Shown here: positions 1 through 64,000 of the stretch, one piece after another | Numbering within the stretch: position 1 is the stretch's first letter | Layout: each line of letters begins with the position of its first letter | Source of the DNA: Leuconostocaceae bacterium ESL0958 | GTDB lineage: Bacteria; Bacillota; Bacilli; Lactobacillales; Lactobacillaceae | Direction: 5' to 3' | DNA length: 64,000 bases | NCBI GenBank assembly: GCA_029433265.1 | Contig: JAQTHT010000001.1 | Coordinates: 62,001-126,000 of the forward strand | Position numbers and translations under genes: made by a program | The notes under the pieces: generated by a model | Database searches by the model: none | What the model saw: the letters and a program-made list of their open reading frames with translations, nothing else | What the model was told of the DNA's origin: nothing

Positions 1-23
1 TTTGGCCGAAATCAGAAAATCAC

Positions 24-50
24 GTGGAGGAAAGTGGGGGAATGTGGTAA
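24..50 (+). promoter_or_regulatory. MraZ operator repeats upstream of mraZ
   Basis: Three direct repeats with a GTGG core start at 24, 34 and 44, exactly 10 bases apart (CGTGGAGGAA, AGTGGGGGAA, TGTGGTAAAT). MraZ, encoded just downstream, is known to bind short direct repeats of this kind at one-turn spacing in its own promoter and so autoregulate the dcw cluster. The repeat pattern is seen directly; binding is inferred. The matching -10 and -35 boxes could not be assigned with confidence. Confidence 0.75.
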
Positions 51-88
51 ATTATTGTTAATGACGATGTAGAAAGGAGGAGTGGGCC

Positions 89-520
89 ATGTTCATGGGT
101 GAATCTGAACACAATTTAGATTTGAAGAACCGGCTCACGATTCCTGCTAAATACCGCAGCCAGTTGGGGGAGACTTTTGTCATTACCAAGTGGATGGAGC
201 ACGCCCTAAGGGTCATGCCACTGCCCGTCTGGCAGGCATTGGAAGCGCAGTTGAACGCGCTACCACTGGGCAAAAAAGAGGCCCGGAAATTTAAGCGTTT
301 TGTGATGGCCGGCGCAATGGAAGCGACTTTAGACAAACAGGGCCGGGTGATTTTGCCGCCCAATTTAAAAGACCATGGTCAAATTGAGAAGGAAGTGGTC
401 ATTACGGGTGCCGGGGATTCCTTTGAAATCTGGTCGGCAGCGAACTGGCAGGCTTATACTGCTGAAACAGCTGAGGACTTTGATGACATTGCAGAGGACC
501 TGGTCGACTTTGATTTTTAA
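89..520 (+). CDS. mraZ: Transcriptional regulator MraZ
   Basis: 143 residues, the usual length for MraZ. It carries two SpoVT-AbrB-type half repeats, around residues 11-23 (DLKNRLTIPAKYR) and 82-96 (DKQGR, then LPPNLK), the DNA-binding loops of this ring-forming regulator. In other bacteria MraZ represses or tunes the division and cell-wall cluster from its own promoter. A strong ribosome site (GAAAGGAGG at 73-80) precedes the ATG. It is the first gene of a long co-directional dcw operon and lies 40 bases downstream of operator-like repeats, so autoregulation is likely. Confidence 0.97.
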   Translation: MFMGESEHNLDLKNRLTIPAKYRSQLGETFVITKWMEHALRVMPLPVWQALEAQLNALPLGKKEARKFKRFVMAGAMEATLDKQGRVILPPNLKDHGQIEKEVVITGAGDSFEIWSAANWQAYTAETAEDFDDIAEDLVDFDF

Positions 521-558
521 GGATCGCAGTTGCGCAATAAGGAAAGGGATTGGTCGAG

Positions 559-1518
559 ATGGCATTTGAACACGTGACCGTACTACAACAAGAAGCCGTT
601 GATCTGTTGGCGGTTAAAGCGGACGGTCTCTACGTCGACGCCACCCTTGGGGGTGGTGGCCACACGGGGCGCATCCTCGACCAATTAACGACAGGCCGAC
701 TCTATGCCTTTGATCAGGACCAAAGTGCAATTGACTATAATCAAGCGCAGTATGCGGCGGCCATTGCGGCAGGCCGGCTGGTGTTGCTGCACGATAATTT
801 TCGTAATTTGGAAACAGCACTGGCAGCGCAAGGGGTGACGGCTGTGGATGGCGTTCTCTACGATTTGGGCGTTTCGTCCGTCCAGTTCGATCAGGGGGAC
901 CGTGGCTTTTCTTACCAGCATGATGCCCCTTTGGATATGCGGATGGATCAGCGGCAGTCACTGACGGCACAAACCATTGTCAACGACTGGCCCTTTGCTG
1001 ACCTTGTCCGGGTGTTGACCCGCTATGGCGAGGACCGCTTTGGCAAACAGATTGCTCGGAAGATTGAAGCAGCCCGTGCCAAGCAGCGGATTGTGACGAC
1101 TTTTGACTTGGTGGCCATTGTCAAAGAAGGAATTCCGGCCCCAGCACGTCGGCACGGTGGCCATCCTGCCAAGCGAACTTTTCAAGCGCTGCGAGTGGCG
1201 GTCAATGACGAATTGGGTGCTTTGGAGGATTCCCTGACCCAAGCCCTGGCCCTCCTGCGGCCACAGGGGCGGATTGCGGCCATCTCTTTTCAGTCCCAGG
1301 AAGATCGGCTAATTAAGCAAATGTTCCGTGAAAAAAGTAAGCAGCCTGACTTACCCCGTGGGCTGCCGGTTTTGCCGGATGAACAGGCACCGGATTACCG
1401 CTTGCTAACGAAAAAGGCCATTAAGCCGACCGCCGCAGAAGAAAGTCAGAACCATCGGTCGACTTCTGCCCAGCTAAGGGGGATCGAGCGAATTAAAGTT
1501 GTTGGAAAGAAACAGTAG
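559..1518 (+). CDS. rsmH: 16S rRNA (cytosine(1402)-N(4))-methyltransferase
   Basis: RsmH (MraW) methylates N4 of C1402 in the 16S rRNA P site using S-adenosylmethionine. The protein of 319 residues has the SAM-binding motif [14 protein letters not shown] at residues 27-40 and conserved stretches such as YDLGVSS and a DMRMD segment. A TTG at 550 is in frame but only two bases after the GGAAAGG site at 541-547. The ATG at 559 (MAFEHVTVL) has usable spacing and matches the family N-terminus, so 559 is preferred. It follows mraZ directly, as in most Firmicutes. Confidence 0.96.
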
Positions 1519-1534
1519 ATAAAGGAGTGCACCC

Positions 1535-1915
1535 ATGGCACAAAATGCCTATCGCTATTCAAGACAAGCGGCTGCCGTTGCGCAACCCAGTCGTCAACAA
1601 AAGCCCAGCAAAAAAGTGCGAACAAAGGTGCACTATGGGCCAGCTGTTTGGACAAAAAAGGAACGGGCTCTGGTCATTTTAATGGCCAGCGTTGTTTTTG
1701 TCGTAATGATTTTAACTATTCTGACGAGTATTCAAATGCAGAAGGTGGAGGCACGCAACCAGGCGGTCTTGGACCGTACAACCAAAGTCAAAGAGCAAAA
1801 TGATTCTTTGCGGGGAGATATTCAAAATAAAACCAACCGGGATAACTTAGAAAAAGTTGCCCAGGATGCCCACATGCAACAAAGTGTTGAAAACGTACGC
1901 AACGTAAACCGCTAG
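1535..1915 (+). CDS. ftsL: Cell division protein FtsL
   Basis: 126 residues with the bitopic FtsL layout: a basic cytoplasmic tail (1-43), one membrane segment around 44-66 (LVILMASVVFVVMILTIL) and an extracytoplasmic coiled coil (67-115, rich in Q, N, K and D). FtsL forms the FtsL-DivIC-DivIB subcomplex that links early and late divisome proteins and regulates septal peptidoglycan synthesis. The position between rsmH and a class B PBP is the standard dcw order, and this supports the call more than sequence, since FtsL is poorly conserved. An AAAGGAG site lies at 1521-1527. Confidence 0.93.
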   Translation: MAQNAYRYSRQAAAVAQPSRQQKPSKKVRTKVHYGPAVWTKKERALVILMASVVFVVMILTILTSIQMQKVEARNQAVLDRTTKVKEQNDSLRGDIQNKTNRDNLEKVAQDAHMQQSVENVRNVNR

Positions 1916-1919
1916 ACTG

Positions 1920-4061
1920 ATGAAGCAGAAGCAAAGCAGACAACCAAACAAAAAAGTGATGCACAATGCCAAGGTGTTCGGGGCTTTGTTACTGGTTGGT
2001 GCTTTTTTTGTCATGGTCTTAATGGTGGGCCGCCTCTTTAAAATTGCGGCCTTTAAGGATGTCAATCACCATGATTTAAATCAGGCAACGCGAAGCACCT
2101 TTATGCAACAAGAAACGGTGCCCGCTACCAGAGGTAAGATTCTGGATCAAACGGGTCAGGTACTAGCAGACAATGCCACCGTCTATGACTTATACGCTGT
2201 CTTGGATAAGAAGCAGTTCAAAGACCAGAAACCGGCTTATGTGGTGGATAAGCGGGGCACGGCCGATAAGTTAGCCCCCATTTTGGGTCTTGATGCGAAT
2301 GACATTTATCGGCAGCTTACCTCGGACCATCTCCAAGTAGAACTTGGTCCCAAAGCAAAAAATCTGTCAGTGGACCAATACAAGCAAATCCAAGCACTGA
2401 AATTACCGGGGATTTACTTCAATAGTCAGCCTGCCCGTTATTATCCAAATAACCGCATGGCCTCGCACCTACTAGGCCTGACGTCTTATAACAGCAATAA
2501 GGTTGGCCAGCGCACACTGCAAGGCGTCCTAGGCGTGGAGGCCTTCCAAAATAAGGCGCTGCGGGGCAGCGATGGGTTACAACTTTCCCTGGGCAATCAG
2601 GTGGAAACCAGCAAGGAAAACCAGGTGAAAAATGGGGAAAATGTGACCCTGAACCTGGATGAAAAATTACAGGCTACTTTGGAAAACCGGATGAACGTGC
2701 TCTTCGACCAGACTAAGGCTAAGAGTGCCAGCGCTTTTTTGATGGAGGCTAAGACTGGGAAAATTGTCGCTGCAACGCAGCGACCAAACTTTGACCCCAA
2801 TACCCAGGACGGGCTGTCTAATTCCTGGGAAAATGCGCTCAACCAGGGCGCCTTTGAACCTGGTTCCACGATGAAGACGATGACCTTGGCAGCGGCCATC
2901 CAAGAGGGTAAATGGCATCCCGATGATACTTACCAATCAGGTGTTTTGGACATTGATGGCCAGAAGGTAGTTGATGCCTTTGGCCGCAACGAAGGGGTAC
3001 TATCCTTCCGCCAAGCCTACTGGCGTTCTTCGAACGTTGGCTTTGCCAAAATTGAGCAGTCACTGGGCGCCAAGACCTGGCGGTCTTACCTAGATAAGTT
3101 CCACTTCCTTAAGAAAACGGGCATTGATTTACCCCAGGAGGAAACAGGTTCGATTTCCTTTGACCAGCCAATTGACCAGGCCAACACTGCTTATGGACAG
3201 GCCATTCGGGTCACGCCCGCGCAATTGCTACAGGCATACTCGGCCTTTGCGAATAATGGTAAAATGGTCAAGCCTTATATTGTTGACCGGCGGCAAGATG
3301 CCCGGACTGGCAAGACGACCTACCAAGCCAAAACAGAAACCGTTGGCCAGCCAATTTCTAAAGCGACAGCGCAAACGGTTTTGGATAACATGGAAGGGGT
3401 CGTGAACGAGCAGGAAGGAACCGCCAAGCAGTATGATCTACGGGATGCCGGTTACCAAGTGGCGGCCAAAACAGGGACGGCACAAATTGCCGAAAAGGGC
3501 CACTATTTGGACGGTTTGACCAACGCCATTCATTCGGTGATGGCGATTGTGCCGAAGGATAACCCGCAGTACATCATGTATCTGTCCGTTCGCCAGCCTG
3601 CGACCTTCCCTGATCCTAATATTCAAATTACCTTGAATAAGGTTTTCCGGCCGGTCATGTTGCAAGCCTTAAATGATGGGGCGGCAGCTGTTAAGTCGAA
3701 GAATAATCAGGTGACGTTACCCAAAGTCACGGGCCAAACAGTTGAACAGGCAAGTAAGACTTTGCAAGATGCTGGGCTACGGGTGGCAACAGTGGGCCAG
3801 TCCGGCAAGGTCAAGGCGCAAACCATCACAGCTGGTCAGCAAGCTCAAAAGGGCCAGTTAATTGTCCTGACGGCTGCCGGGGAGACCAAAGTCCCCGACT
3901 TTTCTGGTTGGACCAAGAATGAAGTGCTGACCTGGGCCAAGTTGGCCGATGCCAAGATTTCCTTTAAGGGTAGCGGATATGTTAGCGAACAAAATCATGC
4001 GGCCAATAGTTTCTTCAAAGAAGGGGAGGAATTAGCCGTTGTGTTGAAAGAAAGAGAGTAA
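1920..4061 (+). CDS. pbp2B: Septal penicillin-binding protein 2B (class B transpeptidase) with PASTA domains
   Basis: 713 residues. A membrane anchor lies at about 17-38, a dimerisation domain follows (from RGKILD near 71), then the transpeptidase domain. The SxxK box is S316-T-M-K319, the SxN box is S370/S371 with N372, and the KTGT box is 517-520. Two PASTA repeats end the protein (about 600-660 and 661-713). Class B PBPs of this type crosslink septal peptidoglycan with FtsW. The gene starts four bases after the ftsL stop without a clear Shine-Dalgarno, suggesting translational coupling. A later in-frame ATG at 1959 would remove part of the basic tail and is less likely. Confidence 0.96.
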   Translation: MKQKQSRQPNKKVMHNAKVFGALLLVGAFFVMVLMVGRLFKIAAFKDVNHHDLNQATRSTFMQQETVPATRGKILDQTGQVLADNATVYDLYAVLDKKQFKDQKPAYVVDKRGTADKLAPILGLDANDIYRQLTSDHLQVELGPKAKNLSVDQYKQIQALKLPGIYFNSQPARYYPNNRMASHLLGLTSYNSNKVGQRTLQGVLGVEAFQNKALRGSDGLQLSLGNQVETSKENQVKNGENVTLNLDEKLQATLENRMNVLFDQTKAKSASAFLMEAKTGKIVAATQRPNFDPNTQDGLSNSWENALNQGAFEPGSTMKTMTLAAAIQEGKWHPDDTYQSGVLDIDGQKVVDAFGRNEGVLSFRQAYWRSSNVGFAKIEQSLGAKTWRSYLDKFHFLKKTGIDLPQEETGSISFDQPIDQANTAYGQAIRVTPAQLLQAYSAFANNGKMVKPYIVDRRQDARTGKTTYQAKTETVGQPISKATAQTVLDNMEGVVNEQEGTAKQYDLRDAGYQVAAKTGTAQIAEKGHYLDGLTNAIHSVMAIVPKDNPQYIMYLSVRQPATFPDPNIQITLNKVFRPVMLQALNDGAAAVKSKNNQVTLPKVTGQTVEQASKTLQDAGLRVATVGQSGKVKAQTITAGQQAQKGQLIVLTAAGETKVPDFSGWTKNEVLTWAKLADAKISFKGSGYVSEQNHAANSFFKEGEELAVVLKERE

Positions 4062-4062
4062 A

Positions 4063-5019
4063 ATGGGAATTGTCTTAATCTTTTTGTTAGGTTTTTGTTT
4101 GACAGCCATCGGCTTACCGCCCGTGATTAAACGGCTGCGGGCTAGTAAAGAGCAGGCCGTGATTCGGGTACTCGGGCCTGACCACCAAAAGAAGGCTGGC
4201 ACGCCTTCTTTGGGCGGCGCTGTCTTCGTCACAGTGGCCATCGTCTTAGCCTTTGCTTTACCGACCACTTATGCCAGTCAACACAGCCTATGGACGACCA
4301 TTGTGCTTGCCGTTGGGCTGGGGTCCTTTGCCCTCATTGGTGCCGTCGACGACGTTTTAAAGATGCGCCTCCATGCAGATGATGGCTTTGCTTTTAAGCC
4401 AAAGTTACTGGCGCAAACGGTCGCCGCCTTGGCCGTCATGGTTTTTTTGCAACTACTGGACTTACCCAACACATTGCCGCTGCCCTTTTTAGGCACGGTC
4501 AATCTGGGTCTCTTCTTTATCTGCTTCCTCTGGTTTTGGTTAGTGGGTTGGTCCAATGCGACCAACTTAACGGACGGCCTGGACGGGCTATTGACTGGTT
4601 TGGCGGTCATTGCCTATTTGGCCGACACAGTGTTGGCCCAGCGGCAGGATAACCCGGCCTTGGTCCACTTCAATATCATTTTGATTGGGACCTTACTCGC
4701 CTTCCTTTGCTTTAATAAGCCGAAAGCCAAAATTTTCATGGGCGATACGGGTTCCTTGGCTTTGGGGGCTGGTTTAGCGGTCGAATCGATTCTATTACAG
4801 TCCGTTTGGTCGTTACTGGTCTTGGGCCTGGTCTTTGTGATCGAGACGCTGTCCGTCATCATTCAAACCATTTCCTATCACTACTTCCACAAACGAGTTT
4901 TCCCGATGGCCCCCATTCACCACTCCTTTGAAAAATACGCTTGGACCGAATGGCAAATCGATGTGCTTTTCTGGGTGCTGGGCTTGGGCTTGGCCTGGGT
5001 CACGTTGGCTTGTTTTTAA
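4063..5019 (+). CDS. mraY: Phospho-N-acetylmuramoyl-pentapeptide-transferase
   Basis: MraY transfers phospho-MurNAc-pentapeptide from UDP to undecaprenyl phosphate, making lipid I at the inner face of the membrane. The 318-residue polytopic protein shows the family motifs: DHQKKAGTPSLGG at 40-52, the DD pair at 96-97, NLTDGLDG around 168-175, FMGDTGS around 225-231, and the late PMAPIHHSFE motif. About ten hydrophobic segments are visible. The start is one base after the pbp2B stop, so the two are tightly coupled. Confidence 0.97.
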   Translation: MGIVLIFLLGFCLTAIGLPPVIKRLRASKEQAVIRVLGPDHQKKAGTPSLGGAVFVTVAIVLAFALPTTYASQHSLWTTIVLAVGLGSFALIGAVDDVLKMRLHADDGFAFKPKLLAQTVAALAVMVFLQLLDLPNTLPLPFLGTVNLGLFFICFLWFWLVGWSNATNLTDGLDGLLTGLAVIAYLADTVLAQRQDNPALVHFNIILIGTLLAFLCFNKPKAKIFMGDTGSLALGAGLAVESILLQSVWSLLVLGLVFVIETLSVIIQTISYHYFHKRVFPMAPIHHSFEKYAWTEWQIDVLFWVLGLGLAWVTLACF

Positions 5020-5063
5020 TACACAAGGTGGGCGACCGCCGTACATAATTTTGGGAGGATGCC

Positions 5064-6428
5064 ATGTCAGCATTGGATTTTAACGGTAAAAAAGTATTGG
5101 TACAGGGCTGGGCCAAGTCTGGCCAGGCAGCGGCGAGCCGGCTGCTTGAATTAGGTGCCCAGGTGGTCGTGGTGAATCGCGATCCCATCCCGGTTACCGC
5201 AGCACAGAAGGCCCTAGCGGCAGCTGGTGTTGTCTTCGCTGGCGCTGATACAGCCGAACAAGTCGATGCTTCCTTTGACTATGTCGTGAAAAATCCAGGC
5301 ATCTCCTATGACCAAGCACTATTGAAAAAAGCGGCGACACTGCAGATCCCAATTTTGACGGAAGTGGCCGTGGCCCTGTCAACCTTTACCGGGCGGTTGA
5401 TTACGATTACGGGTTCTAACGGCAAGACGACGACGACAACCCTCATTGGCCAAATGCTAGCAGCTGACCAACAGGGAACGGGTCGGGTGGTTGTGGCCGG
5501 CAACATCGGTACGCCAGTTTGCCAGGTGGTCGGGGACTTAGGGCTCGCTGACACCTTGGTTTTGGAACTTTCTTCCTTCCAGCTGCTTGGGCTGCCAAGC
5601 ATTCAGCCGGACATTGCCCTGATTACCAATGTCTTTGCCAACCACTTGGACTTTCACAAAACACGGGCCAACTATTTGAATGCAAAAATTCGGATTACCA
5701 AAGATCAGCGGCCTGACCAGTACTTGGTCTTGAACGGCCAGAGTGCTGATTTGCCGACTATTGCCCACGCTAGTGCGGCCCAAAAGGAGCTCTTTGATGC
5801 CCATGATGCAAAAGCCTTTGCTCATGAGCAAGGGGGACAGTTGGTTGTCGGCCAACGCTATGTCATGGACTGGGCTGATGTGAAACTAGTTGGCCCTCAA
5901 AACCTAGAAAACGTTCTGGCAGCTCTGGCAGTTGCCCAGTTAGCAGGGGCCTCTGTTCAGGCAATGCGGACTGTTTTGCGAAACTTTGCTGGCGTGGCCC
6001 ACCGCTTGGAATACCTCTTTGAAAAAGAAGGGGTCACTTACTACAATGATTCCAAGGCAACGGATATTGAGGCCACTGAACTTGCGCTAGCAGCTTTCCA
6101 GCAGCCAACGATTTGGTTGGCCGGCGGCTTAGATAGGGGGGATGACCTCAGTCGTTTGGCGGATAGCATGGCCAATGTGCGCTTAGTGCTAGCCTTTGGG
6201 GAAACGCAGGAACAGATCGTTGCCCTGGCCGAACAGAAGGGGCTGCCCTTCGAGCGCGTGGCAGATGTTGCAGAAGCAGCCAGGCTGGCGGTTGCAGCAG
6301 CCAAACCCGGTGATGTTGTCCTGCTGTCACCAGCAGCGGCATCCTGGGATCAGTATCCAAACTTTGAAATTCGCGGCCAGCGTTATGTGGCCGCACTCAA
6401 ACAAGCAGTAGACCAAGGGGAGGCATAA
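5064..6428 (+). CDS. murD: UDP-N-acetylmuramoylalanine--D-glutamate ligase
   Basis: MurD adds D-glutamate to UDP-MurNAc-L-Ala with ATP in the cytoplasm. The 454-residue protein has a Rossmann-like N-terminal domain (VLVQGWAKSG at 11-20), the Mur ligase ATP loop GSNGKTTT at 117-124, a central domain with the ELSSFQL motif, and the NDSKATD signature that opens the C-terminal domain. A GGGAGGA ribosome site lies just upstream of the ATG. It sits between mraY and murG, as in other Firmicutes dcw clusters. Confidence 0.97.
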   Translation: MSALDFNGKKVLVQGWAKSGQAAASRLLELGAQVVVVNRDPIPVTAAQKALAAAGVVFAGADTAEQVDASFDYVVKNPGISYDQALLKKAATLQIPILTEVAVALSTFTGRLITITGSNGKTTTTTLIGQMLAADQQGTGRVVVAGNIGTPVCQVVGDLGLADTLVLELSSFQLLGLPSIQPDIALITNVFANHLDFHKTRANYLNAKIRITKDQRPDQYLVLNGQSADLPTIAHASAAQKELFDAHDAKAFAHEQGGQLVVGQRYVMDWADVKLVGPQNLENVLAALAVAQLAGASVQAMRTVLRNFAGVAHRLEYLFEKEGVTYYNDSKATDIEATELALAAFQQPTIWLAGGLDRGDDLSRLADSMANVRLVLAFGETQEQIVALAEQKGLPFERVADVAEAARLAVAAAKPGDVVLLSPAAASWDQYPNFEIRGQRYVAALKQAVDQGEA

Positions 6429-6429
6429 C

Positions 6430-7533
6430 ATGCGTGTCATTTTATCCGGCGGCGGGACCGGGGGTCACATTTACCCAGCATTGGCCCTTGTTGATGTAAT
6501 TAAAGAAAAAGAACCTGATTCTGAGTTCCTGTACATTGGTTCTTTTCGTGGTGTTGAGCAAAACATCGTGCCGAAGGCGGGCTTGAACTTTCAGCAACTG
6601 AATGTGCAGGGCTTTTCCCGCTCCTTATCGTTGACCAACTTCAAAACCATCTGGCTGTTCTTCAAAGCGGTAAAGCAGGCGAAACGCTATATCCGTGATT
6701 TTCAGCCGGATGTAGTGGTGGGAACCGGTGGTTATGTTTCTGGGGCCGTCCTTTATGCGGCCCAACAGCTAGGCATTAAGACGGTGATTCACGAACAAAA
6801 TTCCGTCGCTGGCGTGACCAATAAATTCTTGGCCCGTAAGGCGGATAAAATTGCCTTGGCCTTTGCGGATGCAGAACAATTTTTTCCAGCAGGGAAGACG
6901 GTTTTGGTGGGTAATCCCCGGGCGCAGGAAGTAGCCGGCATTCAATCCGATTTTTCCTGGACAACCTATGGCCTAGATGACCAGCAGCAGACCCTACTGG
7001 TCTTTGGCGGGTCCCAAGGGGCGCCAGCCATTAATGCCGCCTTTTTGGACGCCATCAAGGACTTCAACAACCGCGATTACCAGGTCGTCTTAGTGGCAGG
7101 CCCAAAGCGGTTGGCTAATTTTCAAGATGATTTAAAGCAGCGCTCTTTGACGTTACATGACAATGTCAAGGTACTGCCCTATATCGACAACATGCCCGCC
7201 GTGATGAAGCAGGCGACGGCTTTGGTGTCCCGGGCAGGGGCAACCTCGATTGCCGAACTGACGGCACTGGGCCTACCAGCCATTTTGGTGCCATCGCCTT
7301 ATGTCACGGGGGACCATCAAAGCAAAAATGCGGCGGCTTTGGTTCGCGCTGGTGCTGCCAAAGAAATCCAGGAACCGGATTTGTCAGGGCGGACGTTGGT
7401 TGAAGCGGCTGACGAACTCCTTTTGGACCCAGCTAAAAGTCAGGCCATGCAAGAAAGTGCGACCGAATTGGGCATCCGGGATGCAGGGGATCGTCTGTAC
7501 CAGGTCATTCAAGACGTCATGGAATCCAAGTGA
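6430..7533 (+). CDS. murG: Lipid II synthase (undecaprenyldiphospho-muramoylpentapeptide GlcNAc transferase)
   Basis: MurG is the peripheral membrane GT28 enzyme that adds GlcNAc to lipid I to give lipid II. The 367 residues include the glycine-rich loop GGGTGGHIYPALAL at 7-20, the HEQNS motif, and the UDP-sugar-binding SRAGATSIAEL segment in the C-terminal lobe. The gene begins one base after murD. Its codon use is like that of its neighbours. Nothing is unusual. Confidence 0.97.
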   Translation: MRVILSGGGTGGHIYPALALVDVIKEKEPDSEFLYIGSFRGVEQNIVPKAGLNFQQLNVQGFSRSLSLTNFKTIWLFFKAVKQAKRYIRDFQPDVVVGTGGYVSGAVLYAAQQLGIKTVIHEQNSVAGVTNKFLARKADKIALAFADAEQFFPAGKTVLVGNPRAQEVAGIQSDFSWTTYGLDDQQQTLLVFGGSQGAPAINAAFLDAIKDFNNRDYQVVLVAGPKRLANFQDDLKQRSLTLHDNVKVLPYIDNMPAVMKQATALVSRAGATSIAELTALGLPAILVPSPYVTGDHQSKNAAALVRAGAAKEIQEPDLSGRTLVEAADELLLDPAKSQAMQESATELGIRDAGDRLYQVIQDVMESK

Positions 7534-7545
7534 TGAGGAACGACT

Positions 7546-8265
7546 GTGTTCAAAGCAAAAGAAACAATGTCAAATAGTCAAAAACGAGGACTGCGCTGGT
7601 TATGGCTGCCGACCTTTTTTTTACTACTGGCCTTGTTTCTTTTTGGTTACTGGCGGCCTTATGAAAAGATTACCCATCTAACGATTGACTCTGGTAATGT
7701 GCCCACCGAACGAATGGAAGCGGATTTGGGGCTGCACCAAGGGGACTATCGCTGGCGCGCTTTTGGACAGACAGCCTTTTTAGCAAAACGGTTGAAGGAT
7801 AAAAATGATCATCTCAGCCAAGTCACGGTGCGTCTGCGGGGGAAGACGCTGGAGGTCCAGGCTGCTGAAAAAGTGAACACTGGTTTTATTCAGAAAAAAG
7901 GCCAGTGGTATCAGTTAGATTCAGCGGGCAACCAGAGTCGGGTGGACCAGCCGGCCGGGCAAGGACCGGTGTATAGTAATTTCACTAGCCAAAGCCGCAT
8001 TCGGGCAGTGGCCCGCGCCGTCAATGTGATGGATCGGGCCATCCGTGGCGATATTGGCGAAATTCGCTTTGCACCGAACAAAACGAATCCAGACCGGCTG
8101 ATTCTCACGATGAATGACGGGCATACGGTTTATGCCAGTCAGGCCACGTTGGCCAGCAAAATGGCCTATTATTCCACGATTGTGGCCCAGTTGAATCAGC
8201 CAGGGGTGGTCGACTTACAATTTGGATCCTATGCCTATCCCTATGGGGCTGAAAAAGCCTCTTAG
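7546..8265 (+). CDS. divIB: Cell division protein DivIB/FtsQ
   Basis: 239 residues with a short basic N-terminal tail, one membrane segment around 20-38, a POTRA-like domain (from about 41: EKITHLTIDSGNV) and the FtsQ/DivIB domain. It stabilises FtsL and DivIC at the septum. Translation is assigned to GTG at 7546, because GAGGA at 7535-7539 is well spaced for it; the next ATG at 7567 has no ribosome site. The cytoplasmic tail is short for DivIB. The following 98-base gap may hold a promoter for ftsA. Confidence 0.93.
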   Translation: MFKAKETMSNSQKRGLRWLWLPTFFLLLALFLFGYWRPYEKITHLTIDSGNVPTERMEADLGLHQGDYRWRAFGQTAFLAKRLKDKNDHLSQVTVRLRGKTLEVQAAEKVNTGFIQKKGQWYQLDSAGNQSRVDQPAGQGPVYSNFTSQSRIRAVARAVNVMDRAIRGDIGEIRFAPNKTNPDRLILTMNDGHTVYASQATLASKMAYYSTIVAQLNQPGVVDLQFGSYAYPYGAEKAS

Positions 8266-8298
8266 GCAGACGAAAAATTGGGCAGAGAGCCTACCAGA

Positions 8299-8326
8299 CT
8301 GGCATAGAATATGTTAAGGTTATATT
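8299..8326 (+). promoter_or_regulatory. Possible promoter for ftsA-ftsZ
   Basis: The 98-base gap between divIB and ftsA is AT-rich at its end. A CTGGCA box (8299-8304), a 16-base spacer and TATATT (8321-8326) give a moderate sigma-A match, placing a start near 8333, about 30 bases before ftsA. An internal promoter would let ftsA and ftsZ be made in excess of the upstream wall genes, as in other bacteria. The match is only fair. Confidence 0.35.
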
Positions 8327-8363
8327 TAGATTTTAAATTTTTTATTAAAAAGGGGCGTAGCAG

Positions 8364-9719
8364 ATGAGCCAAGCTGATGTAACAGTTGGATTAGATATTG
8401 GAACAACCATGGTCAAGGTTGTTGTGGCTCAGTCCGAAGGACGGCGGTTTAATGTCATTGCCACCGGCGCAGCGGCTTCTGCTGGCTTGCGGCGGGGCGT
8501 AATTGTCGATATCAATGAAACGGCGAAAGCCATTCGCCAAGCAGTCGATCAAGCCGCCGCGAAAGCGAATTTACCAATTGAATCAGTGGTCGCAGGCCTC
8601 CCCTCTAACCAGGTCGAGATTCAAAAAGCGGCCGGACTGGTGTCCATCGAAAACCAAAATAAGCGAATTACCGACCAAGACGTCGTGAACGTCACCCATC
8701 AAGCCTTGGACGCTGTCTCGGCTGCAGATAAAGAAGTGGTGGAATTTCTACCAACCGAATTTACCGTGGACGGCTTTGATGGCATCAAAGATCCGACCGA
8801 CATGATTGGGGTCCGTTTGGAAGTCACAGGGCTGGCCTACTTAGCGGATACAAAAGTAGTGGACTCCTTGGCCGTGGCCATTGAAAAAGCTGGCTTACGG
8901 GCTGAGGCTTTTGTGCTGTCTTCAATTGCCCTTAGTCAGGCCTTCTTAAGCGACGGGGAACGGGACTTCGGCACTGTGCTCATTGACCTGGCTGGTGGCC
9001 AGTCCACCGCTGCTGTCATCCACGACGGGAAGGTCAAGTACACAACGGTGGATTATGAAGGCGGTAGCCAAGTGACCAAGGATATTTCCACCGTGCTGGG
9101 GATTGCGACTCAGGACGCGGAGAGCATTAAGCGCAAGTACGGTTCTGCTGACCCTTACCAGGCCTCTCCTGACCAAGAGTTTTTGGTCAATGTGGTCGGC
9201 TTGACTGATAAAAAGGCAGTCGATGAACGTTATTTGGCGGAAATCATGGGTGCTCGTTACGATCAAATTTTTGATCGTTTGTACAGTCAGCTAGAGAGCA
9301 TCGGCGCAACTGATCTGCCAGGGGGCTATTTGCTGACTGGGGGCAACGCCGCTACGCCGGCTCTGTTAACGAAGGCTCAAGAACACTTAGGCGAAAATGT
9401 TTCGGTGGCTAGTCCGAACCAAATTGGGCTCCGCCACCCGGCCTATGCACGGGCCCTGGCCTATGCCTCTTACCCCGTCTTTCAAAATGACCTATCCCGC
9501 TTGATTAAAGCCGTGTTGATGGGCCAGCGCACGGGGGCGGAACGGCAGCAAGAGGTCACCACTTACCACCAAGTGGATCGACAGGACCAGTTGATTGAAG
9601 CACCAACCGATGCGGAGCGTGAGACAGCAGAAGTGCTGCCTGAAAAGCCGGGCTTTTTCCAAAGAATGAAGCAAAGCATTCATTCACTCTTTGCAGAAAC
9701 AGACGATGAAGATGAGTAA
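8364..9719 (+). CDS. ftsA: Cell division protein FtsA
   Basis: Actin-like ATPase that tethers FtsZ to the membrane and recruits later divisome proteins. The 451 residues carry the phosphate-1 loop GLDIGTTMVKVV at 9-20, the second actin-type motif VLIDLAGGQSTAAV near the middle, and a C-terminal amphipathic helix (FFQRMKQSIHSLF) that matches the FtsA membrane-targeting sequence. A short acidic tail (ETDDEDE) follows the helix. The start codon has an AAAAAGGGG site. The gene is followed directly by ftsZ. Confidence 0.97.
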   Translation: MSQADVTVGLDIGTTMVKVVVAQSEGRRFNVIATGAAASAGLRRGVIVDINETAKAIRQAVDQAAAKANLPIESVVAGLPSNQVEIQKAAGLVSIENQNKRITDQDVVNVTHQALDAVSAADKEVVEFLPTEFTVDGFDGIKDPTDMIGVRLEVTGLAYLADTKVVDSLAVAIEKAGLRAEAFVLSSIALSQAFLSDGERDFGTVLIDLAGGQSTAAVIHDGKVKYTTVDYEGGSQVTKDISTVLGIATQDAESIKRKYGSADPYQASPDQEFLVNVVGLTDKKAVDERYLAEIMGARYDQIFDRLYSQLESIGATDLPGGYLLTGGNAATPALLTKAQEHLGENVSVASPNQIGLRHPAYARALAYASYPVFQNDLSRLIKAVLMGQRTGAERQQEVTTYHQVDRQDQLIEAPTDAERETAEVLPEKPGFFQRMKQSIHSLFAETDDEDE

Positions 9720-9744
9720 AACACTTTTTTAAGGGAGTAATTTC

Positions 9745-10992
9745 ATGGACTTTACACAGGACGAAACGCAAGCTGGTGCGGTTATTAAAGTGATCGGTGT
9801 CGGTGGCGGTGGTTCAAACGCCGTTAATCACATGATTGAAGAAGGCGTATCAGGCGTTGAATTTATCGTAGCGAACACAGATGTGCAGGCCTTAGAAAAG
9901 TCAGCAGCCGACAAGAAGGTACAGATTGGCCCCAAGTTGACGGGTGGTCTAGGGGCCGGTTCTAACCCTAGTCGCGGTCAAAAAGCCGCAGAAGAATCCG
10001 AAGAGGAACTACGCGATGCCTTGTCCGGAGCGGATATGATTGTCATTACTGCCGGCATGGGTGGCGGTACTGGTAACGGGGCAGCACCCGTTGTGGCCAA
10101 AATTGCCAAGGACCTGGGCGCTTTGACGGTCGCCGTTGTAACCCGTCCTTTCTCTTGGGAAGGACCAAAGCGGTCTAAGTTTGCGGTAGAAGGCTTACAA
10201 GCCTTGTCCGAAGCCGTTGATTCCCTGGTCGTGATTACCAACGAACGTTTGAAGGACCGCATCGATTTGCGGACACCATTGTCCGAAGCCTTTAAGATTG
10301 TGGACGACGTGGTGTCACAGGGCGTTCGGGGTATCTCCGAATTGATTACGAACCCTGGCTTCATTAACCTGGACTTTGCCGATGTCAAGACGGTGATGCA
10401 GGATGCCGGTCCAGCGCTGATGGGCGTTGGTACGGCCAATGGCGAATCGCGGGCGGCCGATGCGACGAAGGCGGCCATTTCATCGCCACTTTTGGAAGTC
10501 GATATGGCTGGTGCCGAAGACGTGCTTTTGAATGTTACCGGTGGGCCTGATTTGTCCCTGTTTGAAGCACAGTCCGCAGCAGACGTCATTAACCAGGAAG
10601 CGGGTCGTGACGTAAACGTTATCTTCGGAACGTCCATTGACGAAGACCTGGGCGACACGATCCGAATTACGGTGATTGCTACTGGTTTGCAGCAGGGAAC
10701 GGCCATTAAGCAGGGGCCTAAGAAAGCCGCAGCCCGTGCGGAAGAAGCGGCCGCGGACGATGGGCAAGCGGGCCTCTTTACCCGCCAACAGGCCAATCCG
10801 AACCGCAGTCAAAGCAAAGATGTCTTTGCTGACTGGGATATCACAGCTAGCCAACAGCCTGAGCAAAAAGAGCGGCAGTTTGACGGGGTGGAAAAGCAAT
10901 CATTCGATCCAATTGATAACAGCAAGCAGGGTGTTGATTTAGATTTGTCATCTGCCGATGATGATGAGCCACCATTTTTCAAGAAGCGTTAA
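9745..10992 (+). CDS. ftsZ: Cell division GTPase FtsZ
   Basis: Tubulin homologue that forms the Z ring. The 415 residues contain the N-terminal GTP-binding domain ([14 protein letters not shown]), a tubulin signature that reads GGGTGNG rather than the usual GGGTGTG, the T7-loop region (NLDFADV), a variable Gln/Asp-rich linker (about 320-400) and a C-terminal peptide [11 protein letters not shown] of the kind bound by FtsA, SepF and EzrA. It is preceded by AAGGGAG. The Asn in the signature is the only oddity and is treated as a finding. Confidence 0.98.
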
Positions 10993-11007
10993 TGAGGAGC
11001 ACAGCGA

Positions 11008-11436
11008 ATGGCTTTTGACGGAATTAAGCGTCTCTTTTCAGATGACGATGACTACGAAGAAGAGTATCAAGAAGTACAAGAGCGCGAGGACAAGCCGGCT
11101 CGCAAAGAGCGCAAGGGCATGGTTAGTATGACGGCCTACCAGCAACAGCCGGCCGCTAAAGAAGCGCCAGGACGGATTGCACTTTTTGAGCCCAAGGTTT
11201 ACGCCGATTCCCGGGCGATTGCCAGTCAGGTGATTGATGGGGATCCCGTGCTTGTCAACTTTTCTCAGTTAGAGGAAGACCAAGCCATGCGAATCTTGGA
11301 TTACATTGGCGGTGCTGTCTATGCCGTTTCCGGTTCGATGGAACGGGTGGGCGAAAAAATCTTTTTACTGACACCAGCAGGTTATGAGGTGGTCGGCTCC
11401 ATGTCCGATAATTTAGATAACCAAAGTCGGTACTAA
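11008..11436 (+). CDS. sepF: Cell division protein SepF
   Basis: 142 residues. The N-terminus (MAFDGIKRLFSDDDDYEEEY) fits the amphipathic membrane-binding helix plus acidic linker of SepF, and residues about 55-140 form the SepF (DUF552) domain with PKVYADSRAIASQVIDGDPV and a FLLTPAGYEV ending. SepF forms rings that bundle and tether FtsZ polymers beside FtsA. It lies 15 bases after ftsZ with a GAGGAG ribosome site, the classic Firmicutes position. Confidence 0.96.
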   Translation: MAFDGIKRLFSDDDDYEEEYQEVQEREDKPARKERKGMVSMTAYQQQPAAKEAPGRIALFEPKVYADSRAIASQVIDGDPVLVNFSQLEEDQAMRILDYIGGAVYAVSGSMERVGEKIFLLTPAGYEVVGSMSDNLDNQSRY

Positions 11437-11439
11437 GCC

Positions 11440-11691
11440 ATGCTGCTACTAGTTTCGATTTTGTCTGCTATCCTACGCTACTATAGCTATGCCTTAGTGG
11501 TTTACGTGATTATGTCCTGGTTTCCCCGGACCTATCAAACTTGGTTTGGTCGGCAGTTGGCCCAGTTAATTCAACCTTACTTGAATTGCTTTTCCTTCAT
11601 CAAACCACTGGGCGGGATCTTAGATTTGCGGGCACTGGTGGCCTTTCTGGTATTAGATTTTGCTCAGTACTTACTGCTGACCTTGGTGTAA
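11440..11691 (+). CDS. ylmG: YggT family membrane protein (YlmG)
   Basis: 83 residues with two hydrophobic segments (about 2-26 and 60-82) and the YggT-type motif MSWFPR after the first. YggT/YlmG proteins are small membrane proteins encoded next to sepF; their biochemical role is unclear, though links to division and osmotic stress have been proposed. The start is three bases after the sepF stop with no strong ribosome site, suggesting coupling. Confidence 0.9.
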   Translation: MLLLVSILSAILRYYSYALVVYVIMSWFPRTYQTWFGRQLAQLIQPYLNCFSFIKPLGGILDLRALVAFLVLDFAQYLLLTLV

Positions 11692-11694
11692 AAG

Positions 11695-12489
11695 ATGGCA
11701 AAGTTTGAACAGATTCGCCAGCATTTTGCGCCGGGTGAACAGGACTTTGTCAAGCAGGCGCTGGATCAAATACAACAGGCCAGCAATCAGCAGCGACCCA
11801 TTGTCACTGATTTTTTAAATCCCCGGCAACGCTATATTTTGAGCACACTGGTGCAAGGGGCTGGGCAGCTGCAGTTGCAAGAAAACGGTCTTTTTGCCGG
11901 GGCCGAAGCAGCTCGGGTTGTGATTGCCCCGGATTATTATGACTTGGTATTGGATGACTTTGATCTGACTTTACTGGAACTGTCTTATCCGCAAAAATTT
12001 GCTCAGTTACGGCATAAAGATTTGTTAGGCGCCCTCGTTCATGCCGGTTTGGCCCGCAATCGCTTTGGCGACCTGGTCTTTGATGAGGGTCAGGGGAAAG
12101 CCCAAGTGGCCGTTGAAAGCGCATTAGTGCCTTTTATCGAGCAAAACATATCCTCTTTGGGAAAGACCAAGGTGACTTGGCAGACGGTGCCTGCTACTGC
12201 GGCGCTAGTTTTACCGGATGAGGGCGAGGAACGCTTCTTGCTCCTGCCATCATTGCGCTTAGATGCGGTAGTCGCCGCTGTCTTTCACTTGAGTCGCACA
12301 AAAGTGAGTGAGTTCATTGCCCATGGTCAAGTCCGGGTGAATTGGGCGGTGGTCACCCAGGGGAAAACAACTGTTGGGATCAAAGATCTCATTTCCGTTC
12401 GGAAAAAGGGCCGCTGCCTGCTCTTATCCTTGGCAGGGTCTAGTAAAAATGATAAGATAAAAGCAAATTTTAAGGTCATTGAGAGATAA
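11695..12489 (+). CDS. ylmH: YlmH family RNA-binding protein with S4 domain
   Basis: 264 residues. The N-terminal two thirds match the YlmH fold (FLNPRQRYIL near residue 41, then RHKDLLGALVHAGLARNRFGD), and the C-terminal part from about 182 is an S4 RNA-binding domain (LRLDAVVAAVFHLSRTKVSE, then GQVRVNWAVV). YlmH has been linked to the division cluster in streptococci and, more recently, to rescue of stalled ribosomes. It sits three bases after ylmG and before divIVA, as in other Firmicutes. Confidence 0.92.
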   Translation: MAKFEQIRQHFAPGEQDFVKQALDQIQQASNQQRPIVTDFLNPRQRYILSTLVQGAGQLQLQENGLFAGAEAARVVIAPDYYDLVLDDFDLTLLELSYPQKFAQLRHKDLLGALVHAGLARNRFGDLVFDEGQGKAQVAVESALVPFIEQNISSLGKTKVTWQTVPATAALVLPDEGEERFLLLPSLRLDAVVAAVFHLSRTKVSEFIAHGQVRVNWAVVTQGKTTVGIKDLISVRKKGRCLLLSLAGSSKNDKIKANFKVIER

Positions 12490-12510
12490 TAAACAAGGAG
12501 GAAGTCTGGG

Positions 12511-13269
12511 ATGACATTAACACCCGACGAAATTTTAAATCACGAATTTACGCGCAAGGGGTCCCGTGCCTACGTGGCCCGCGAGGTTGATTCCTTCTTA
12601 GACGCTGTGAATAATGACTACCGCACCATTTTGGCTGATTACGAACAGCAAGTGGCGCGGAATCAGGAGTTGCAAGCGCGCATTGATGAATTAGAGAGTC
12701 AGCGTGAGCAGGTGAACGAATCCATTATCTTTGCACAGGATGCTGCCTCCCGTTTGCGTAAGGAAACGGAAGCAGACGTCAAGCAGCGCTTGGATCAAGC
12801 GCAACGTGAGGCGCAAGCAACCTTGGATCAAGCCCACCGCGATGCCGAAGCAGAAACAGCCCGCTTGGCCCAAGCCAATACGGATTTGATTGCGGAACAA
12901 AACCAATTGCGGGGACAGGTCGATCAGTTTAAGCAGGCCTTCTTGGCCATGATTGACCAGCAGAAGCAGTTGCTTTCCCAGGATAACTTGGCAGCAGCGG
13001 TGCGCTTGTTGCCAGCTTCCGAATTGTCGCAACAAGTTTTCAATGACCAAGCCCAGTACGAACAAAAAAGTGAGCAGACCGCGAACCGGTCTTTGCCCAC
13101 GGATCTCGAAGAAGTACCGGATTTTGCCAAAGGCCCAATTGAACAGCAGGATGAAGGCGAAGCAGCAGCCAAGGCAGCTGACGAAAAGTTGGCGGCAGAG
13201 GCAAAGCAGGCGCAGGCAGAAGATGACCCAACGGTGGTGGTCTTCCCAGACTATGATGAAAATAATTAA
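12511..13269 (+). CDS. divIVA: Cell division initiation protein DivIVA
   Basis: 252 residues. The N-terminal membrane-curvature domain is clear (LTPDEILNHEFTRKGSRAY, then VDSFLD near 29), followed by a long coiled coil (about 40-165) rich in Gln, Ala and Glu, and an acidic, alanine-rich C-terminal tail. DivIVA marks negatively curved membrane at poles and septa and organises division or wall growth. AAGGAGG lies upstream. It is the last gene of the dcw run; a T-box leader for ileS follows immediately. Confidence 0.95.
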   Translation: MTLTPDEILNHEFTRKGSRAYVAREVDSFLDAVNNDYRTILADYEQQVARNQELQARIDELESQREQVNESIIFAQDAASRLRKETEADVKQRLDQAQREAQATLDQAHRDAEAETARLAQANTDLIAEQNQLRGQVDQFKQAFLAMIDQQKQLLSQDNLAAAVRLLPASELSQQVFNDQAQYEQKSEQTANRSLPTDLEEVPDFAKGPIEQQDEGEAAAKAADEKLAAEAKQAQAEDDPTVVVFPDYDENN

Positions 13270-13283
13270 GTAGATAAAGCGAC

Positions 13284-13520
13284 AATTGAGACAGTTAGGT
13301 GAGACTGTTCTGTCAGCGAGCCACGGTTGGTGTGAGGTGGCCAGTTCACAGTCAAACTGAGATCACTCAATTTTTTCCGACCTGAACGACTCGTAAGGTG
13401 GGACGGCCCAACCCGTTATCGTTGCTTGGAGTACTGCTGGCGACAGTAGTAGAACATAGGTGGTACCACGTGAAAACGTCCTGTGCTGACCCGGTGGGGT
13501 CAGGCAGGACGTTTTTTTTG
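13284..13520 (+). promoter_or_regulatory. T-box riboswitch, isoleucine-specific, upstream of ileS
   Basis: The leader between divIVA and ileS has the T-box layout. The Stem I base helix is AATTGAG (13284-13290) pairing with CTCAATT (13366-13372), and an upper helix pairs GACTG with CAGTC. The specifier loop holds ATC (13362-13364) followed by A, an isoleucine codon with the expected purine. The T-box consensus AGGTGGTACCACG is at 13458-13470; its TGGT complements an ACCA tRNA end with discriminator A. A terminator follows. Uncharged tRNA-Ile should stabilise the antiterminator and raise ileS expression. The GGTTGGTGTGAG segment fits the distal Stem I consensus. Confidence 0.95.
13476..13519 (+). 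terminator. Conditional terminator of the ileS T-box
   Basis: ACGTCCTG (13476-13483) pairs with CAGGACGT (13505-13512), enclosing a smaller CTGACCC/GGGGTCAG helix, and ends in eight T. It overlaps the partner strand of the T-box antiterminator, as expected for a transcriptional T-box switch. Confidence 0.93.
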
Positions 13521-13540
13521 AAAATAAAGGAGACATCCGG

Positions 13541-16339
13541 ATGAAGTACAAAGATACGTTGAATTTAGGCAAGACGGCTTTTCCGATGCGCGGCTCTTTG
13601 CCCAAAACGGAACCAGAGCGGCAGGCTGCCTGGACGGCGGCTGACCTCTATCAGCGGCGTTTAGCGCAAAACGAGCAAAAGCCCCACTTTAATTTGCATG
13701 ATGGCCCACCCTACGCCAATGGGAACATTCACCTCGGCCATGCTTTAAATAAAATCACGAAAGACATCATCGTCCGTTACAAGAACATGTCTGGTTATTA
13801 TGCCCCCTATGTGCCTGGCTGGGATACCCACGGCTTGCCCATTGAGCAGCAGTTAACCAAGGCCGGCCATGATCGCAAGGCCATGTCCAAGGCAAAGTGG
13901 CGCGATTTGGCCCGTGACTTTGCGCTGGGCCAAGTTGCCAAGCAGAAAAAAGATTTTCAACGTTTAGGGGTGTTGGCCGATTGGGACCATCCTTATTTGA
14001 CCCTGCAGCCAGAATTTGAAGCTGCCCAACTGCGTGTTTTCGGAGCCATGGCCAAGAAGGGCTATATTTTCCGAGGCGCCAAGCCAGTTTACTGGTCTTG
14101 GTCTTCTGAATCAGCCTTAGCTGAAGCGGAAATTGAATACCATGATTTGAAGTCAACTTCGCTTTACTATGCCAATCAGGTCAAGGATGGCCGTGGCCTC
14201 TTAGATAATGACACCTACCTGGTGGTTTGGACGACGACCCCCTTTACTGTGACGGCTTCCCGGGGCATCACGGTCGGACCAGACTTTGACTATGTGCTGG
14301 TCCAACCAGCTGGTTCTGCTAAAAAATACGTGGTCGGTCAGGACTTACTACCACAGCTGGCAGAAAAGTTTGGTTGGGCTGACTATGAAACCCTCGGCAC
14401 TTACAAGGGCCGGGACTTAGAACATATCCGCGCTTACCATCCTTGGGATCCAGAAGCGGAAGAGTATGTGATGGTCGGCGACCATGTCACGACTGAATCA
14501 GGAACTGGTTTGGTCCACACGGCCCCTGGCTTTGGGGAAGACGATTACAATGTTTCCAAGCGCTATCAACTGCCGGTCGTGGTCACAGTTGATGAAAAGG
14601 GCTATATGACCGATAATGCGGGGCCTGATTTTGCCGGGCGCTTCTATGATGACGTGACGGGCACGGTCATCAACAAGCTACAGGCAGCGGGTCTCTTCTT
14701 AGCCAAGGAAAGCATTGTTCACTCCTATCCATTTGATTGGCGAACCAAGAAGCCAATTATCTGGCGGGCTGTGCCCCAATGGTTTGCCTCCATTGATGAT
14801 TTCCGCCAGGATATCTTGGATCAACTGGACCAAGTAACTTTCTATCCTGCTTGGGGCCAGAAGCGGCTGCACAACATGATCGCTGGTCGCGGCGATTGGG
14901 TTATTTCCCGTCAACGTGTCTGGGGTGTGCCATTGCCAATCTTCTATGCTGAAGATGGCACGGCCATTGTAGATCCAGTGGTTATTGACCACGTGGCGGA
15001 CTTAGTCAAGGAACATGGATCCAACGTTTGGTTCGAACGGTCGGCCGAGGAGCTGCTGCCGGCTGGTTATGAAAATGAACACTCGCCCAACGGCCGCTTT
15101 ACAAAGGAAGAGGACATCATGGATGTCTGGTTTGACTCTGGCTCTTCCTGGAACGGGGTCCTGCGCGAACGCCCTCAGTTAGATTTCCCGGCAGATCTCT
15201 ATCTGGAAGGGTCCGATCAGTACCGGGGCTGGTTTAACTCCTCTTTGATTACCGCTGTGGCGGTCACTGGCCAGGCGCCATACCGCAATGTCCTTTCTCA
15301 AGGTTTTACGCTTGATGGCAAGGGCAACAAGATGTCCAAGTCCTTGGGCAACACGATTTCACCAGCAGAAGTCGCTGATCAGTTTGGGATTGAGATTTTG
15401 CGTTTGTGGACGGTCTCCGTTGATACTTCTCAGGATATGCGGGTTTCCCCTGAAATTTTGAAGCAGGTGGCGGATGCCTACCGGAAGATCCGGAATACCA
15501 TGCGCTTCCTGTTGGCCAATACAGCGGACTTTGACTATGAAACGGATCAAGTGCCCTTTGAGCAACGGGCTGCCCACGATCAGTATGCAACGGTTCTGTT
15601 AAACGACTTGGTCAAGGATTTGCGGGCCGACTATGAAAAGTACGAACTAAATGCGCTCTTTAATCGTTTGATCAACTTTATCAACGTGGATTTGTCAGCC
15701 TTCTACCTGGATATCGCCAAGGATGTCGTCTATGTGGCAGCACCTGATGCACCGTTGCGCCGCTCCATGCAAACGGTCTTCTACGAAATGCTGACGGCCT
15801 TGACGAAGTTAATTTTGCCAATCCTGCCTCACACGGCAGAAGAAATTTGGTCGTATTTGCCAAAGCAAAGCGCTGACTTTGCCTATCTGAGCGAAATGCC
15901 AGCCGTGCGGGACTTGCCTGGCGCTGCTGCCATCTTGACTGACTGGCAAACCGTGATGGCCATCCGTTCCGCGGCCAATAAGGCCATTGAAGCTAGCCGC
16001 AATGACGGCTTGATTGGTAAAAATGCAGAAGCTGCCCTGACTCTGTATTTGACGGCGGAGCAGGCAGCGGTCTTGACGAAGTTGCACTTAGACCTGCGCC
16101 TTGTCCTGATGGTTTCACAACTGGATGTAGAGGATAGGGCGGCTGCCGATGCAGAAGTACCCGTCTATGATGGACTTCCTGTCCTAGTGGAACGGGCCCG
16201 GGGCGGTCTGTCACCACGTGACCGCCGCTACCACGAAGACTTGGGCGCAGACCCAGCTTTCCCAGAACTTTCTAAGGCAGAAGCGGCACTGGTTCGCCAG
16301 TACTACCCCGCTGCTTTGACAGAAGGTTTTGAAAAATAA
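13541..16339 (+). CDS. ileS: Isoleucyl-tRNA synthetase lacking its zinc-ribbon cysteines
   Basis: Class Ia synthetase of 932 residues. The HIGH box reads HLGH at 64-67 (in [12 protein letters not shown]) and the KMSKS box is at 597-601. The editing (CP1) domain contains the usual [15 protein letters not shown] segment. The bacterial C-terminal zinc module normally has two Cys-x2-Cys pairs. Here the flanking sequence is kept, but the four positions are S891, D894, S911 and E914, and the whole end of the protein has no cysteine. Regulation is by the upstream T-box. A terminator follows directly. Confidence 0.97.
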
Positions 16340-16351
16340 AGCGCTGTCTTG

Positions 16352-16388
16352 AAAACGATGTCAAGAGATATTACTTGACATCGTTTTT
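16352..16388 (+). terminator. Rho-independent terminator after ileS
   Basis: AAAACGATGTCAAG (16352-16365) pairs with CTTGACATCGTTTT (16374-16387), with an eight-base loop and a T-rich tail broken by CC. The 3' arm contains the TTGACA used as the -35 box of the next promoter, so terminator and promoter share bases. Confidence 0.88.
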
Positions 16389-16403
16389 CCTTTTTGGCAT
16401 AAT
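16375..16403 (+). promoter_or_regulatory. Strong sigma-A promoter for rpsP
   Basis: TTGACA (16375-16380), a 17-base spacer and CATAAT (16398-16403) give a near-consensus promoter. The predicted start, about 16410, leaves a leader of about 29 bases with GGAGG before the rpsP ATG. The -35 hexamer lies inside the ileS terminator stem. Confidence 0.88.
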
Positions 16404-16438
16404 AGAAAACAGTTAAGTAAGTAATTGGAGGAAAAACT

Positions 16439-16849
16439 ATGTCTGTTAAAATTCGTTTGAAGCGCATGGGCGCTAAGAAGCGTCCTTATTACCGTGTTGT
16501 CATCGCCGACTCACGTTCCCCTCGTGATGGCCGTTTTATCGAAACGGTTGGCCACTACAACCCAATCACGGTGCCAGCAGAAGTTAAGTTGGACGAAGAC
16601 AAGATTATGGGTTGGTTGGAATCAGGGGCACAGCCTTCTGATACGGTCCGCAACCTCTTGTCTAAGGCTGGAATCATGGCCAAGTATGCTGCTAAGAAGG
16701 CTGGTAAGCAGCCAGCAGCAACGAAGTCAGCTGCTGCTGACAAGCCATCAGCCAAGAACACGGTTGCTGAAATCAAGGCTTACTTGGATGCCAATGACAT
16801 CAAGTACGCTGCTTCTGCTAAGAAGGCAGACTTGTTGGACTTGGTTTAA
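16439..16849 (+). CDS. rpsP: 30S ribosomal protein S16 with C-terminal extension
   Basis: 136 residues, compared with about 80-90 for a typical S16. Residues 1-82 are standard S16 ([19 protein letters not shown], then [12 protein letters not shown] and HYNP). After that comes an Ala/Lys-rich linker (83-107) and a compact helical segment (108-136: [18 protein letters not shown], then KKADLLDLV) that resembles the small HeH/SAP-type helix-extended-helix motif found on some nucleic-acid proteins. The gene has its own promoter and terminator. In Bacillus rpsP sits beside ffh; here it lies far from ffh. Confidence 0.96.
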
Positions 16850-16857
16850 GTCGGTCC

Positions 16858-16888
16858 AAAACTACCAAAGAAATTTGGTAGTTTTTTT
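16858..16888 (+). terminator. Terminator after rpsP
   Basis: AAACTACCAAA (16859-16869) pairs with TTTGGTAGTTT (16874-16884), with a four-base loop and a run of seven T. It separates rpsP from the rimM transcription unit. Confidence 0.9.
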
Positions 16889-16917
16889 ATTTGTCTGCTT
16901 ATTCTAGCGGTCAGCTT

Positions 16918-16926
16918 TGCTATAAT
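16918..16926 (+). promoter_or_regulatory. Extended -10 promoter for rimM, probably giving a leaderless mRNA
   Basis: TGCTATAAT (16918-16926) is a perfect extended -10 element; the -35 region (CTTATT at 16898) is poor. Only seven bases separate the -10 from the rimM ATG at 16934, so transcription should start at or within two bases of the start codon. No Shine-Dalgarno sequence is present. Confidence 0.75.
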
Positions 16927-16933
16927 AGACCTT

Positions 16934-17455
16934 ATGGACAATGAAAATTATTTTAAAATTGGCACCATTGTGAACACCCATGGCATTCGTGGGGAAGTGA
17001 AGGTCGCGGCCATTACGGATTTTGCCAGCGACCGTTTTGCAAGTGGCCAAACAATTTATCGAAAAGACCAGAACGGGTATCAACCGGAAACAGTCAAAAG
17101 TAGTCGGCAGCATAAGCAAATGTGGCTGCTGCTGCTAGCAGGCTACGATAATATTAACCAGGTGGAACCCTTCAAGGGCCAAGAACTGTACGTGGCGGCG
17201 GCTGATCGGGCACCGCTAGCAGCAGGCGAGTACTACTATAGTGACATCATTGGTTGTACGGTTCTTGATGAAGAGGGGCAGGAACGCGGCCAAATTCAAG
17301 AAATCATGCAGACAGGCGCCAATGACGTCTGGGTCATGGTCGATCAAAAGGGACAAGAAGTCTTGCTACCGGTGATTGACGATGTGATTACCGAGGTGGA
17401 CTTAGCAAAGGGCCAGATTCAAATTCATGTATTAGAAGGGTTGTTTGACGAATGA
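16934..17455 (+). CDS. rimM: Ribosome maturation factor RimM
   Basis: 173 residues. The N-terminal RimM domain begins [19 protein letters not shown], and a PRC-barrel follows from about 95 ([16 protein letters not shown]). RimM binds S19 and helps assemble the 30S head. The start at 16934 matches the family N-terminus and has no in-frame alternative nearby, yet it lacks a ribosome site and sits seven bases after a -10 box, so the message is likely leaderless. The stop overlaps the trmD start by four bases (ATGA). Confidence 0.96.
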
Positions 17456-18195
17456 AAATAGATGTACTCAGTCTCTTCCCGACGATGTTCGCGCCGATGC
17501 GTCAGTCCATTATTGGGAAGGCCATCGAACGGGGGGCGGTCGATTTTGCGGTCACTGATTTTCGCGACTACACGACCAACAAACACAACAATGTCGATGA
17601 CTATCCCTTTGGCGGTGGCGCTGGCATGCTGTTAACGCCGCAGCCTATTTTTGATGCGCTAGCGGCCGTTGCGGCTGCTTCAGCTGATCAATCGGCCGGG
17701 CATGTTGTGCTGTTAGACCCCGCCGGAAAGACCTTTGACCATCACGATGCTCAGCGGTTGGCGCAGTACGACCATCTGACCTTTATTGCCGGCCATTATG
17801 AGGGTTACGATGAACGGATTAAGACTTTGGTCGATGAAGAACTGTCCTTGGGCGATTACGTGCTGACGGGCGGTGAACTGGGGGCCATGGTGATGATTGA
17901 CGCCACGGTGCGTTTCCTGCCGGACGTGTTGGGCAATCAGGAATCAGCCAGCGGCGATTCCTTTGAAAGTGGCCTCTTAGAGTATCCACAGTATACTCGA
18001 CCCGCAGATTTTCGTGGCATGACGGTGCCCCCGGTGTTAACCTCGGGTAACCATGCGAAAATTGCCGAATGGCGGCTGAAAGAAGCACTACGGAAGACCT
18101 ATTTACGGCGGCCTGACCTGCTGGAAAACCGGTCCTTCACGACAGCGGAACGGGACCTACTGGATGATATTAAGAGTGAGGAAGCTGGCGACTAG
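17452..18195 (+). CDS. trmD: tRNA (guanine(37)-N(1))-methyltransferase
   Basis: TrmD makes m1G37 in tRNAs and so prevents frameshifting. The 247-residue SPOUT enzyme has the trefoil-knot segments: [24 protein letters not shown] and [19 protein letters not shown], plus the YPQYTRP motif. The start codon overlaps the rimM stop. rimM-trmD pairing is nearly universal and supports both calls. Confidence 0.97.
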
Positions 18196-18227
18196 GCAGT
18201 CGCTGCTAGACGAAGAGGGGTGACGCT

Positions 18228-19184
18228 ATGGAACTTGAATTTCTTGGGACTGGTTCGGGGCAGCCTTCCAAATTTCGCAATGTGGCCAGCCTGGCGCTCA
18301 AATTGTTGGATGAGCGGAATGCCGTCTGGCTCTTTGATGTCGGGGAAGCTACACAACATCAAATTTTAAAAACAACAATCCGGCCCCGCAAGATTGAGAA
18401 AATCTTTATTTCTCACCTGCACGGGGATCATATTTTTGGGCTACCCGGCCTCCTGTCCTCCCGTTCCTTTCAGGGAGCCGATAAGACTGAGCCGTTGACG
18501 ATTTATGGTCCGAAAGGGATTCGCTCCTTTGTCAACACGGCCTTACGGGTGTCCGATACGCATTTGTCCTATCCCTTATCCTTTGTGGAAATCGAAGCCG
18601 GTACGATTTTTGAAGACCAGGCTTTTCGGGTGATTGCGTTACCATTGCGCCATCGGATGGAAGCTTGGGGCTTTCGCATTGAGGAAAAGCCCCACCCAGG
18701 GGAACTCCTAGTCGAACGTTTGCAAGCGGACCAGGTGCCAGCTGGACCTGTCTACGGGCAGTTAAAGGCTGGCCAAACGGTCACCCTCGCAGATGGCCGT
18801 GTCTTAGACGGCAAGGATTATTTGGGACCCGACCAACCAGGCCGGACGATTGCCATTGTCTATGATACGATGCCAACTGAGGCGGCGGCTCAATTGGCGG
18901 ACCATGCCGATCTGTTAGTCCACGAAGCGACCTATGGAACCAGTAAAGAGGAGCAAAAGATGGCCCGGGCCCACGGTCATTCGACGGTCCGGGACGCCAC
19001 TAAGTTGGCCTATCAAGCGCAAGTGGGGGCACTCGTCTTGACCCATGTGTCTGCCCGTTACCTGGGCCCCCTGCTAACCGACTTTATTAGCAGTGCGAAG
19101 AAGGCCTTTCCAGGCACTTATGTCGCCCGTGACTTTGATGTCGTTGATTTGCCCATGAAAAAGGCGCACCATGACGAAGCATAA
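18228..19184 (+). CDS. rnz: Ribonuclease Z
   Basis: 318-residue metallo-beta-lactamase-fold endonuclease that processes tRNA 3' ends. The zinc motif HLHGDH is at residues 63-68, with further ligands in [16 protein letters not shown] and HGHST. The start has an AGAGGGG site. The last 14 bases overlap the start of recJ, so the two are translationally coupled. Confidence 0.95.
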
Positions 19185-21204
19185 TTGGACGTTGCTGCCC
19201 GCCCCAGCCGCCAAGCAAAGTCAGGAACTACAAAGAGCAGTCGGCATTGGGCCAGTCTTAGCGGGGTTGCTCATTCAGCGGGGCATCCGCACGGCAGACG
19301 AAGCAAGACGCTTTCTCCATCCTGATTTTCAGGATTTGCATGATCCCAATGACTTTTATCAAATGGATCTGGCCTTGGAGCGAATCGAAGAAGCGGTTTT
19401 CACAGGTGAAAAGATTCTGGTTTATGGGGACTACGACGTTGATGGCCTGACGGCTACGGCCATCATGGTCGAAACGATCGCGACCCTAGGGGGCGAAGCA
19501 GTGCCTTATATTCCTTCCCGTTTCACAGATGGCTATGGGCCCAACCTTAAAACCTATGAACGGTTACTGGCGGAAGTCCATCCTGATTTAATTATTACGG
19601 TTGATAACGGCGTGACCGGAGAAAGTGCTTTCGCTTATGCCAAAGAACAGGGGGTGGATGTCATTGTGACGGACCACCACCGGCTGCCGGATGAACTACC
19701 GGCTTCTGCTTTGGCAGTGATTCATCCTGCCCATCCGGAAGGCAACTACCCTTTTCAAGGCTTATCTGGCGCTGGGGTAGCCTTCAAAGTGGCCCAGGCG
19801 GTCTTAGCAGACGGCCAGCCCGCCGAATCACTGGCCGACTTACCTGTGGACCTCTTTGACTTGGTTGCCCTGGGCGCACTGGCCGATGTGATGGATGTGA
19901 CGGATGAAAATCGGGCCTTGATTACTTGGGGACTTGAACAAATTGAACAAAACCCACGCCCAGGCTTGCAGGCACTGTTGAAGTTGGCCAAGCATGCGCC
20001 TGGCCAACCAGTGCTTTCGGAGACGATTGGCTTTAAAATTGCCCCCCGTTTGAATGCCCTGGGCCGGCTAGGGGATGGCCAGCTGGGCTTGGACCTGTTG
20101 TTGACCAAAGAGGCGGCGCAAGCGCAGGAACTGGCTAAACAGGTCGAGCAAATTAATGAACAGCGGCGGACCTTGGTCGATCAGGTCTTAGCCGAAGCAA
20201 AACCAATGGCAGCTGCAGCCCATGCGGCCGGCCACCGGGTACTGGTGCTGGCTGGCCAGGACTGGCATGAGGGTATTTTGGGCATTGTGGCGGCACGGAT
20301 TGCCGAAACATTTGCGACCCCCACCATTGTCTTGACTGAAAAAAACGGCTTATATAAGGGCTCTGGTCGGTCAGTAGCGGATTTTGATTTACACGCTTTT
20401 TTGCTGCCCTTTGCTGATCAACTGACTGCTTTCGGTGGGCACGCCGGTGCTTTAGGATTATCAGTTGCGGCGGCAGCGTTAGCCGACTGGCAAGATGCAG
20501 TGCAGGCAGCCAGTCGGACCCTGACCTTTCATCAACCAGCTTTGGCCGTTAATTTAATTTTGCCGGCCAAGTCCTTATCGACAGACCTTTATCAGGAAAT
20601 TCGGACATTGGAACCCTTTGGTCTGGGCAACGAACAGCCTGTCCTGGCGGTCCAGCATGTGCCGATTCAGGCTGTGACCAGCATGGGCGCTGACAAGCAG
20701 CACTTGAAGTTGTCCTTTGCTGGGCAGCGGGGGCCGGTGGAGGCGTTGGCCTTCAATCAGCCGGATCTAGTCGCTGCTAGTCAGGGGCTCCAAACCGCTT
20801 CGCTAGCCGGACAATTGGGCAGCAACCACTTTGCTGGCCGCGATCGGTTACAGTTGATGTTAGCAGATGTCGTCCTTGAGCGTTTCCAGCAGGGACAGGC
20901 AGAACAGCAGGGCCCTTCTTTGGCCACTGCCCTAAAAAAAACGACGCCAGCCGACTTCGCTTTGCTCTATAAATACCTTTACCAGCATCAGCAAGCAGCC
21001 TTGATTGCCAATTTACAACCAGCCCTAAGGGACTTACATTTTCTAGAAAAGCAGTTCAAACTCATGATTGCTGTCTTTTTGGAACTTGAATTTGTTAAAA
21101 TGCAGGGGGACCAGATTGTCTGCTTACCGCAACAGGGTAAGACAGCGCTCTCGCAGTCTCCTACTTATCAGCGGTACTTTGCCGCAAACACTGAGGAAAA
21201 GTAA
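19171..21204 (+). CDS. recJ: Single-stranded-DNA-specific exonuclease RecJ
   Basis: 677-residue DHH-family nuclease with 5'-3' activity on single-stranded DNA, used in RecF-type recombination and mismatch repair. Motifs: GDYDVDG at 86-92, VDNG at 144-147, DHH at 168-170, and the DHHA1 glycine motif [12 protein letters not shown] in the second domain. An OB fold and the Firmicutes C-terminal extension follow. The stop is four bases before apt, whose ribosome site GAGGAAAAG lies in the recJ end. Confidence 0.95.
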
Positions 21205-21208
21205 AGTA

Positions 21209-21742
21209 ATGACGAAAACGAATTTATATGACTATGTCGCCACGGTCGAGAATTATCCAGAACCGGGCGTTTCTTTCCGGGATATTTCGCCTCTGATGGG
21301 CAATGGCCAAGCTTATAAAGTAGCCATTGATCAAATTGTGGATTTTGCCAAAGATCTAAACGTTGATTTGATCGCTGGACCGGAATCCCGCGGTTTTATC
21401 GTGGGTTCGCCCTTGGCTTACGCTTTAGGGGTTGGTTTTGTGCCGGCACGTAAGTCTGGTAAGCTCCCCCGGGCAGCTGTGTCAGCTTCCTATACCTTGG
21501 AATATGGTGGCATCAATGAATTGGAAATTCACGAAGATGCCATTCGACCGGGCCAGCGAGTCTTGATTGTCGATGACTTATTGGCAACTGGTGGGACGAT
21601 CAATGCCACCCGGCAAATTGTCGAAAAGTTAGGCGGCGTGGTCGCAGGCGTGGCTTTTATAATCGAACTGGAAGCCTTGCATGGTCGTGAAAAAATTATG
21701 CAGGCAGGCGAAGTGCCTTTCTTAGCGTTGATGGAATATTAA
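21209..21742 (+). CDS. apt: Adenine phosphoribosyltransferase
   Basis: Apt converts adenine and PRPP to AMP in purine salvage. The protein of 177 residues has the PRPP-binding loop [13 protein letters not shown] at 118-130 and the ESRGF and RKSGKLP segments. A longer frame opens upstream at 21068 inside recJ, but the ATG at 21209 matches the family start ([20 protein letters not shown]) and has a ribosome site. recJ-apt adjacency is common in Firmicutes. Confidence 0.96.
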
Positions 21743-21746
21743 AAAA

Positions 21747-21777
21747 CGTCGGGGTACAGGATATCCCGGCGCTTTTT
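21747..21777 (+). terminator. Terminator after apt
   Basis: CGTCGGGGTA (21747-21756) pairs, with two G-T pairs, to TATCCCGGCG (21762-21771), then TTTTT. It ends the rimM-apt unit; the cls ribosome site begins directly after. Confidence 0.85.
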
Positions 21778-21794
21778 ATTGGGGAGAGAAGGAA

Positions 21795-23255
21795 ATGATT
21801 GGATTAATTTTATTAGGCATTCTGGCCCTGAACACGGTCTTTGCCATTATTACGGTTTTCCGGGAACCAAGGGACATTGCGGCCACCTGGGCCTGGATTT
21901 TGGTGTTAATTTTTCTGCCAGTGCTGGGCTTTCTCCTGTATTCCTTTGCCGGTCGAAAACTGCCACAAAAAAGGCTCTTTGCCTACCAGCGACAGGACAT
22001 GTCGCAGATTAGTGAGAAAATTGCGAAGAAGATGCAGGCCGCGCCAGCAATGCCCGGTAGTGAATCCGCTGAAAGAGTCGTCAATACCATTCGGGCCAAG
22101 TCACTGATTGAATTATTTCAAAACATCAACCAAACGCCATTGACTAAACAGAATCAGACGAAGTTGATGAATAATTCGCAGGCTTACTTTGATTCATTGA
22201 TGACCGACTTAAGGCAGGCCCAGGATAGCATTCACCTGGAGTTTTATACCTTTGCCAATGATCAGACGGGCCAAGCAATTTTAGATATTTTAATTGAACG
22301 GGCCAAGGCGGGGGTTGAAGTCCACGTGCTCTATGATTCACTGGGATCCTTCACAACGCGGCCCTCCTTTTTTAAGCCCTTGCGGGCGGTTGGTGGCCAT
22401 GCGGAACCATTTTTGAAAAGGCGTTTTACCCTGATTGACTTCCAGCTGAACTTTCGAGGTCACCGCAAGGTGGTCGTGATTGACGGTAAAATTGGCTACA
22501 TTGGTGGTTACAATATTGGGAATGCCTACATGGGCTTGACCAAAAAGTTTGGTAAGTGGCGGGACACGCACCTACGTATTACGGGTGCGGCCGTTTACTT
22601 CCTGCAAGCCCATTTCCTCTTAGACTGGAATGCAACGGATTTAAAGCGGCAGCTGCCAGTTCTTTCCGACCGCTATTTCCCGGACTTGTCCAAGGAGGAG
22701 ATGGGGCAGACTGCGCTGCAAATTGTTTCTTCGGGTCCTGATTCACAGGACGAGCAGATTAAGATGGGCTACATTCGCCTGATTCAGCTGGCCAAGGAAC
22801 GCTGCTGGATTCACACGCCCTATTTGATTCCGGATGATTCGACCCTGGATGCCCTGCGGATTGCGGCCAATTCTGGTGTGGATGTGCGGATTATGGTTCC
22901 CTGTAAACCGGACCACGCTTTTGTTTACCGGGCGACCCAGTATTATGCGTCACAATTGGTCGCCTGTGGTGCAAAAATTTACTACTACGATGACGGCTTT
23001 CTGCATGCCAAAACCATGTTGATTGACGATAGCATGGGGTCGGTTGGATCAGCTAACTTGGATTACCGTTCCTTCAAATTAAACTTTGAAATGAATGCCT
23101 TTATTTACGATGCTGATTTAATCGAACAATTAGCTGCCAATTATGAAGCAGATATCCAATCTTGTACGGAGCAGAGCATTGCTAGTTTTGCCCGCCAGGG
23201 CCGCTGGCTCCGTTTCAAGCAGTACGTCTCCCGACTACTGTCACCCATTCTGTAA
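21795..23255 (+). CDS. cls: Cardiolipin synthase
   Basis: 486-residue phospholipase D superfamily enzyme that makes cardiolipin from two phosphatidylglycerols at the membrane. Two N-terminal membrane segments (about 2-21 and 33-51) precede two HKD motifs: H223/K225/D230 in HRKVVVIDGKIG and H404/K406/D411 in HAKTMLIDDSMG, each followed by a GxxN-type segment. The ribosome site GAGAAGGA overlaps the end of the apt terminator region. Length and layout are standard. Confidence 0.95.
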   Translation: MIGLILLGILALNTVFAIITVFREPRDIAATWAWILVLIFLPVLGFLLYSFAGRKLPQKRLFAYQRQDMSQISEKIAKKMQAAPAMPGSESAERVVNTIRAKSLIELFQNINQTPLTKQNQTKLMNNSQAYFDSLMTDLRQAQDSIHLEFYTFANDQTGQAILDILIERAKAGVEVHVLYDSLGSFTTRPSFFKPLRAVGGHAEPFLKRRFTLIDFQLNFRGHRKVVVIDGKIGYIGGYNIGNAYMGLTKKFGKWRDTHLRITGAAVYFLQAHFLLDWNATDLKRQLPVLSDRYFPDLSKEEMGQTALQIVSSGPDSQDEQIKMGYIRLIQLAKERCWIHTPYLIPDDSTLDALRIAANSGVDVRIMVPCKPDHAFVYRATQYYASQLVACGAKIYYYDDGFLHAKTMLIDDSMGSVGSANLDYRSFKLNFEMNAFIYDADLIEQLAANYEADIQSCTEQSIASFARQGRWLRFKQYVSRLLSPIL

Positions 23256-23261
23256 GCAAGC

Positions 23262-23288
23262 AAAAAACCGCCTTCAGGCGGTTTTTTT
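23262..23288. terminator. Bidirectional terminator between cls and the minus-strand gene
   Basis: AAAAAACCGCC, loop TTCA, GGCGGTTTTTTT. The symmetric A and T runs allow termination in both directions. The stop codon of the minus-strand gene lies in the T run. Confidence 0.92.
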
Positions 23289-24015
23289 AATGGACCAGAT
23301 AGACGGCCTCCTCAATGTAATCAAATGACTGGTAATGCCGGTTAAGTTGGGCTGGCTGGCTGATTGTCGCCATCTCCCAAAAGCGCTGGGAATTGGTGGC
23401 GCCCAGGTATTCTCCGATGACCACCAAATCAAAGGGCAGGCCGCTGCTGCGCAGTTGGGTCAAGACGGCGGCGTCGGCCTCCGTCGTATCGGGGGCCCAG
23501 GCAAGAAGAAAGACGGGCCGACTCTCCGGCGTACAGTCGGCAAGGGCAGCTTGGACAGCGTCCGTTGCAGTCAAAGGGCAAACGGTCGTCCAGGGCGCTG
23601 GCCGTTCGTTATCCTGCCCAGTCCAGTCCAGTTGGTCACTGGCTTGGCAGGGATAACCAGCAGCTTGTAAAGCAGCAGATAGGGCGGCATTGCCCGCCAT
23701 TAATTCATAGACGGGCCGATTGGGTCCCAGCCAATCCATGAGATCTTGAATCCAGGTTTGGTTAGGCAGACACCAGAGGCCGAAGCGTTCAATGAGCGTC
23801 GGGCGCAACTCGGCCATGGCTGCATCCAGCGGGAGCAATTCTGGGTGGGCATAAAGGGTCCTGGCGCTGTAGGTCATGTTAGGTAGGGCTTTCGTTGGTA
23901 AACGCTGGGCCGCTAACTGCTGTAGGCAAGTTTGAACGGCTTGCAAATTGGCTTGCAGATCGGTCATTCGCGCATAACTGGCTTGCAGTTTTGCTAAATC
24001 GGCGTTGGTTAACAT
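23287..24015 (-). CDS. Putative SAM-dependent methyltransferase-like protein
   Basis: 242 residues from the ATG at 24015, chosen because AGGAG lies eight bases upstream; a longer frame to 24084 has no such site and would cross the ung start. The N-terminal 60 residues are helical (MLTNADLAKLQASYARMTDL). A Rossmann-type motif I appears near residue 105 (VYELMAGNAALSAALQAAGY), followed by an acidic segment (SDQLDW) and a FDLVVIGEYLG strand, a pattern like class I methyltransferases. The motif is imperfect and the substrate is unknown. The gene is divergent from ung with a 57-base gap in which no clear promoter was found. Confidence 0.7.
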   Translation of the reverse strand: MLTNADLAKLQASYARMTDLQANLQAVQTCLQQLAAQRLPTKALPNMTYSARTLYAHPELLPLDAAMAELRPTLIERFGLWCLPNQTWIQDLMDWLGPNRPVYELMAGNAALSAALQAAGYPCQASDQLDWTGQDNERPAPWTTVCPLTATDAVQAALADCTPESRPVFLLAWAPDTTEADAAVLTQLRSSGLPFDLVVIGEYLGATNSQRFWEMATISQPAQLNRHYQSFDYIEEAVYLVH

Positions 24016-24072
24016 TGACAGGGCTCCTGGATTTGTTAGGGTTAAAGAAGCATTACTGAGGAGTAGTATATC

Positions 24073-24762
24073 ATGCCGAAACAAGCAGCTTTAACGGGGA
24101 CGGACTGGGATTGCGCCCTGGCCCCTTATTTACCAGCAGATTACGCTGAACAAGTAGGAGATTTTTTAAATCAAGTCTATGGCCCTGGGCAGCACACTTA
24201 TCCGGCCCGGTCCAATGTTTTTGCCGCCTTTGAGGCCACGCCTTTGGCCAAGACCGAAGTGGTTCTTCTGGGCCAGGATCCTTATCACGGACCCAACCAG
24301 GCCCAGGGCCTGTCCTTTTCGGTGCCCAATCAAGTGCCAGCGCCGCCTTCTTTGCGCAATATTCGCCAAGAGTTGGTCACTGATTTAGGGCAAGAAAAAG
24401 CAGACCATGATCTCACGCCTTGGGCCAAGCAAGGCGTTCTGCTACTAAATGCGGTCCTGACCGTGCCGGCCGGACAGGCTAACGGCCATCAGGGGTTGAT
24501 CTGGGAAGCCTTAACGGATGCTGCCATTCAGGCGGCGAACGCCGATGACCGACCCAAGGTTTTTTTACTCTGGGGTAAGTTTGCCCAACATAAGGCCAAG
24601 TTTATTGACCAAGACAAGCATTTGATTTTGCAAGCGCCCCATCCGAGCCCACTTTCCGCTTACCGTGGCTTTTTTGGCTCACGGCCTTTTTCTCAGGCCA
24701 ACCGCTTTTTGCTGGCCAGTGGCCGCCAGCCCATCGATTGGACGCAAGCTGCTAGTAACTAA
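24073..24762 (+). CDS. ung: Uracil-DNA glycosylase
   Basis: Family 1 UDG of 229 residues that removes uracil from DNA. The water-activating loop GQDPYHG is at 67-73 (D69), and the minor-groove motif HPSPLSAYRGF begins at H190. LLLNAVLTV and the SLRNI motif are also present. The ribosome site is GAGGAG. It is followed by pta, as in several lactic acid bacteria, but with a separate promoter between. Confidence 0.97.
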   Translation: MPKQAALTGTDWDCALAPYLPADYAEQVGDFLNQVYGPGQHTYPARSNVFAAFEATPLAKTEVVLLGQDPYHGPNQAQGLSFSVPNQVPAPPSLRNIRQELVTDLGQEKADHDLTPWAKQGVLLLNAVLTVPAGQANGHQGLIWEALTDAAIQAANADDRPKVFLLWGKFAQHKAKFIDQDKHLILQAPHPSPLSAYRGFFGSRPFSQANRFLLASGRQPIDWTQAASN

Positions 24763-24790
24763 GTTGGCCAGGGACGGTATTGCTTGAATT

Positions 24791-24799
24791 TGCTATAAT
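24791..24799 (+). promoter_or_regulatory. Extended -10 promoter for pta
   Basis: TGCTATAAT at 24791-24799, identical to the element in front of rimM; no good -35 hexamer is seen. A start near 24806 gives a leader of about 30 bases carrying AAGGGAG before the pta ATG at 24836. Confidence 0.8.
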
Positions 24800-24835
24800 A
24801 AAAGGGAATTGCAGGTAGGAACAAGGGAGTGCATC

Positions 24836-25825
24836 ATGGATATTTTTGACGAATTACAAGCTAAGATTCAAGGGCAAAAAGTCAGCCTGGTCTTTCCAGA
24901 AGGACAGGACGAGCGGGTGGTTCAGGCGGCTTTGGATTTGGCGGCCGCAGACCTGGTGGCGCCGATTTTATTAGGTAGTGAAGCGCAAGTTGCCGCCGCT
25001 GCCGCTGGCCGTTCGTTGGCCGCTGTGACCATCATTGATCCAGCGACCGTAGCCGAAAGTGAGCAGGCTGCTATGATTGAGACCATTGTGGAACGGCGCA
25101 ACGGTAAGACGGATGAAGCGACTGCACAACGTTGGCTCCAGGATGTCAACTACTTTGGGACGGTTCTGGTGGAAATGGGCCAGGCAGAAGGCTTAGTGTC
25201 AGGTGCAACGCATCCAACGGGGGACACGGTCCGGCCAGCGCTACAGCTGATTAAGACGGCCCCCGGTTCAAAGCGGATTTCCGGTGCCTTTTTCATGCAA
25301 AAAGGGCAGCAACGGTTCGTTTTTGCTGACTGCGCCATTAACATTAACTTGGATGCCCAAACGATGGCGGAAGTGGCGGTGCAGTCGGTGGCGACGGCCC
25401 AGCTTTTTGGCCTTGATCCCAAGGTTGCGCTCTTATCCTTCTCAACGAAGGGTTCTGCTCGGGGCGACATGGTCGATAAAGTGCAGGAGGCAACGGCGCT
25501 GGCCAAAGAAATGGCGCCAGCATTGGCAGATCGGATTGATGGGGAATTACAGTTTGATGCGGCCATTAATCAGACGGTGGCAGCGGCCAAGGCCCCTGAC
25601 TCCAGTATTGCTGGTGAGGCCAATGTCTTCATTTTCCCCAGCTTGGAAGCAGGCAACATTGCCTACAAGGTGGCCCAACGGTTGGGTGATTTTGAAGCCT
25701 ATGGTCCGATCCTGCAGGGGCTGGCCAAGCCAGTGTCCGATCTATCCCGGGGCGCTTCACAGCAGGACGTCTACCAAGTGGCCATCATTACGGCCGCACA
25801 AGCACTGGCTGCCCGGGGCGAATGA
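24836..25825 (+). CDS. pta: Phosphate acetyltransferase
   Basis: Pta interconverts acetyl-CoA and acetyl phosphate, feeding acetate kinase or, in heterofermenters, the reverse step toward ethanol. The 329-residue single-domain (EutD-type) form shows VFPEGQDERVVQAA at the start, GLVSGATHPTGDTVRP, and FSTKGSARGDMVDKV. The ATG at 24836 with AAGGGAG is preferred to an upstream in-frame ATG at 24809, which lies close to the predicted transcription start. Confidence 0.96.
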   Translation: MDIFDELQAKIQGQKVSLVFPEGQDERVVQAALDLAAADLVAPILLGSEAQVAAAAAGRSLAAVTIIDPATVAESEQAAMIETIVERRNGKTDEATAQRWLQDVNYFGTVLVEMGQAEGLVSGATHPTGDTVRPALQLIKTAPGSKRISGAFFMQKGQQRFVFADCAININLDAQTMAEVAVQSVATAQLFGLDPKVALLSFSTKGSARGDMVDKVQEATALAKEMAPALADRIDGELQFDAAINQTVAAAKAPDSSIAGEANVFIFPSLEAGNIAYKVAQRLGDFEAYGPILQGLAKPVSDLSRGASQQDVYQVAIITAAQALAARGE

Positions 25826-25836
25826 AAGTGCTAATT

Positions 25837-25863
25837 GGCTCGGCATTGACCGTGCCATTTTTT
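25837..25863 (+). terminator. Probable terminator after pta
   Basis: GGCTCGG (25837-25843) pairs with CCGTGCC (25850-25856) with one T-T mismatch and a six-base loop, then ATTTTTT. It sits just before the ribosome site of the gtfA-like gene; no promoter is visible between them. Confidence 0.65.
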
Positions 25864-25874
25864 GCTAGGAGCAG

Positions 25875-27353
25875 ATGATGAATTTTTTTCTAAATCAAGG
25901 AATTGGTCATGGTAATTCTGGCGTAGAACACGCGCAATTTTATCGCGCAGCTTGTTTTGACCGTTTAGCGCAACCCTACCGGCTGGTTTATAGTGAGCTG
26001 CTCCCTGCGCTGCAGGATCATCTCCAGGAATGGGGTCAGGATAGTCGGACGGCCATCAATCTCTACGACTATCTTCTAGCGCCCAATCCACGGGCGTATT
26101 TACTGAACGATGACCGTTCTTATCAGCCCTATCAGTACCGCCAAGTGGTTGATTTTCAAGACACGGTGCGCGAGGTCATCGAATCTGCAAACGGGGGCTA
26201 TCAGATCCACCGGGTCAAAGAGAAGTACTTTGACCAAGCACAGGGGATTTACATAGTGGCGGATGCAGCCGTCTCCCTAGCCAATGAACAAACCCAGTTA
26301 TCCTGGACTTATCAGGATCAGGGTGGGGCCCGATTGGCCCAGGATTTTTGGTTAGAAGGTTTTCAAGGGCGGGACTATTACTTCGCCAGTTTTGAGCAAT
26401 TAGTCGCCTTCTTCTTGGATCAGCTAGCCCAAGCCTTTGGGCCGGCCCGTTACTTTGTGGATCGGGGTAATTTTTATGATGAAGCGCTAGTTCAGGCTAA
26501 AAGGCAAGGGCGGCCACTACAATTAATTGAAGTGGTCCATGCTGACCACTTGGTGGCTGATACTGAGCCCAACAGGCCAGTCTGGAATAACTTTTATCAG
26601 TATGCCTTCGACCATCTGGCTGATTATGATGCCATTGTGCTACCCACTGATCGGCAAGCAAAACGACTCGTCGAAAACCTCCGACACCTAGATCAGCCAG
26701 TCGCTGCCAAGGAGCTGAAGAAAATTCAGGCCCTCGCTGTCGGTGGGGTAACAGATTGGGGTAGACCTAAGAAAAGTGTTCACGACCCGATCCGACTGGT
26801 TAGCGCTTCCCGGCTGCATTCCGAAAAAAACGTGGATCAATTAATTGCCCTTTTGGCACGCTTGCATCAAGCAGGGCTAGCAGCTGAGTTGACCATTTAC
26901 GGGCTGGGTGAGCAGGAACAGGCCCTAAAAGAACAGGCAGCGGCGCTTGGGCTGGCGAACCAGGTCCACTTTGCCGGCTTAAGTCAGCAGTTAACCAAGG
27001 ACTTAGCCAAGGCAGATATCTTTTTGTCGGCCTCCTATTCCGAAGGTTTTGGCCTGACTTATTTGGAAGCTCTTTCACAGGGCCTACCTGTGGTCAGCTA
27101 TGCCAATGAATACGGGGCAAAAGCCTTGCTGACAGAAGGAATCAATGCCGCCTTGGTTCCTTTGGACAAGGAGCGACAGTCCCAAGTACCGGCGCTAGCA
27201 GCCGCCGTCCAGCGGGTACTGGCCCACTATCAAACATTGTCTGCCGGCGCCATCGCTAGTGTCCGCCAGTACGATCTTGCCAAACTAGCGCAGCGTTGGC
27301 AGGCTTTTGGAGAGGAACTCAATGGAAGTGCAAGTGTTACAGTCGCTGACTGA
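25875..27353 (+). CDS. GtfA-like glycosyltransferase of the accessory Sec glycosylation system
   Basis: 492 residues. The N-terminus NQGIGHGNSGVEHAQFYRA resembles GtfA of streptococcal accessory Sec loci. The C-terminal half is a GT4 GT-B nucleotide-sugar domain: SASRLHSEKNVDQL at 310-323 (R313, K318) and SEGFGLTYLEAL with the E-x7-E pair E390/E398. GtfA with GtfB adds the first GlcNAc to Ser/Thr of serine-rich surface proteins in the cytoplasm. The next gene is a GtfB-like partner, then Asp1-3-like genes, which supports the assignment. The start has a TAGGAG site. The acceptor is unknown. Confidence 0.82.
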   Translation: MMNFFLNQGIGHGNSGVEHAQFYRAACFDRLAQPYRLVYSELLPALQDHLQEWGQDSRTAINLYDYLLAPNPRAYLLNDDRSYQPYQYRQVVDFQDTVREVIESANGGYQIHRVKEKYFDQAQGIYIVADAAVSLANEQTQLSWTYQDQGGARLAQDFWLEGFQGRDYYFASFEQLVAFFLDQLAQAFGPARYFVDRGNFYDEALVQAKRQGRPLQLIEVVHADHLVADTEPNRPVWNNFYQYAFDHLADYDAIVLPTDRQAKRLVENLRHLDQPVAAKELKKIQALAVGGVTDWGRPKKSVHDPIRLVSASRLHSEKNVDQLIALLARLHQAGLAAELTIYGLGEQEQALKEQAAALGLANQVHFAGLSQQLTKDLAKADIFLSASYSEGFGLTYLEALSQGLPVVSYANEYGAKALLTEGINAALVPLDKERQSQVPALAAAVQRVLAHYQTLSAGAIASVRQYDLAKLAQRWQAFGEELNGSASVTVAD

Positions 27354-28167
27354 CTGGCAAGAACCAGGTCCCGCTTGGCAAATTGCTCGGGTCAAAGCAG
27401 GGTTAGCAGCAGAACTTTGGCTGCTCAATCCCCATGAAGATGGCGCTTACCTAGCGGCACAGGCGGGCTTGGATCCTGCGCGAGTTTATGACTTATATCG
27501 GCAATGTTATGTAAGCGAAGAGGCAAACGGCGCTGGTCGCTGGCTACATGAATTAGGACTGCCCAATGCGGCCCAAATCGTATTGCAACAGGATGGTGGG
27601 CCGGCTATTGTCGATCAAGGCCAAGTCTTGGCGCAAATTCGACTATTTGAATCCGCCAACCAGTTGGTGCAGGCCGTATCTTATCAAAACCGACAGGGCT
27701 TGTTGACGCAGAAGGCCATTTATCTGCGGAATGGCGAACGTTTTGCCCAACAGTTGTTTGCCCGGGGCCAGTTACAAAAAACAACTTTTTATCATCGAGG
27801 ACAGATGGTAGTCCAGGAATATTACCAGGAGCGGCAGCTCTGTTTGCTATTGGATGCTGCTGGGCGGGCCTATCCCAGTCGGCTAGGCTATCTCAATGAG
27901 CTGCTGGCTGCTAACAGGGCCCAGCAAGACCAGCAGTTGGTGACAACGGATGCGACTTTGTTAGCAGGCACACTGCCAGCAAGTACGATCTTAGCCCGCC
28001 CCCAGGGGCTGGCAGATGAACAAGGAACATTGGCAGCGCCTATACAGGCGCTCCTGCAACAACAGCAGCCCGCCCTTGGGGCACTGTGGGTACGAGCGGC
28101 TGACCTGCCAGTGTTGGCTGCAGCCAACAGGGCGAACCGACCGCCCGTTGCCTTGTTAAAGGAATAA
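27322..28167 (+). CDS. GtfB-like glycosyltransferase-stabilising protein, short form
   Basis: 281 residues from the ATG at 27322, which has GAGAGGA upstream and lies inside the end of the gtfA-like gene (32-base overlap). A TTG at 27307 is in frame but has no ribosome site. The central part (IRLFESANQLVQAVSYQNRQ, then QKAIYLRNGERFAQQLFARG) aligns by eye with the GtfB segment that describes a domain of repeated strands, and GtfB is the expected partner of GtfA as substrate-recognition subunit. Streptococcal GtfB is about 440 residues, so this one is much shorter. The call rests on partial similarity and position. Confidence 0.6.
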   Translation: MEVQVLQSLTDWQEPGPAWQIARVKAGLAAELWLLNPHEDGAYLAAQAGLDPARVYDLYRQCYVSEEANGAGRWLHELGLPNAAQIVLQQDGGPAIVDQGQVLAQIRLFESANQLVQAVSYQNRQGLLTQKAIYLRNGERFAQQLFARGQLQKTTFYHRGQMVVQEYYQERQLCLLLDAAGRAYPSRLGYLNELLAANRAQQDQQLVTTDATLLAGTLPASTILARPQGLADEQGTLAAPIQALLQQQQPALGALWVRAADLPVLAAANRANRPPVALLKE

Positions 28168-28180
28168 GAAAGGAAGCATT

Positions 28181-29653
28181 ATGCCTGAGCAAATTGTCAG
28201 GGATCGCATTGACTACTTACCAATATGGCCCGACCATTTTCACCAGGGATTGCCGGCGCAGCTGATTCAAACAGCCAACATTTTACAAGCGGCCTTTCCC
28301 AAGGCCCGGCTGCTGCTGGCCAATTATCAGCCAAAACTGCGGACACTATTAGCCGAAGCCGGTTTGGGTACTTTGTCCTATTGGACGGCTTTTGATCAAC
28401 TCCAGCAGGTCAGCGAATTTGACCAGCAGCCACTGGCGCTGGCGGATTTCACCTGGCCGGCAGGGGCTCGTTTCGTTCGTCTTTATGACCGGGTGACTGT
28501 TTTAGTGGGGCAAAGGCACTATGCAACGGTCTTCTTTCACTATCCAAAAGCCAGTGTGATTGATCGAATCAATCTGTTAGACCGGGGACAGATTGCACAA
28601 CAGTTGACCATCGACGACCGGGGCTTTGTTTCCCGGGTGTTAACCTTTGAAGCGGGCGAAATTCGCCGAGCTGATTACCTGAACCCGGCCGGGGCCGTGG
28701 TGATGAGTGAAGATTATCAAACGGGGGCCGTCCGTGCACAACTACCAGATGGTCACGTGCAGGACTATGCTAATTTGGCTGCCCTGCAAAGTGTTTTGAT
28801 GAAAGACTACTTGCAGCAGGCAACAGCGCCCCTAGTGACTGATTATTCACTCCAACACCAAGATTGGCTGGCGCAAAGCCAGCGGACTGCGCCGGTTCAC
28901 TATCTGGTCAGTGAGCGGGCTGCATTCACTGATTTGTCCGCTTTTGCAACCCTGGCAGCCACGAAATCGATCATTAGTCCCTATTACTTGACGGGGCCAG
29001 CAGGCTTGTTGCCGGCTCGGTTAACTGATCGCTTACAAATGGCGGGCATTGAACTGGCCACCATTGCCAATCAAGCCGTTAGTCAAAACACAGCGCAAGC
29101 ACAGCCAAAGGAACACTGCATTATCTATGTGAACTTGCAGCATTTGCAGGGGCCGGATCGCCAGGCATTACTGGATAGTCTACTGGCGTTGGCCAATGAG
29201 TACGAGCGCTTTGTCTTTATTCTGGAAGCAGGGGCGCAACTGCCTGTGGCACAGCAGTATCTACAAGAGCAGTTGGCCCACTTGACGGCCCTGGCGCAGG
29301 CAGCCAGTTCGCTGGTAGATCGCTTTGTTTGGGCAACTGCCAACGATGAAGAGAGTCGTCAGGCTTTCTTACAGACAGCAACGGCCGTCGTCGACTGGCA
29401 GCCGTTACCGGATCTATCACTAGCTTCTTCGGCACTCGCACTAGGCTTGGGCACATTGACCCGGCGGCGCACGGTTTATCAGTATGACGAGGCCCTTGTT
29501 TGTGCGGACTTGACGCAACTGCGGGCGGCAATAATTCGATTGCTGGATCCAAACAATCGGGAAAAGGGCCAGCAATTAGCCTTAGAGCAACGGGTTGCCT
29601 TCGACCAAAGTCACTGTGCGGCCCATTACCGTCAACTGATTGGACAACAGTAA
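28181..29653 (+). CDS. Asp1-like accessory Sec system protein
   Basis: 490 residues, close to the usual Asp1 length. The N-terminus (DYLPIWPDHFH near 11) and the segment QLTIDDRGFVSRVLTFEAGE followed by DYLNPAGAVVMSEDY fit Asp1, a catalytically inactive GT-B-like protein that forms a complex with Asp2 and Asp3 in accessory Sec export. A GT-B-like C-terminal half is suggested by alternating strands and helices (IIYVNLQHL to FVFILEAG). The ribosome site AAAGGAAG precedes the ATG. Annotation is by similarity recalled for the family plus gene order. Confidence 0.72.
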   Translation: MPEQIVRDRIDYLPIWPDHFHQGLPAQLIQTANILQAAFPKARLLLANYQPKLRTLLAEAGLGTLSYWTAFDQLQQVSEFDQQPLALADFTWPAGARFVRLYDRVTVLVGQRHYATVFFHYPKASVIDRINLLDRGQIAQQLTIDDRGFVSRVLTFEAGEIRRADYLNPAGAVVMSEDYQTGAVRAQLPDGHVQDYANLAALQSVLMKDYLQQATAPLVTDYSLQHQDWLAQSQRTAPVHYLVSERAAFTDLSAFATLAATKSIISPYYLTGPAGLLPARLTDRLQMAGIELATIANQAVSQNTAQAQPKEHCIIYVNLQHLQGPDRQALLDSLLALANEYERFVFILEAGAQLPVAQQYLQEQLAHLTALAQAASSLVDRFVWATANDEESRQAFLQTATAVVDWQPLPDLSLASSALALGLGTLTRRRTVYQYDEALVCADLTQLRAAIIRLLDPNNREKGQQLALEQRVAFDQSHCAAHYRQLIGQQ

Positions 29654-29678
29654 GGAAACATCATAAAGGATATTTTTC

Positions 29679-31217
29679 ATGCAGCCATTATCAATTTTAC
29701 AAATCGGTCGGCAGGACTGGACGGAGGCGTTAGCCCAGGCTGACTTGGATTGGCACTTTGTGCCCCTGGACCAGTTAACGGTTTTTTTGGCCCAGCAGGA
29801 AAAGTTGACTGCCTTGCCTTATGATTACGTCTTGCTGTCGGATGAAAAATTGAACAGTAGTACGTTGGCTCGGCAAATTTCACGCTGGCCTGCCCAACGG
29901 GTGCTCTACGTGGCCGGCTTGGATGCCTACAATGAGGGACTGCGCCAGGCACTAGTGGCCCGCCAGGCCCTGTTCTTAGGGCCCGTGACGCCATCCGAAT
30001 TGTTGGGCCGACTGCAGCGGGACTTTTTCCCTGGTCAAATTGCTTTCCCGACCCGCTTTTCAGAAAGCCAATTCGTGCCCATGAATCGCTATGACTATCA
30101 TTTTCAGCGACTGGGCCGCTTTCAGGCAACCTTCTCGGGTTCCTTTGGCCCGGATTTTCAGCAAATTGGCACGTTGAAAACTTATCCAACTGACTTTGAG
30201 GCCGGTCAAAGCAATGAGATTTACCTGGACTACGAGACGACCGGCACGGTCCAGGTGGCGCTGTCCTTTATTTTTTATCAAAACGGGCGCCTCCAGCAAA
30301 TGAAGACGCTGACTCAACCATCAGTAGAGACCCTGCCCATCGTGACGGCCCCAACCCAATATCAGGACTACCAAATTCTGCTGCTGGCCAAAGGGGCAGG
30401 GCAGTTGACCTTACGGAATTTGCACCAGCGGAAGAGCCGCCATGGGCTGGGGCAGATTGTCCTCGGCGGCCGCCGGCAGTTAAGTACTGATGGCCAGGAA
30501 TTACTGTCCTACTTTAATCCTGGTACCAAGCGGGGACCGCTGGTGGTGCTCTTTGGCGGCACACGCTTACACGTGGAAGGTTTTGACTACCTGGACCTAT
30601 TGGACGCATTGGGCTACCCACGCCTGGTCTTGACGGATACGAGAGCCCAGGGGGGCGCCTTTCTAGTGGGATCGGCTCCCTTTGAAGCATTGGTCAAGCA
30701 AGAGATTGAACGGGCCCAACGGCTGGCTGCTGTTCAAAGCGCCCGGACGCTTTTTGTTGGTCACGACATGGGGGCGTATCCGGCCCTTTACTATGCTGGC
30801 CTGTTAGCCGGTAGCCAGGTAATAGTGGCCAAGCCGATCCTGAATATTGGTAGTTTTACCGCCAACGGGGATTTTGCCCATCAGGGCGTCAACCACGATT
30901 GGCCCTTGGATGTCCGGGCGGTATGGACTGGTCGGCTGAACGCGGCAGATACGGCTAGCTTGGATGCCAAACTCTGGACTGCACTCGACGGGCTGAGCCA
31001 TGCTAGTGCCCAGGTCAATCTATGGACCATGACCAAGGACGAATACGACGGGCAGGCTGTGCCCGCCCTGTCCCGTTACTTGACGGCCCATGGCGTGTCG
31101 CTTGTTCAGGAAGAACAGTATGGCCAGCATGAAGACCATGCAGCTGAAATGACGGATTATCTGCGCCGGACCATTGAACAGCGAGCGCAGGAGATGAAAA
31201 GAGGAGGGCAGCGTTAA
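29679..31217 (+). CDS. Asp2-like accessory Sec protein with Asp in the nucleophile elbow
   Basis: 512 residues, the usual Asp2 length. Order of parts: a flavodoxin-like N-terminal region (1-115), a beta-sandwich (about 145-265) and an alpha/beta-hydrolase domain (about 285-505). Asp2 of streptococci O-acetylates GlcNAc on the exported glycoprotein with a Ser-Glu-His triad. Here the elbow is GHDMG at 361-365, so Asp363 replaces the Ser. Acidic residues D454/E455/D457 and H484 lie where the other triad members are expected. The stop overlaps the next ATG (TAATG). Either the chemistry is changed or the protein is structural only. Confidence 0.75.
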   Translation: MQPLSILQIGRQDWTEALAQADLDWHFVPLDQLTVFLAQQEKLTALPYDYVLLSDEKLNSSTLARQISRWPAQRVLYVAGLDAYNEGLRQALVARQALFLGPVTPSELLGRLQRDFFPGQIAFPTRFSESQFVPMNRYDYHFQRLGRFQATFSGSFGPDFQQIGTLKTYPTDFEAGQSNEIYLDYETTGTVQVALSFIFYQNGRLQQMKTLTQPSVETLPIVTAPTQYQDYQILLLAKGAGQLTLRNLHQRKSRHGLGQIVLGGRRQLSTDGQELLSYFNPGTKRGPLVVLFGGTRLHVEGFDYLDLLDALGYPRLVLTDTRAQGGAFLVGSAPFEALVKQEIERAQRLAAVQSARTLFVGHDMGAYPALYYAGLLAGSQVIVAKPILNIGSFTANGDFAHQGVNHDWPLDVRAVWTGRLNAADTASLDAKLWTALDGLSHASAQVNLWTMTKDEYDGQAVPALSRYLTAHGVSLVQEEQYGQHEDHAAEMTDYLRRTIEQRAQEMKRGGQR

Positions 31218-32278
31218 TGCGTTATCAGATTTACTGGCAGCCGCAAACGAAACTGCATGAATTGCAGGGTGCCCAGGTTGACTTTCAAGCAGTCGACGCT
31301 GTCTACTATCACAATGATTTCCTACCTTCTGGTCAAGTCATTGCGACTTGGACGGACAAGCGGAACTATTTTTTTGATAAGGCGCTCGCTGACCTCCCCC
31401 ATCTTCGACCGGGGCAGAGTTACCGGAGTCAGCTGGACGTAGACCAAGGCGATAGTATGCGCGCCTATCTGTCCTTTTCTTTTTTTGATAAAGAAAACCA
31501 GCTCGTGGACCAGTGCTATCAAAATACGGACAGCTTTGCACTGACGGTTCCCAGTCACTATGACCACTACCGCATTGAACTACTATCGGCAGGACGGGGT
31601 TCGTTTACTTTTCATCAGCTGACATTGACGGAAGAAAACGAGGGCTTCTTGCTGGCAGGGGACCAGCAGCTGACCGAAAATCTAGGGGCCTACCTCGATC
31701 GGACTTATCAGCGGTCAACTCGGACGTTAACGGTGATTTTTGCGGAACCCAGGTTGAAGCAGTTGGATTATCCGCGAACTTTTGTGCCAGATCAGCAGCA
31801 GGCTGTCCTTTACTGCAGTACGGATTTAGTTCACTGTCGAGCTTATCAAACAGATGCTTTGCAGACCTATATCAGTCAGGTAAAAAAGGAGGTCAAAGCA
31901 AAGGCGCTACGTTTTGTTGGTTATGGCTTTCTCTCTGCCGCAACGGCCCTTTATTATCAGGAGCTGTTTGAAGGGGCGACGGTTTGTTTGCCGGCACCAG
32001 ACTTGTTGGCCATGCCGGCTAGCTACGAGCACTTGCCGGGCGATTTGCAGACCCATTTCAAGCAGCAAGCGGCATTACTAGCCGCCGCCGACTGGCCACA
32101 AGTTCAAATCATCAAGGATCATTCGTTGGCAGCCAACCCGAGTCCGGTTGGACTTACCCATCCCAATCAGGCCCTGCTCCGGCACTTACCAGCGCCAGAA
32201 CAGCCCAACAGTCTTCAAAAAAGAAAAAGGGCACGGCCGGGACAAAAACAGCGCCTCCGTGATTTTTTCAAGAAATAG
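31217..32278 (+). CDS. Asp3-like accessory Sec protein with a degenerate hydrolase-like C-terminal part
   Basis: 353 residues. Residues 1-140 match Asp3: YQIYWQPQ at 3-10, LPSGQVIATWTD around 36-47, RPGQSYRSQLDV and a final strand SFTFHQLTLTEE. Asp3 binds Asp1 and Asp2. After residue 150 there is extra sequence. FVGYGFLSAATALYYQELFE (from 233) resembles the Asp2 elbow region FVGHDMGAYPALYYAGLLAG, but without a usable nucleophile. The C-terminus is strongly basic (QKRKRARPGQKQRLRDFFKK). The start overlaps the asp2-like stop, and a terminator follows, closing the five-gene block. Confidence 0.68.
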   Translation: MRYQIYWQPQTKLHELQGAQVDFQAVDAVYYHNDFLPSGQVIATWTDKRNYFFDKALADLPHLRPGQSYRSQLDVDQGDSMRAYLSFSFFDKENQLVDQCYQNTDSFALTVPSHYDHYRIELLSAGRGSFTFHQLTLTEENEGFLLAGDQQLTENLGAYLDRTYQRSTRTLTVIFAEPRLKQLDYPRTFVPDQQQAVLYCSTDLVHCRAYQTDALQTYISQVKKEVKAKALRFVGYGFLSAATALYYQELFEGATVCLPAPDLLAMPASYEHLPGDLQTHFKQQAALLAAADWPQVQIIKDHSLAANPSPVGLTHPNQALLRHLPAPEQPNSLQKRKRARPGQKQRLRDFFKK

Positions 32279-32286
32279 ACAGCAAA

Positions 32287-32315
32287 AAAAGCAAGCGTCA
32301 GAACGCTTGCTTTTT
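32287..32315. terminator. Bidirectional terminator between the asp3-like gene and tauE
   Basis: AAAAGCAAGCG (32287-32297) pairs with CGCTTGCTTTT (32304-32314), with A-rich and T-rich flanks on both sides. The converging genes end on either side of it. Confidence 0.92.
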
Positions 32316-32318
32316 GCT

Positions 32319-33101
32319 TTATAGATAGGCTTTCCAGAAGAGCTGCAGGGCTAAGCCAAGCGCCAAAATGGAGACAATTAACTTCAGGACCTTTTCCGGA
32401 ATGATGCGGACAATCTTGGGACCAATGTAGCCGCCACAGAAGAGGCCAATGCCCAGTGGCACGACTAATGCCCAGTAGATATGGGAGGAAAAGGCATAAA
32501 TAATGGCGGCGGTTAAATTGGACAAGCCCAGTGACACATTTTTTAAGGCGTTGTAAGAAGAAAAGTTCATCGTGGTGGTGGCCGCTAAGATGGCGAGCAT
32601 CATGACCCCACCGGCTGCACCGAAGTAGCCACAGTAGGCGCCGACGCCTAAGATGGCGATGGACTTTAGTACTTGGCCGAGCCGGCTAGGACCTGCCGCT
32701 TGCTTTTCCCGCCGTCCCGGATAGGGGATGGGGTAAACTTGTAGGAAGAGCAAGATGGCGGCCACGAGGACGAAGAAAGGCACCACTTTGGTAAAGGTAG
32801 TGGCCGGGGCCGCCAGTAGCAACCAGGCCCCTAAAATCGAGCCGCCCACGGTTAAGGGCAGTACGTGCAGGAGCTCTTTTCGATGGGCCCCCAGCTCTTT
32901 TCGGGAAGAGAGGGTGGACCCGATCCCAGTCATAAAGAGGGCGGCGGTGTTCGTCACATTGGCAAAGACGGGTGGCACACCAATGGCCAAAAGAGCGGGG
33001 TAAGAAACGAGAGAGGCCAAACCAGCGGTGGTTGAAACAATCCCGGCCAGGATGCCCATCGGGAGCAAAAAGAGAAAATCGACAAGATAATGACTAGACA
33101 T
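32319..33101 (-). CDS. TauE/SafE family membrane transporter
   Basis: 260 residues from the ATG at 33101, which has GAAGGT upstream; the frame extends further but without a ribosome site. About eight hydrophobic segments form two related halves, each with a glycine-rich loop: GILAGIVSTTAGLASL in the first and GVGAYCGYFGAAGGVMML in the second, typical of TauE/SafE (DUF81) proteins. Members export or import sulfur-containing anions or are uncharacterised; the substrate cannot be told here. A good promoter lies at 33187-33216 with a structured leader of about 80 bases. Confidence 0.9.
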   Translation of the reverse strand: MSSHYLVDFLFLLPMGILAGIVSTTAGLASLVSYPALLAIGVPPVFANVTNTAALFMTGIGSTLSSRKELGAHRKELLHVLPLTVGGSILGAWLLLAAPATTFTKVVPFFVLVAAILLFLQVYPIPYPGRREKQAAGPSRLGQVLKSIAILGVGAYCGYFGAAGGVMMLAILAATTTMNFSSYNALKNVSLGLSNLTAAIIYAFSSHIYWALVVPLGIGLFCGGYIGPKIVRIIPEKVLKLIVSILALGLALQLFWKAYL

Positions 33102-33186
33102 TTGTAAAATACCTTCTGTTAGGATGCAATTTGGACCTGTTGACAGGCAAAGCATTTGGGGTTGCTTGCAACAGGCAATCTTATTT

Positions 33187-33216
33187 ATTATAGGCCAATG
33201 GGCGCACTTTGGTCAA
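33187..33216 (-). promoter_or_regulatory. Promoter for the tauE-like gene
   Basis: Read on the minus strand: TTGACC (33216-33211), an 18-base spacer and TATAAT (33192-33187). The predicted start, near 33180, leaves about 80 bases of leader. That leader contains the inverted repeat CCTGTTG/CAACAGG (33136-33142 and 33169-33175) enclosing a second short stem. Confidence 0.82.
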
Positions 33217-33289
33217 CTCGACAGTGCTTGCAGGAAATGCTTGCTAGATAAAAGTTGCCTAGACTGCCTACCAAGGTAAGCGGCCATCC

Positions 33290-33318
33290 TTGGCAAGGTG
33301 TCGAACAAGGGGTAAAAT
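33290..33318 (+). promoter_or_regulatory. Promoter for the aldo/keto reductase gene
   Basis: TTGGCA (33290-33295), a 17-base spacer and TAAAAT (33313-33318). The start would fall near 33325, about 40 bases before the ATG, with ATAGGAGG as ribosome site. The -35 lies in an imperfect inverted repeat (CCAAGG at 33271-33276 and CCTTGG at 33288-33293) that could be an operator. Confidence 0.78.
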
Positions 33319-33365
33319 AAGAACTAGACAGATTAAGAACAAACGATGGATATAGGAGGCAACAG

Positions 33366-34289
33366 ATGACAGCAAGCGTTACAGTTGGCAAGAGTGCGGT
33401 TACAACAACCAAGTTGGGCCTTGGGACCAATAAGGTCGGGGGCCACAACCTATTCGCTAATCTGAAAGATGAAGACGGCGCCGCATTAGTACGGCAAGCA
33501 TTGGATGACGGTGTTGTAATGATTGATACCGCCTACATGTATGGCTTGGGTCGTTCGGAAGAGATTATTGGGCAGGTGCTAAAGGACTATGACCGCTCGA
33601 AAATTGTGTTGGCAACCAAGGCAGCCCAGGACCCTGAGCGCGATTACCAAGCGAACAATGACCCTGCTTTCTTGAAACAAGCAGTGGAAGACGCACTGCA
33701 ACGCCTTCAGACAGATTATATCGATATCTTTTACATCCACTTCCCAGACGATCAGACACCCAAGGACGAAGCAGTTGCGGCTTTGAATGAATTGAAACAG
33801 GCGGGCAAGATTCGTGCGATTGGTTTGTCCAACTTTAGCCTGGATCAAATCAAAGAGGCGAACAAGAACCAGCAAGTCGACATCGTCGAAGACCACTACA
33901 GCTTGGTTTACCGAGCAGCAGAACAGGCAGAGTGGGCTTACTTGCAGGACAACGATATTTCCTTTGTACCATACTTCCCACTAGCTTCTGGTCTTTTGAC
34001 GGGTAAGTACGGTCCGGACGATTATGAAAAATTTGCCAAGCAGTTTACGCGGCCAGCTTACGACAATATTTTGACCGGGTTGTCTTTGGTGAAAAAGATT
34101 GCCGATCGGGAGAACGTAACAGTCGCCCAAACTATCTTGGCTTGGTACCTGGCTAACCCAGCGATTACGACGGTGATTCCCGGCGCCCGCAATGCGGACC
34201 AGGTGCGTTCGAACCTGCAGGCGTTGACCGTTTCGCTGTCAGCGGATGACTACGCAGCGATTGATCAAGCTTTTGCCGATTTTAAATAA
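33366..34289 (+). CDS. Aldo/keto reductase
   Basis: 307-residue NADPH-dependent oxidoreductase with a TIM-barrel fold. The catalytic tetrad is visible: D54 and Y59 in DTAYMYGLGRSE, K85 in VLATKAAQ, and H125 in DIFYIHFPDD. The cofactor-binding end reads VIPGARNADQVRSN. It resembles the YccK/IolS-type group acting on small carbonyl compounds; the substrate is unknown. The gene has its own promoter and terminator and forms a single-gene unit divergent from tauE. Confidence 0.93.
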   Translation: MTASVTVGKSAVTTTKLGLGTNKVGGHNLFANLKDEDGAALVRQALDDGVVMIDTAYMYGLGRSEEIIGQVLKDYDRSKIVLATKAAQDPERDYQANNDPAFLKQAVEDALQRLQTDYIDIFYIHFPDDQTPKDEAVAALNELKQAGKIRAIGLSNFSLDQIKEANKNQQVDIVEDHYSLVYRAAEQAEWAYLQDNDISFVPYFPLASGLLTGKYGPDDYEKFAKQFTRPAYDNILTGLSLVKKIADRENVTVAQTILAWYLANPAITTVIPGARNADQVRSNLQALTVSLSADDYAAIDQAFADFK

Positions 34290-34299
34290 TGGTATGAGG

Positions 34300-34327
34300 A
34301 AAAGGACGCCCGTGGGCGTCCTTTTTT
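34300..34327 (+). terminator. Terminator of the aldo/keto reductase gene
   Basis: AAAAGGACGCCC (34300-34311) pairs with GGGCGTCCTTTT (34314-34325) over a two-base gap, so the closing pairs must open to make a loop; six T end it. Confidence 0.92.
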
Positions 34328-34356
34328 GACTGTCCTCAAAGCAAGCAGACAAGAAA

Positions 34357-34386
34357 AAAGGCCCCACTCAATTGAGTGGGGCCTTT
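34357..34386 (-). terminator. Terminator of the rpsO-rpsT region
   Basis: A perfect 30-base palindrome (arm AAAGGCCCCACTCAA, then its complement) that on the minus strand is followed by a run of T (AAAAAA at 34354-34359 on the plus strand). It lies just past the rpsT stop and serves the minus strand. Confidence 0.9.
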
Positions 34387-34406
34387 GTGTTCATCATGAA
34401 CGATGA

Positions 34407-34658
34407 TTACTTCAAATACTTAGCCAAACGTGACTTTTGACGAGAAGCCTTGTTCTTCTTGATCAAGCCTTTTGAGTAGGCCCGGTCAATCGCAGAAGAA
34501 GCTTGCTTGTACAAGTCAGCAGCGTCTGCTGAGTCGGCCTTAGCAGCCTTCAAGAACCGCTTGACAGCAGTCCGGTAAGCAGATCGTTGGGGTTCGTTGC
34601 GGTCATGTTGCTTCGTGCTCAAGCGAACCCGTTGAATAGATGATTCAATAATCGGCAT
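34407..34658 (-). CDS. rpsT: 30S ribosomal protein S20
   Basis: 83 residues, standard length. Lys/Arg/Ala-rich helical protein that binds 16S rRNA: MPIIESSIQRVRLSTKQHDR start, then AYRTAVKRFLKAA, LYKQASSAIDRAYSKGLIKK and NKASRQKSRLAKYLK at the end, all typical of S20. AAGGAG precedes the ATG. It lies 48 bases downstream of rpsO on the same strand and probably shares its promoter. Confidence 0.97.
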   Translation of the reverse strand: MPIIESSIQRVRLSTKQHDRNEPQRSAYRTAVKRFLKAAKADSADAADLYKQASSAIDRAYSKGLIKKNKASRQKSRLAKYLK

Positions 34659-34706
34659 ATGTCTTTCTCCTTAAAATTTGATACCAGGTTTTGAAAAGCG
34701 TAGAGC

Positions 34707-34976
34707 TTAACGGCGCAAACCTAAGCGCTTGATCAATTCACGGTAACGAGTTACATCCGTGTTACGGAGGTAGCGCAACAAGTTACGACGACGACCGATC
34801 TTCTTCAAAAGACCACGTTGTGAGTGAAAATCATGCTTGTTAGCAGCCATGTGTTCGTTCAATTCAGTGATGTCAGCAGTTAATACTGCGACTTGCACTT
34901 CCACTGATCCGGTATCGCCTTCGTGGCGGGCATATTCCTTCATGATTTCGTTCTTACGTTCTTGAGTAAGGGCCAT
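34707..34976 (-). CDS. rpsO: 30S ribosomal protein S15
   Basis: 89 residues from the ATG at 34976, the standard S15 length; the longer open frame to 35066 is leader. S15 binds the central domain of 16S rRNA early in assembly. Signature segments: [37 protein letters not shown] and [26 protein letters not shown] lies upstream of the ATG. A promoter at 35075-35102 gives a leader of about 90 bases, long enough for the S15 autoregulation known in other bacteria, though no site is assigned. Confidence 0.97.
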
Positions 34977-35074
34977 AATCATTTCCACCTTTCTAAAATG
35001 TCTCCAATAGCTGAGCGCAACGACGGTGAGACGTGGCACTAAGAAATTGGACAGTTGTTTTGACAACAGCCTTA

Positions 35075-35102
35075 ATTATACGTCTTTTTGGAAAAAAAGC
35101 AA
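35075..35102 (-). promoter_or_regulatory. Promoter for rpsO-rpsT
   Basis: On the minus strand: TTGCTT (35102-35097), a 16-base spacer and TATAAT (35080-35075). Transcription would start near 35068. The early leader can form a small GTTGT/ACAAC hairpin. Confidence 0.8.
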
Positions 35103-35139
35103 GCTGACTGGCTTGAACAGACTTTTTGCAAGGCTTTTA

Positions 35140-35148
35140 TGATAAAAT
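35140..35148 (+). promoter_or_regulatory. Extended -10 promoter for gatC
   Basis: TGATAAAAT (35140-35148) is an extended -10 element without a good -35 hexamer. The predicted start, near 35155, leaves about 60 bases of leader containing the hairpin at 35176-35205. Confidence 0.65.
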
Positions 35149-35175
35149 AGAACAGTAATTATGTGGAAAGGATAA

Positions 35176-35205
35176 ACGTAAAAGGGGTATTTTTTTCTTT
35201 TACGT
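35176..35205 (+). other. Perfect hairpin in the gatC leader, next to the ribosome site
   Basis: ACGTAAAAG (35176-35184) and CTTTTACGT (35197-35205) form a nine-pair stem with a 12-base T-rich loop. The stem ends directly against the AGGGAAG ribosome site of gatC. The T run is in the loop, not after the stem, so this is not a standard terminator. Confidence 0.75.
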
Positions 35206-35215
35206 AGGGAAGTGC

Positions 35216-35518
35216 ATGGCAGCATCAATTTCAAAAGAAGAAGTAGCGCACGTGGCCGATTTGGCCAAACTGAATTTTTCAGACCAAGAACTTGAGCACT
35301 ATACGGGACAGCTCCAAGAAATCGTGGGGATTTGTGAAAAATTAGCCGCGGTAGACACGACGGGGGTGGCCCCCACCTATTCTGTAACGCCCAATGTCAA
35401 CCATCTTCGGGCCGATGAACCAGTCGATTGGCAGCAACAGCAGGCCCTTTTGGACCAAGCGCCTGAATCGGCAGCAGGTCTGATTAAGGTGCCCGCCATT
35501 TTGAAGCAGGAGGACTAA
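35216..35518 (+). CDS. gatC: Aspartyl/glutamyl-tRNA amidotransferase subunit C
   Basis: 100 residues. GatC wraps around GatA and GatB and stabilises the complex that converts misacylated Glu-tRNA-Gln (and Asp-tRNA-Asn) to the amidated form. Family segments: [20 protein letters not shown] near the start, [11 protein letters not shown] and LRADEP. It opens the gatCAB operon; gatA starts three bases later. Confidence 0.96.
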
Positions 35519-35520
35519 GC

Positions 35521-36987
35521 ATGACTTATCACTTTTTTGAGCAGGACTTAACCTCTTTGCACCAGGCCTTGCAGGCAGGGGATGTGACGGCTGAGGCTTT
35601 GACCAAGGGGGCCTTTGAAAACATCAAGGCTTCTGACCCTGACCTGGAAGCCTTTGTTCGGACCCACGAAGAAAGCGCGTTGGCCCAGGCTCGTGCTGTC
35701 GATGAAAAGGGCGACTTTTCACACTTCTTAGCTGGGATTCCCATGGCCATGAAGGACAATATTGCCACGGCCGGCTTGGAAACAACGGCGGCTTCACGTA
35801 TTCTGCAGGGCTTTAAGCCGGTTTACGATGCCACTGTGACCAAGCGTTTGAAAGATGCTGGCGCTGTGATCACCGGTAAGGCCAACATGGATGAATTTGC
35901 CATGGGTGGTTCCAGTGAAACCTCCTATTATAAGCAAACGAAAAATGCCTGGGACTTAACCAAGGTACCAGGTGGTTCTTCGGGGGGATCAGCAGCAGCC
36001 GTTGCTGCTGGTCAGGTGCCCTATGCCTTGGGCTCTGATACCGGCGGGTCTATCCGTCAACCAGCCGCCTTTAACGGCATTGTTGGGATGAAGCCCACCT
36101 ATGGTCGGGTCTCTCGCTTCGGCCTCTTTGCCATGGCTTCGTCCATGGATCAAATTGGCCCACTGACGCGGACGGTGAAGGATAACGCCTTGGTGCTCTC
36201 AGCCATTGCTGGCTTTGACGAACATGATGCCACCTCTGTCGACTTACCAGCGACAGACTTTACGGCCAAGATGGGCCAGTCCATTGCAGGCTTGCGGATT
36301 GCAGTGCCAAAGGAGTATTTCCAAGAAGGGATTGATCCAGTGGTTGCCAGCCAAGTACGGGCGGCCATTGCCCAACTGAAAGACCTCGGTGCACAAGTCG
36401 ATGAAGTTTCGCTACCACACACCCACTATGGTGTGGCTGCTTACTATGTGTTGATGGCAGCAGAAGCCTCCTCCAACTTGCAACGCTACGATGGCATTCG
36501 CTACGGCTATCGGGCGCCAGAGGCCAAGACATTGGAGGAAGTCTACCGAGAAACCCGGTCAACTGGCTTTGGGCCAGAAGTGAAGCGGCGGATTATGTTG
36601 GGAACTTACTCCCTGTCAGCCGGCGCCTATGATGCCTTCTTTAAGAAGGCGGCCCAAGTCCGGACCTTGATTATTCAAGACTTCGACCAGGTATTTGAAA
36701 AGTACGATTTGATTGTCGGTCCAACGACGCCAACGCAACCTTATGGCATTGGTGAAGAAATCGGGGACCCCAAGGCGATGTATTTGGGCGATGCACTGAC
36801 CATTCCAGTCAACCTGGCGGGTCTGCCTGCTATGTCCATCAACGCCGGCTTTAATGCAGGGCTGCCAATTGGTTTGCAATTAATTGGGAAGGCCTTCGAT
36901 GAAGCCACACTGTATCAAGTTGCCGCAGCCTTTGAGCAGGAAAACGACTTCACCAAAGCCCTTCCTGACATTGCGGCCAAGTATTAA
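35521..36987 (+). CDS. gatA: Aspartyl/glutamyl-tRNA amidotransferase subunit A
   Basis: 488-residue amidase-signature enzyme that releases ammonia from glutamine for the GatCAB complex. The catalytic Ser-cisSer-Lys triad is visible: K78 in IPMAMKDN, S153 in the [10 protein letters not shown] loop, and S177 in DTGGSIRQP. Its ribosome site, GGAGGA, lies at the gatC end. Typical length. Confidence 0.98.
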
Positions 36988-36997
36988 GGAGGGTCCT

Positions 36998-38449
36998 ATG
37001 GTGAACGAAAATTTTGAAACAACCATCGGCTTGGAAGTCCACGTGGAAATGCAAACAAAGTCCAAGTTGCTCTCACCAGCACCTGTCCACTATGGGGACG
37101 CCCCCAATGCCAACACCAACGTGATTGACTGGGGTTACCCAGGGGTTTTGCCGATGGCCAATAAGGGCGCCATTGAATATGGAATGCGCGTGGCTTTGGC
37201 CTTGCACGCCGACATTACACGGGACATTCGCTGGGACCGGAAGAACTATATTTACCCCGATAACCCCAAGTCCTATCAAACAACCCAAAAGCAGACACCT
37301 TTGGCACGTAACGGCTATCTGGACGTCAAAATGCCCGATGGTTCGGTTAAGCGAATCGGCATCGATGAACTGCACGTCGAAGAAGATGCTGGAAAGAACA
37401 CCCACGGCGAAGACGGCTATTCTTATGTCGATTTGAACCGGCAGGGGACGCCCTTGATTGAAATTGTTTCCAAGCCGGATATCGCCAGTCCCGATGAAGC
37501 TTACGCTTATTTGGAACAGCTACGCCGGGTCATCCTTTTTACCGGTGTTTCCGAGGCGAAGATGCAGGAAGGACAGATGCGAGCCGATGTGAACGTGTCG
37601 ATTGCACCAGCCGGTTCTCCCGATTATGGGACGCGGGTGGAGATGAAAAACGTGAACTCGTTCCACTACGTGCGTTCTGCCTTGCAGTATGAAGAGAAAC
37701 GGCAGGCGCAAGTCATCCGCTCAGGACAGGCAGTTGCCCAGCAAACCCGGCGCTATGATGAACCAAGTAAGGCCACTTATTTGATGCGGACCAAGGAAGG
37801 GGATGACGATTACCGTTACTTCCCAGAACCAGATTTGGCACCCATTCACATTGACCAAGATTGGATTGACCGGGTAAAGGCCGAACTGCCAAAGTCAGCG
37901 GCTGACCGGCAAGCAGACTATGTCAATCAACTCGGCTTGGAACCCTATGATGCAGAAGTGCTCACCCAGACCTTGGCCATGGCTAATTTCTTTGATGCCA
38001 CAGTTGCCGCCTTGGGTGAGGATAAGGCCGGCGCAAAGCGGGTGGCTAACACCTTGATTGGGGATGTCAACGCTTATTTGAACAAGCACCAGGTGGAATT
38101 GGCAGCAACCGATTTGACTGCCGAACACTTGGCTGGCATGGTTCGTCTGATTGAAGATGGCACCATTTCTACTAAGCAGGGAAAGAAGGTTTTTGAAGCC
38201 ATTATGGCTGGCCAAGAACCGGCTACCTATGCCAAGGAACATGGCCTTGTTCAGATTTCTGATCCAGAAACCCTTTTTCCTTGGATTAATGAAGTGTTGG
38301 ACGCTAACCCTCAGTCCATCGAAGACTTTAAGGGCGGCAAGGACCGGGCCGTTGGCTTCCTAGTGGGACAGCTCATGAAGAAGTCCAAGGGCCAGGCCAA
38401 CCCTTCAGTTTTGAACCAACTGTTGATGGCTGAATTACAAAAGCGTTAA
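36998..38449 (+). CDS. gatB: Aspartyl/glutamyl-tRNA amidotransferase subunit B
   Basis: 483 residues. GatB binds the misacylated tRNA and activates its side-chain carboxylate with ATP. N-terminal segment TTIGLEVHVEMQTKSKLLSP, then the MQEGQMRADVNVS motif and the C-terminal GatB/YqeY tail domain. The frame opens 114 bases earlier inside gatA, but the ATG at 36998 with AAGGAGGG upstream gives the normal N-terminus. Confidence 0.97.
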   Translation: MVNENFETTIGLEVHVEMQTKSKLLSPAPVHYGDAPNANTNVIDWGYPGVLPMANKGAIEYGMRVALALHADITRDIRWDRKNYIYPDNPKSYQTTQKQTPLARNGYLDVKMPDGSVKRIGIDELHVEEDAGKNTHGEDGYSYVDLNRQGTPLIEIVSKPDIASPDEAYAYLEQLRRVILFTGVSEAKMQEGQMRADVNVSIAPAGSPDYGTRVEMKNVNSFHYVRSALQYEEKRQAQVIRSGQAVAQQTRRYDEPSKATYLMRTKEGDDDYRYFPEPDLAPIHIDQDWIDRVKAELPKSAADRQADYVNQLGLEPYDAEVLTQTLAMANFFDATVAALGEDKAGAKRVANTLIGDVNAYLNKHQVELAATDLTAEHLAGMVRLIEDGTISTKQGKKVFEAIMAGQEPATYAKEHGLVQISDPETLFPWINEVLDANPQSIEDFKGGKDRAVGFLVGQLMKKSKGQANPSVLNQLLMAELQKR

Positions 38450-38516
38450 AGAACGAATGGAAGGGCAACCTTCCAGTACATATTAAAAAGGAGTGGGCAG
38501 CAGCCTGATAGTCACG

Positions 38517-39539
38517 ATGAAACGAGCAAGAATCATTTATAATCCAAGTTCTGGCCGGGAAATGGTCAAGCGCGAGATGTTAGATATTTTGGCCGTTTAT
38601 GAACAGGCCGGCTATGAGACGTCGACCTTTGCGACGACGCCAGCCCCCTATTCAGCGCAAAAAGAGGCGACCCGGGCCGCTTTGGCGGGCTTTGACCTGG
38701 TGGTCGCTGCTGGTGGCGATGGCACCATCAACGAGGTGGTGAATGGGATTGCCCCCCTTGAAAAAAGACCAAAGATGGCCATTATTCCGGCGGGAACGAC
38801 TAATGACTATGCCCGGGCGCTCAAGCTTTCCCGGGATAGTCCGCTGGAAGCAGCCAAAGTTATTTTGCAGGACCAGACCATTAAGATGGATATTGGGAAG
38901 GTCACAGATGATCAGAACCCGGCGCCCCGTTACTTTATGAACATTGCGGCGTTGGGGACGCTGTCCGAGGTGACTTACGCCGTCCCTTCTGCTATGAAAT
39001 CACTTTATGGCTATTTGGCCTACTTGGTCAAAGGAGCCGAGTTATTGACGCGTTTGGAAAATGTCCAGGCCAGGGTGACCTTTGATGACGGTGCCTACGA
39101 GGGCCCCATTTCGATGATTTTCTTGGCCTTAACCAATTCAGTGGGCGGCTTTGAGTCCATTGTGCCAGATGCCAAGTTGGACGATGGGGAATTTACGCTT
39201 TTGATCGTCAAGGCGGCCAACTTCTGGCAAGTGGCACAGCTGGCGGCCCAGGTCCTGAACGGTGGCTCACACGTGCACAACAAGCACCTGATTTATAAAA
39301 AGACCTCGCAGGTAACCATCACCCCCCTGCATCATAGTAAGCCAATCAAGGTGAACTTGGATGGGGAGTACGGGGGCGACGCACCGATGCGCTTTGAGAA
39401 TCTCAATCAGCACATTGAATTTGTGGCCAACCGTTCCGCGATCCCTGAAAAAGCAACCATTAACAAGCTGAAAGAAGAATTTGTTGAACAGGTGGAGGCG
39501 CTAGAGCATTCGGACGATGCTGATTCGAAAGTAGACTAG
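38517..39539 (+). CDS. dagK: Diacylglycerol kinase (DagK/DgkB family lipid kinase)
   Basis: 340 residues from the ATG at 38517 (MKRARIIYNPSSGRE, the usual start). An in-frame GTG at 38493 touches the AAAGGAG site and cannot use it. The chosen ATG has the site more than 20 bases away, so initiation may be weak or aided by structure. The kinase motif GGDGTINEVVNG and IPAGTTNDYARAL are clear. It phosphorylates diacylglycerol released by lipoteichoic acid synthesis. gatCAB-dagK-rlmD is a common order in lactic acid bacteria. Confidence 0.94.
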   Translation: MKRARIIYNPSSGREMVKREMLDILAVYEQAGYETSTFATTPAPYSAQKEATRAALAGFDLVVAAGGDGTINEVVNGIAPLEKRPKMAIIPAGTTNDYARALKLSRDSPLEAAKVILQDQTIKMDIGKVTDDQNPAPRYFMNIAALGTLSEVTYAVPSAMKSLYGYLAYLVKGAELLTRLENVQARVTFDDGAYEGPISMIFLALTNSVGGFESIVPDAKLDDGEFTLLIVKAANFWQVAQLAAQVLNGGSHVHNKHLIYKKTSQVTITPLHHSKPIKVNLDGEYGGDAPMRFENLNQHIEFVANRSAIPEKATINKLKEEFVEQVEALEHSDDADSKVD

Positions 39540-39556
39540 GAACCATCCATCATATT

Positions 39557-39596
39557 TCAAAAAGCCGAGTGCGCGGCATGCCGGGCCGGCTTTTTT
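39557..39596 (+). terminator. Terminator after dagK
   Basis: AAAAAGCC at 39559-39566 pairs with GGC plus six T at 39588-39596, with an inner GCGGCATGCCG helix. The ribosome site of rlmD follows 15 bases later, so rlmD must use readthrough or an unseen promoter. Confidence 0.8.
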
Positions 39597-39619
39597 ACGT
39601 CAAAACAGTCAGGAGTAGT

Positions 39620-41014
39620 ATGGCTAAAATTAATCGAAAACACTCAGTGCCGGTACCCGTTGTCAAAAATGAGGTCCTGACGGCAGACATCGTTGATTTG
39701 ACCTATCAGGGGATGGGCGTGGCCAAAGTGGCTGCTTTCCCACTCTTTGTGGCGGATGCGCTCCCCGGTGAAACCGTGCGTCTCCAGGTGACCAAGGTCT
39801 TGAAAAATTATGGCTTTGCCCGGGTTCAGGAAGTCTTAACGCCTTCGCCGGACCGGGTGCCCCTCACAGATCGGGTGGCCTTGACGACCGGCATTGCCCC
39901 ACTAGCCAACTTAGCTTATCCGGCCCAGTTAGCTTGGAAGAAGCGGCAGGTGGCTGAACTCTTTAAGAAGGCGCAGTTGTCGGTTGAGGTAGCCGACACG
40001 ATTGGCATGGCGGATCCTACCCACTATCGCAATAAGGCCCAGGTACCCGCCCGCATGGTCAATGGTCAGTTAACGACCGGCTTCTTCCGCCGAGGCTCCC
40101 ATCAATTGATTCCCACGGATTCCTTTTATATTCAAGACGAAGCAGTGGATGAAGCAGTCCGGCTGACCCGTGATTTGTTACGGGAACTAGGGGTGACCGC
40201 CTATGATGAGGTGCAGAACAGGGGCGTTGTCAAGCACGTGATGGCCCGCGTCGGCAAGGCGACCGGCGAGTTGATGATTGTTTTGGTGACGCGAACGGCG
40301 GCCTTGCCTCAGCAGGAAGCCTTGGTGGCGGGCTTAGCAGCGCGTCTGCCGCAGTTGCAGTCTGTCATCCAGAACGTTAATCCGAACCAAAGTAATGTCA
40401 TTATGGGCCAGGAAAACCACCTATTGTACGGAAAAGAAACCATTCAAGACGTCCTGTTGGGGAAAACCTATTTAATTGGCCCCAATTCTTTCTATCAAGT
40501 CAATCCAAGTACGACGGCTAGCTTGTACCAGCTGGCCAAAGAAAAAGCCGATTTGCAGCCAAGCGATACGGTGATTGATGCCTACTGTGGCATCGGGACC
40601 ATTGCGTTGACGGTGGCCGATGATGTAGCCCAGGTCTATGGGGTCGAAGTGGTAGCAGCAGCCATCGCAGATGCCAAGCAGAATGCAGTTCAAAACCATG
40701 TTAAAAATGTGGACTTTGTGGCCGCGGATGCACCGGAACAAATGAAAGCCTGGGCCCAGGCAGGTCTAAAAGCCGATGTGGTTTTTGTTGATCCACCACG
40801 GAAGGGCGTTACACAGGAATTCCTGACGGCCGTGGCGGCCATGGGCCCCCAGCGTTTGGTCTACATTTCCTGCAATCCGGCAACCCTGGCCCGGGATGCA
40901 CGGGCCTTGCAGGAGTTGGGCTACCAGATTAAGGGCCCAGTCCAGCCTGTCGATCAATTTCCTCAGACAACACATGTGGAAGCTGTCCTGGCTTTCGAAA
41001 AAGACCATTCGTAA
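39620..41014 (+). CDS. rlmD: 23S rRNA (uracil-5-)-methyltransferase, RumA/RlmCD type, without Fe-S cysteines
   Basis: 464 residues. A TRAM domain (about 10-70) is followed by a SAM methyltransferase domain with DAYCGIGTIAL, VDPPRKGV and the catalytic Cys in YISCNPATLARD. RlmD-type enzymes make m5U in 23S rRNA. The canonical 4Fe-4S cluster needs four Cys after the TRAM domain; here that region reads TTGIAPLANLAYPAQL and has none. The only two cysteines in the protein are in the motifs above. Start at 39620 with AGGAG; an upstream in-frame ATG lies inside the terminator. Confidence 0.92.
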   Translation: MAKINRKHSVPVPVVKNEVLTADIVDLTYQGMGVAKVAAFPLFVADALPGETVRLQVTKVLKNYGFARVQEVLTPSPDRVPLTDRVALTTGIAPLANLAYPAQLAWKKRQVAELFKKAQLSVEVADTIGMADPTHYRNKAQVPARMVNGQLTTGFFRRGSHQLIPTDSFYIQDEAVDEAVRLTRDLLRELGVTAYDEVQNRGVVKHVMARVGKATGELMIVLVTRTAALPQQEALVAGLAARLPQLQSVIQNVNPNQSNVIMGQENHLLYGKETIQDVLLGKTYLIGPNSFYQVNPSTTASLYQLAKEKADLQPSDTVIDAYCGIGTIALTVADDVAQVYGVEVVAAAIADAKQNAVQNHVKNVDFVAADAPEQMKAWAQAGLKADVVFVDPPRKGVTQEFLTAVAAMGPQRLVYISCNPATLARDARALQELGYQIKGPVQPVDQFPQTTHVEAVLAFEKDHS

Positions 41015-41117
41015 AAACGACGGTTTGCTCGTAACAAGAGAAAACCGGCACTCGGCTACTGGCTAGCTCGAAGATCCAGCAGCAGAGGAAGCGCAAGGTA
41101 TGGTAAGGAGGCGCAAC

Positions 41118-43820
41118 GTGGCCAAAGACAAAGAAACGCCGATGATGGCGCAGTATCACCAAATTAAGGCACAGTATCCTGATGCCTTTTTGTTTTACCG
41201 CTTAGGCGATTTTTATGAATTATTTGAAGAGGACGCGTTAAGGGGGGCTAAGATTTTAGAATTAACCTTAACGTCCCGGAACAAAAATGCGGAAAACCCC
41301 ATCCCGATGGCCGGCATTCCCTACCATGCCGCCAATAATTACATTGAAATTTTAGTTGATCAGGGCTATAAGGTCGCCATTGTGGAACAAATGGAGGATC
41401 CGGCCAGTGCAAAGGGCATGGTCCAACGGGACGTGGTCCAACTGATTACGCCGGGAACCAAGTTAGCGGAACAAAAAGGGGATGGCAAAGAGAACAATTA
41501 CTTAGCAGCGGTGCTCCCAATGTTAGCAGACCAAGCGGCCTTGGGGGCGGACTGGACTGCCCTATTGTCAGAGCAGCCGGAACAAGGAGCCAGTGCTGGC
41601 TATGCCTTAGCCTATATTGATTTGTCAACGGGGGAATTGAAAACGACCCGCTTGGCGGATACGGCCACGGTGATTGATGAACTGCGCTTGTTAGAAGTGA
41701 AGGAAGTGGTGCTGGCTAAACAGCGACTGGCCGACACGCAAGATGGGTTAGCAGAAGCACTCGGTCAGCGCGGACTGGTCGTTTCCTTACAGGGAGCGGT
41801 TACGCCATCGGCGACGATTACTTATCTCATCAAGGGACTCAAAGACCTAGCAGGGCAGGCGGTAACGGCCCTGCTGTTGCAGTATCTCTTTGATACGCAA
41901 AAACGGTCACTAGACCATATTATGCCGGTCCAATCCTATGAACGGCAGGCCTTTTTGCTTTTTAATCAGGTCACCCGGGTTAACTTGGATCTGGTAGAAA
42001 ATGCGCGGACCAAGCAGAAGGCGGGTTCACTTTTTGCCCTGCTGGATGAGACTAAGACGGCCATGGGTGGGCGATTATTGAAGCAGTGGTTATTAAAGCC
42101 GCTCAAAGAACAGGCCGCCATCAGTCGGCGGCAGGCGGCAGTCGCAGCCTTTAAGGATGCCTTTTTTACTCGATCAGCAGTCCAAGAGCAGTTAAAGCAG
42201 GTCTATGATTTGGAACGTCTGGCTGGGAAAGCGGCGTTAGGTTCGCTGAACGCGCGGGACTTAATTCAGTTGAAACGGTCCTTGCAGGCGGTGCCCGTCC
42301 TCCAAGATGCGCTCATGGACGCCGAAAACGGCCAACTGCTACAGACGATGGGACAGGCATTAGACCCACTGGCTGATTTGGCCGATTTAATAGCGCAGGC
42401 AATCGTTGCTGATCCGCCGATCTCGCTGCGGGATGGCGATTTGATTCAGCCTGGCTTTGACGAGTTGGTGGACCGTTACCAACAAGCCTTAGCGGATAAC
42501 CAGACTTGGCTCGCGAATTACCAACAGGCAGAACGGGAAGCGACGGGGATTAGTGGCTTAAAAGTAAAATATAATAAAAATTTTGGGTATTTTATTGAAA
42601 TTACCAAGGCTAATCTCAGTAAGCTGTCGGCCGACCGTTACCAGCGGAAGCAAACCCTGACCAATGCCGAACGCTTTACAACTAGCGAATTGAAGGAACA
42701 CGAAGACCTAATTTTTGCGGCCCAAACCAAGCGGTTCGACCGGGAATACGAACTCTTCCTGGAGTTGCGCCAGTCGGTCAAGGAGGAAATCCAACGTCTG
42801 CAAGGCTTAGCCCACGCACTGGCCCGCCTCGACGTGCTGGCAGCGCTAGCCGATGTGGCCGAAAGCCAGCACTTTGTGCAGCCACAGTTCCATCACAACC
42901 AGGACCGGTCCGTTGCCATCCGTCAGGGCCGGCACCCAGTGATTGAAGCTTTGCTGGGCCCTGGCGAATACGTGGCCAATGACATCTTCTTTGATGAAAA
43001 TACGAAAATTCAGCTGGTGACTGGGCCCAATATGGCTGGTAAATCAACCTACATGCGGCAACTGGCCTTAATCATTATTTTGGCGCAGATGGGTTCCTTT
43101 GTCCCGGCAGATGAGGCGACCTTGCCGATTTATGACCAGATTTTTACCCGGATTGGGGCTAATGATGATCTGGTGAATGGCCGTTCTACCTTTATGGTTG
43201 AAATGGCGGAAGCCAATACGGCCTTGCAGCAGGCGACGGCGCAGTCCTTGATTCTATTCGATGAACTGGGCCGGGGAACTGCCACTTACGATGGGATGGC
43301 TTTGGCCCAAGCCATTATTGAGTACTTGGATGAACACCTACAGGCAACCACGGTCTTTGCTACCCACTACCACGAATTGACGGCGCTGGCAGATGTCCGT
43401 TCTAGCATTGAAAATGTTCACGTGGGGGCGCAGTTGACAAATGATGGCCGCCTGCACTTTTTGCATCAGGTGCAGCCAGGAGCGGCCGACCGGTCATACG
43501 GCATCCAGGTGGCGGCTTTGGCTGGTCTCCCCCAAGTCTTACTCGACCAAGCGGAACGGCATTTAGCGGACTTTGAACAAGCAGGGTCTACACCGGTCCT
43601 GCAGCCAACCGAAACCGAACCGGCGCCAACCGCGCTGCATGAGGATTTGCCGTTATTTGTCGTGGAAGAGCAAGCAACTAGCCCTCGGTTAGACCCGACC
43701 GATCAAAAACTGTTGGACCAGATCGATCAGTTGGATCTCAATCAAATGACGCCGCTAGCGGCGCTGAATACCTTAATGAACTTACAGCAGATGAGGCAGC
43801 AAAATGGCGAAAATTCATGA
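41118..43820 (+). CDS. mutS: DNA mismatch repair protein MutS
   Basis: 900 residues from GTG at 41118, which has AAGGAGG at the right distance; an in-frame ATG at 41100 precedes that site. Mismatch-binding domain I contains the Phe-x-Glu wedge (FYELFEEDA), and the C-terminal ATPase has Walker A GPNMAGKSTYM, the signature FMVEMAE and Walker B ILFDELGRGT. MutS finds mispairs and small loops. The final 17 bases overlap mutL. Confidence 0.97.
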   Translation: MAKDKETPMMAQYHQIKAQYPDAFLFYRLGDFYELFEEDALRGAKILELTLTSRNKNAENPIPMAGIPYHAANNYIEILVDQGYKVAIVEQMEDPASAKGMVQRDVVQLITPGTKLAEQKGDGKENNYLAAVLPMLADQAALGADWTALLSEQPEQGASAGYALAYIDLSTGELKTTRLADTATVIDELRLLEVKEVVLAKQRLADTQDGLAEALGQRGLVVSLQGAVTPSATITYLIKGLKDLAGQAVTALLLQYLFDTQKRSLDHIMPVQSYERQAFLLFNQVTRVNLDLVENARTKQKAGSLFALLDETKTAMGGRLLKQWLLKPLKEQAAISRRQAAVAAFKDAFFTRSAVQEQLKQVYDLERLAGKAALGSLNARDLIQLKRSLQAVPVLQDALMDAENGQLLQTMGQALDPLADLADLIAQAIVADPPISLRDGDLIQPGFDELVDRYQQALADNQTWLANYQQAEREATGISGLKVKYNKNFGYFIEITKANLSKLSADRYQRKQTLTNAERFTTSELKEHEDLIFAAQTKRFDREYELFLELRQSVKEEIQRLQGLAHALARLDVLAALADVAESQHFVQPQFHHNQDRSVAIRQGRHPVIEALLGPGEYVANDIFFDENTKIQLVTGPNMAGKSTYMRQLALIIILAQMGSFVPADEATLPIYDQIFTRIGANDDLVNGRSTFMVEMAEANTALQQATAQSLILFDELGRGTATYDGMALAQAIIEYLDEHLQATTVFATHYHELTALADVRSSIENVHVGAQLTNDGRLHFLHQVQPGAADRSYGIQVAALAGLPQVLLDQAERHLADFEQAGSTPVLQPTETEPAPTALHEDLPLFVVEEQATSPRLDPTDQKLLDQIDQLDLNQMTPLAALNTLMNLQQMRQQNGENS

Positions 43821-45843
43821 GTTATCGACATTACTAGCGAATCAAATTGCAGCGGGGGAAGTGATTGAGCGGCCTGCTTCTGTGATCAAGGAACTAGTGG
43901 AAAATGCCATTGATGCAGGCGCCAGCCAGGTCGAGATTGTCGTGGAGCGGGCTGGTTTAGATTTAATGAAGGTGGTTGATAACGGACAGGGCATCGCAGC
44001 GGAAGATGTACCGCTGGCCTTTGTCCGCCATGCCACCTCTAAAATTACCGACCGCCATGACCTCTTTCAGGTCCAAACCTTGGGCTTCCGGGGGGAAGCG
44101 CTCCCGTCGATTGCAGCTGTTGCGGAAGTTTCCCTGCAGTCCCGGGCTGCCGGGGCCGCAAGCGGTTATTTCTACCAAATTCAGGGGGGCCAGGTCCTGG
44201 CAGAAAATCCAGGGCCGGGTCGCTTTGGGACAACGGTGGCGGTCCGCCACCTCTTTTACAACACACCGGCTCGACTCAAGTATTTAAAAAAGCCAGCAAC
44301 GGAACTGGCTGCCATTGTTGATGCGGTCAACCATTTGGCTCTGGCCAATCCAGCGGTGGCCTTGACCTTAACCCACAATGGCAAGCCGCTGTTGAAAACG
44401 GCTGGGAACGGCCGGCAGCGGCAGGTGCTTGCGACGATTTATGGCCGGGAGTTGGCGCAAAAACTACTCGCGTTCGAGGGCAGTTCGGACCACTTTGCCG
44501 TTTCAGGACTGCTGTCCCTCCCAGAACAAACGCGGGCCAGTCGGTCCTATCTGTCAGTCTTCGTCAACCACCGCTTTGTCAAAAACTTTTCGGTTTCCAA
44601 TGCTGTGATTAAAGGCTATGGGTCCAAGTTGATGGTGGGCCGCTTTCCCATTGGCGTGATTAATATCAGCTTGGATCCATTACTGGTGGATGTGAATGTC
44701 CATCCCCAAAAGGCTGAAATTCGTTTAACAGCACAAGAAGAACTGACGGACTTACTCACTACCGTGGTGGCAGAGCGATTAGCAGAGGAAAATCTCATTC
44801 CGGATGCCTTAGCCAACCTGCAGGCGGCCACAGCACCCGCTAAGAAAGCGCCGGCAGCAGAAGCGGCGACGACGAGTCCAAATGACGATTGGGCCCAGGA
44901 CCTAGCTGCCTTACCAGCAATTCCGGTGGCAGCGGACCGGCTGTGTGAAATCCACCAGCGTAGTGCGTTAGCGGATGAAAAGGTGCAAGCTTTTCAGGCA
45001 CGTTACCAGGAAGAAGGATTGCTGCCAATTTTTGCCACTACTGCCGCTACGCCCGCCGTTGCGGATCGCTTGGCCGAAGAGCAGGTATCCTATGAATCGG
45101 TACCCAGAGACAGGGTGCTGTCAGAGGAAACGACGGCAACGGTCAGAACCAACAGCCCTCAGCCCAAGGCGGCTGCCATCTCTTTGGACTTAGATGATCA
45201 TGCTGGCAGTGACGAAAGCACCTTTCCGCGCTTAGATTACATTGGCCAGATGCACGGGACGTTCTTATTTGCACAGAGTGATGATAAGTTGTACCTGATT
45301 GACCAACATGCTGCGCAAGAACGGTTGAATTATGAGTATTTCCGAAAAGCAGTGGGCGAAGTGAGCCAGGACCAGCAGCAGTTATTAACCCCGATTACCT
45401 TGACTTATGCCAACGCGGACTTGGTAAAATTACGGGATCGCGCCAGCGTACTGCAGGCACTGGGCATTGACCTGCAGGACTTTGGTGCCAATACGGTGGC
45501 GGTCTACGAGCATCCCACCTGGATGAAGGCCGCACAGGCAAAGGACACCATTCAGGAAATGGTGGACTGGGTGCTGCAGGAAGGGCAGCTAACCGTGGCG
45601 GAATTTCGCGAAAAGACCGCCATTATGATGTCCTGTAAGCGGGCCATTAAGGCTAACTGGCATTTGTCGGACGAGCAGGCCAAGGCCCTGTTAGCGGATC
45701 TGAGTCAGGCTCAGAACCCCTATAACTGCCCACATGGTCGGCCCGTGTTGATTTCCTTTACCCTGGGTGAAATGGAAAAAATGTTTAAACGGATTCAGGA
45801 CAGCCATGAGTCCTGGCAGAATTACGACCAGCACCCGTTCTAA
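43804..45843 (+). CDS. mutL: DNA mismatch repair protein MutL
   Basis: 679 residues. GHKL ATPase domain: ELVENAIDAGA, DNGQGI and GFRGEALPSI. After a poorly conserved linker (about 340-470), the C-terminal domain has the endonuclease motif DQHA-x2-E-x4-E (DQHAAQERLNYE), the MMSCKRAIKAN segment and CPHGRPVL, so this is a nicking MutL as in Bacillus. It overlaps mutS and is co-translated. Confidence 0.97.
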   Translation: MAKIHELSTLLANQIAAGEVIERPASVIKELVENAIDAGASQVEIVVERAGLDLMKVVDNGQGIAAEDVPLAFVRHATSKITDRHDLFQVQTLGFRGEALPSIAAVAEVSLQSRAAGAASGYFYQIQGGQVLAENPGPGRFGTTVAVRHLFYNTPARLKYLKKPATELAAIVDAVNHLALANPAVALTLTHNGKPLLKTAGNGRQRQVLATIYGRELAQKLLAFEGSSDHFAVSGLLSLPEQTRASRSYLSVFVNHRFVKNFSVSNAVIKGYGSKLMVGRFPIGVINISLDPLLVDVNVHPQKAEIRLTAQEELTDLLTTVVAERLAEENLIPDALANLQAATAPAKKAPAAEAATTSPNDDWAQDLAALPAIPVAADRLCEIHQRSALADEKVQAFQARYQEEGLLPIFATTAATPAVADRLAEEQVSYESVPRDRVLSEETTATVRTNSPQPKAAAISLDLDDHAGSDESTFPRLDYIGQMHGTFLFAQSDDKLYLIDQHAAQERLNYEYFRKAVGEVSQDQQQLLTPITLTYANADLVKLRDRASVLQALGIDLQDFGANTVAVYEHPTWMKAAQAKDTIQEMVDWVLQEGQLTVAEFREKTAIMMSCKRAIKANWHLSDEQAKALLADLSQAQNPYNCPHGRPVLISFTLGEMEKMFKRIQDSHESWQNYDQHPF

Positions 45844-45865
45844 AAAAGAAGAAGAGAGGATTGCC

Positions 45866-46354
45866 ATGAATAACAACGACATCATCATTCGCTTACGCTA
45901 CGCCCTGTCCTTGTCCAATGCCGCATTGCTTAAAATTGCAGCCAAGGGCGGCCTTGACTTAGACACAGCGACCCTGGACCAGATTTTGACCAAGCAGGCG
46001 CCAGAGACCGCAACAGATGCCAACTTATCGAATCAGGACTTGGAAAAATTTTTGAACGGCCTGATTATCGACCGTCGTGGTCCGCAAAAAGACCGGGCGG
46101 GGCAGATCATTCCGCCTAGTATGGACATCGAACAGCAAGCGCTTGTCAACAATGTCACCATCAAAAAGATTAAGATTGCGATGGGCTATACGTCAACTGA
46201 TCTACAGGAACTGCTGGCACTGGCAGGTGATCGCATTAGTAACGGCGAGCTTTCAGCCATTCTCCGCCGGCCGGACCATCGAAATTACCGCCAGGCCGGC
46301 GACCGCTACTTACGCAAACTGTTGGCGGGGATGGCCAAGCGCTACCGGCAGTAA
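45866..46354 (+). CDS. yehS: DUF1456 (YehS-like) protein
   Basis: 162 residues from the ATG at 45866, preceded by AGAGAGGA. Two related halves begin NNNDIIIRLRYALSLSNAAL and NNVTIKKIKIAMGYTSTDL, the duplicated DUF1456 unit typical of YehS. The function of the family is not established. It follows mutL by 22 bases and precedes a terminator, so it is the last gene of the mutSL operon, which may hint at a nucleic-acid role; that is only context. Confidence 0.88.
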   Translation: MNNNDIIIRLRYALSLSNAALLKIAAKGGLDLDTATLDQILTKQAPETATDANLSNQDLEKFLNGLIIDRRGPQKDRAGQIIPPSMDIEQQALVNNVTIKKIKIAMGYTSTDLQELLALAGDRISNGELSAILRRPDHRNYRQAGDRYLRKLLAGMAKRYRQ

Positions 46355-46366
46355 GTAATGAAAGCA

Positions 46367-46396
46367 AAACAGACGAAGGATTTCGTCTGTTTTTTT
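46367..46396 (+). terminator. Terminator after the DUF1456 gene
   Basis: AAACAGACGAA (46368-46378) pairs with TTCGTCTGTTT (46382-46392), followed by more T. Confidence 0.93.
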
Positions 46397-46417
46397 GTGA
46401 AGGCTTCACTCAGAATT

Positions 46418-46426
46418 TGTTATGAT
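46418..46426 (+). promoter_or_regulatory. Extended -10 promoter for murB and the downstream cda operon
   Basis: TGTTATGAT at 46418-46426 is an extended -10 match; the -35 region is weak. The start would be near 46433, with GGAG eight bases before the murB ATG at 46457. Confidence 0.55.
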
Positions 46427-46456
46427 AAAAGAGAATGAAGTTAAATGGAGAAAACT

Positions 46457-47335
46457 ATGGCCGAACTACCAGACATGCTATTCAAAAAAGAAGCCATCGC
46501 CCCCTATGCCTATACCCAGGTGGGTGGGCCCGCTGATTATTTAGCAAAACCAGAGACGGTTACGGCGCTAATGGATCTGCTTGCTTTTGCGCGTGAACAG
46601 GGTTGGCCGACCTTTGTCTTGGGTCGCTTGTCGAACTTGGTGGTCCGCTCCGGTGGCTTGCGGGGCCTGGTCATCTTGACCACCGCACTCAAGTCCATCC
46701 GGCAAGAAGGACAGCAACTGATTGCAGAAGCAGGCTGTGATTTCATTTGGTTGGCTGCGGTCGCTCAGCGAAAGGGACTAACAGGTTTAGAATGGGCGGC
46801 TGGCATTCCTGGCACCGTTGGGGGAGCAGTCTTCATGAACGCCGGGGCCTACGGCGGGCAGACGGATCAGGTGGTGACCGCCGTCAAAGCGGTCCTGGCC
46901 AATGGACAAGTCCGAACTTTTTCAGGAGAGGCGTTAGCCTTTGGCTACCGCCATTCAGTTTTCCAAGAGAATGGTGCGACGATTATTGAAGCAACCTTTT
47001 CTTTGCAAAAAGGAGATCCAAAGGCCATTCAAGCGCTCATGGACCAGCACAACTATGCTCGTGCCAGCAAGCAGCCCCTAAATTTACCTTCCAATGGCTC
47101 GGTCTTTAAGCGGCCCGAAGGCTACTTCGCCGGTAAACTCATTATGGATACGGGCCTGCAGGGAACCAAAGTCGGCGGTGCCATGGTCTCGACCAAACAC
47201 GCCGGCTTCATGGTCAATGTTGGCCAGGCCGAGGGCAATGATTATGAAGACCTGATTCACCTGGTTCAGGGAGCTGTCCATGACCGTTACGGGGTTGACT
47301 TGGAAACCGAAGTGCGGATTCTGGGGGAGCGCTAG
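46457..47335 (+). CDS. murB: UDP-N-acetylenolpyruvoylglucosamine reductase
   Basis: MurB reduces UDP-GlcNAc-enolpyruvate to UDP-MurNAc with FAD and NADPH. The 292 residues include the FAD-binding VGGPADYL and SNLVVRSGG segments, GIPGTVGGAVFMNAGAYGG, the catalytic Ser in LPSNGSVFKRP and the final Glu in TEVRILGER. The ATG at 46457 is preferred over 46445 because GGAGA lies between them. It heads an operon with the antiporter, cdaA, cdaR and glmM: two precursor enzymes flanking c-di-AMP synthesis. Confidence 0.95.
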   Translation: MAELPDMLFKKEAIAPYAYTQVGGPADYLAKPETVTALMDLLAFAREQGWPTFVLGRLSNLVVRSGGLRGLVILTTALKSIRQEGQQLIAEAGCDFIWLAAVAQRKGLTGLEWAAGIPGTVGGAVFMNAGAYGGQTDQVVTAVKAVLANGQVRTFSGEALAFGYRHSVFQENGATIIEATFSLQKGDPKAIQALMDQHNYARASKQPLNLPSNGSVFKRPEGYFAGKLIMDTGLQGTKVGGAMVSTKHAGFMVNVGQAEGNDYEDLIHLVQGAVHDRYGVDLETEVRILGER

Positions 47336-47338
47336 GCC

Positions 47339-49435
47339 ATGGATTTAATTCAATTGATTATTATCCTGGTCAGCGCCGTTGCCTGTTCCAGTATCATTTC
47401 GCACTTACTACCGGCTGTGCCGATTTCCCTCTTCCAAATTGCCATCGGTCTAGTCTTAGCGCTGAGCCTCCAGCTCAATATTGAAGTGGACTCACACTGG
47501 TTCATGATGGTCTTCGTTGCACCAATCTTGTTTAATGACTCTTGGCGCTTTCCCAAGCGAGAGCTCTGGGAACTGCGGGTGCCGATTCTAGGAAACGCCA
47601 TTTTATTGGTACTCGTGACGACGGTGATTGGCGGCTTTGCCATCCACCTCTTGATTCCCAAGTTGTCGCTGGCCGTTTCTTTGGCCTTAGCGGCTGTGCT
47701 TTCGCCAACTGATCCGGTGGCGGTTCAAGCCATTGCCAAACGGGTGAAACTACCGGAAAGCGTGCTCCACGTCGTCATGGGTGAAAGTTTGGTCAATGAT
47801 GCGACGGGCCTGGTATCCTTTAATACGGCGGTTAAAGCAGCCGTGGCGGGGACCTTTGTCCTAACGGATGCACTGCTCAACTTTGCTTGGATGACGATGG
47901 TGGGCGCAATGGCTGGTTTGGCCATCGCGGCAGCCATGATGTGGCTCCGTGATTCTGTTTCCCGCTTCGGATTGTCAGATGTGGTTTTTTATACCGTACT
48001 GACTTTGCTCATGCCCTTTCTAATTTACTGGGTGGCCGAAATTCCCCTCCAAGCTTCTGGCTTAATTGCTGTTGTGACGGGTGGCATTGCGGCCAAGCTG
48101 CTCAATGACCGCCGGGTTGGCTTTCTGTCAGCCGAAGCGACCATTGTGTCGGTCCACTCCTGGGAAGTGGTGGTCTATGTGCTGAACGGGTTAGTCTTTG
48201 TCCTACTGGGCTTAACGCTACCCAATGCACTTCGCAATATTTGGTATAACACGCAGATTCCAAACTGGTTGGTCCTGCTGTACGGCGTGCTTGTTTGGTT
48301 CATTATCTTTATGTTACGGGTGCTCTGGGCTTACGCCATCCAGTGGGGTCAACGTTGGAAGCACCCCCAGCGCCAAGCCTCTCTGCGGACAGCGATTATT
48401 TCTGGTCTGAGCGGCGTGCGCGGTGCCGTTACTTTGGCGGCTATTTTGACTATTCCCAAGCGGACGGCGAGCGGAGGGCTCTTCATGGGCCGCGATTTGG
48501 TGATTTTTATCGCTGCCATCGTCATTATTCTATCGTTGTTAGCGGCTTCGGTGATGCTGCCCTTGGTTACCAAGGAAAAAACGGAACGGGACTTTACCCA
48601 ACCCGTCGATCCGGTGGCGGGGGATAGTCCTAAGCAGGATAAGAAGGCTTTTCTGGCCGAGTCACAGGCCCGCCTGTGGACGGTTCGGGTTGGCATGCAG
48701 CAACTGCGTGATCTACAGACGGACCAGAACCGCCGGATTGTGCACGAGTTGATTACGGACCGACAAAAGACCGCCCGCTCCCTGCGTCGGCGGTTACACG
48801 AAAATCAAGATAGTGCTGATTTTCTCTCGGAAAAAGAGCAGGACTTAAAGGAACTGGCCTTGCAGGCCCAGCGCAGTCGCCTGCGCCAATTGCTATCGCA
48901 AGAAGAGATTGCGCCTGTGACCTATACGTTACAGGCCCGGCGATTAAAGCACATTGAAGCGGACTTGGCTTCGGACCGGCAGTTCTTTTCCCGCTTTCGG
49001 GGAAAATGGTTCCTGCGGAAGTCCTGGCTGTCCTTTCAAATTTGGTTATCTGACCAGGACTCCGACCGGGTGCGAGAAGAAAGCGACTTAGCCGTCCGAG
49101 AAATGGCCAAGGCGGCCATTAAAGCCCTGTCAGACTATGTGAGTCAGCAGGTCGGCGATACAGTCATGCACCGGACGGTGCGGCAGGCGGCCTATAATTT
49201 GATTGTCATCTACCGCTATCAAATTGAAAAAAGTAAGCAGGTGCAGTCCTTTGATCAGCAGGAAAAGGATGATCGGCTCCGTTTGGAACTAGATCTCAAG
49301 GCATTGAATGCCGAACGTGATTTTGTCCAGCAACTCTACGAGCAAAAGCGCATTTCACGAAAAACAAGTATTAACTTAAGACAGTATATTAATTATGCGG
49401 AAACCAGGGCACTGGTTGGCCGCAATGAGGAGTAA
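47339..49435 (+). CDS. CPA1-family Na+/H+ or K+/H+ antiporter with long cytoplasmic tail
   Basis: 698 residues. The first 420 form about twelve membrane segments of a cation/proton antiporter; the ion-site motifs are SPTDPVAV near 121-128 and GESLVNDATGLV near 148-159, with the later conserved SGVRGAVTLA. The last 275 residues are soluble, charged and helical (Gln/Arg/Asp-rich), as in YjcE/NhaP-type proteins. It exchanges Na+ or K+ for H+. It starts three bases after murB and ends three bases before cdaA, so it is co-transcribed with the c-di-AMP cyclase, a messenger known to control cation transport. Confidence 0.9.
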   Translation: MDLIQLIIILVSAVACSSIISHLLPAVPISLFQIAIGLVLALSLQLNIEVDSHWFMMVFVAPILFNDSWRFPKRELWELRVPILGNAILLVLVTTVIGGFAIHLLIPKLSLAVSLALAAVLSPTDPVAVQAIAKRVKLPESVLHVVMGESLVNDATGLVSFNTAVKAAVAGTFVLTDALLNFAWMTMVGAMAGLAIAAAMMWLRDSVSRFGLSDVVFYTVLTLLMPFLIYWVAEIPLQASGLIAVVTGGIAAKLLNDRRVGFLSAEATIVSVHSWEVVVYVLNGLVFVLLGLTLPNALRNIWYNTQIPNWLVLLYGVLVWFIIFMLRVLWAYAIQWGQRWKHPQRQASLRTAIISGLSGVRGAVTLAAILTIPKRTASGGLFMGRDLVIFIAAIVIILSLLAASVMLPLVTKEKTERDFTQPVDPVAGDSPKQDKKAFLAESQARLWTVRVGMQQLRDLQTDQNRRIVHELITDRQKTARSLRRRLHENQDSADFLSEKEQDLKELALQAQRSRLRQLLSQEEIAPVTYTLQARRLKHIEADLASDRQFFSRFRGKWFLRKSWLSFQIWLSDQDSDRVREESDLAVREMAKAAIKALSDYVSQQVGDTVMHRTVRQAAYNLIVIYRYQIEKSKQVQSFDQQEKDDRLRLELDLKALNAERDFVQQLYEQKRISRKTSINLRQYINYAETRALVGRNEE

Positions 49436-49438
49436 TTC

Positions 49439-50260
49439 ATGGGAATTTGGGCGTATTTGACCAGTAATAATTTGGTACATCTACTCGATGTCTTGATTAT
49501 CTGGTTCTTACTTTATAAGGTGATTACCTTTGTCGAGGGCACACGGGCCCTTCAGATTTTGTTTGGCGTTGGCGCAGTGATCTTGATTAAGGTCATTGCC
49601 TGGTATGCCGGTTTAGTCATTGTTTCTTGGTTGATGGACCAGCTGATTACTTGGGCACCAATCGCCTTGGTGGTGATTTTCCAGCAGGAAATCCGGCGGG
49701 GATTAGAAAGCTTAGGACGACGGCTGACGGTTAGAAGGCACCATATTGATAATGCCCAGGCCCGGGAGTTGATCAAGGGCTTGGATATGGCATTGGAATA
49801 CATGTCCAAGCGCCGTATCGGCGCCTTGATTACCATTAACGGGAAGGATAGTTTGGAAGAATACATCAAGACCGGGATCGAATTGGATGCGACGGTGACG
49901 GGGCAACTTTTGATTAACATCTTTATTCCCAACACGCCCCTCCACGATGGCGCGGTCATCATTAACAATGATAAGGTAGCGGTAGCTGCGGCCTACTTGC
50001 CACTGTCTGATTCCACCCGGATTCCCAAGGAATTGGGGACCCGGCACCGCGCGGCGGTTGGGATTTCGGAAGCAACCGATGCGGTGACTGTAGTGGTATC
50101 AGAAGAAACCGGTGAAATCTCCATTACCCACCAGGGCGAGTTATTGCGGCGAATGGATAAGGAAGCCTATACCAATTTCTTTGAAAAGCAGTGGGTCGAA
50201 CCAGTCGAAAAGAAAAAGAGCTTTGGGAAACTGTTGAAGGGTGGTCAAAAAGAATCATGA
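49439..50260 (+). CDS. cdaA: Diadenylate cyclase CdaA
   Basis: CdaA makes c-di-AMP from two ATP at the membrane. The 273 residues have three N-terminal membrane segments (about 11-30, 35-55 and 58-82) and a DAC domain with DGA at 170-172 and RHR at 202-204, both needed for catalysis. It is followed by cdaR with an ATGA overlap and by glmM, the standard regulatory trio in Firmicutes. GAGGAG at the antiporter stop is its ribosome site. Confidence 0.97.
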   Translation: MGIWAYLTSNNLVHLLDVLIIWFLLYKVITFVEGTRALQILFGVGAVILIKVIAWYAGLVIVSWLMDQLITWAPIALVVIFQQEIRRGLESLGRRLTVRRHHIDNAQARELIKGLDMALEYMSKRRIGALITINGKDSLEEYIKTGIELDATVTGQLLINIFIPNTPLHDGAVIINNDKVAVAAAYLPLSDSTRIPKELGTRHRAAVGISEATDAVTVVVSEETGEISITHQGELLRRMDKEAYTNFFEKQWVEPVEKKKSFGKLLKGGQKES

Positions 50261-51240
50261 ACAAATTAAAGAAAGTCACTTCTTCAAAGGCGGTTAACCT
50301 CCTGTTTTCATTGGTCTTAGCGTTGCTGGTGGCGGCCTATGTGCTGTCTACGAAGCCTAGCATCACGCGGACAAGCGATAACAATAATTCCTCTTCTTCC
50401 TTCATTCCAGAAAAGCGGGCTACGTTAACCGTACCGCTGACCTTGCAGTACAATACGGATGATTATGTTATTTCTGGGGCGCCTGCTTCAGTCAATGTGT
50501 CGGTACATGGTTCAGCTGCACTCGTAGCTGCGGCGCAAAACCATAACGACGTGCAAGCTTCCGTTGACCTGCGGGGACTCCGACCAGGTCAGCACACTGT
50601 GACGGTGGCCCTATCCGGGGTAAACTCATCATTAACTGCAACCACGGTGCCACAAACGGTAACGGTGACGATTGCCCAAAAGGCAACGGCTAAGAAGAAT
50701 ATTAAGGTACTTTACGATGATCAGCGCCTAGCTTCAGGCTACACGGTCAAGGATACGACGACGGATCCTCAGTCTGTTACGATTTCTGGTACCAAGGAAG
50801 CGGTTGATTCAGTTTCCTATGTTGGTGCTAGCTTAGATCTGGACAAAAATACCAAAAGCAATATGACCCGGCAGGCCAAGTTGGCTGCTTACGATCAAAA
50901 CGGCGAACCCGTTGATGTCACCCTGTCGAAAACAGAGGCCAAAGTGACGGCCCAAGTGGCCAGCGGCTTGGAAAGTAAGCAGGTAAGCTTGCAGCCAGCG
51001 GCAGCCAATGACCAGTCTGATTTGTCGGCTTACAACATTACGCTCAGTCAAAATAACGTGACAGTCAAAGGGTCTAGTGATACACTAAAAAACATTGACA
51101 CGTTGGAAGTGCCGCTTGATTTGAGCAATGTTAAGAAGCAAACACAGCAAACAGTGACGCTCACGAAGCCAAATGGGGTCGCAGGCCTTTCTGACAATCA
51201 GGTGACGGCCACCATTAGCCCTAAACAAAGTGGGCAGTAA
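50257..51240 (+). CDS. cdaR: CdaA regulatory protein CdaR (YbbR-domain protein)
   Basis: 327 residues: one N-terminal membrane segment (about 12-29), then extracytoplasmic YbbR repeats rich in Thr, Ser and Val (for example VPLTLQYNTDDYVISGAPAS and VKDTTTDPQSVTISGTKEAV). CdaR binds CdaA and adjusts its activity. The frame extends upstream to 50191, but the ATG at 50257 overlaps the cdaA stop and gives the usual N-terminus. Three to four YbbR units are visible by repeated VTVSG-like strands. Confidence 0.93.
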   Translation: MNKLKKVTSSKAVNLLFSLVLALLVAAYVLSTKPSITRTSDNNNSSSSFIPEKRATLTVPLTLQYNTDDYVISGAPASVNVSVHGSAALVAAAQNHNDVQASVDLRGLRPGQHTVTVALSGVNSSLTATTVPQTVTVTIAQKATAKKNIKVLYDDQRLASGYTVKDTTTDPQSVTISGTKEAVDSVSYVGASLDLDKNTKSNMTRQAKLAAYDQNGEPVDVTLSKTEAKVTAQVASGLESKQVSLQPAAANDQSDLSAYNITLSQNNVTVKGSSDTLKNIDTLEVPLDLSNVKKQTQQTVTLTKPNGVAGLSDNQVTATISPKQSGQ

Positions 51241-51281
51241 CATCTTGACTTGTTCAAAGATGATTGGAGAAGAAAATTCAT

Positions 51282-52649
51282 ATGACAGATTCACAGTTAA
51301 AATACTTTGGGACTGATGGCGTCCGCGGAGTTGCCAACCAAGAATTAACGCCAGAATTAGCTTTGAACCTTGGCCGGGCCGGCGGGGCCATTTTGACCCG
51401 GCACCATGAAGACGCCGAACGACGACCTGTTGTCGTGGTTGGACAAGACCCCCGGATTTCATCGGAAATGTTACGGGAAGCACTGGTGGCTGGATTACTA
51501 TCCGTTGGGGTGGATGTGTTGAATTTGCACGTCATCACGACGCCAGCAGTTGCTTATTTGGTGGAAACGCTGGAAGCGGATGCTGGCATTCAAATTACGG
51601 CTTCTCACAATCCGGCTTCCGATAACGGGATTAAGTTCTTTGGTCAGGATGGCTTTAAGCTGTCCGACGAATTGGAAGCTGAAATCGAAGAGGCGCTGCT
51701 TGCGTCGGCTGACCAGTTGCCCCGACCAGCTGCTGCTGGCTTGGGGACAGTGTCCAACTATCCAGAAGGCGCCCAGAAGTACTTGGCCTTTTTGCAAAAG
51801 ACAATTCCGACGGACTTGTCCGGTTTCCGAGTGGCGTTGGATGGCGCCAACGGCGCCACGGCAGATTTGCTGCCCCAGCTCTTCGCTGACATGGGCTTGG
51901 ATTTTGAAACCATGGGCACGGAGCCAGATGGTTTGAACATTAATGACCATGTTGGTTCTGTTCATCCGGAAGCACTGGCCGAAATGGTCAAAGAGGGGGC
52001 CTTTGATGCCGGTCTGGCCTTCGATGGCGATGGCGACCGCTTGATTGCTGTCGATGAAAAGGGCCAAATCGTTGATGGCGATAAGATTCTCTATATTACT
52101 GGTAAGTTCTTAAATGAACAGGGCCGTTTGAAACAGCAGACAGTGGTATCAACGGTTATGTCCAATCTTGGTTTCTACAAGGCCTTGTCCGAGGCCGGTC
52201 TACAGTCTGTGAAGACCAAGGTAGGCGACCGCTACGTCATGGAAGAGATGCTGGCCAACGACTATAGTTTGGGTGGCGAACAAGCTGGCCACATTATTTT
52301 CAAGGATTGGGCCAAGACGGGCGATGGGCTGCTCACAGCCTTGCAGTTACTCTACGTGATGAAGGAAAGTGGTCAGTCGCTGTCAGAACTGGCAGCGCCC
52401 GTGACTATTTACCCCCAGGGACTAGTCAATGTGACCGTGGCTGATAAGCAGGCAATGGTTAAAAATCAGGCTGTCCAGGATCAGATTGCGGACCTGGAAG
52501 CTGAAATGGGCTCTGAAGGGCGGATTCTGGTGCGCCCTTCCGGCACGGAACCCATTGTGCGGGTCATGGTGGAAGCCCAAAGTAAGGACTTAGTCGAACA
52601 TTATTTGCAGCAGATGGTGGCGACCATTCAATCAGTCAAAGAAGCATAA
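51282..52649 (+). CDS. glmM: Phosphoglucosamine mutase
   Basis: GlmM converts glucosamine-6-phosphate to glucosamine-1-phosphate on the way to UDP-GlcNAc. The 455 residues hold the phosphoserine loop TASHNP (S108), the metal loop [11 protein letters not shown], the sugar loop GGEQAGH and the phosphate loop RPSGTEP. In Bacillus and Lactococcus GlmM also binds CdaA and lowers c-di-AMP synthesis, which fits its place at the end of this operon. A TTG at 51264 is in frame, but the ATG at 51282 has the better ribosome spacing. Confidence 0.97.
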
Positions 52650-52653
52650 GAAT

Positions 52654-52680
52654 AACAGCTAGCAGCGCTAGCTGTTTTTT
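52654..52680 (+). terminator. Terminator after glmM
   Basis: AACAGCTAGC (52654-52663) pairs with GCTAGCTGTT (52667-52676) around a three-base loop, followed by T. Confidence 0.93.
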
Positions 52681-52692
52681 ATTTTGCCATGA

Positions 52693-52720
52693 TTTTCACG
52701 AAAGCGAAATCTGCTATAAT
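52693..52720 (+). promoter_or_regulatory. Promoter for rnc-smc-ftsY region
   Basis: TGCTATAAT at 52712-52720, with a weak -35 TTTTCA at 52693-52698 and 16-base spacing. It is the third TGCTATAAT element in the window. Confidence 0.8.
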
Positions 52721-52752
52721 AAGAATACTAATCTTTGGAAAGGAATCACGTT

Positions 52753-53454
52753 TTGTCACCAGCAGAATTTAACCAATACTTGGCTGCCCACTATGCCATT
52801 CACTTTGACAATCTTGACTTGTTGAAGGAGGCCTTGACGCAGCGGAATTACTTAAACGAACATCCGCGGGAAACAGGCCGGGACTATCAGCGGCTGGAAT
52901 TTTTAGGCGATGCGATTATGCAGGCGACGGTTACGGAGTACCTCTTTACCCGTTATCCGAACTGGCACGAAGGGCAGCTGACCGAGATGCGGATTACCAT
53001 GGTGCAGACCAAATCCTTTGCGCATTTTGCGGCGATGATTCACTTAAACAAAGCTATTCGCTTGGGTAAGGGAGAGGAGATGAACGGGGCCCGGCAGCGC
53101 CCATCCCTCCTAGAAGACATCTGGGAGGCCTTCATCGGCGCGCTTTACTTAGACCAAGGCCAGTCTGTCGTCGTTTCCCTTTTGCAGCAAACGGTCTTTG
53201 CGGCCATTGATGAACACTTCTTTGATCAGTTCATCGACTTTAAGAGTCGGCTGCAAGAACACCTGCAAGTGAAGGGCAACGTGGCCATTGACTACACCCT
53301 GCTCAAAGAAGAGCGGCACGCAGACAACAGTCAAACTTTTGAAGTCTCGGTCGCTGTAGATGGCCAAGTATTGGCCTATGGTCGCGGTTCTTCTACCAAG
53401 GAAGCGGAGAAGCAAGCCGCGCAGCGAGCCTTAGCAAAACTAGACGCAGAATAA
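52753..53454 (+). CDS. rnc: Ribonuclease III
   Basis: 233 residues starting with TTG at 52753, which is eight bases after GGAAAGGA; a TTG at 52735 overlaps that site and has none of its own. The RNase III domain shows the signature RLEFLGDA and the second acidic cluster LEDIWEAFIGALYLDQG. A double-stranded RNA-binding domain ends the protein (from about 155, with GRGSSTKEAEKQAAQRAL). It cuts rRNA precursors and other duplex RNA. rnc-smc-ftsY order is conserved in Firmicutes. Confidence 0.96.
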   Translation: MSPAEFNQYLAAHYAIHFDNLDLLKEALTQRNYLNEHPRETGRDYQRLEFLGDAIMQATVTEYLFTRYPNWHEGQLTEMRITMVQTKSFAHFAAMIHLNKAIRLGKGEEMNGARQRPSLLEDIWEAFIGALYLDQGQSVVVSLLQQTVFAAIDEHFFDQFIDFKSRLQEHLQVKGNVAIDYTLLKEERHADNSQTFEVSVAVDGQVLAYGRGSSTKEAEKQAAQRALAKLDAE

Positions 53455-53455
53455 G

Positions 53456-56400
53456 ATGAAACTAAAAACACTGGAAATTGCCGGCTTTAAGTCCTTTGCT
53501 AATAAAACTGTTATCGACTTTCAGCAGGGGATGACCGGCATTGTTGGTCCCAATGGATCAGGAAAATCAAATATTATTGAAGCCATTCGATGGGTGATGG
53601 GGGAGCAGTCTGCCAAAGATCTCCGGGGCAACAAGATGGCGGACGTCATCTTTGCGGGTACAAAAAGTCGGGCTGCTTTGAACCGGGCGGAAGTGTCGCT
53701 CACTTTTGATAATAGCGACCATTATATTCCGGCCGATTTTTCGGAAATTCGAATTACCCGCCGGCTCTATCGGAGCGGAGAATCCGCCTACCAGCTGAAC
53801 GGGGCGGCCTGCCGGTTAAAAGATATTCACGAGTTGTTTATGGATACCGGCCTGGGTCGGGATGGTTTTTCCATTATTTCCCAGGGGCAAGTGGAACGTA
53901 TTTTTTCTGCAAAGCCAGAGGAGCGTCGGGGCATTGTGGAAGAAGTTGCGGGTGTTTATAAGTACAAACAGAGCAAGGAAAAGGCTGTCCGTGATTTAGC
54001 TGCCACGGATGAAAACTTGGCCCGAGTCGACGATATTGTCGCAGAAGTGGCGCAGCGTTTGGCGCCGCTGGCAGCGCAAGCTGAGACGGCAAAAGCCTAT
54101 TTGGACAAGCGGCAGCAGTACGAAGAACTGGATCAGGTGCAACTGACCCAGTCGATTTGGTCTTTGCAGCAGGAAGTCGCAGCGACCGAAAGGGCAGTGA
54201 CGGCCAGTGCGGAGACGTTAAACAGCCAGCAAGCCACCCTTCGTGAGCAGCAAGCGGCCTTAAGCGCTGCACGGACGCAGATACAAGAGCAGCAAGCTAA
54301 TCGGGATCAGTTGCAGGCAGACATCGTGACTTTGACCCAGCAACGGGAGCAGGCCATCGCTGCCAAACAGCTGGCTGCCCAAGCGCAGGAAAACCGGAAA
54401 CAGGGCTTTGCACAAGTAGCTGAACAGCTGGATCGGCTTACCCAACAAGAAAAAAAACAAGCAGTTGAGCTGGCAACAGCAACTGAAAGTGAACAACAAT
54501 TAACGGCGCAAGCGGCCACGATACGAGCCACGCTGCAAAAGCTTGAGCGGGAACACGGGGATCAGAAGCTGGCGGCGGTCAAAAAAGCATTGGCCCAAAA
54601 CCATCAAGATTATGTTGCTGTCATGCAGGAAGTGGCTAGCAGCCGGAACAGGGTCACCTTTCAAGAAAAAAGCATTGCGCAGCATGAACAACAAGCTGCG
54701 GCAAAGCGGCAGGCTTTGCAAGCAACCGACCAGGAAGTTGCGGCTTGCCAGCAAGAACTAGCAGCCTATCAATCGGCCCATCCGGATCAAGCGCAAACGG
54801 AGAACCCGTACGAGCAAGAACTAGCAACGGCAGAAGCAACACTGACAGCAGCGCAGGCCAATTTAGAAGCAAAAGAACAGGACTGGCAGCAGGCTGCTTA
54901 TCAAAAAGATCAAGTGCAAGCCCGCTACGATGCCCAGACTGCCTTAGACGAATATGCCGGTTTCTACCATGGCGTCCAGCACCTCATGCAGCCAGCCGTG
55001 CGGCAATCCTTTCCAGGGATTGAAGGCGTCGTTGCGGAATTGATTGACGTTCCGAGTCGCTATACCAAGGCCATTGAAACGGTCTTGGCGGGGGCTTTGC
55101 AACAAATTGTTGTCGACCAGACTCGAACAGCCAAAGCAGTGATTGCCTATATGACCAAACACCGCCAGGGCCGCGTAACCTTACTGCCCTTGGATTCGGT
55201 GCAGCCCCGGTCGATTCGTGACCTGAGTGCTGTCCAAAAAGAAGCAGGCTTCATTGGTGTCGCCGCTGATCTGGTCCAAATGCCAGCAGGCATGGACAAT
55301 GTCTTACGGTCACTATTAGGGACCACGTTGTTGGCAGAAAACCTAGATGCAGCAACCCGGATTGGTCGGGCCTGCCGGCACCGTTTTCGGATTGTTTCCC
55401 TTGATGGCCAGCTGGTCAATGCCGGGGGTTCGATTACCGGCGGGGCCAATCAGCGGCAGGGTAGCTCGGTCCTTTCCCGGCAACAGGAACTGCAGCAGTT
55501 GAGTGCCCAACTCACCGCTGCAAAAGAAACTGTTCAACGTTTGGAGGAAGGCCGAAATCAGGCGCAGGCTGAGCGGCAGCAGGCCCAACAGCAGCTGGCG
55601 GACTTGCAGGCAGCCAGCCGGGATTACGAGAATGCCGGCCAAGCAGTTGATTACGAACGGAAGGCACTGGCTGATCGGTTGAATCGGGCACAGACGCAGC
55701 AACAGACCTTGCAGTTGGATGTTCAAGATTTGCAGGCAGCCTTGGCTGATGCCCAAACCGAGCTGGCGCAAGCCAAACAGGATTTGGCGGCGGCGACTGA
55801 GCAGCAGGCTCATACAGAGGCTGAAAACCAAACATTGCAGGAGCAGGTCGAAACAGTAACTGCTGCCCAGGAATCTTACCAAAAGGAAGCTGCCGACTTT
55901 CAAGTTGAACTGGCCCGAGTTGAGGCGGCCTGTCAAAACCAGCACACGCAAGCGCTGCGTTTGCAGGAAAGCTTAGCTGACTGCCGGCAGGAGCTAGCGA
56001 CCTTAGCGCAGGAAAAAGCGAAGCTGGAAGAGCAGACTCAGGCTGCGGATAATCCAGCAGCTTTGGCAACAGAACTGACGAAGGTGACGGCTGCCCTGCA
56101 GGACAAGGAAGCACAAGTCAACACTTTGGCGAACGCGCTCACAGAGCAGGGGGCGACCGTGCAGCAACTAGAAGCACAGGTGACCGAACAACAAGCCGTC
56201 GTCAACCAAGCCAGCACTGACCAAGTCCAAGTGCAAAACCGCTATGAGCAACGGCAGCAACAGTTAGAACGGGCAGCCGGTCAGCTGCAGCAGCGCTATG
56301 GGTTAACGGTGCAGTCGGCAGCAGATGTTCATGAAACGGATTTGACGGCAGCCGAACTAGCGGCGCACTTACAGCAGTTGAAAGCCGATTTGGATGCGAT

Positions 56401-57013
56401 GGGACCAGTCAACGTGGCCGCCATTAACGAGTATGAAACGATCCAAGCGCGCCACGCCTTCTTGAGCCAGCAAAGTAGCGATTTACGGACCGCCAAGCAA
56501 ACACTGGCCGATACCATTGCGGAAATGGATCAAGAAGTGCAGCAGCGCTTTCAAACCACCTTTACCGCTATTGCCAATAATTTTGCTAAAGTCTTTACCA
56601 AAATGTTTGCCGGCGGTCAGGCCCAGTTAGAATTAACGGATCCGGCCCACTTGTTAACGACAGGCATTGATATCAAGGCCCAACCGCCTGGTAAAAAATT
56701 CCAGCAGATGTCCCTCCTTTCTGGAGGGGAGAAGGCGCTGACGGCTATTTCGCTCCTCTTTGCCATTTTGGAATACCGGCCCGTGCCCTTTGTCATTTTG
56801 GATGAGGCAGAGGCTGCTTTGGATGAGGCGAACGTGGACCGTTTTGCCAACTATTTGAAAAATTTCGCTGGGCAGACCCAGTTCATTACGATTACACACC
56901 GGAAAGGAACGATGGTCGCCGCCAAAGTCCTCTATGGTGTTACAATGCAAGAAGCAGGTGTTTCGAAGATGGTCGCCGTTAACTTAGAAGAGGCGGCGGC
57001 AACCGTTTTGTAA
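53456..57013 (+). CDS. smc: Chromosome partition protein SMC
   Basis: 1185 residues, full length. N-terminal head with Walker A GPNGSGKSN at 31-39; two very long coiled coils (about 170-480 and 670-1000) rich in Gln, Ala and Glu; a hinge around 500-660 (GFIGVAADLV, then the GGSITGG motif); C-terminal head with signature LLSGGEKALTAISL and Walker B PFVILDEAEAALDEANV. SMC with ScpAB condenses and separates chromosomes. It begins one base after rnc. Confidence 0.98.
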   Translation: MKLKTLEIAGFKSFANKTVIDFQQGMTGIVGPNGSGKSNIIEAIRWVMGEQSAKDLRGNKMADVIFAGTKSRAALNRAEVSLTFDNSDHYIPADFSEIRITRRLYRSGESAYQLNGAACRLKDIHELFMDTGLGRDGFSIISQGQVERIFSAKPEERRGIVEEVAGVYKYKQSKEKAVRDLAATDENLARVDDIVAEVAQRLAPLAAQAETAKAYLDKRQQYEELDQVQLTQSIWSLQQEVAATERAVTASAETLNSQQATLREQQAALSAARTQIQEQQANRDQLQADIVTLTQQREQAIAAKQLAAQAQENRKQGFAQVAEQLDRLTQQEKKQAVELATATESEQQLTAQAATIRATLQKLEREHGDQKLAAVKKALAQNHQDYVAVMQEVASSRNRVTFQEKSIAQHEQQAAAKRQALQATDQEVAACQQELAAYQSAHPDQAQTENPYEQELATAEATLTAAQANLEAKEQDWQQAAYQKDQVQARYDAQTALDEYAGFYHGVQHLMQPAVRQSFPGIEGVVAELIDVPSRYTKAIETVLAGALQQIVVDQTRTAKAVIAYMTKHRQGRVTLLPLDSVQPRSIRDLSAVQKEAGFIGVAADLVQMPAGMDNVLRSLLGTTLLAENLDAATRIGRACRHRFRIVSLDGQLVNAGGSITGGANQRQGSSVLSRQQELQQLSAQLTAAKETVQRLEEGRNQAQAERQQAQQQLADLQAASRDYENAGQAVDYERKALADRLNRAQTQQQTLQLDVQDLQAALADAQTELAQAKQDLAAATEQQAHTEAENQTLQEQVETVTAAQESYQKEAADFQVELARVEAACQNQHTQALRLQESLADCRQELATLAQEKAKLEEQTQAADNPAALATELTKVTAALQDKEAQVNTLANALTEQGATVQQLEAQVTEQQAVVNQASTDQVQVQNRYEQRQQQLERAAGQLQQRYGLTVQSAADVHETDLTAAELAAHLQQLKADLDAMGPVNVAAINEYETIQARHAFLSQQSSDLRTAKQTLADTIAEMDQEVQQRFQTTFTAIANNFAKVFTKMFAGGQAQLELTDPAHLLTTGIDIKAQPPGKKFQQMSLLSGGEKALTAISLLFAILEYRPVPFVILDEAEAALDEANVDRFANYLKNFAGQTQFITITHRKGTMVAAKVLYGVTMQEAGVSKMVAVNLEEAAATVL

Positions 57014-57022
57014 GGGGTACTT

Positions 57023-58606
57023 ATGGGATTATTTGATATTTTCAAAAAAAAGAAAAAACAGACAGCACCCGTTGACGAAGAAACGGCGGCAACAACAGAA
57101 GCGGCCGCCGGCCAGGATGATGCTAGCAAAGGGGAAACACCGCAGCAGGATGTTGACGGACCTGAGCAAGCAGCTGCTCGTTCGGCTGATGAGGAAAGCG
57201 CCGGTCGACCGGCTGTGGCCACCGAGGCGGAAAAGGCCAGTGAACAGACGGGAGACCAGTCAGATAGCGGCGTAGTGGATCATCAGTCGCCGGCTAGCGA
57301 TGTCGAAAAGGAAGAGCAGGATAGCGCTGGCACTCAATCAGCCCAGGCAGCCCAACCTAAGCAGGTTGTGGATTCAGCTAGTCAAGCTGACAGGGGCGGT
57401 AATCAAGCGGATGACCTTCATCAAACGGAGGCTGCCAGCCAGTCGGTAACTGATGAACCAACCAATGCTGTTCCATCAGCTGAGCAGTTGGAGGCTGATA
57501 ACACAAAGGCTGCCGCCCAGTCGGGGGACGCAGCCCAGCCAGCAGCACAACCGGTTTCAGACAGTAGCAACTCAACTGAGGCGGCTGCCCAGGCAGCTGA
57601 CAAGGACGACGAAGCTTCTGAACAAGATGGGCCAAAGGCCAAGCAAGGGGACCAGCCCACTGAACAAGCGGAGCAGCAGGCTTACGACCAAGGCTTATCA
57701 AAGTCTCGTAAATCTTGGTCCGAACGGTTCAACCATTTTCTAGCGAATTTCCTTTCCGTTGATGAATCTTTCTTTGAAGAACTCGAAGATACGCTTATTG
57801 GCGCTGACTTAGGCTTTGATTTGGCCATCCAGATTTCGGATGCCGTCCGGCAGGCGGTCAAAGAAAAGAACATCAAGGATAAAAATGATATCCGCGAACT
57901 AATCATCGAGCAGATGGTGAACCAGTACGAAGCACAGGGCCAGGATGAGGACCAAAGTATGCACTTTGCGCCAGCCGGTCAACCAACAGTCATGCTCTTT
58001 GTCGGGGTAAACGGCGTCGGGAAAACCACAACGGTGGGGAAGTTAGCGGCCCGTTACCGGCAGGAGGGACAGAAAGTGCTCTTAGCCGCTGCCGATACTT
58101 TCCGAGCCGGTGCGGTTAAGCAACTCCAGGAATGGGGAGAACGGACTGGCGTGCCTGTGGTGACCGGTAAAGAAAAGGCGGACCCCGCTTCGGTCGTCTA
58201 TGCTGCGGCTGCGCAAGCAAAAGCAGAAAACTATGATATCTTGTTAGTGGATACGGCCGGTCGCTTGCAAAATAATGTGAACCTAATGCAGGAATTATCG
58301 AAAATGAACCGGGTCGTGAAAAAGGCAACGGATAAGGAGCCCGAAGAGGTGCTCTTGGTCCTTGATGCGACGACCGGTCAAAATGCACTGCAACAGGCCA
58401 AACTGTTCCGGGATTCTTCAGAAGTAACTGGTATCGTCCTCACCAAGATGGATGGGACGGCCAAGGGGGGCATCGTCTTTGCCATTCGCGATCAGTTACA
58501 CCTACCAGTCAAGTGGATTGGCTTTGGGGAGCAAGTCAGTGACCTGCGGGTCTTCTCTGCACCAGACTTTGTCTACGGACTCTTTAAGGATTTGGTAACC
58601 AACTAA
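57023..58606 (+). CDS. ftsY: Signal recognition particle receptor FtsY with long acidic N-terminal region
   Basis: 527 residues. Residues 1-15 are a basic membrane-contact start (MGLFDIFKKKKKQ). Residues about 16-215 are acidic low-complexity sequence (Ala, Glu, Asp, Gln, Ser), like the A domain of enterobacterial FtsY but unusual in Bacillus. The NG GTPase domain follows: P-loop GVNGVGKTT at 328-336, DTFRAGA, DTAGRLQ and TKMDGTAKGG. FtsY docks SRP-bound ribosomes at the membrane. Its stop overlaps the ylxM start (TAATG). Confidence 0.97.
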   Translation: MGLFDIFKKKKKQTAPVDEETAATTEAAAGQDDASKGETPQQDVDGPEQAAARSADEESAGRPAVATEAEKASEQTGDQSDSGVVDHQSPASDVEKEEQDSAGTQSAQAAQPKQVVDSASQADRGGNQADDLHQTEAASQSVTDEPTNAVPSAEQLEADNTKAAAQSGDAAQPAAQPVSDSSNSTEAAAQAADKDDEASEQDGPKAKQGDQPTEQAEQQAYDQGLSKSRKSWSERFNHFLANFLSVDESFFEELEDTLIGADLGFDLAIQISDAVRQAVKEKNIKDKNDIRELIIEQMVNQYEAQGQDEDQSMHFAPAGQPTVMLFVGVNGVGKTTTVGKLAARYRQEGQKVLLAAADTFRAGAVKQLQEWGERTGVPVVTGKEKADPASVVYAAAAQAKAENYDILLVDTAGRLQNNVNLMQELSKMNRVVKKATDKEPEEVLLVLDATTGQNALQQAKLFRDSSEVTGIVLTKMDGTAKGGIVFAIRDQLHLPVKWIGFGEQVSDLRVFSAPDFVYGLFKDLVTN

Positions 58607-58947
58607 TGGATTTAGCAAAGAAAAACGAAGTCAATGCGCTTTTTTCCTTTTACGGGCCCTTGTTGACGGAAAAACAACAGACTTATTTACATTTATATTT
58701 TGAAGATGATTTTTCCATTATTGAAATTGCCAGTTCAGAACAGGTGAGTCGGCAGGCGGTTTCAGATAACATGAACCGCGCCGTTGACTTGCTCTACCAC
58801 TACGAAGAATTGCTTGCCTTACTGGCAGAGTCCACGCAGCGGCAGCAGGTGGAACAAGAGCTAGCGGCCTATGTGGCAGCACACTATCCAAAAGATCAGG
58901 TGCTCAACCAGCAGTTGACAAAACTATTTAACCAAGAAATCAATTAA
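58606..58947 (+). CDS. ylxM: YlxM-like SRP-associated helix-turn-helix protein
   Basis: 113 residues with a sigma-factor-like helix-turn-helix: LLTEKQQTYLHLYFEDDFSI then IASSEQVSRQAVSDNMNRAV, followed by a helical tail. YlxM is encoded next to ffh in Gram-positive bacteria and modulates SRP GTPase activity in streptococci. The location between ftsY and ffh supports the call. The stop codon overlaps the start of a strong ribosome site (AAGGGAGG) that belongs to ffh. Confidence 0.94.
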   Translation: MDLAKKNEVNALFSFYGPLLTEKQQTYLHLYFEDDFSIIEIASSEQVSRQAVSDNMNRAVDLLYHYEELLALLAESTQRQQVEQELAAYVAAHYPKDQVLNQQLTKLFNQEIN

Positions 58948-58971
58948 GGGAGGCGGGCTGTACACTAGCCC
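58948..58971 (+). promoter_or_regulatory. Ribosome site of ffh followed by a spacer hairpin
   Basis: GGGAGG at 58948-58953 is 25 bases from the ffh ATG at 58979, too far for normal initiation. GGGCT (58955-58959) and AGCCC (58967-58971) form a five-pair hairpin with a seven-base loop in between. Folding removes 17 bases and leaves an effective spacing of 8. No other ribosome site lies near the ATG. Confidence 0.7.
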
Positions 58972-58978
58972 AAACGAT

Positions 58979-60448
58979 ATGGCATTTGAAAATTTGACAG
59001 ATCGCTTATCCAAAGCATTAAAGAATCTGACCGGATCGGGTCGGATTAAAGAAGAAGACCTACAGACTTCCCTACGGGAGATTCGTCTGGCCCTGTTGGA
59101 AGCCGATGTGGCTTATCCAACGGTCAAGAAATTCGTGGCTAATATTCGCGAAAAGGCTAAGGGTGCGGATATCCTGGAAGGATTGAACGCCCCACAGCAA
59201 GTGGTCAAGATTGTGAACGACGAATTGACTGCTTTGATGGGCGAAGAAGCAGTGCCATTGAATAAGTCGGAAAAGATTCCGACGACGATTATGATGGCCG
59301 GTTTGCAGGGGGCTGGTAAGACCACCACGGTGGCCAAGTTAGCCTACAAGCTGAAAAAAGAAGACCATGCCCGGCCCCTGTTAATTGCAGCCGATGTTTA
59401 TCGACCAGCCGCCATTGATCAGTTGGAAGTGTTGGGTCAGGATTTGGACGTTCCGGTCTTTTCACAGGGTACGGACGTTGATCCCCGGGACATTGTCCGG
59501 GCAGGTTTGGCACAAGCAGCCGAAAATAAAAACGACTATGTGCTGATTGATACGGCCGGTCGCTTGCAGATTGATGATGCTTTGATGCAAGAGCTTAAAG
59601 ATATTGAGCAAATTGCACATCCTGATGAAATCTTGCTGACGGTCGATGCCATGACAGGTCAAAATGCGACCGAGACTGCTCAAGGCTTCGCGGACGCCCT
59701 TGATTTGACCGGGGTTGTCCTGACCAAGTTGGACGGTGACACGCGTGGTGGGGCCGCTCTATCCATCCGGGATGTGACGGGCAAGCCGATTAAGTTTGTC
59801 GGGCAGGGAGAAAAGAAGACGGATTTGGATGTCTTCCACCCTGATCGGATGGCTTCTCGGATTCTCGGCATGGGGGACATGCTGACCTTCATCGAAAAGG
59901 CTCAAAAAGAGGTCGATGAAAAGAAGCAGGCCGAACAGTTGGAGAAGATGCGGCAAAACACCTTCGACTTCAATGACTTTATTGATCAGCTGCACCAAGT
60001 CCAAAGCATGGGCCCCATGGAAGACTTGATTAAGATGATTCCTGGTATGGCCAACAATCCAGCCTTGAAAAACATGCAAATTGATGACAAGCAGTTTGCC
60101 CATATGGAAGCCATCATTTCTTCGATGACCAAGGAAGAACGGACTAATCCGGATTTGATTAACCCATCCCGCCGCCGTCGGTTGGCGGCCGGTGCCGGTC
60201 GCCCAGTGGTCGAAGTCAACAAGATGATGAAACAGTTTGACCAGATGAAAAAGATGATGAACCAGGCCACGAAGGGTAATTTCTCTGGCATGGAATCCAT
60301 GATGGGTGGTGCCGGTATGGACATGTCCGCCATGATGGGTGGTAACGGCATGCCCAACAGTAACTTCGGGCAGAAGGTGCAGAACTTTGCCATGAAGCAA
60401 GCTGCCCGCAAGATGAAAAAGTTGCAGAAGAAGCGGAAAAAGAAGTAG
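58979..60448 (+). CDS. ffh: Signal recognition particle protein Ffh
   Basis: 489 residues. N domain (MAFENLTDRLSKALKNLTG), G domain with P-loop GLQGAGKTT at 108-116, DTAGRLQ and TKLDGDTRGGAAL, then the methionine-rich M domain (about 300-489) that binds 4.5S RNA and signal peptides, with the RNA-contact motif NPSRRRRLAAGAGRP. The C-terminus is basic (KLQKKRKKK). The start codon depends on a distant ribosome site and an intervening hairpin. Confidence 0.98.
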   Translation: MAFENLTDRLSKALKNLTGSGRIKEEDLQTSLREIRLALLEADVAYPTVKKFVANIREKAKGADILEGLNAPQQVVKIVNDELTALMGEEAVPLNKSEKIPTTIMMAGLQGAGKTTTVAKLAYKLKKEDHARPLLIAADVYRPAAIDQLEVLGQDLDVPVFSQGTDVDPRDIVRAGLAQAAENKNDYVLIDTAGRLQIDDALMQELKDIEQIAHPDEILLTVDAMTGQNATETAQGFADALDLTGVVLTKLDGDTRGGAALSIRDVTGKPIKFVGQGEKKTDLDVFHPDRMASRILGMGDMLTFIEKAQKEVDEKKQAEQLEKMRQNTFDFNDFIDQLHQVQSMGPMEDLIKMIPGMANNPALKNMQIDDKQFAHMEAIISSMTKEERTNPDLINPSRRRRLAAGAGRPVVEVNKMMKQFDQMKKMMNQATKGNFSGMESMMGGAGMDMSAMMGGNGMPNSNFGQKVQNFAMKQAARKMKKLQKKRKKK

Positions 60449-60479
60449 AACGGAAGCTGTTTTTCAGCAGGGTGCTATT

Positions 60480-61298
60480 ATGACAGTCAAACTAATCGCA
60501 ACGGATTTAGATGCTACTTTTTTAAGGCCGGATAAAAGCTTTAACCATGAACTTTACCGCCAAATGATGGCGGCGGCAGCCGAGCAGGAGGTTGCCTTCG
60601 TAGTGGCAACTGGCAACCATCCCGATAAGATTGCCGGCTACTTTGCTGGATTACCGGCGCCTCAGGCCGTCATTGCTAATAATGGGGCCCAGGTGATGCT
60701 GGGTGATCAGTTGCTAGCCACTCAAAATTTGGATTCGGTTGTTTTCCAACCGATTTTGGACTTAATTAACGACCACCGGGATCGCGTGCGCATGGGACTG
60801 GTTTTCACCGGTACTAAGCGGGCCTTTATGCTCAAGCAGCAAGCAGCCTTGGGATTGGGCACAGAAAAGGCGGCCACTTACTTTGAGGACCTGGTTTTGA
60901 TCGATGACTTGTCAGAGATTGATGAACCAATCCTGAAGCTAACGGTGGACTTGCCGGACTACGAACGACCTTTTATGGCAGCTGTTCGGGCATTGGATTT
61001 ACCAGTTCATGTGACTTCTGCGGGTTATGGCGCGATCGACTTTGTCAATCCCGATGTGAACAAGGCCGTCGGCCTGCGTTTATTGAGTGAACAGATGCAG
61101 ATTGCCCCAGCTGAAATGGCCGCCTTTGGCGATGGGTTGAACGACGTAGAGATGCTCAATCTCGTGGGCCAGCCCTATCGGATGCCGGTCGCTGATCCAC
61201 TTTTGCGGGCAGCGCCCTATGCGGTCGCAGTCGCGGGAAACGAAGCAGACGGGGTCTTGCAGACCATTTTGACTGAAATTTTGGGTCGTCAATCATGA
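60480..61298 (+). CDS. Cof-type HAD superfamily phosphatase
   Basis: 272 residues. HAD motif I reads DLDATF at 9-14 (D9, D11); the usual Gly after the second Asp is Ala. Other motifs: VVATGNHPDK (motif II), a Lys in VNPDVNKAVGL, and GDGLNDVEML (motif IV). Cof-type enzymes dephosphorylate sugar phosphates, pyridoxal phosphate or FMN-related compounds; the substrate cannot be told. The last four bases overlap the sortase start, so the pair is coupled. Confidence 0.92.
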   Translation: MTVKLIATDLDATFLRPDKSFNHELYRQMMAAAAEQEVAFVVATGNHPDKIAGYFAGLPAPQAVIANNGAQVMLGDQLLATQNLDSVVFQPILDLINDHRDRVRMGLVFTGTKRAFMLKQQAALGLGTEKAATYFEDLVLIDDLSEIDEPILKLTVDLPDYERPFMAAVRALDLPVHVTSAGYGAIDFVNPDVNKAVGLRLLSEQMQIAPAEMAAFGDGLNDVEMLNLVGQPYRMPVADPLLRAAPYAVAVAGNEADGVLQTILTEILGRQS

Positions 61299-62062
61299 AA
61301 AAAACAAGCATGCAACGCTGGCTCTGGCGCCTCTTGGCGCTCTTTTTTCTGCTGTTAAGCCTTTTCTTTGCTTATCAGTGGGTACAAACGCAGCCCACGC
61401 AGAGTCCAGTTAAAAAAGTGCAGAAAAATATCCAGGATAGCCAGCACAAGGCCTATTCCACGAGTGCTCGAAAAGCACTGGGTCAGCAGCTGATGAAGGA
61501 TGACCAACAGGCTTTGGGCATTCATAAGCAGGGCTATGTGGCCATGCCCAATTTGTCGATTTTTATGCCAATCTACGACAATGCCTATTCCAAAGCTGCC
61601 TTGGATAAAGGGGCTAATACGGCGCAGAAGGATAGTCCGGTACCAACCATGGGGGCCGGCAACTACACCTTGGCTGCCCATAACTGGGATAATGGCTATA
61701 CCGGTTTTTCGGCCCTGCAGCAAAAGTTAAAGCAGAACAGTCCCTATTTGGTCGATGGCCAACTGAAAGGGTCGGACTGGCTCAATGGCAAATCCATTTA
61801 TTTGGCCAATGACAAGGGAATTTACCGTTACACGGTTAAAGACCAGACCACGGTTGACCAAAACCAGGGGGAGATTTTGGACCCTAACTTGCGCATTGAT
61901 GGTCAGGCCAAACTGACCATTATTACTTGTCTTTATCCGGATACCACGAAGCGGATTATTACGAATGCCCAGTACAGTGGTTTCACTTCCTGGCAGAAGG
62001 CTTCCGACAAAGAGGTCGGTTACTTTGATCTGAACAAGCAAAAGACCAATGTGCTACCATAA
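61295..62062 (+). CDS. srtA: Class A-type sortase
   Basis: 255-residue membrane transpeptidase that joins LPxTG-type proteins to peptidoglycan. An N-terminal membrane anchor (about 9-28) is followed by the sortase barrel with H129 in LAAHNW, C212 in TIITCLYPD and R220 in TTKRIITNA, the complete catalytic triad. It overlaps the preceding HAD gene. No protein with an LPxTG signal is complete in the window, but the truncated gene at 63569 may be a client. Confidence 0.93.
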   Translation: MKKTSMQRWLWRLLALFFLLLSLFFAYQWVQTQPTQSPVKKVQKNIQDSQHKAYSTSARKALGQQLMKDDQQALGIHKQGYVAMPNLSIFMPIYDNAYSKAALDKGANTAQKDSPVPTMGAGNYTLAAHNWDNGYTGFSALQQKLKQNSPYLVDGQLKGSDWLNGKSIYLANDKGIYRYTVKDQTTVDQNQGEILDPNLRIDGQAKLTIITCLYPDTTKRIITNAQYSGFTSWQKASDKEVGYFDLNKQKTNVLP

Positions 62063-62075
62063 GTAAGGAGTTTGC

Positions 62076-62678
62076 ATGTTTGAATATTTGAAGGGGATTG
62101 TGACGGTCGTCGCACCCGGTTACCTGGTGGTTGAAAGCAAGGACGGGGTCGGCTACCGCCTGAACCCAGCCAATCCTTACGCCTATAATGAAGGACAGGA
62201 AGTCCAAGTTTTCATTGAGCAGGTTGTCCGGGAAAATGAAGTGTCGCTCTATGGTTTTACAACGGCTGCTGAGAAAGCCCTTTTTAACAAACTGACTTCC
62301 GTTTCGGGCATTGGACCTAAGTCTGCCCTGGCGATTTTAGCAGGGGCGGACGCGGGTTCACTCGCACAAGCAGTGGCCAATGATGACGTCGACTATCTGA
62401 CCCAGTTCCCCGGGGTTGGCAAAAAGACAGCCCAGCAAATTGTGCTAGACTTGAAGGGCAAGCTTGATGACTGGCAGACAATGGCTGGTGGTACTACGTT
62501 GCCATTAGATGATCAGGCCGGCCCTCAGCAGGCCCAACAGCTGGAAGATGCGCTGGCTGCCTTGGCGGCGCTTGGCTACAGCAATAAGGACATTGCTAAG
62601 GTCAAAAAGCACTTAGCCAAGGAAAGCGGTAGCACGGAAGACCTGATTTCGCAGGCACTGAAGTTGCTTGTTTCCTAG
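62076..62678 (+). CDS. ruvA: Holliday junction branch migration protein RuvA
   Basis: 200 residues. OB-fold domain I (MFEYLKGIVTVVAPGYLVVE), two helix-hairpin-helix motifs (VSGIGPKSALAIL and FPGVGKKTAQQIVLDLKGK) and a C-terminal RuvB-contact domain (from about 150: DALAALAALGYSNKDI). RuvA binds four-way junctions. ruvB, usually next, is not here; a nucleoside kinase follows. A CTAGTTG/CAACTAG hairpin covers the stop codon. Confidence 0.96.
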   Translation: MFEYLKGIVTVVAPGYLVVESKDGVGYRLNPANPYAYNEGQEVQVFIEQVVRENEVSLYGFTTAAEKALFNKLTSVSGIGPKSALAILAGADAGSLAQAVANDDVDYLTQFPGVGKKTAQQIVLDLKGKLDDWQTMAGGTTLPLDDQAGPQQAQQLEDALAALAALGYSNKDIAKVKKHLAKESGSTEDLISQALKLLVS

Positions 62679-62718
62679 TTGTCGGCAACTAGGGCAAAAC
62701 TAATCGATTGGAGTAGGT

Positions 62719-63354
62719 ATGGTGATTATTACAGCAGGGATGATTGGTGTCGGTAAGACGACCTTGACCAAGTTATTAGCAGACCATTACGGTACGGAGG
62801 CTTTCTATGAACCAGTGGGGGACAATCCCGTGCTGCCACTGTTTTACCGGGATCCCAAGCAGTATGGTTTTCTGCTTCAGATTTTCTTCTTGAACCGCCG
62901 CTTTGCCATGATTAAACAGGCGTTGGCTAATGACAACAATGTCTTGGACCGGTCCATTTACGAAGATGAGCTGTTTACAGAGGAAAATCACCGGGATGGC
63001 AACATTTCGGATATGGAAATGGCCACTTACCATGACCTTTTGCAGCGGATGATGGCTGAGTTACAGGCCCTGCCCAAAAAAGCACCCGATCTTATGGTTT
63101 ATGCGGATGCTGATTTTGAAACCATCCTAGCTCGGATTAAGAAACGCGGTCGCGAGTATGAGCAGTTTGAAGAAAACGACGACCTCTACCGTTATTACCA
63201 CAAAATGTGGACGGCCTATCAATCCTGGTTCGATTCTTACCATGAATCGGCTAAAATTAAAGTCGATTTGCAAAAGTATGACTTGGAAGATCCGGCCAAC
63301 CAACGAATCGTCCTGCAGCAAGTCGATGAGGCATTGGCCAAAATTCGTTCTTAA
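62719..63354 (+). CDS. Deoxynucleoside kinase (deoxyadenosine/deoxyguanosine kinase type)
   Basis: 211-residue P-loop kinase of deoxynucleoside salvage. Walker A is GMIGVGKTTLTKLL near residues 7-20; the substrate-site segments are YEPVGDNPVLPLFY and the LDRSIYEDELF motif that follows the conserved DRS. The lid has a RIKKRGREYEQ segment. Lactobacilli commonly carry dAK/dGK pairs of this family; only one copy is seen here. It has a GGAG ribosome site. Confidence 0.94.
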   Translation: MVIITAGMIGVGKTTLTKLLADHYGTEAFYEPVGDNPVLPLFYRDPKQYGFLLQIFFLNRRFAMIKQALANDNNVLDRSIYEDELFTEENHRDGNISDMEMATYHDLLQRMMAELQALPKKAPDLMVYADADFETILARIKKRGREYEQFEENDDLYRYYHKMWTAYQSWFDSYHESAKIKVDLQKYDLEDPANQRIVLQQVDEALAKIRS

Positions 63355-63364
63355 AACAGTTATC

Positions 63365-63389
63365 AAGCACAAGGTACTTGTGCTTTTTT
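63365..63389 (+). terminator. Terminator after the deoxynucleoside kinase gene
   Basis: AAGCACAAG (63365-63373) pairs with CTTGTGCTT (63377-63385) around a three-base loop, then T. Confidence 0.92.
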
Positions 63390-63396
63390 GCTAACA

Positions 63397-63430
63397 GAAG
63401 TCAAGCCTAACAAGGGGTTGGCTTCTTTTT
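63397..63430 (+). terminator. Second, tandem terminator-like hairpin
   Basis: GAAGTCAAGCC (63397-63407) pairs imperfectly with GGTTGGCTTC (63416-63425), then TTTTT. It backs up the preceding terminator. Confidence 0.6.
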
Positions 63431-63501
63431 GATTTTGTGCATTTTTTCAGGAAAGGAAACTAGCGTACATGGGCACGAGCAAGTGTTTTTCACAATCTTT
63501 T

Positions 63502-63530
63502 TTGTTAAATTATTAAAGATTTGGTAAAAT
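63502..63530 (+). promoter_or_regulatory. Promoter of the surface-protein gene at the window end
   Basis: TTGTTA (63502-63507), a 17-base spacer and TAAAAT (63525-63530), with TG one base before the -10 (TGGTAAAAT). The start near 63537 leaves a leader of about 30 bases with AAAGGA before the ATG. Confidence 0.82.
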
Positions 63531-63568
63531 AGACCGGATATCTTTTATAAAAAATAAAGGAATGGGTT

Positions 63569-64000
63569 ATGCGAGCAGGGCAATTACAACAAAATAAAGT
63601 CGCAAAGTCAGGTAAGTTTTTCTTATTTGCAGCCTTGACGACCTTTTCAGCAGCCGGACTGGCACAAATGAACCAAGAATCACTGGGATCTTTCTGGCCT
63701 GATGGCACCGCCACAGCTGATGAGCATGCGGTCGGCCAGCAGTCGCAGCAAGTGCTATCCCAGTCTGCCCAAACAGCGGCAGCGCAAAACGAACAAGACA
63801 AACAAGGGCAGTCACAGGCAAACACGACAGCAGCCAGTGCTAGCAGTGATGAGGCAAACAACGAGAATGAGTTGGATAAGCTGCATGCGCTGGAAAATCG
63901 CTTTGGGAATGTCAACAATCAGGCCAATACGGCAACTGCCGACCAGCAGGAGGCAAAGGGCAAAACCCTGGTACCGGATGACACACTGCGGGCGGCTTTT
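63569..64000 (+). CDS. Secreted surface protein, N-terminal part (truncated by the window end)
   Basis: 144 codons without a stop. Residues 10-33 form a signal-like segment: KVAKSGKFF, then LFAALTTFSAAGLA. It partly matches the KxYKxGKxW motif of signal peptides used by serine-rich and other large surface proteins, though Tyr and Trp are replaced by Ala and Phe. Residues 45-130 are low complexity, rich in Gln, Ala, Ser, Thr and Asn, typical of a spacer. The last visible residues (TLVPDDTLRAAF) look like the cap before leucine-rich repeats in some surface proteins. Function unknown; probably an adhesin or a cell-wall-linked protein. Confidence 0.8.
   Translation, partial: MRAGQLQQNKVAKSGKFFLFAALTTFSAAGLAQMNQESLGSFWPDGTATADEHAVGQQSQQVLSQSAQTAAAQNEQDKQGQSQANTTAASASSDEANNENELDKLHALENRFGNVNNQANTATADQQEAKGKTLVPDDTLRAAF

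Follow-up and report, generated by a model that had tools for sequence, protein, structure and literature searches.

A naturally Ser-less Asp2 in an asp operon of a Fructobacillus genome, probably a maintained pseudoenzyme

The closest described relatives of the protein considered here are the streptococcal Asp2/Gap2 proteins (S. gordonii; solved structures 6lnw_B and 6oyc_B), which act both as GlcNAc O-acetyltransferases and as export factors. In S. gordonii triad mutants the O-acetylation of GlcNAc is lost and GspB export is normal, the S362A mutants still export, and the general Sec system can export the non-acetylated glycoform (PMC5578698). Seepersaud et al. proposed that the acetylated glycan may partly explain why a separate SecA2/SecY2 exists. 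Asp2 has been described as confined to SRR adhesin-aSec operons and its catalytic triad as uniformly conserved (PMC5578698; PMC7948813). Among open-access papers, no literature on Fructobacillus asp genes was found.

We analysed a stretch of 64,000 nt of the Leuconostocaceae bacterium ESL0958 genome (hereafter, the window), in which the asp2 reading frame has no internal stop. The encoded protein matched TIGR03712 (acc_sec_asp2) with 233.8 bits against a cut-off of 210.75, over residues 6-494, and Pfam Asp2 (PF16929) with 221.2 bits against a cut-off of 28, over residues 5-495. The curated cut-off is thus passed over the full length, with asp1 and asp3 adjoining, and an earlier note on this DNA, which had attributed full Asp2 length and domain order to the protein, was right on this point. 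A second match of the Asp2 search, at contig positions 93403-94002, is not a further asp2, as it falls inside asp3. The features of the locus are collected in Table 1.

Table 1. Genes of the operon and residues of Asp2, in coordinates of the window
Feature	Coordinates	Strand	Basis and remarks
gtfA-like GT4 glycosyltransferase	25875..27353	+	Presumed to open the operon; EX7E motif in the sequence; TIGR02918 161.5 bits, below cut-off 574.6
Short gtfB-like chaperone, 286 aa	27307..28167	+	TIGR02919 29.8 bits, model positions 38-196 of 438
asp1	28181..29653	+	Pfam Asp1 above cut-off; TIGR03713 120.8 bits (cut-off 136.1)
asp2	29679..31217	+	512 aa; full-length accessory Sec Asp2 without Ser nucleophile; TIGR03712 above cut-off
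D303 codon	30585..30587	+	EGFD in the window; E303 in all Ser-type Asp2s; loop after strand 288-292
Nucleophile elbow G361-H-D-M-G365	30759..30773	+	D363 codon GAC at 30765-30767; translation, alignment, AlphaFold model
D454, kept catalytic-acid position	31038..31040	+	Alignment
H484, kept catalytic-His position	31128..31130	+	Alignment
asp3	31217..32278	+	TIGR03711 above cut-off; C-terminal Asp2-hydrolase-like domain without nucleophile elbow

Translation confirmed the GHDMG elbow reported earlier, coded GGT CAC GAC ATG GGG, at the place where Asp2 O-acetyltransferases carry the Ser nucleophile of a GxSxG motif. In a phmmer comparison with solved structures, D363 was aligned on the catalytic Ser of both 6oyc_B (Gap2) and 6lnw_B (Asp2), and in the AlphaFold model (mean pLDDT 74.8, elbow-flanking blocks 82-90) it lies at the turn between a strand (357-362) and a helix (363-375), that is, at the nucleophile elbow; pocket detail in this model is limited by the loops 295-301, 323-327 and 397-420, with pLDDT <50. 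The best structural match of the model was 6oyc_B, followed by Ser hydrolases, esterases and a meningococcal capsule O-acetyltransferase. The earlier note had allowed for a Ser elsewhere that serves the elbow, or for another motif as the true nucleophile segment. We found no displaced Ser of this kind in a motif scan of the whole 512-aa protein, in which GxSxG is absent and the sole loose match is GLSHA at 438, and it is D363 that aligns on the Ser elbow.

All the 12 congeners have GYSMG, with TAY-TCN as elbow codons, where the window has GGT CAC GAC in frame and without indel; hence S363D is private to this species within the genus. By single-base steps, a TCN codon can reach GAY only via Ala or Tyr, and for this reason the Ser was probably lost before the Asp arrived.

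The other two positions of the triad are in place by alignment, as the earlier note had surmised. Column 454 is D in 171 and E in 23 of 195 Asp2s, and D454 and H484 provide the acid and the His expected of an Asp2 O-acetyltransferase. The triad given in that note for streptococci (Ser362, Glu452, His482) was right, and so was the matching of Asp363, D454 and His484 to it; its alternative acid, E455, has to be dropped, since column 455 is variable, which leaves D454 as the acid partner in the window.

The 195 distinct Asp2 ORFs were obtained from 399 genomes of the family (116 with a match), plus samples of the order and of the class; the congeners were identified by an alignment scan, a single-protein scan of the genome contigs having given no relatives. 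The nucleophile column holds Ser in 189 sequences, Gly in 3 (L087, L089 and L090), Ala in 2 (L088 and L147) and Asp in the window only, the Gly and Ala types belonging to related Lactobacillaceae; Ser and E303 are present without exception in the 68 Asp2s contributed by the samples of order and class. A row with Pro in this column (L084|5823) was dropped, being an Asp3 rather than an Asp2. On these sequences, the published uniform conservation of the triad is nearly but not wholly right, with the window Asp2 as an exception.

Position 303 was the sole conserved column that tracked the nucleophile perfectly: it is Glu in 189/189 Ser-type Asp2s and in none of the 6 non-Ser ones, of which five, including the window, have E303D and one has E303S. 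This feature was found in the present analysis and is not a published one; E303 thereby becomes a new candidate for a residue of the active site in all Ser-type Asp2s. G294 is altered in 5/6 non-Ser Asp2s, the window retaining both G294 and R296. On an Asp2 tree built without the nucleophile and E303 columns, the nucleophile changed at least 5 times, and E303 likewise. A sign test on the coupling of S363 and E303 gave p 0.125, with only 4-5 independent pairs, a number at which significance is out of reach, and the Fisher value takes no account of kinship; our argument for the coupling is based on the otherwise invariant E303 and not on test statistics. As for L147 (G032:C15), its Asp2 has GSAMG and Ser at 303, although the accessory Sec locus around it is of the canonical kind and includes genes for SecA and SecY.

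For the Gly-type sisters L087 and L089, dN/dS was 0.092 for the full sequence (hydrolase domain, 0.081), inside the range of Ser-type pairs (0.03-0.15), so that this pair is under purifying selection; the estimate was made on the Gly-type pair, as no sequence in the set is close to the window lineage, for which synonymous sites would be saturated. For the window we considered the ratio between the divergence of its Asp2 from those of the congeners and the congeners' mutual divergence. This ratio was 1.25, against 1.11-1.41 for the adjacent genes, and it was equal over the three Asp2 domains (1.24-1.26), hence no acceleration specific to the hydrolase domain was found by this measure. In the Asp2 tree, the window has the longest terminal branch of the genus (0.78).

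The gene order gtfA, short gtfB, asp1, asp2, asp3 is the same in all Fructobacillus, in Convivina and in a further genus (g39), and the operon is flanked by pta and a TauE gene in the window as well as in F. durionis. The short GtfB-like form is common to the relatives. The model of asp3 aligns lengthwise to the solved Gap3 (6oyc_C), so that the idea of an Asp3 with a novel fused domain was abandoned; the window copy is shorter (353 aa, vs at least 414 aa in congeners) and reads GYGFLSA vs GYGPISS or similar in most relatives. The G+C fraction of the window is 0.518, higher than the 0.427-0.505 around the asp loci of the 11 Fructobacillus congeners compared.

No SecA2 or SecY2 above the cut-offs was found in 12 of the 13 Fructobacillus genomes, including that of the window, each of which has one full-length SecA and one SecY; in the window genome both score as housekeeping types and SecA adjoins prfB. 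A canonical accessory Sec system, with SecA2 and SecY2 in the genome, thus appears to be lacking here; the assembly is a draft (25 contigs, 98.97% complete) and a copy may be missing in one strain, the genus-wide pattern being independent of this. The exception, G010, has an additional accessory Sec cluster on a separate contig, with GLSMG in its Asp2. Asp loci without secA2/secY2 were seen in the window (25875-32278) and at L026-L038 and L067-L092: in Fructobacillus, Convivina and one further genus they are gtfA-gtfB-asp1-asp2-asp3 operons, and in the sister genus g16, where each of the 19 species has such an Asp2, asp1-2-3 occur without nearby secA2/secY2 and mostly without recognised gtfA/B. 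The nucleophile was lost in 5/38 Asp2s of the SecA2/SecY2-free operon type vs 1/157 of the others, counts that ignore kinship; for them, neighbouring SecA and SecY genes were sought over some 7-10 kb around the loci of the family set, and the loci from the samples of order and class were all taken as canonical unchecked. The window operon is an exception to the confinement of Asp2 to SRR adhesin-aSec operons.

The genome, of 1.3 Mb, encodes ten proteins with a KxYKxGKxW signal (contigs C3, C4, C5, C11, C16, C20, C22 and C23 of G000; L018-L025, L187-L196), three of them with open frames of >3,000 aa, the longest of 7,868. The largest of the KxYKxGKxW proteins are rich in Ala, Asp, Gln and Asn, not in Ser, some of them having Ser/Thr-rich stretches with at most 40 such residues per 100.

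The earlier note had considered a switch to the chemistry of epoxide hydrolases. With such a switch D363 would be a working nucleophile, as also in haloalkane dehalogenases, and H484 with D454 would activate water. The GHDxG letters do resemble the epoxide hydrolase elbow, D363 is at the strand-helix turn, and Asp, His and acid are all present by alignment. However, neither the HGxP oxyanion motif nor the two lid Tyr are there (a motif scan found no HGxP in the protein, and no Tyr occurs between residues 373 and 455, where the lid would sit), the list of the best 50 structural matches consists of Gap2/Asp2 together with Ser hydrolases, other esterases and one O-acetyltransferase of capsule, and the pathway has no evident epoxide or halide substrate. 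Moreover, E303D also accompanies the Gly and Ala forms, and these cannot use an Asp nucleophile. On this evidence we do not follow the note and regard the switch to an Asp-based reaction as quite unlikely. Catalysis without a covalent intermediate, with the D454-H484 dyad (aided by D363/D303) as a general base, e.g. in a glycan esterase, would account for the presence of D454 and H484 in 6/6 non-Ser Asp2s, in which the Ser was lost independently about five times. Against it, the loss of the invariant E303, and of G294 in 5/6 (not in the window), points to a dismantled acyl-transfer site, and we know of no precedent in the Asp2 family for general-base catalysis without Ser; we consider this unlikely.

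Two further explanations were considered. That the gene is decaying, with Asp2 function on its way out in this lineage, agrees with the long terminal branch and yet is very unlikely, the frame being intact, operon and synteny conserved, divergence not in excess of the flanking genes or concentrated in the hydrolase domain, and the Gly-type relatives under strong purifying selection. That the elbow codons stem from a fault in assembly or sequencing is conceivable in a single genome known from a 25-contig draft, but it is hardly credible, as the codon substitutions are clean and without indel, they go together with E303D, which lies 180 bases upstream, and independent non-Ser relatives match the pattern.

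We consider it probable that the window Asp2 is a maintained pseudoenzyme, which would have lost acetyl transfer and kept a scaffold and export role. The non-catalytic alternative of the earlier note is supported by the independent S->G and S->A losses, the coupled loss of E303, the retained D454 and H484, purifying selection where measurable, and the intact export of the published S362A mutant; the gene is intact, its operon conserved, and its divergence no faster than that of the neighbours. Gly and Ala cannot serve as nucleophiles, and since these forms show the E303D change as well, the common event is the loss of the acyl-transfer site. On the other side, an Asp at the elbow can act as nucleophile in other alpha/beta-hydrolases, and the perfect retention of D454 and H484 is not obviously needed by a pure scaffold.

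As a pseudoenzyme, the window Asp2 would no longer O-acetylate GlcNAc on the exported glycoprotein and would serve as a glycan-contacting, scaffolding subunit of the Asp1-Asp2-Asp3 complex, D363 probably occupying the old nucleophile site, where it would pair with H484 and not attack any substrate. The complex would receive the preprotein glycosylated by GtfA/GtfB and pass it to the ordinary SecA/SecYEG, a hand-over that we infer because the genome has no recognisable SecA2/SecY2. We suggest, tentatively and with less than even confidence, that in Fructobacillus, Convivina and neighbour genera Asp1-3 serve the housekeeping Sec, and that an Asp2 so freed has repeatedly turned into a non-catalytic glycan reader through a coordinated change of S363 and E303. 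Natural non-catalytic Asp2s would allow export to be told apart from acetylation with no need for mutants, and orphan asp operons, with Asp proteins but no such translocon and with the Ser lost more often, bear on why a separate SecA2/SecY2 exists.

With epoxide hydrolases and haloalkane dehalogenases the window protein shares a GHDxG-like elbow and the alpha/beta-hydrolase core, but it lacks their HGxP and lid Tyr, they are not among its best fold matches, and its nearest relatives are Ser enzymes. Streptococcal Asp2/Gap2 is like it in length, domain order, D454 and H484, and the streptococcal loci likewise have Asp1 and Asp3 as neighbours and GtfA/GtfB relatives in the operon, whereas the window protein has Asp for Ser and Asp for E303, and no SecA2/SecY2 was found in its locus or genome; the window protein most likely corresponds to the triad-mutant state of S. 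gordonii made permanent. The non-Ser Asp2s of other Lactobacillaceae (L087-L090, L147) are like it in the lost nucleophile, the changed E303 and the kept D454 and H484, but they have Gly or Ala together with a changed G294, where the window has Asp and keeps G294 and R296.
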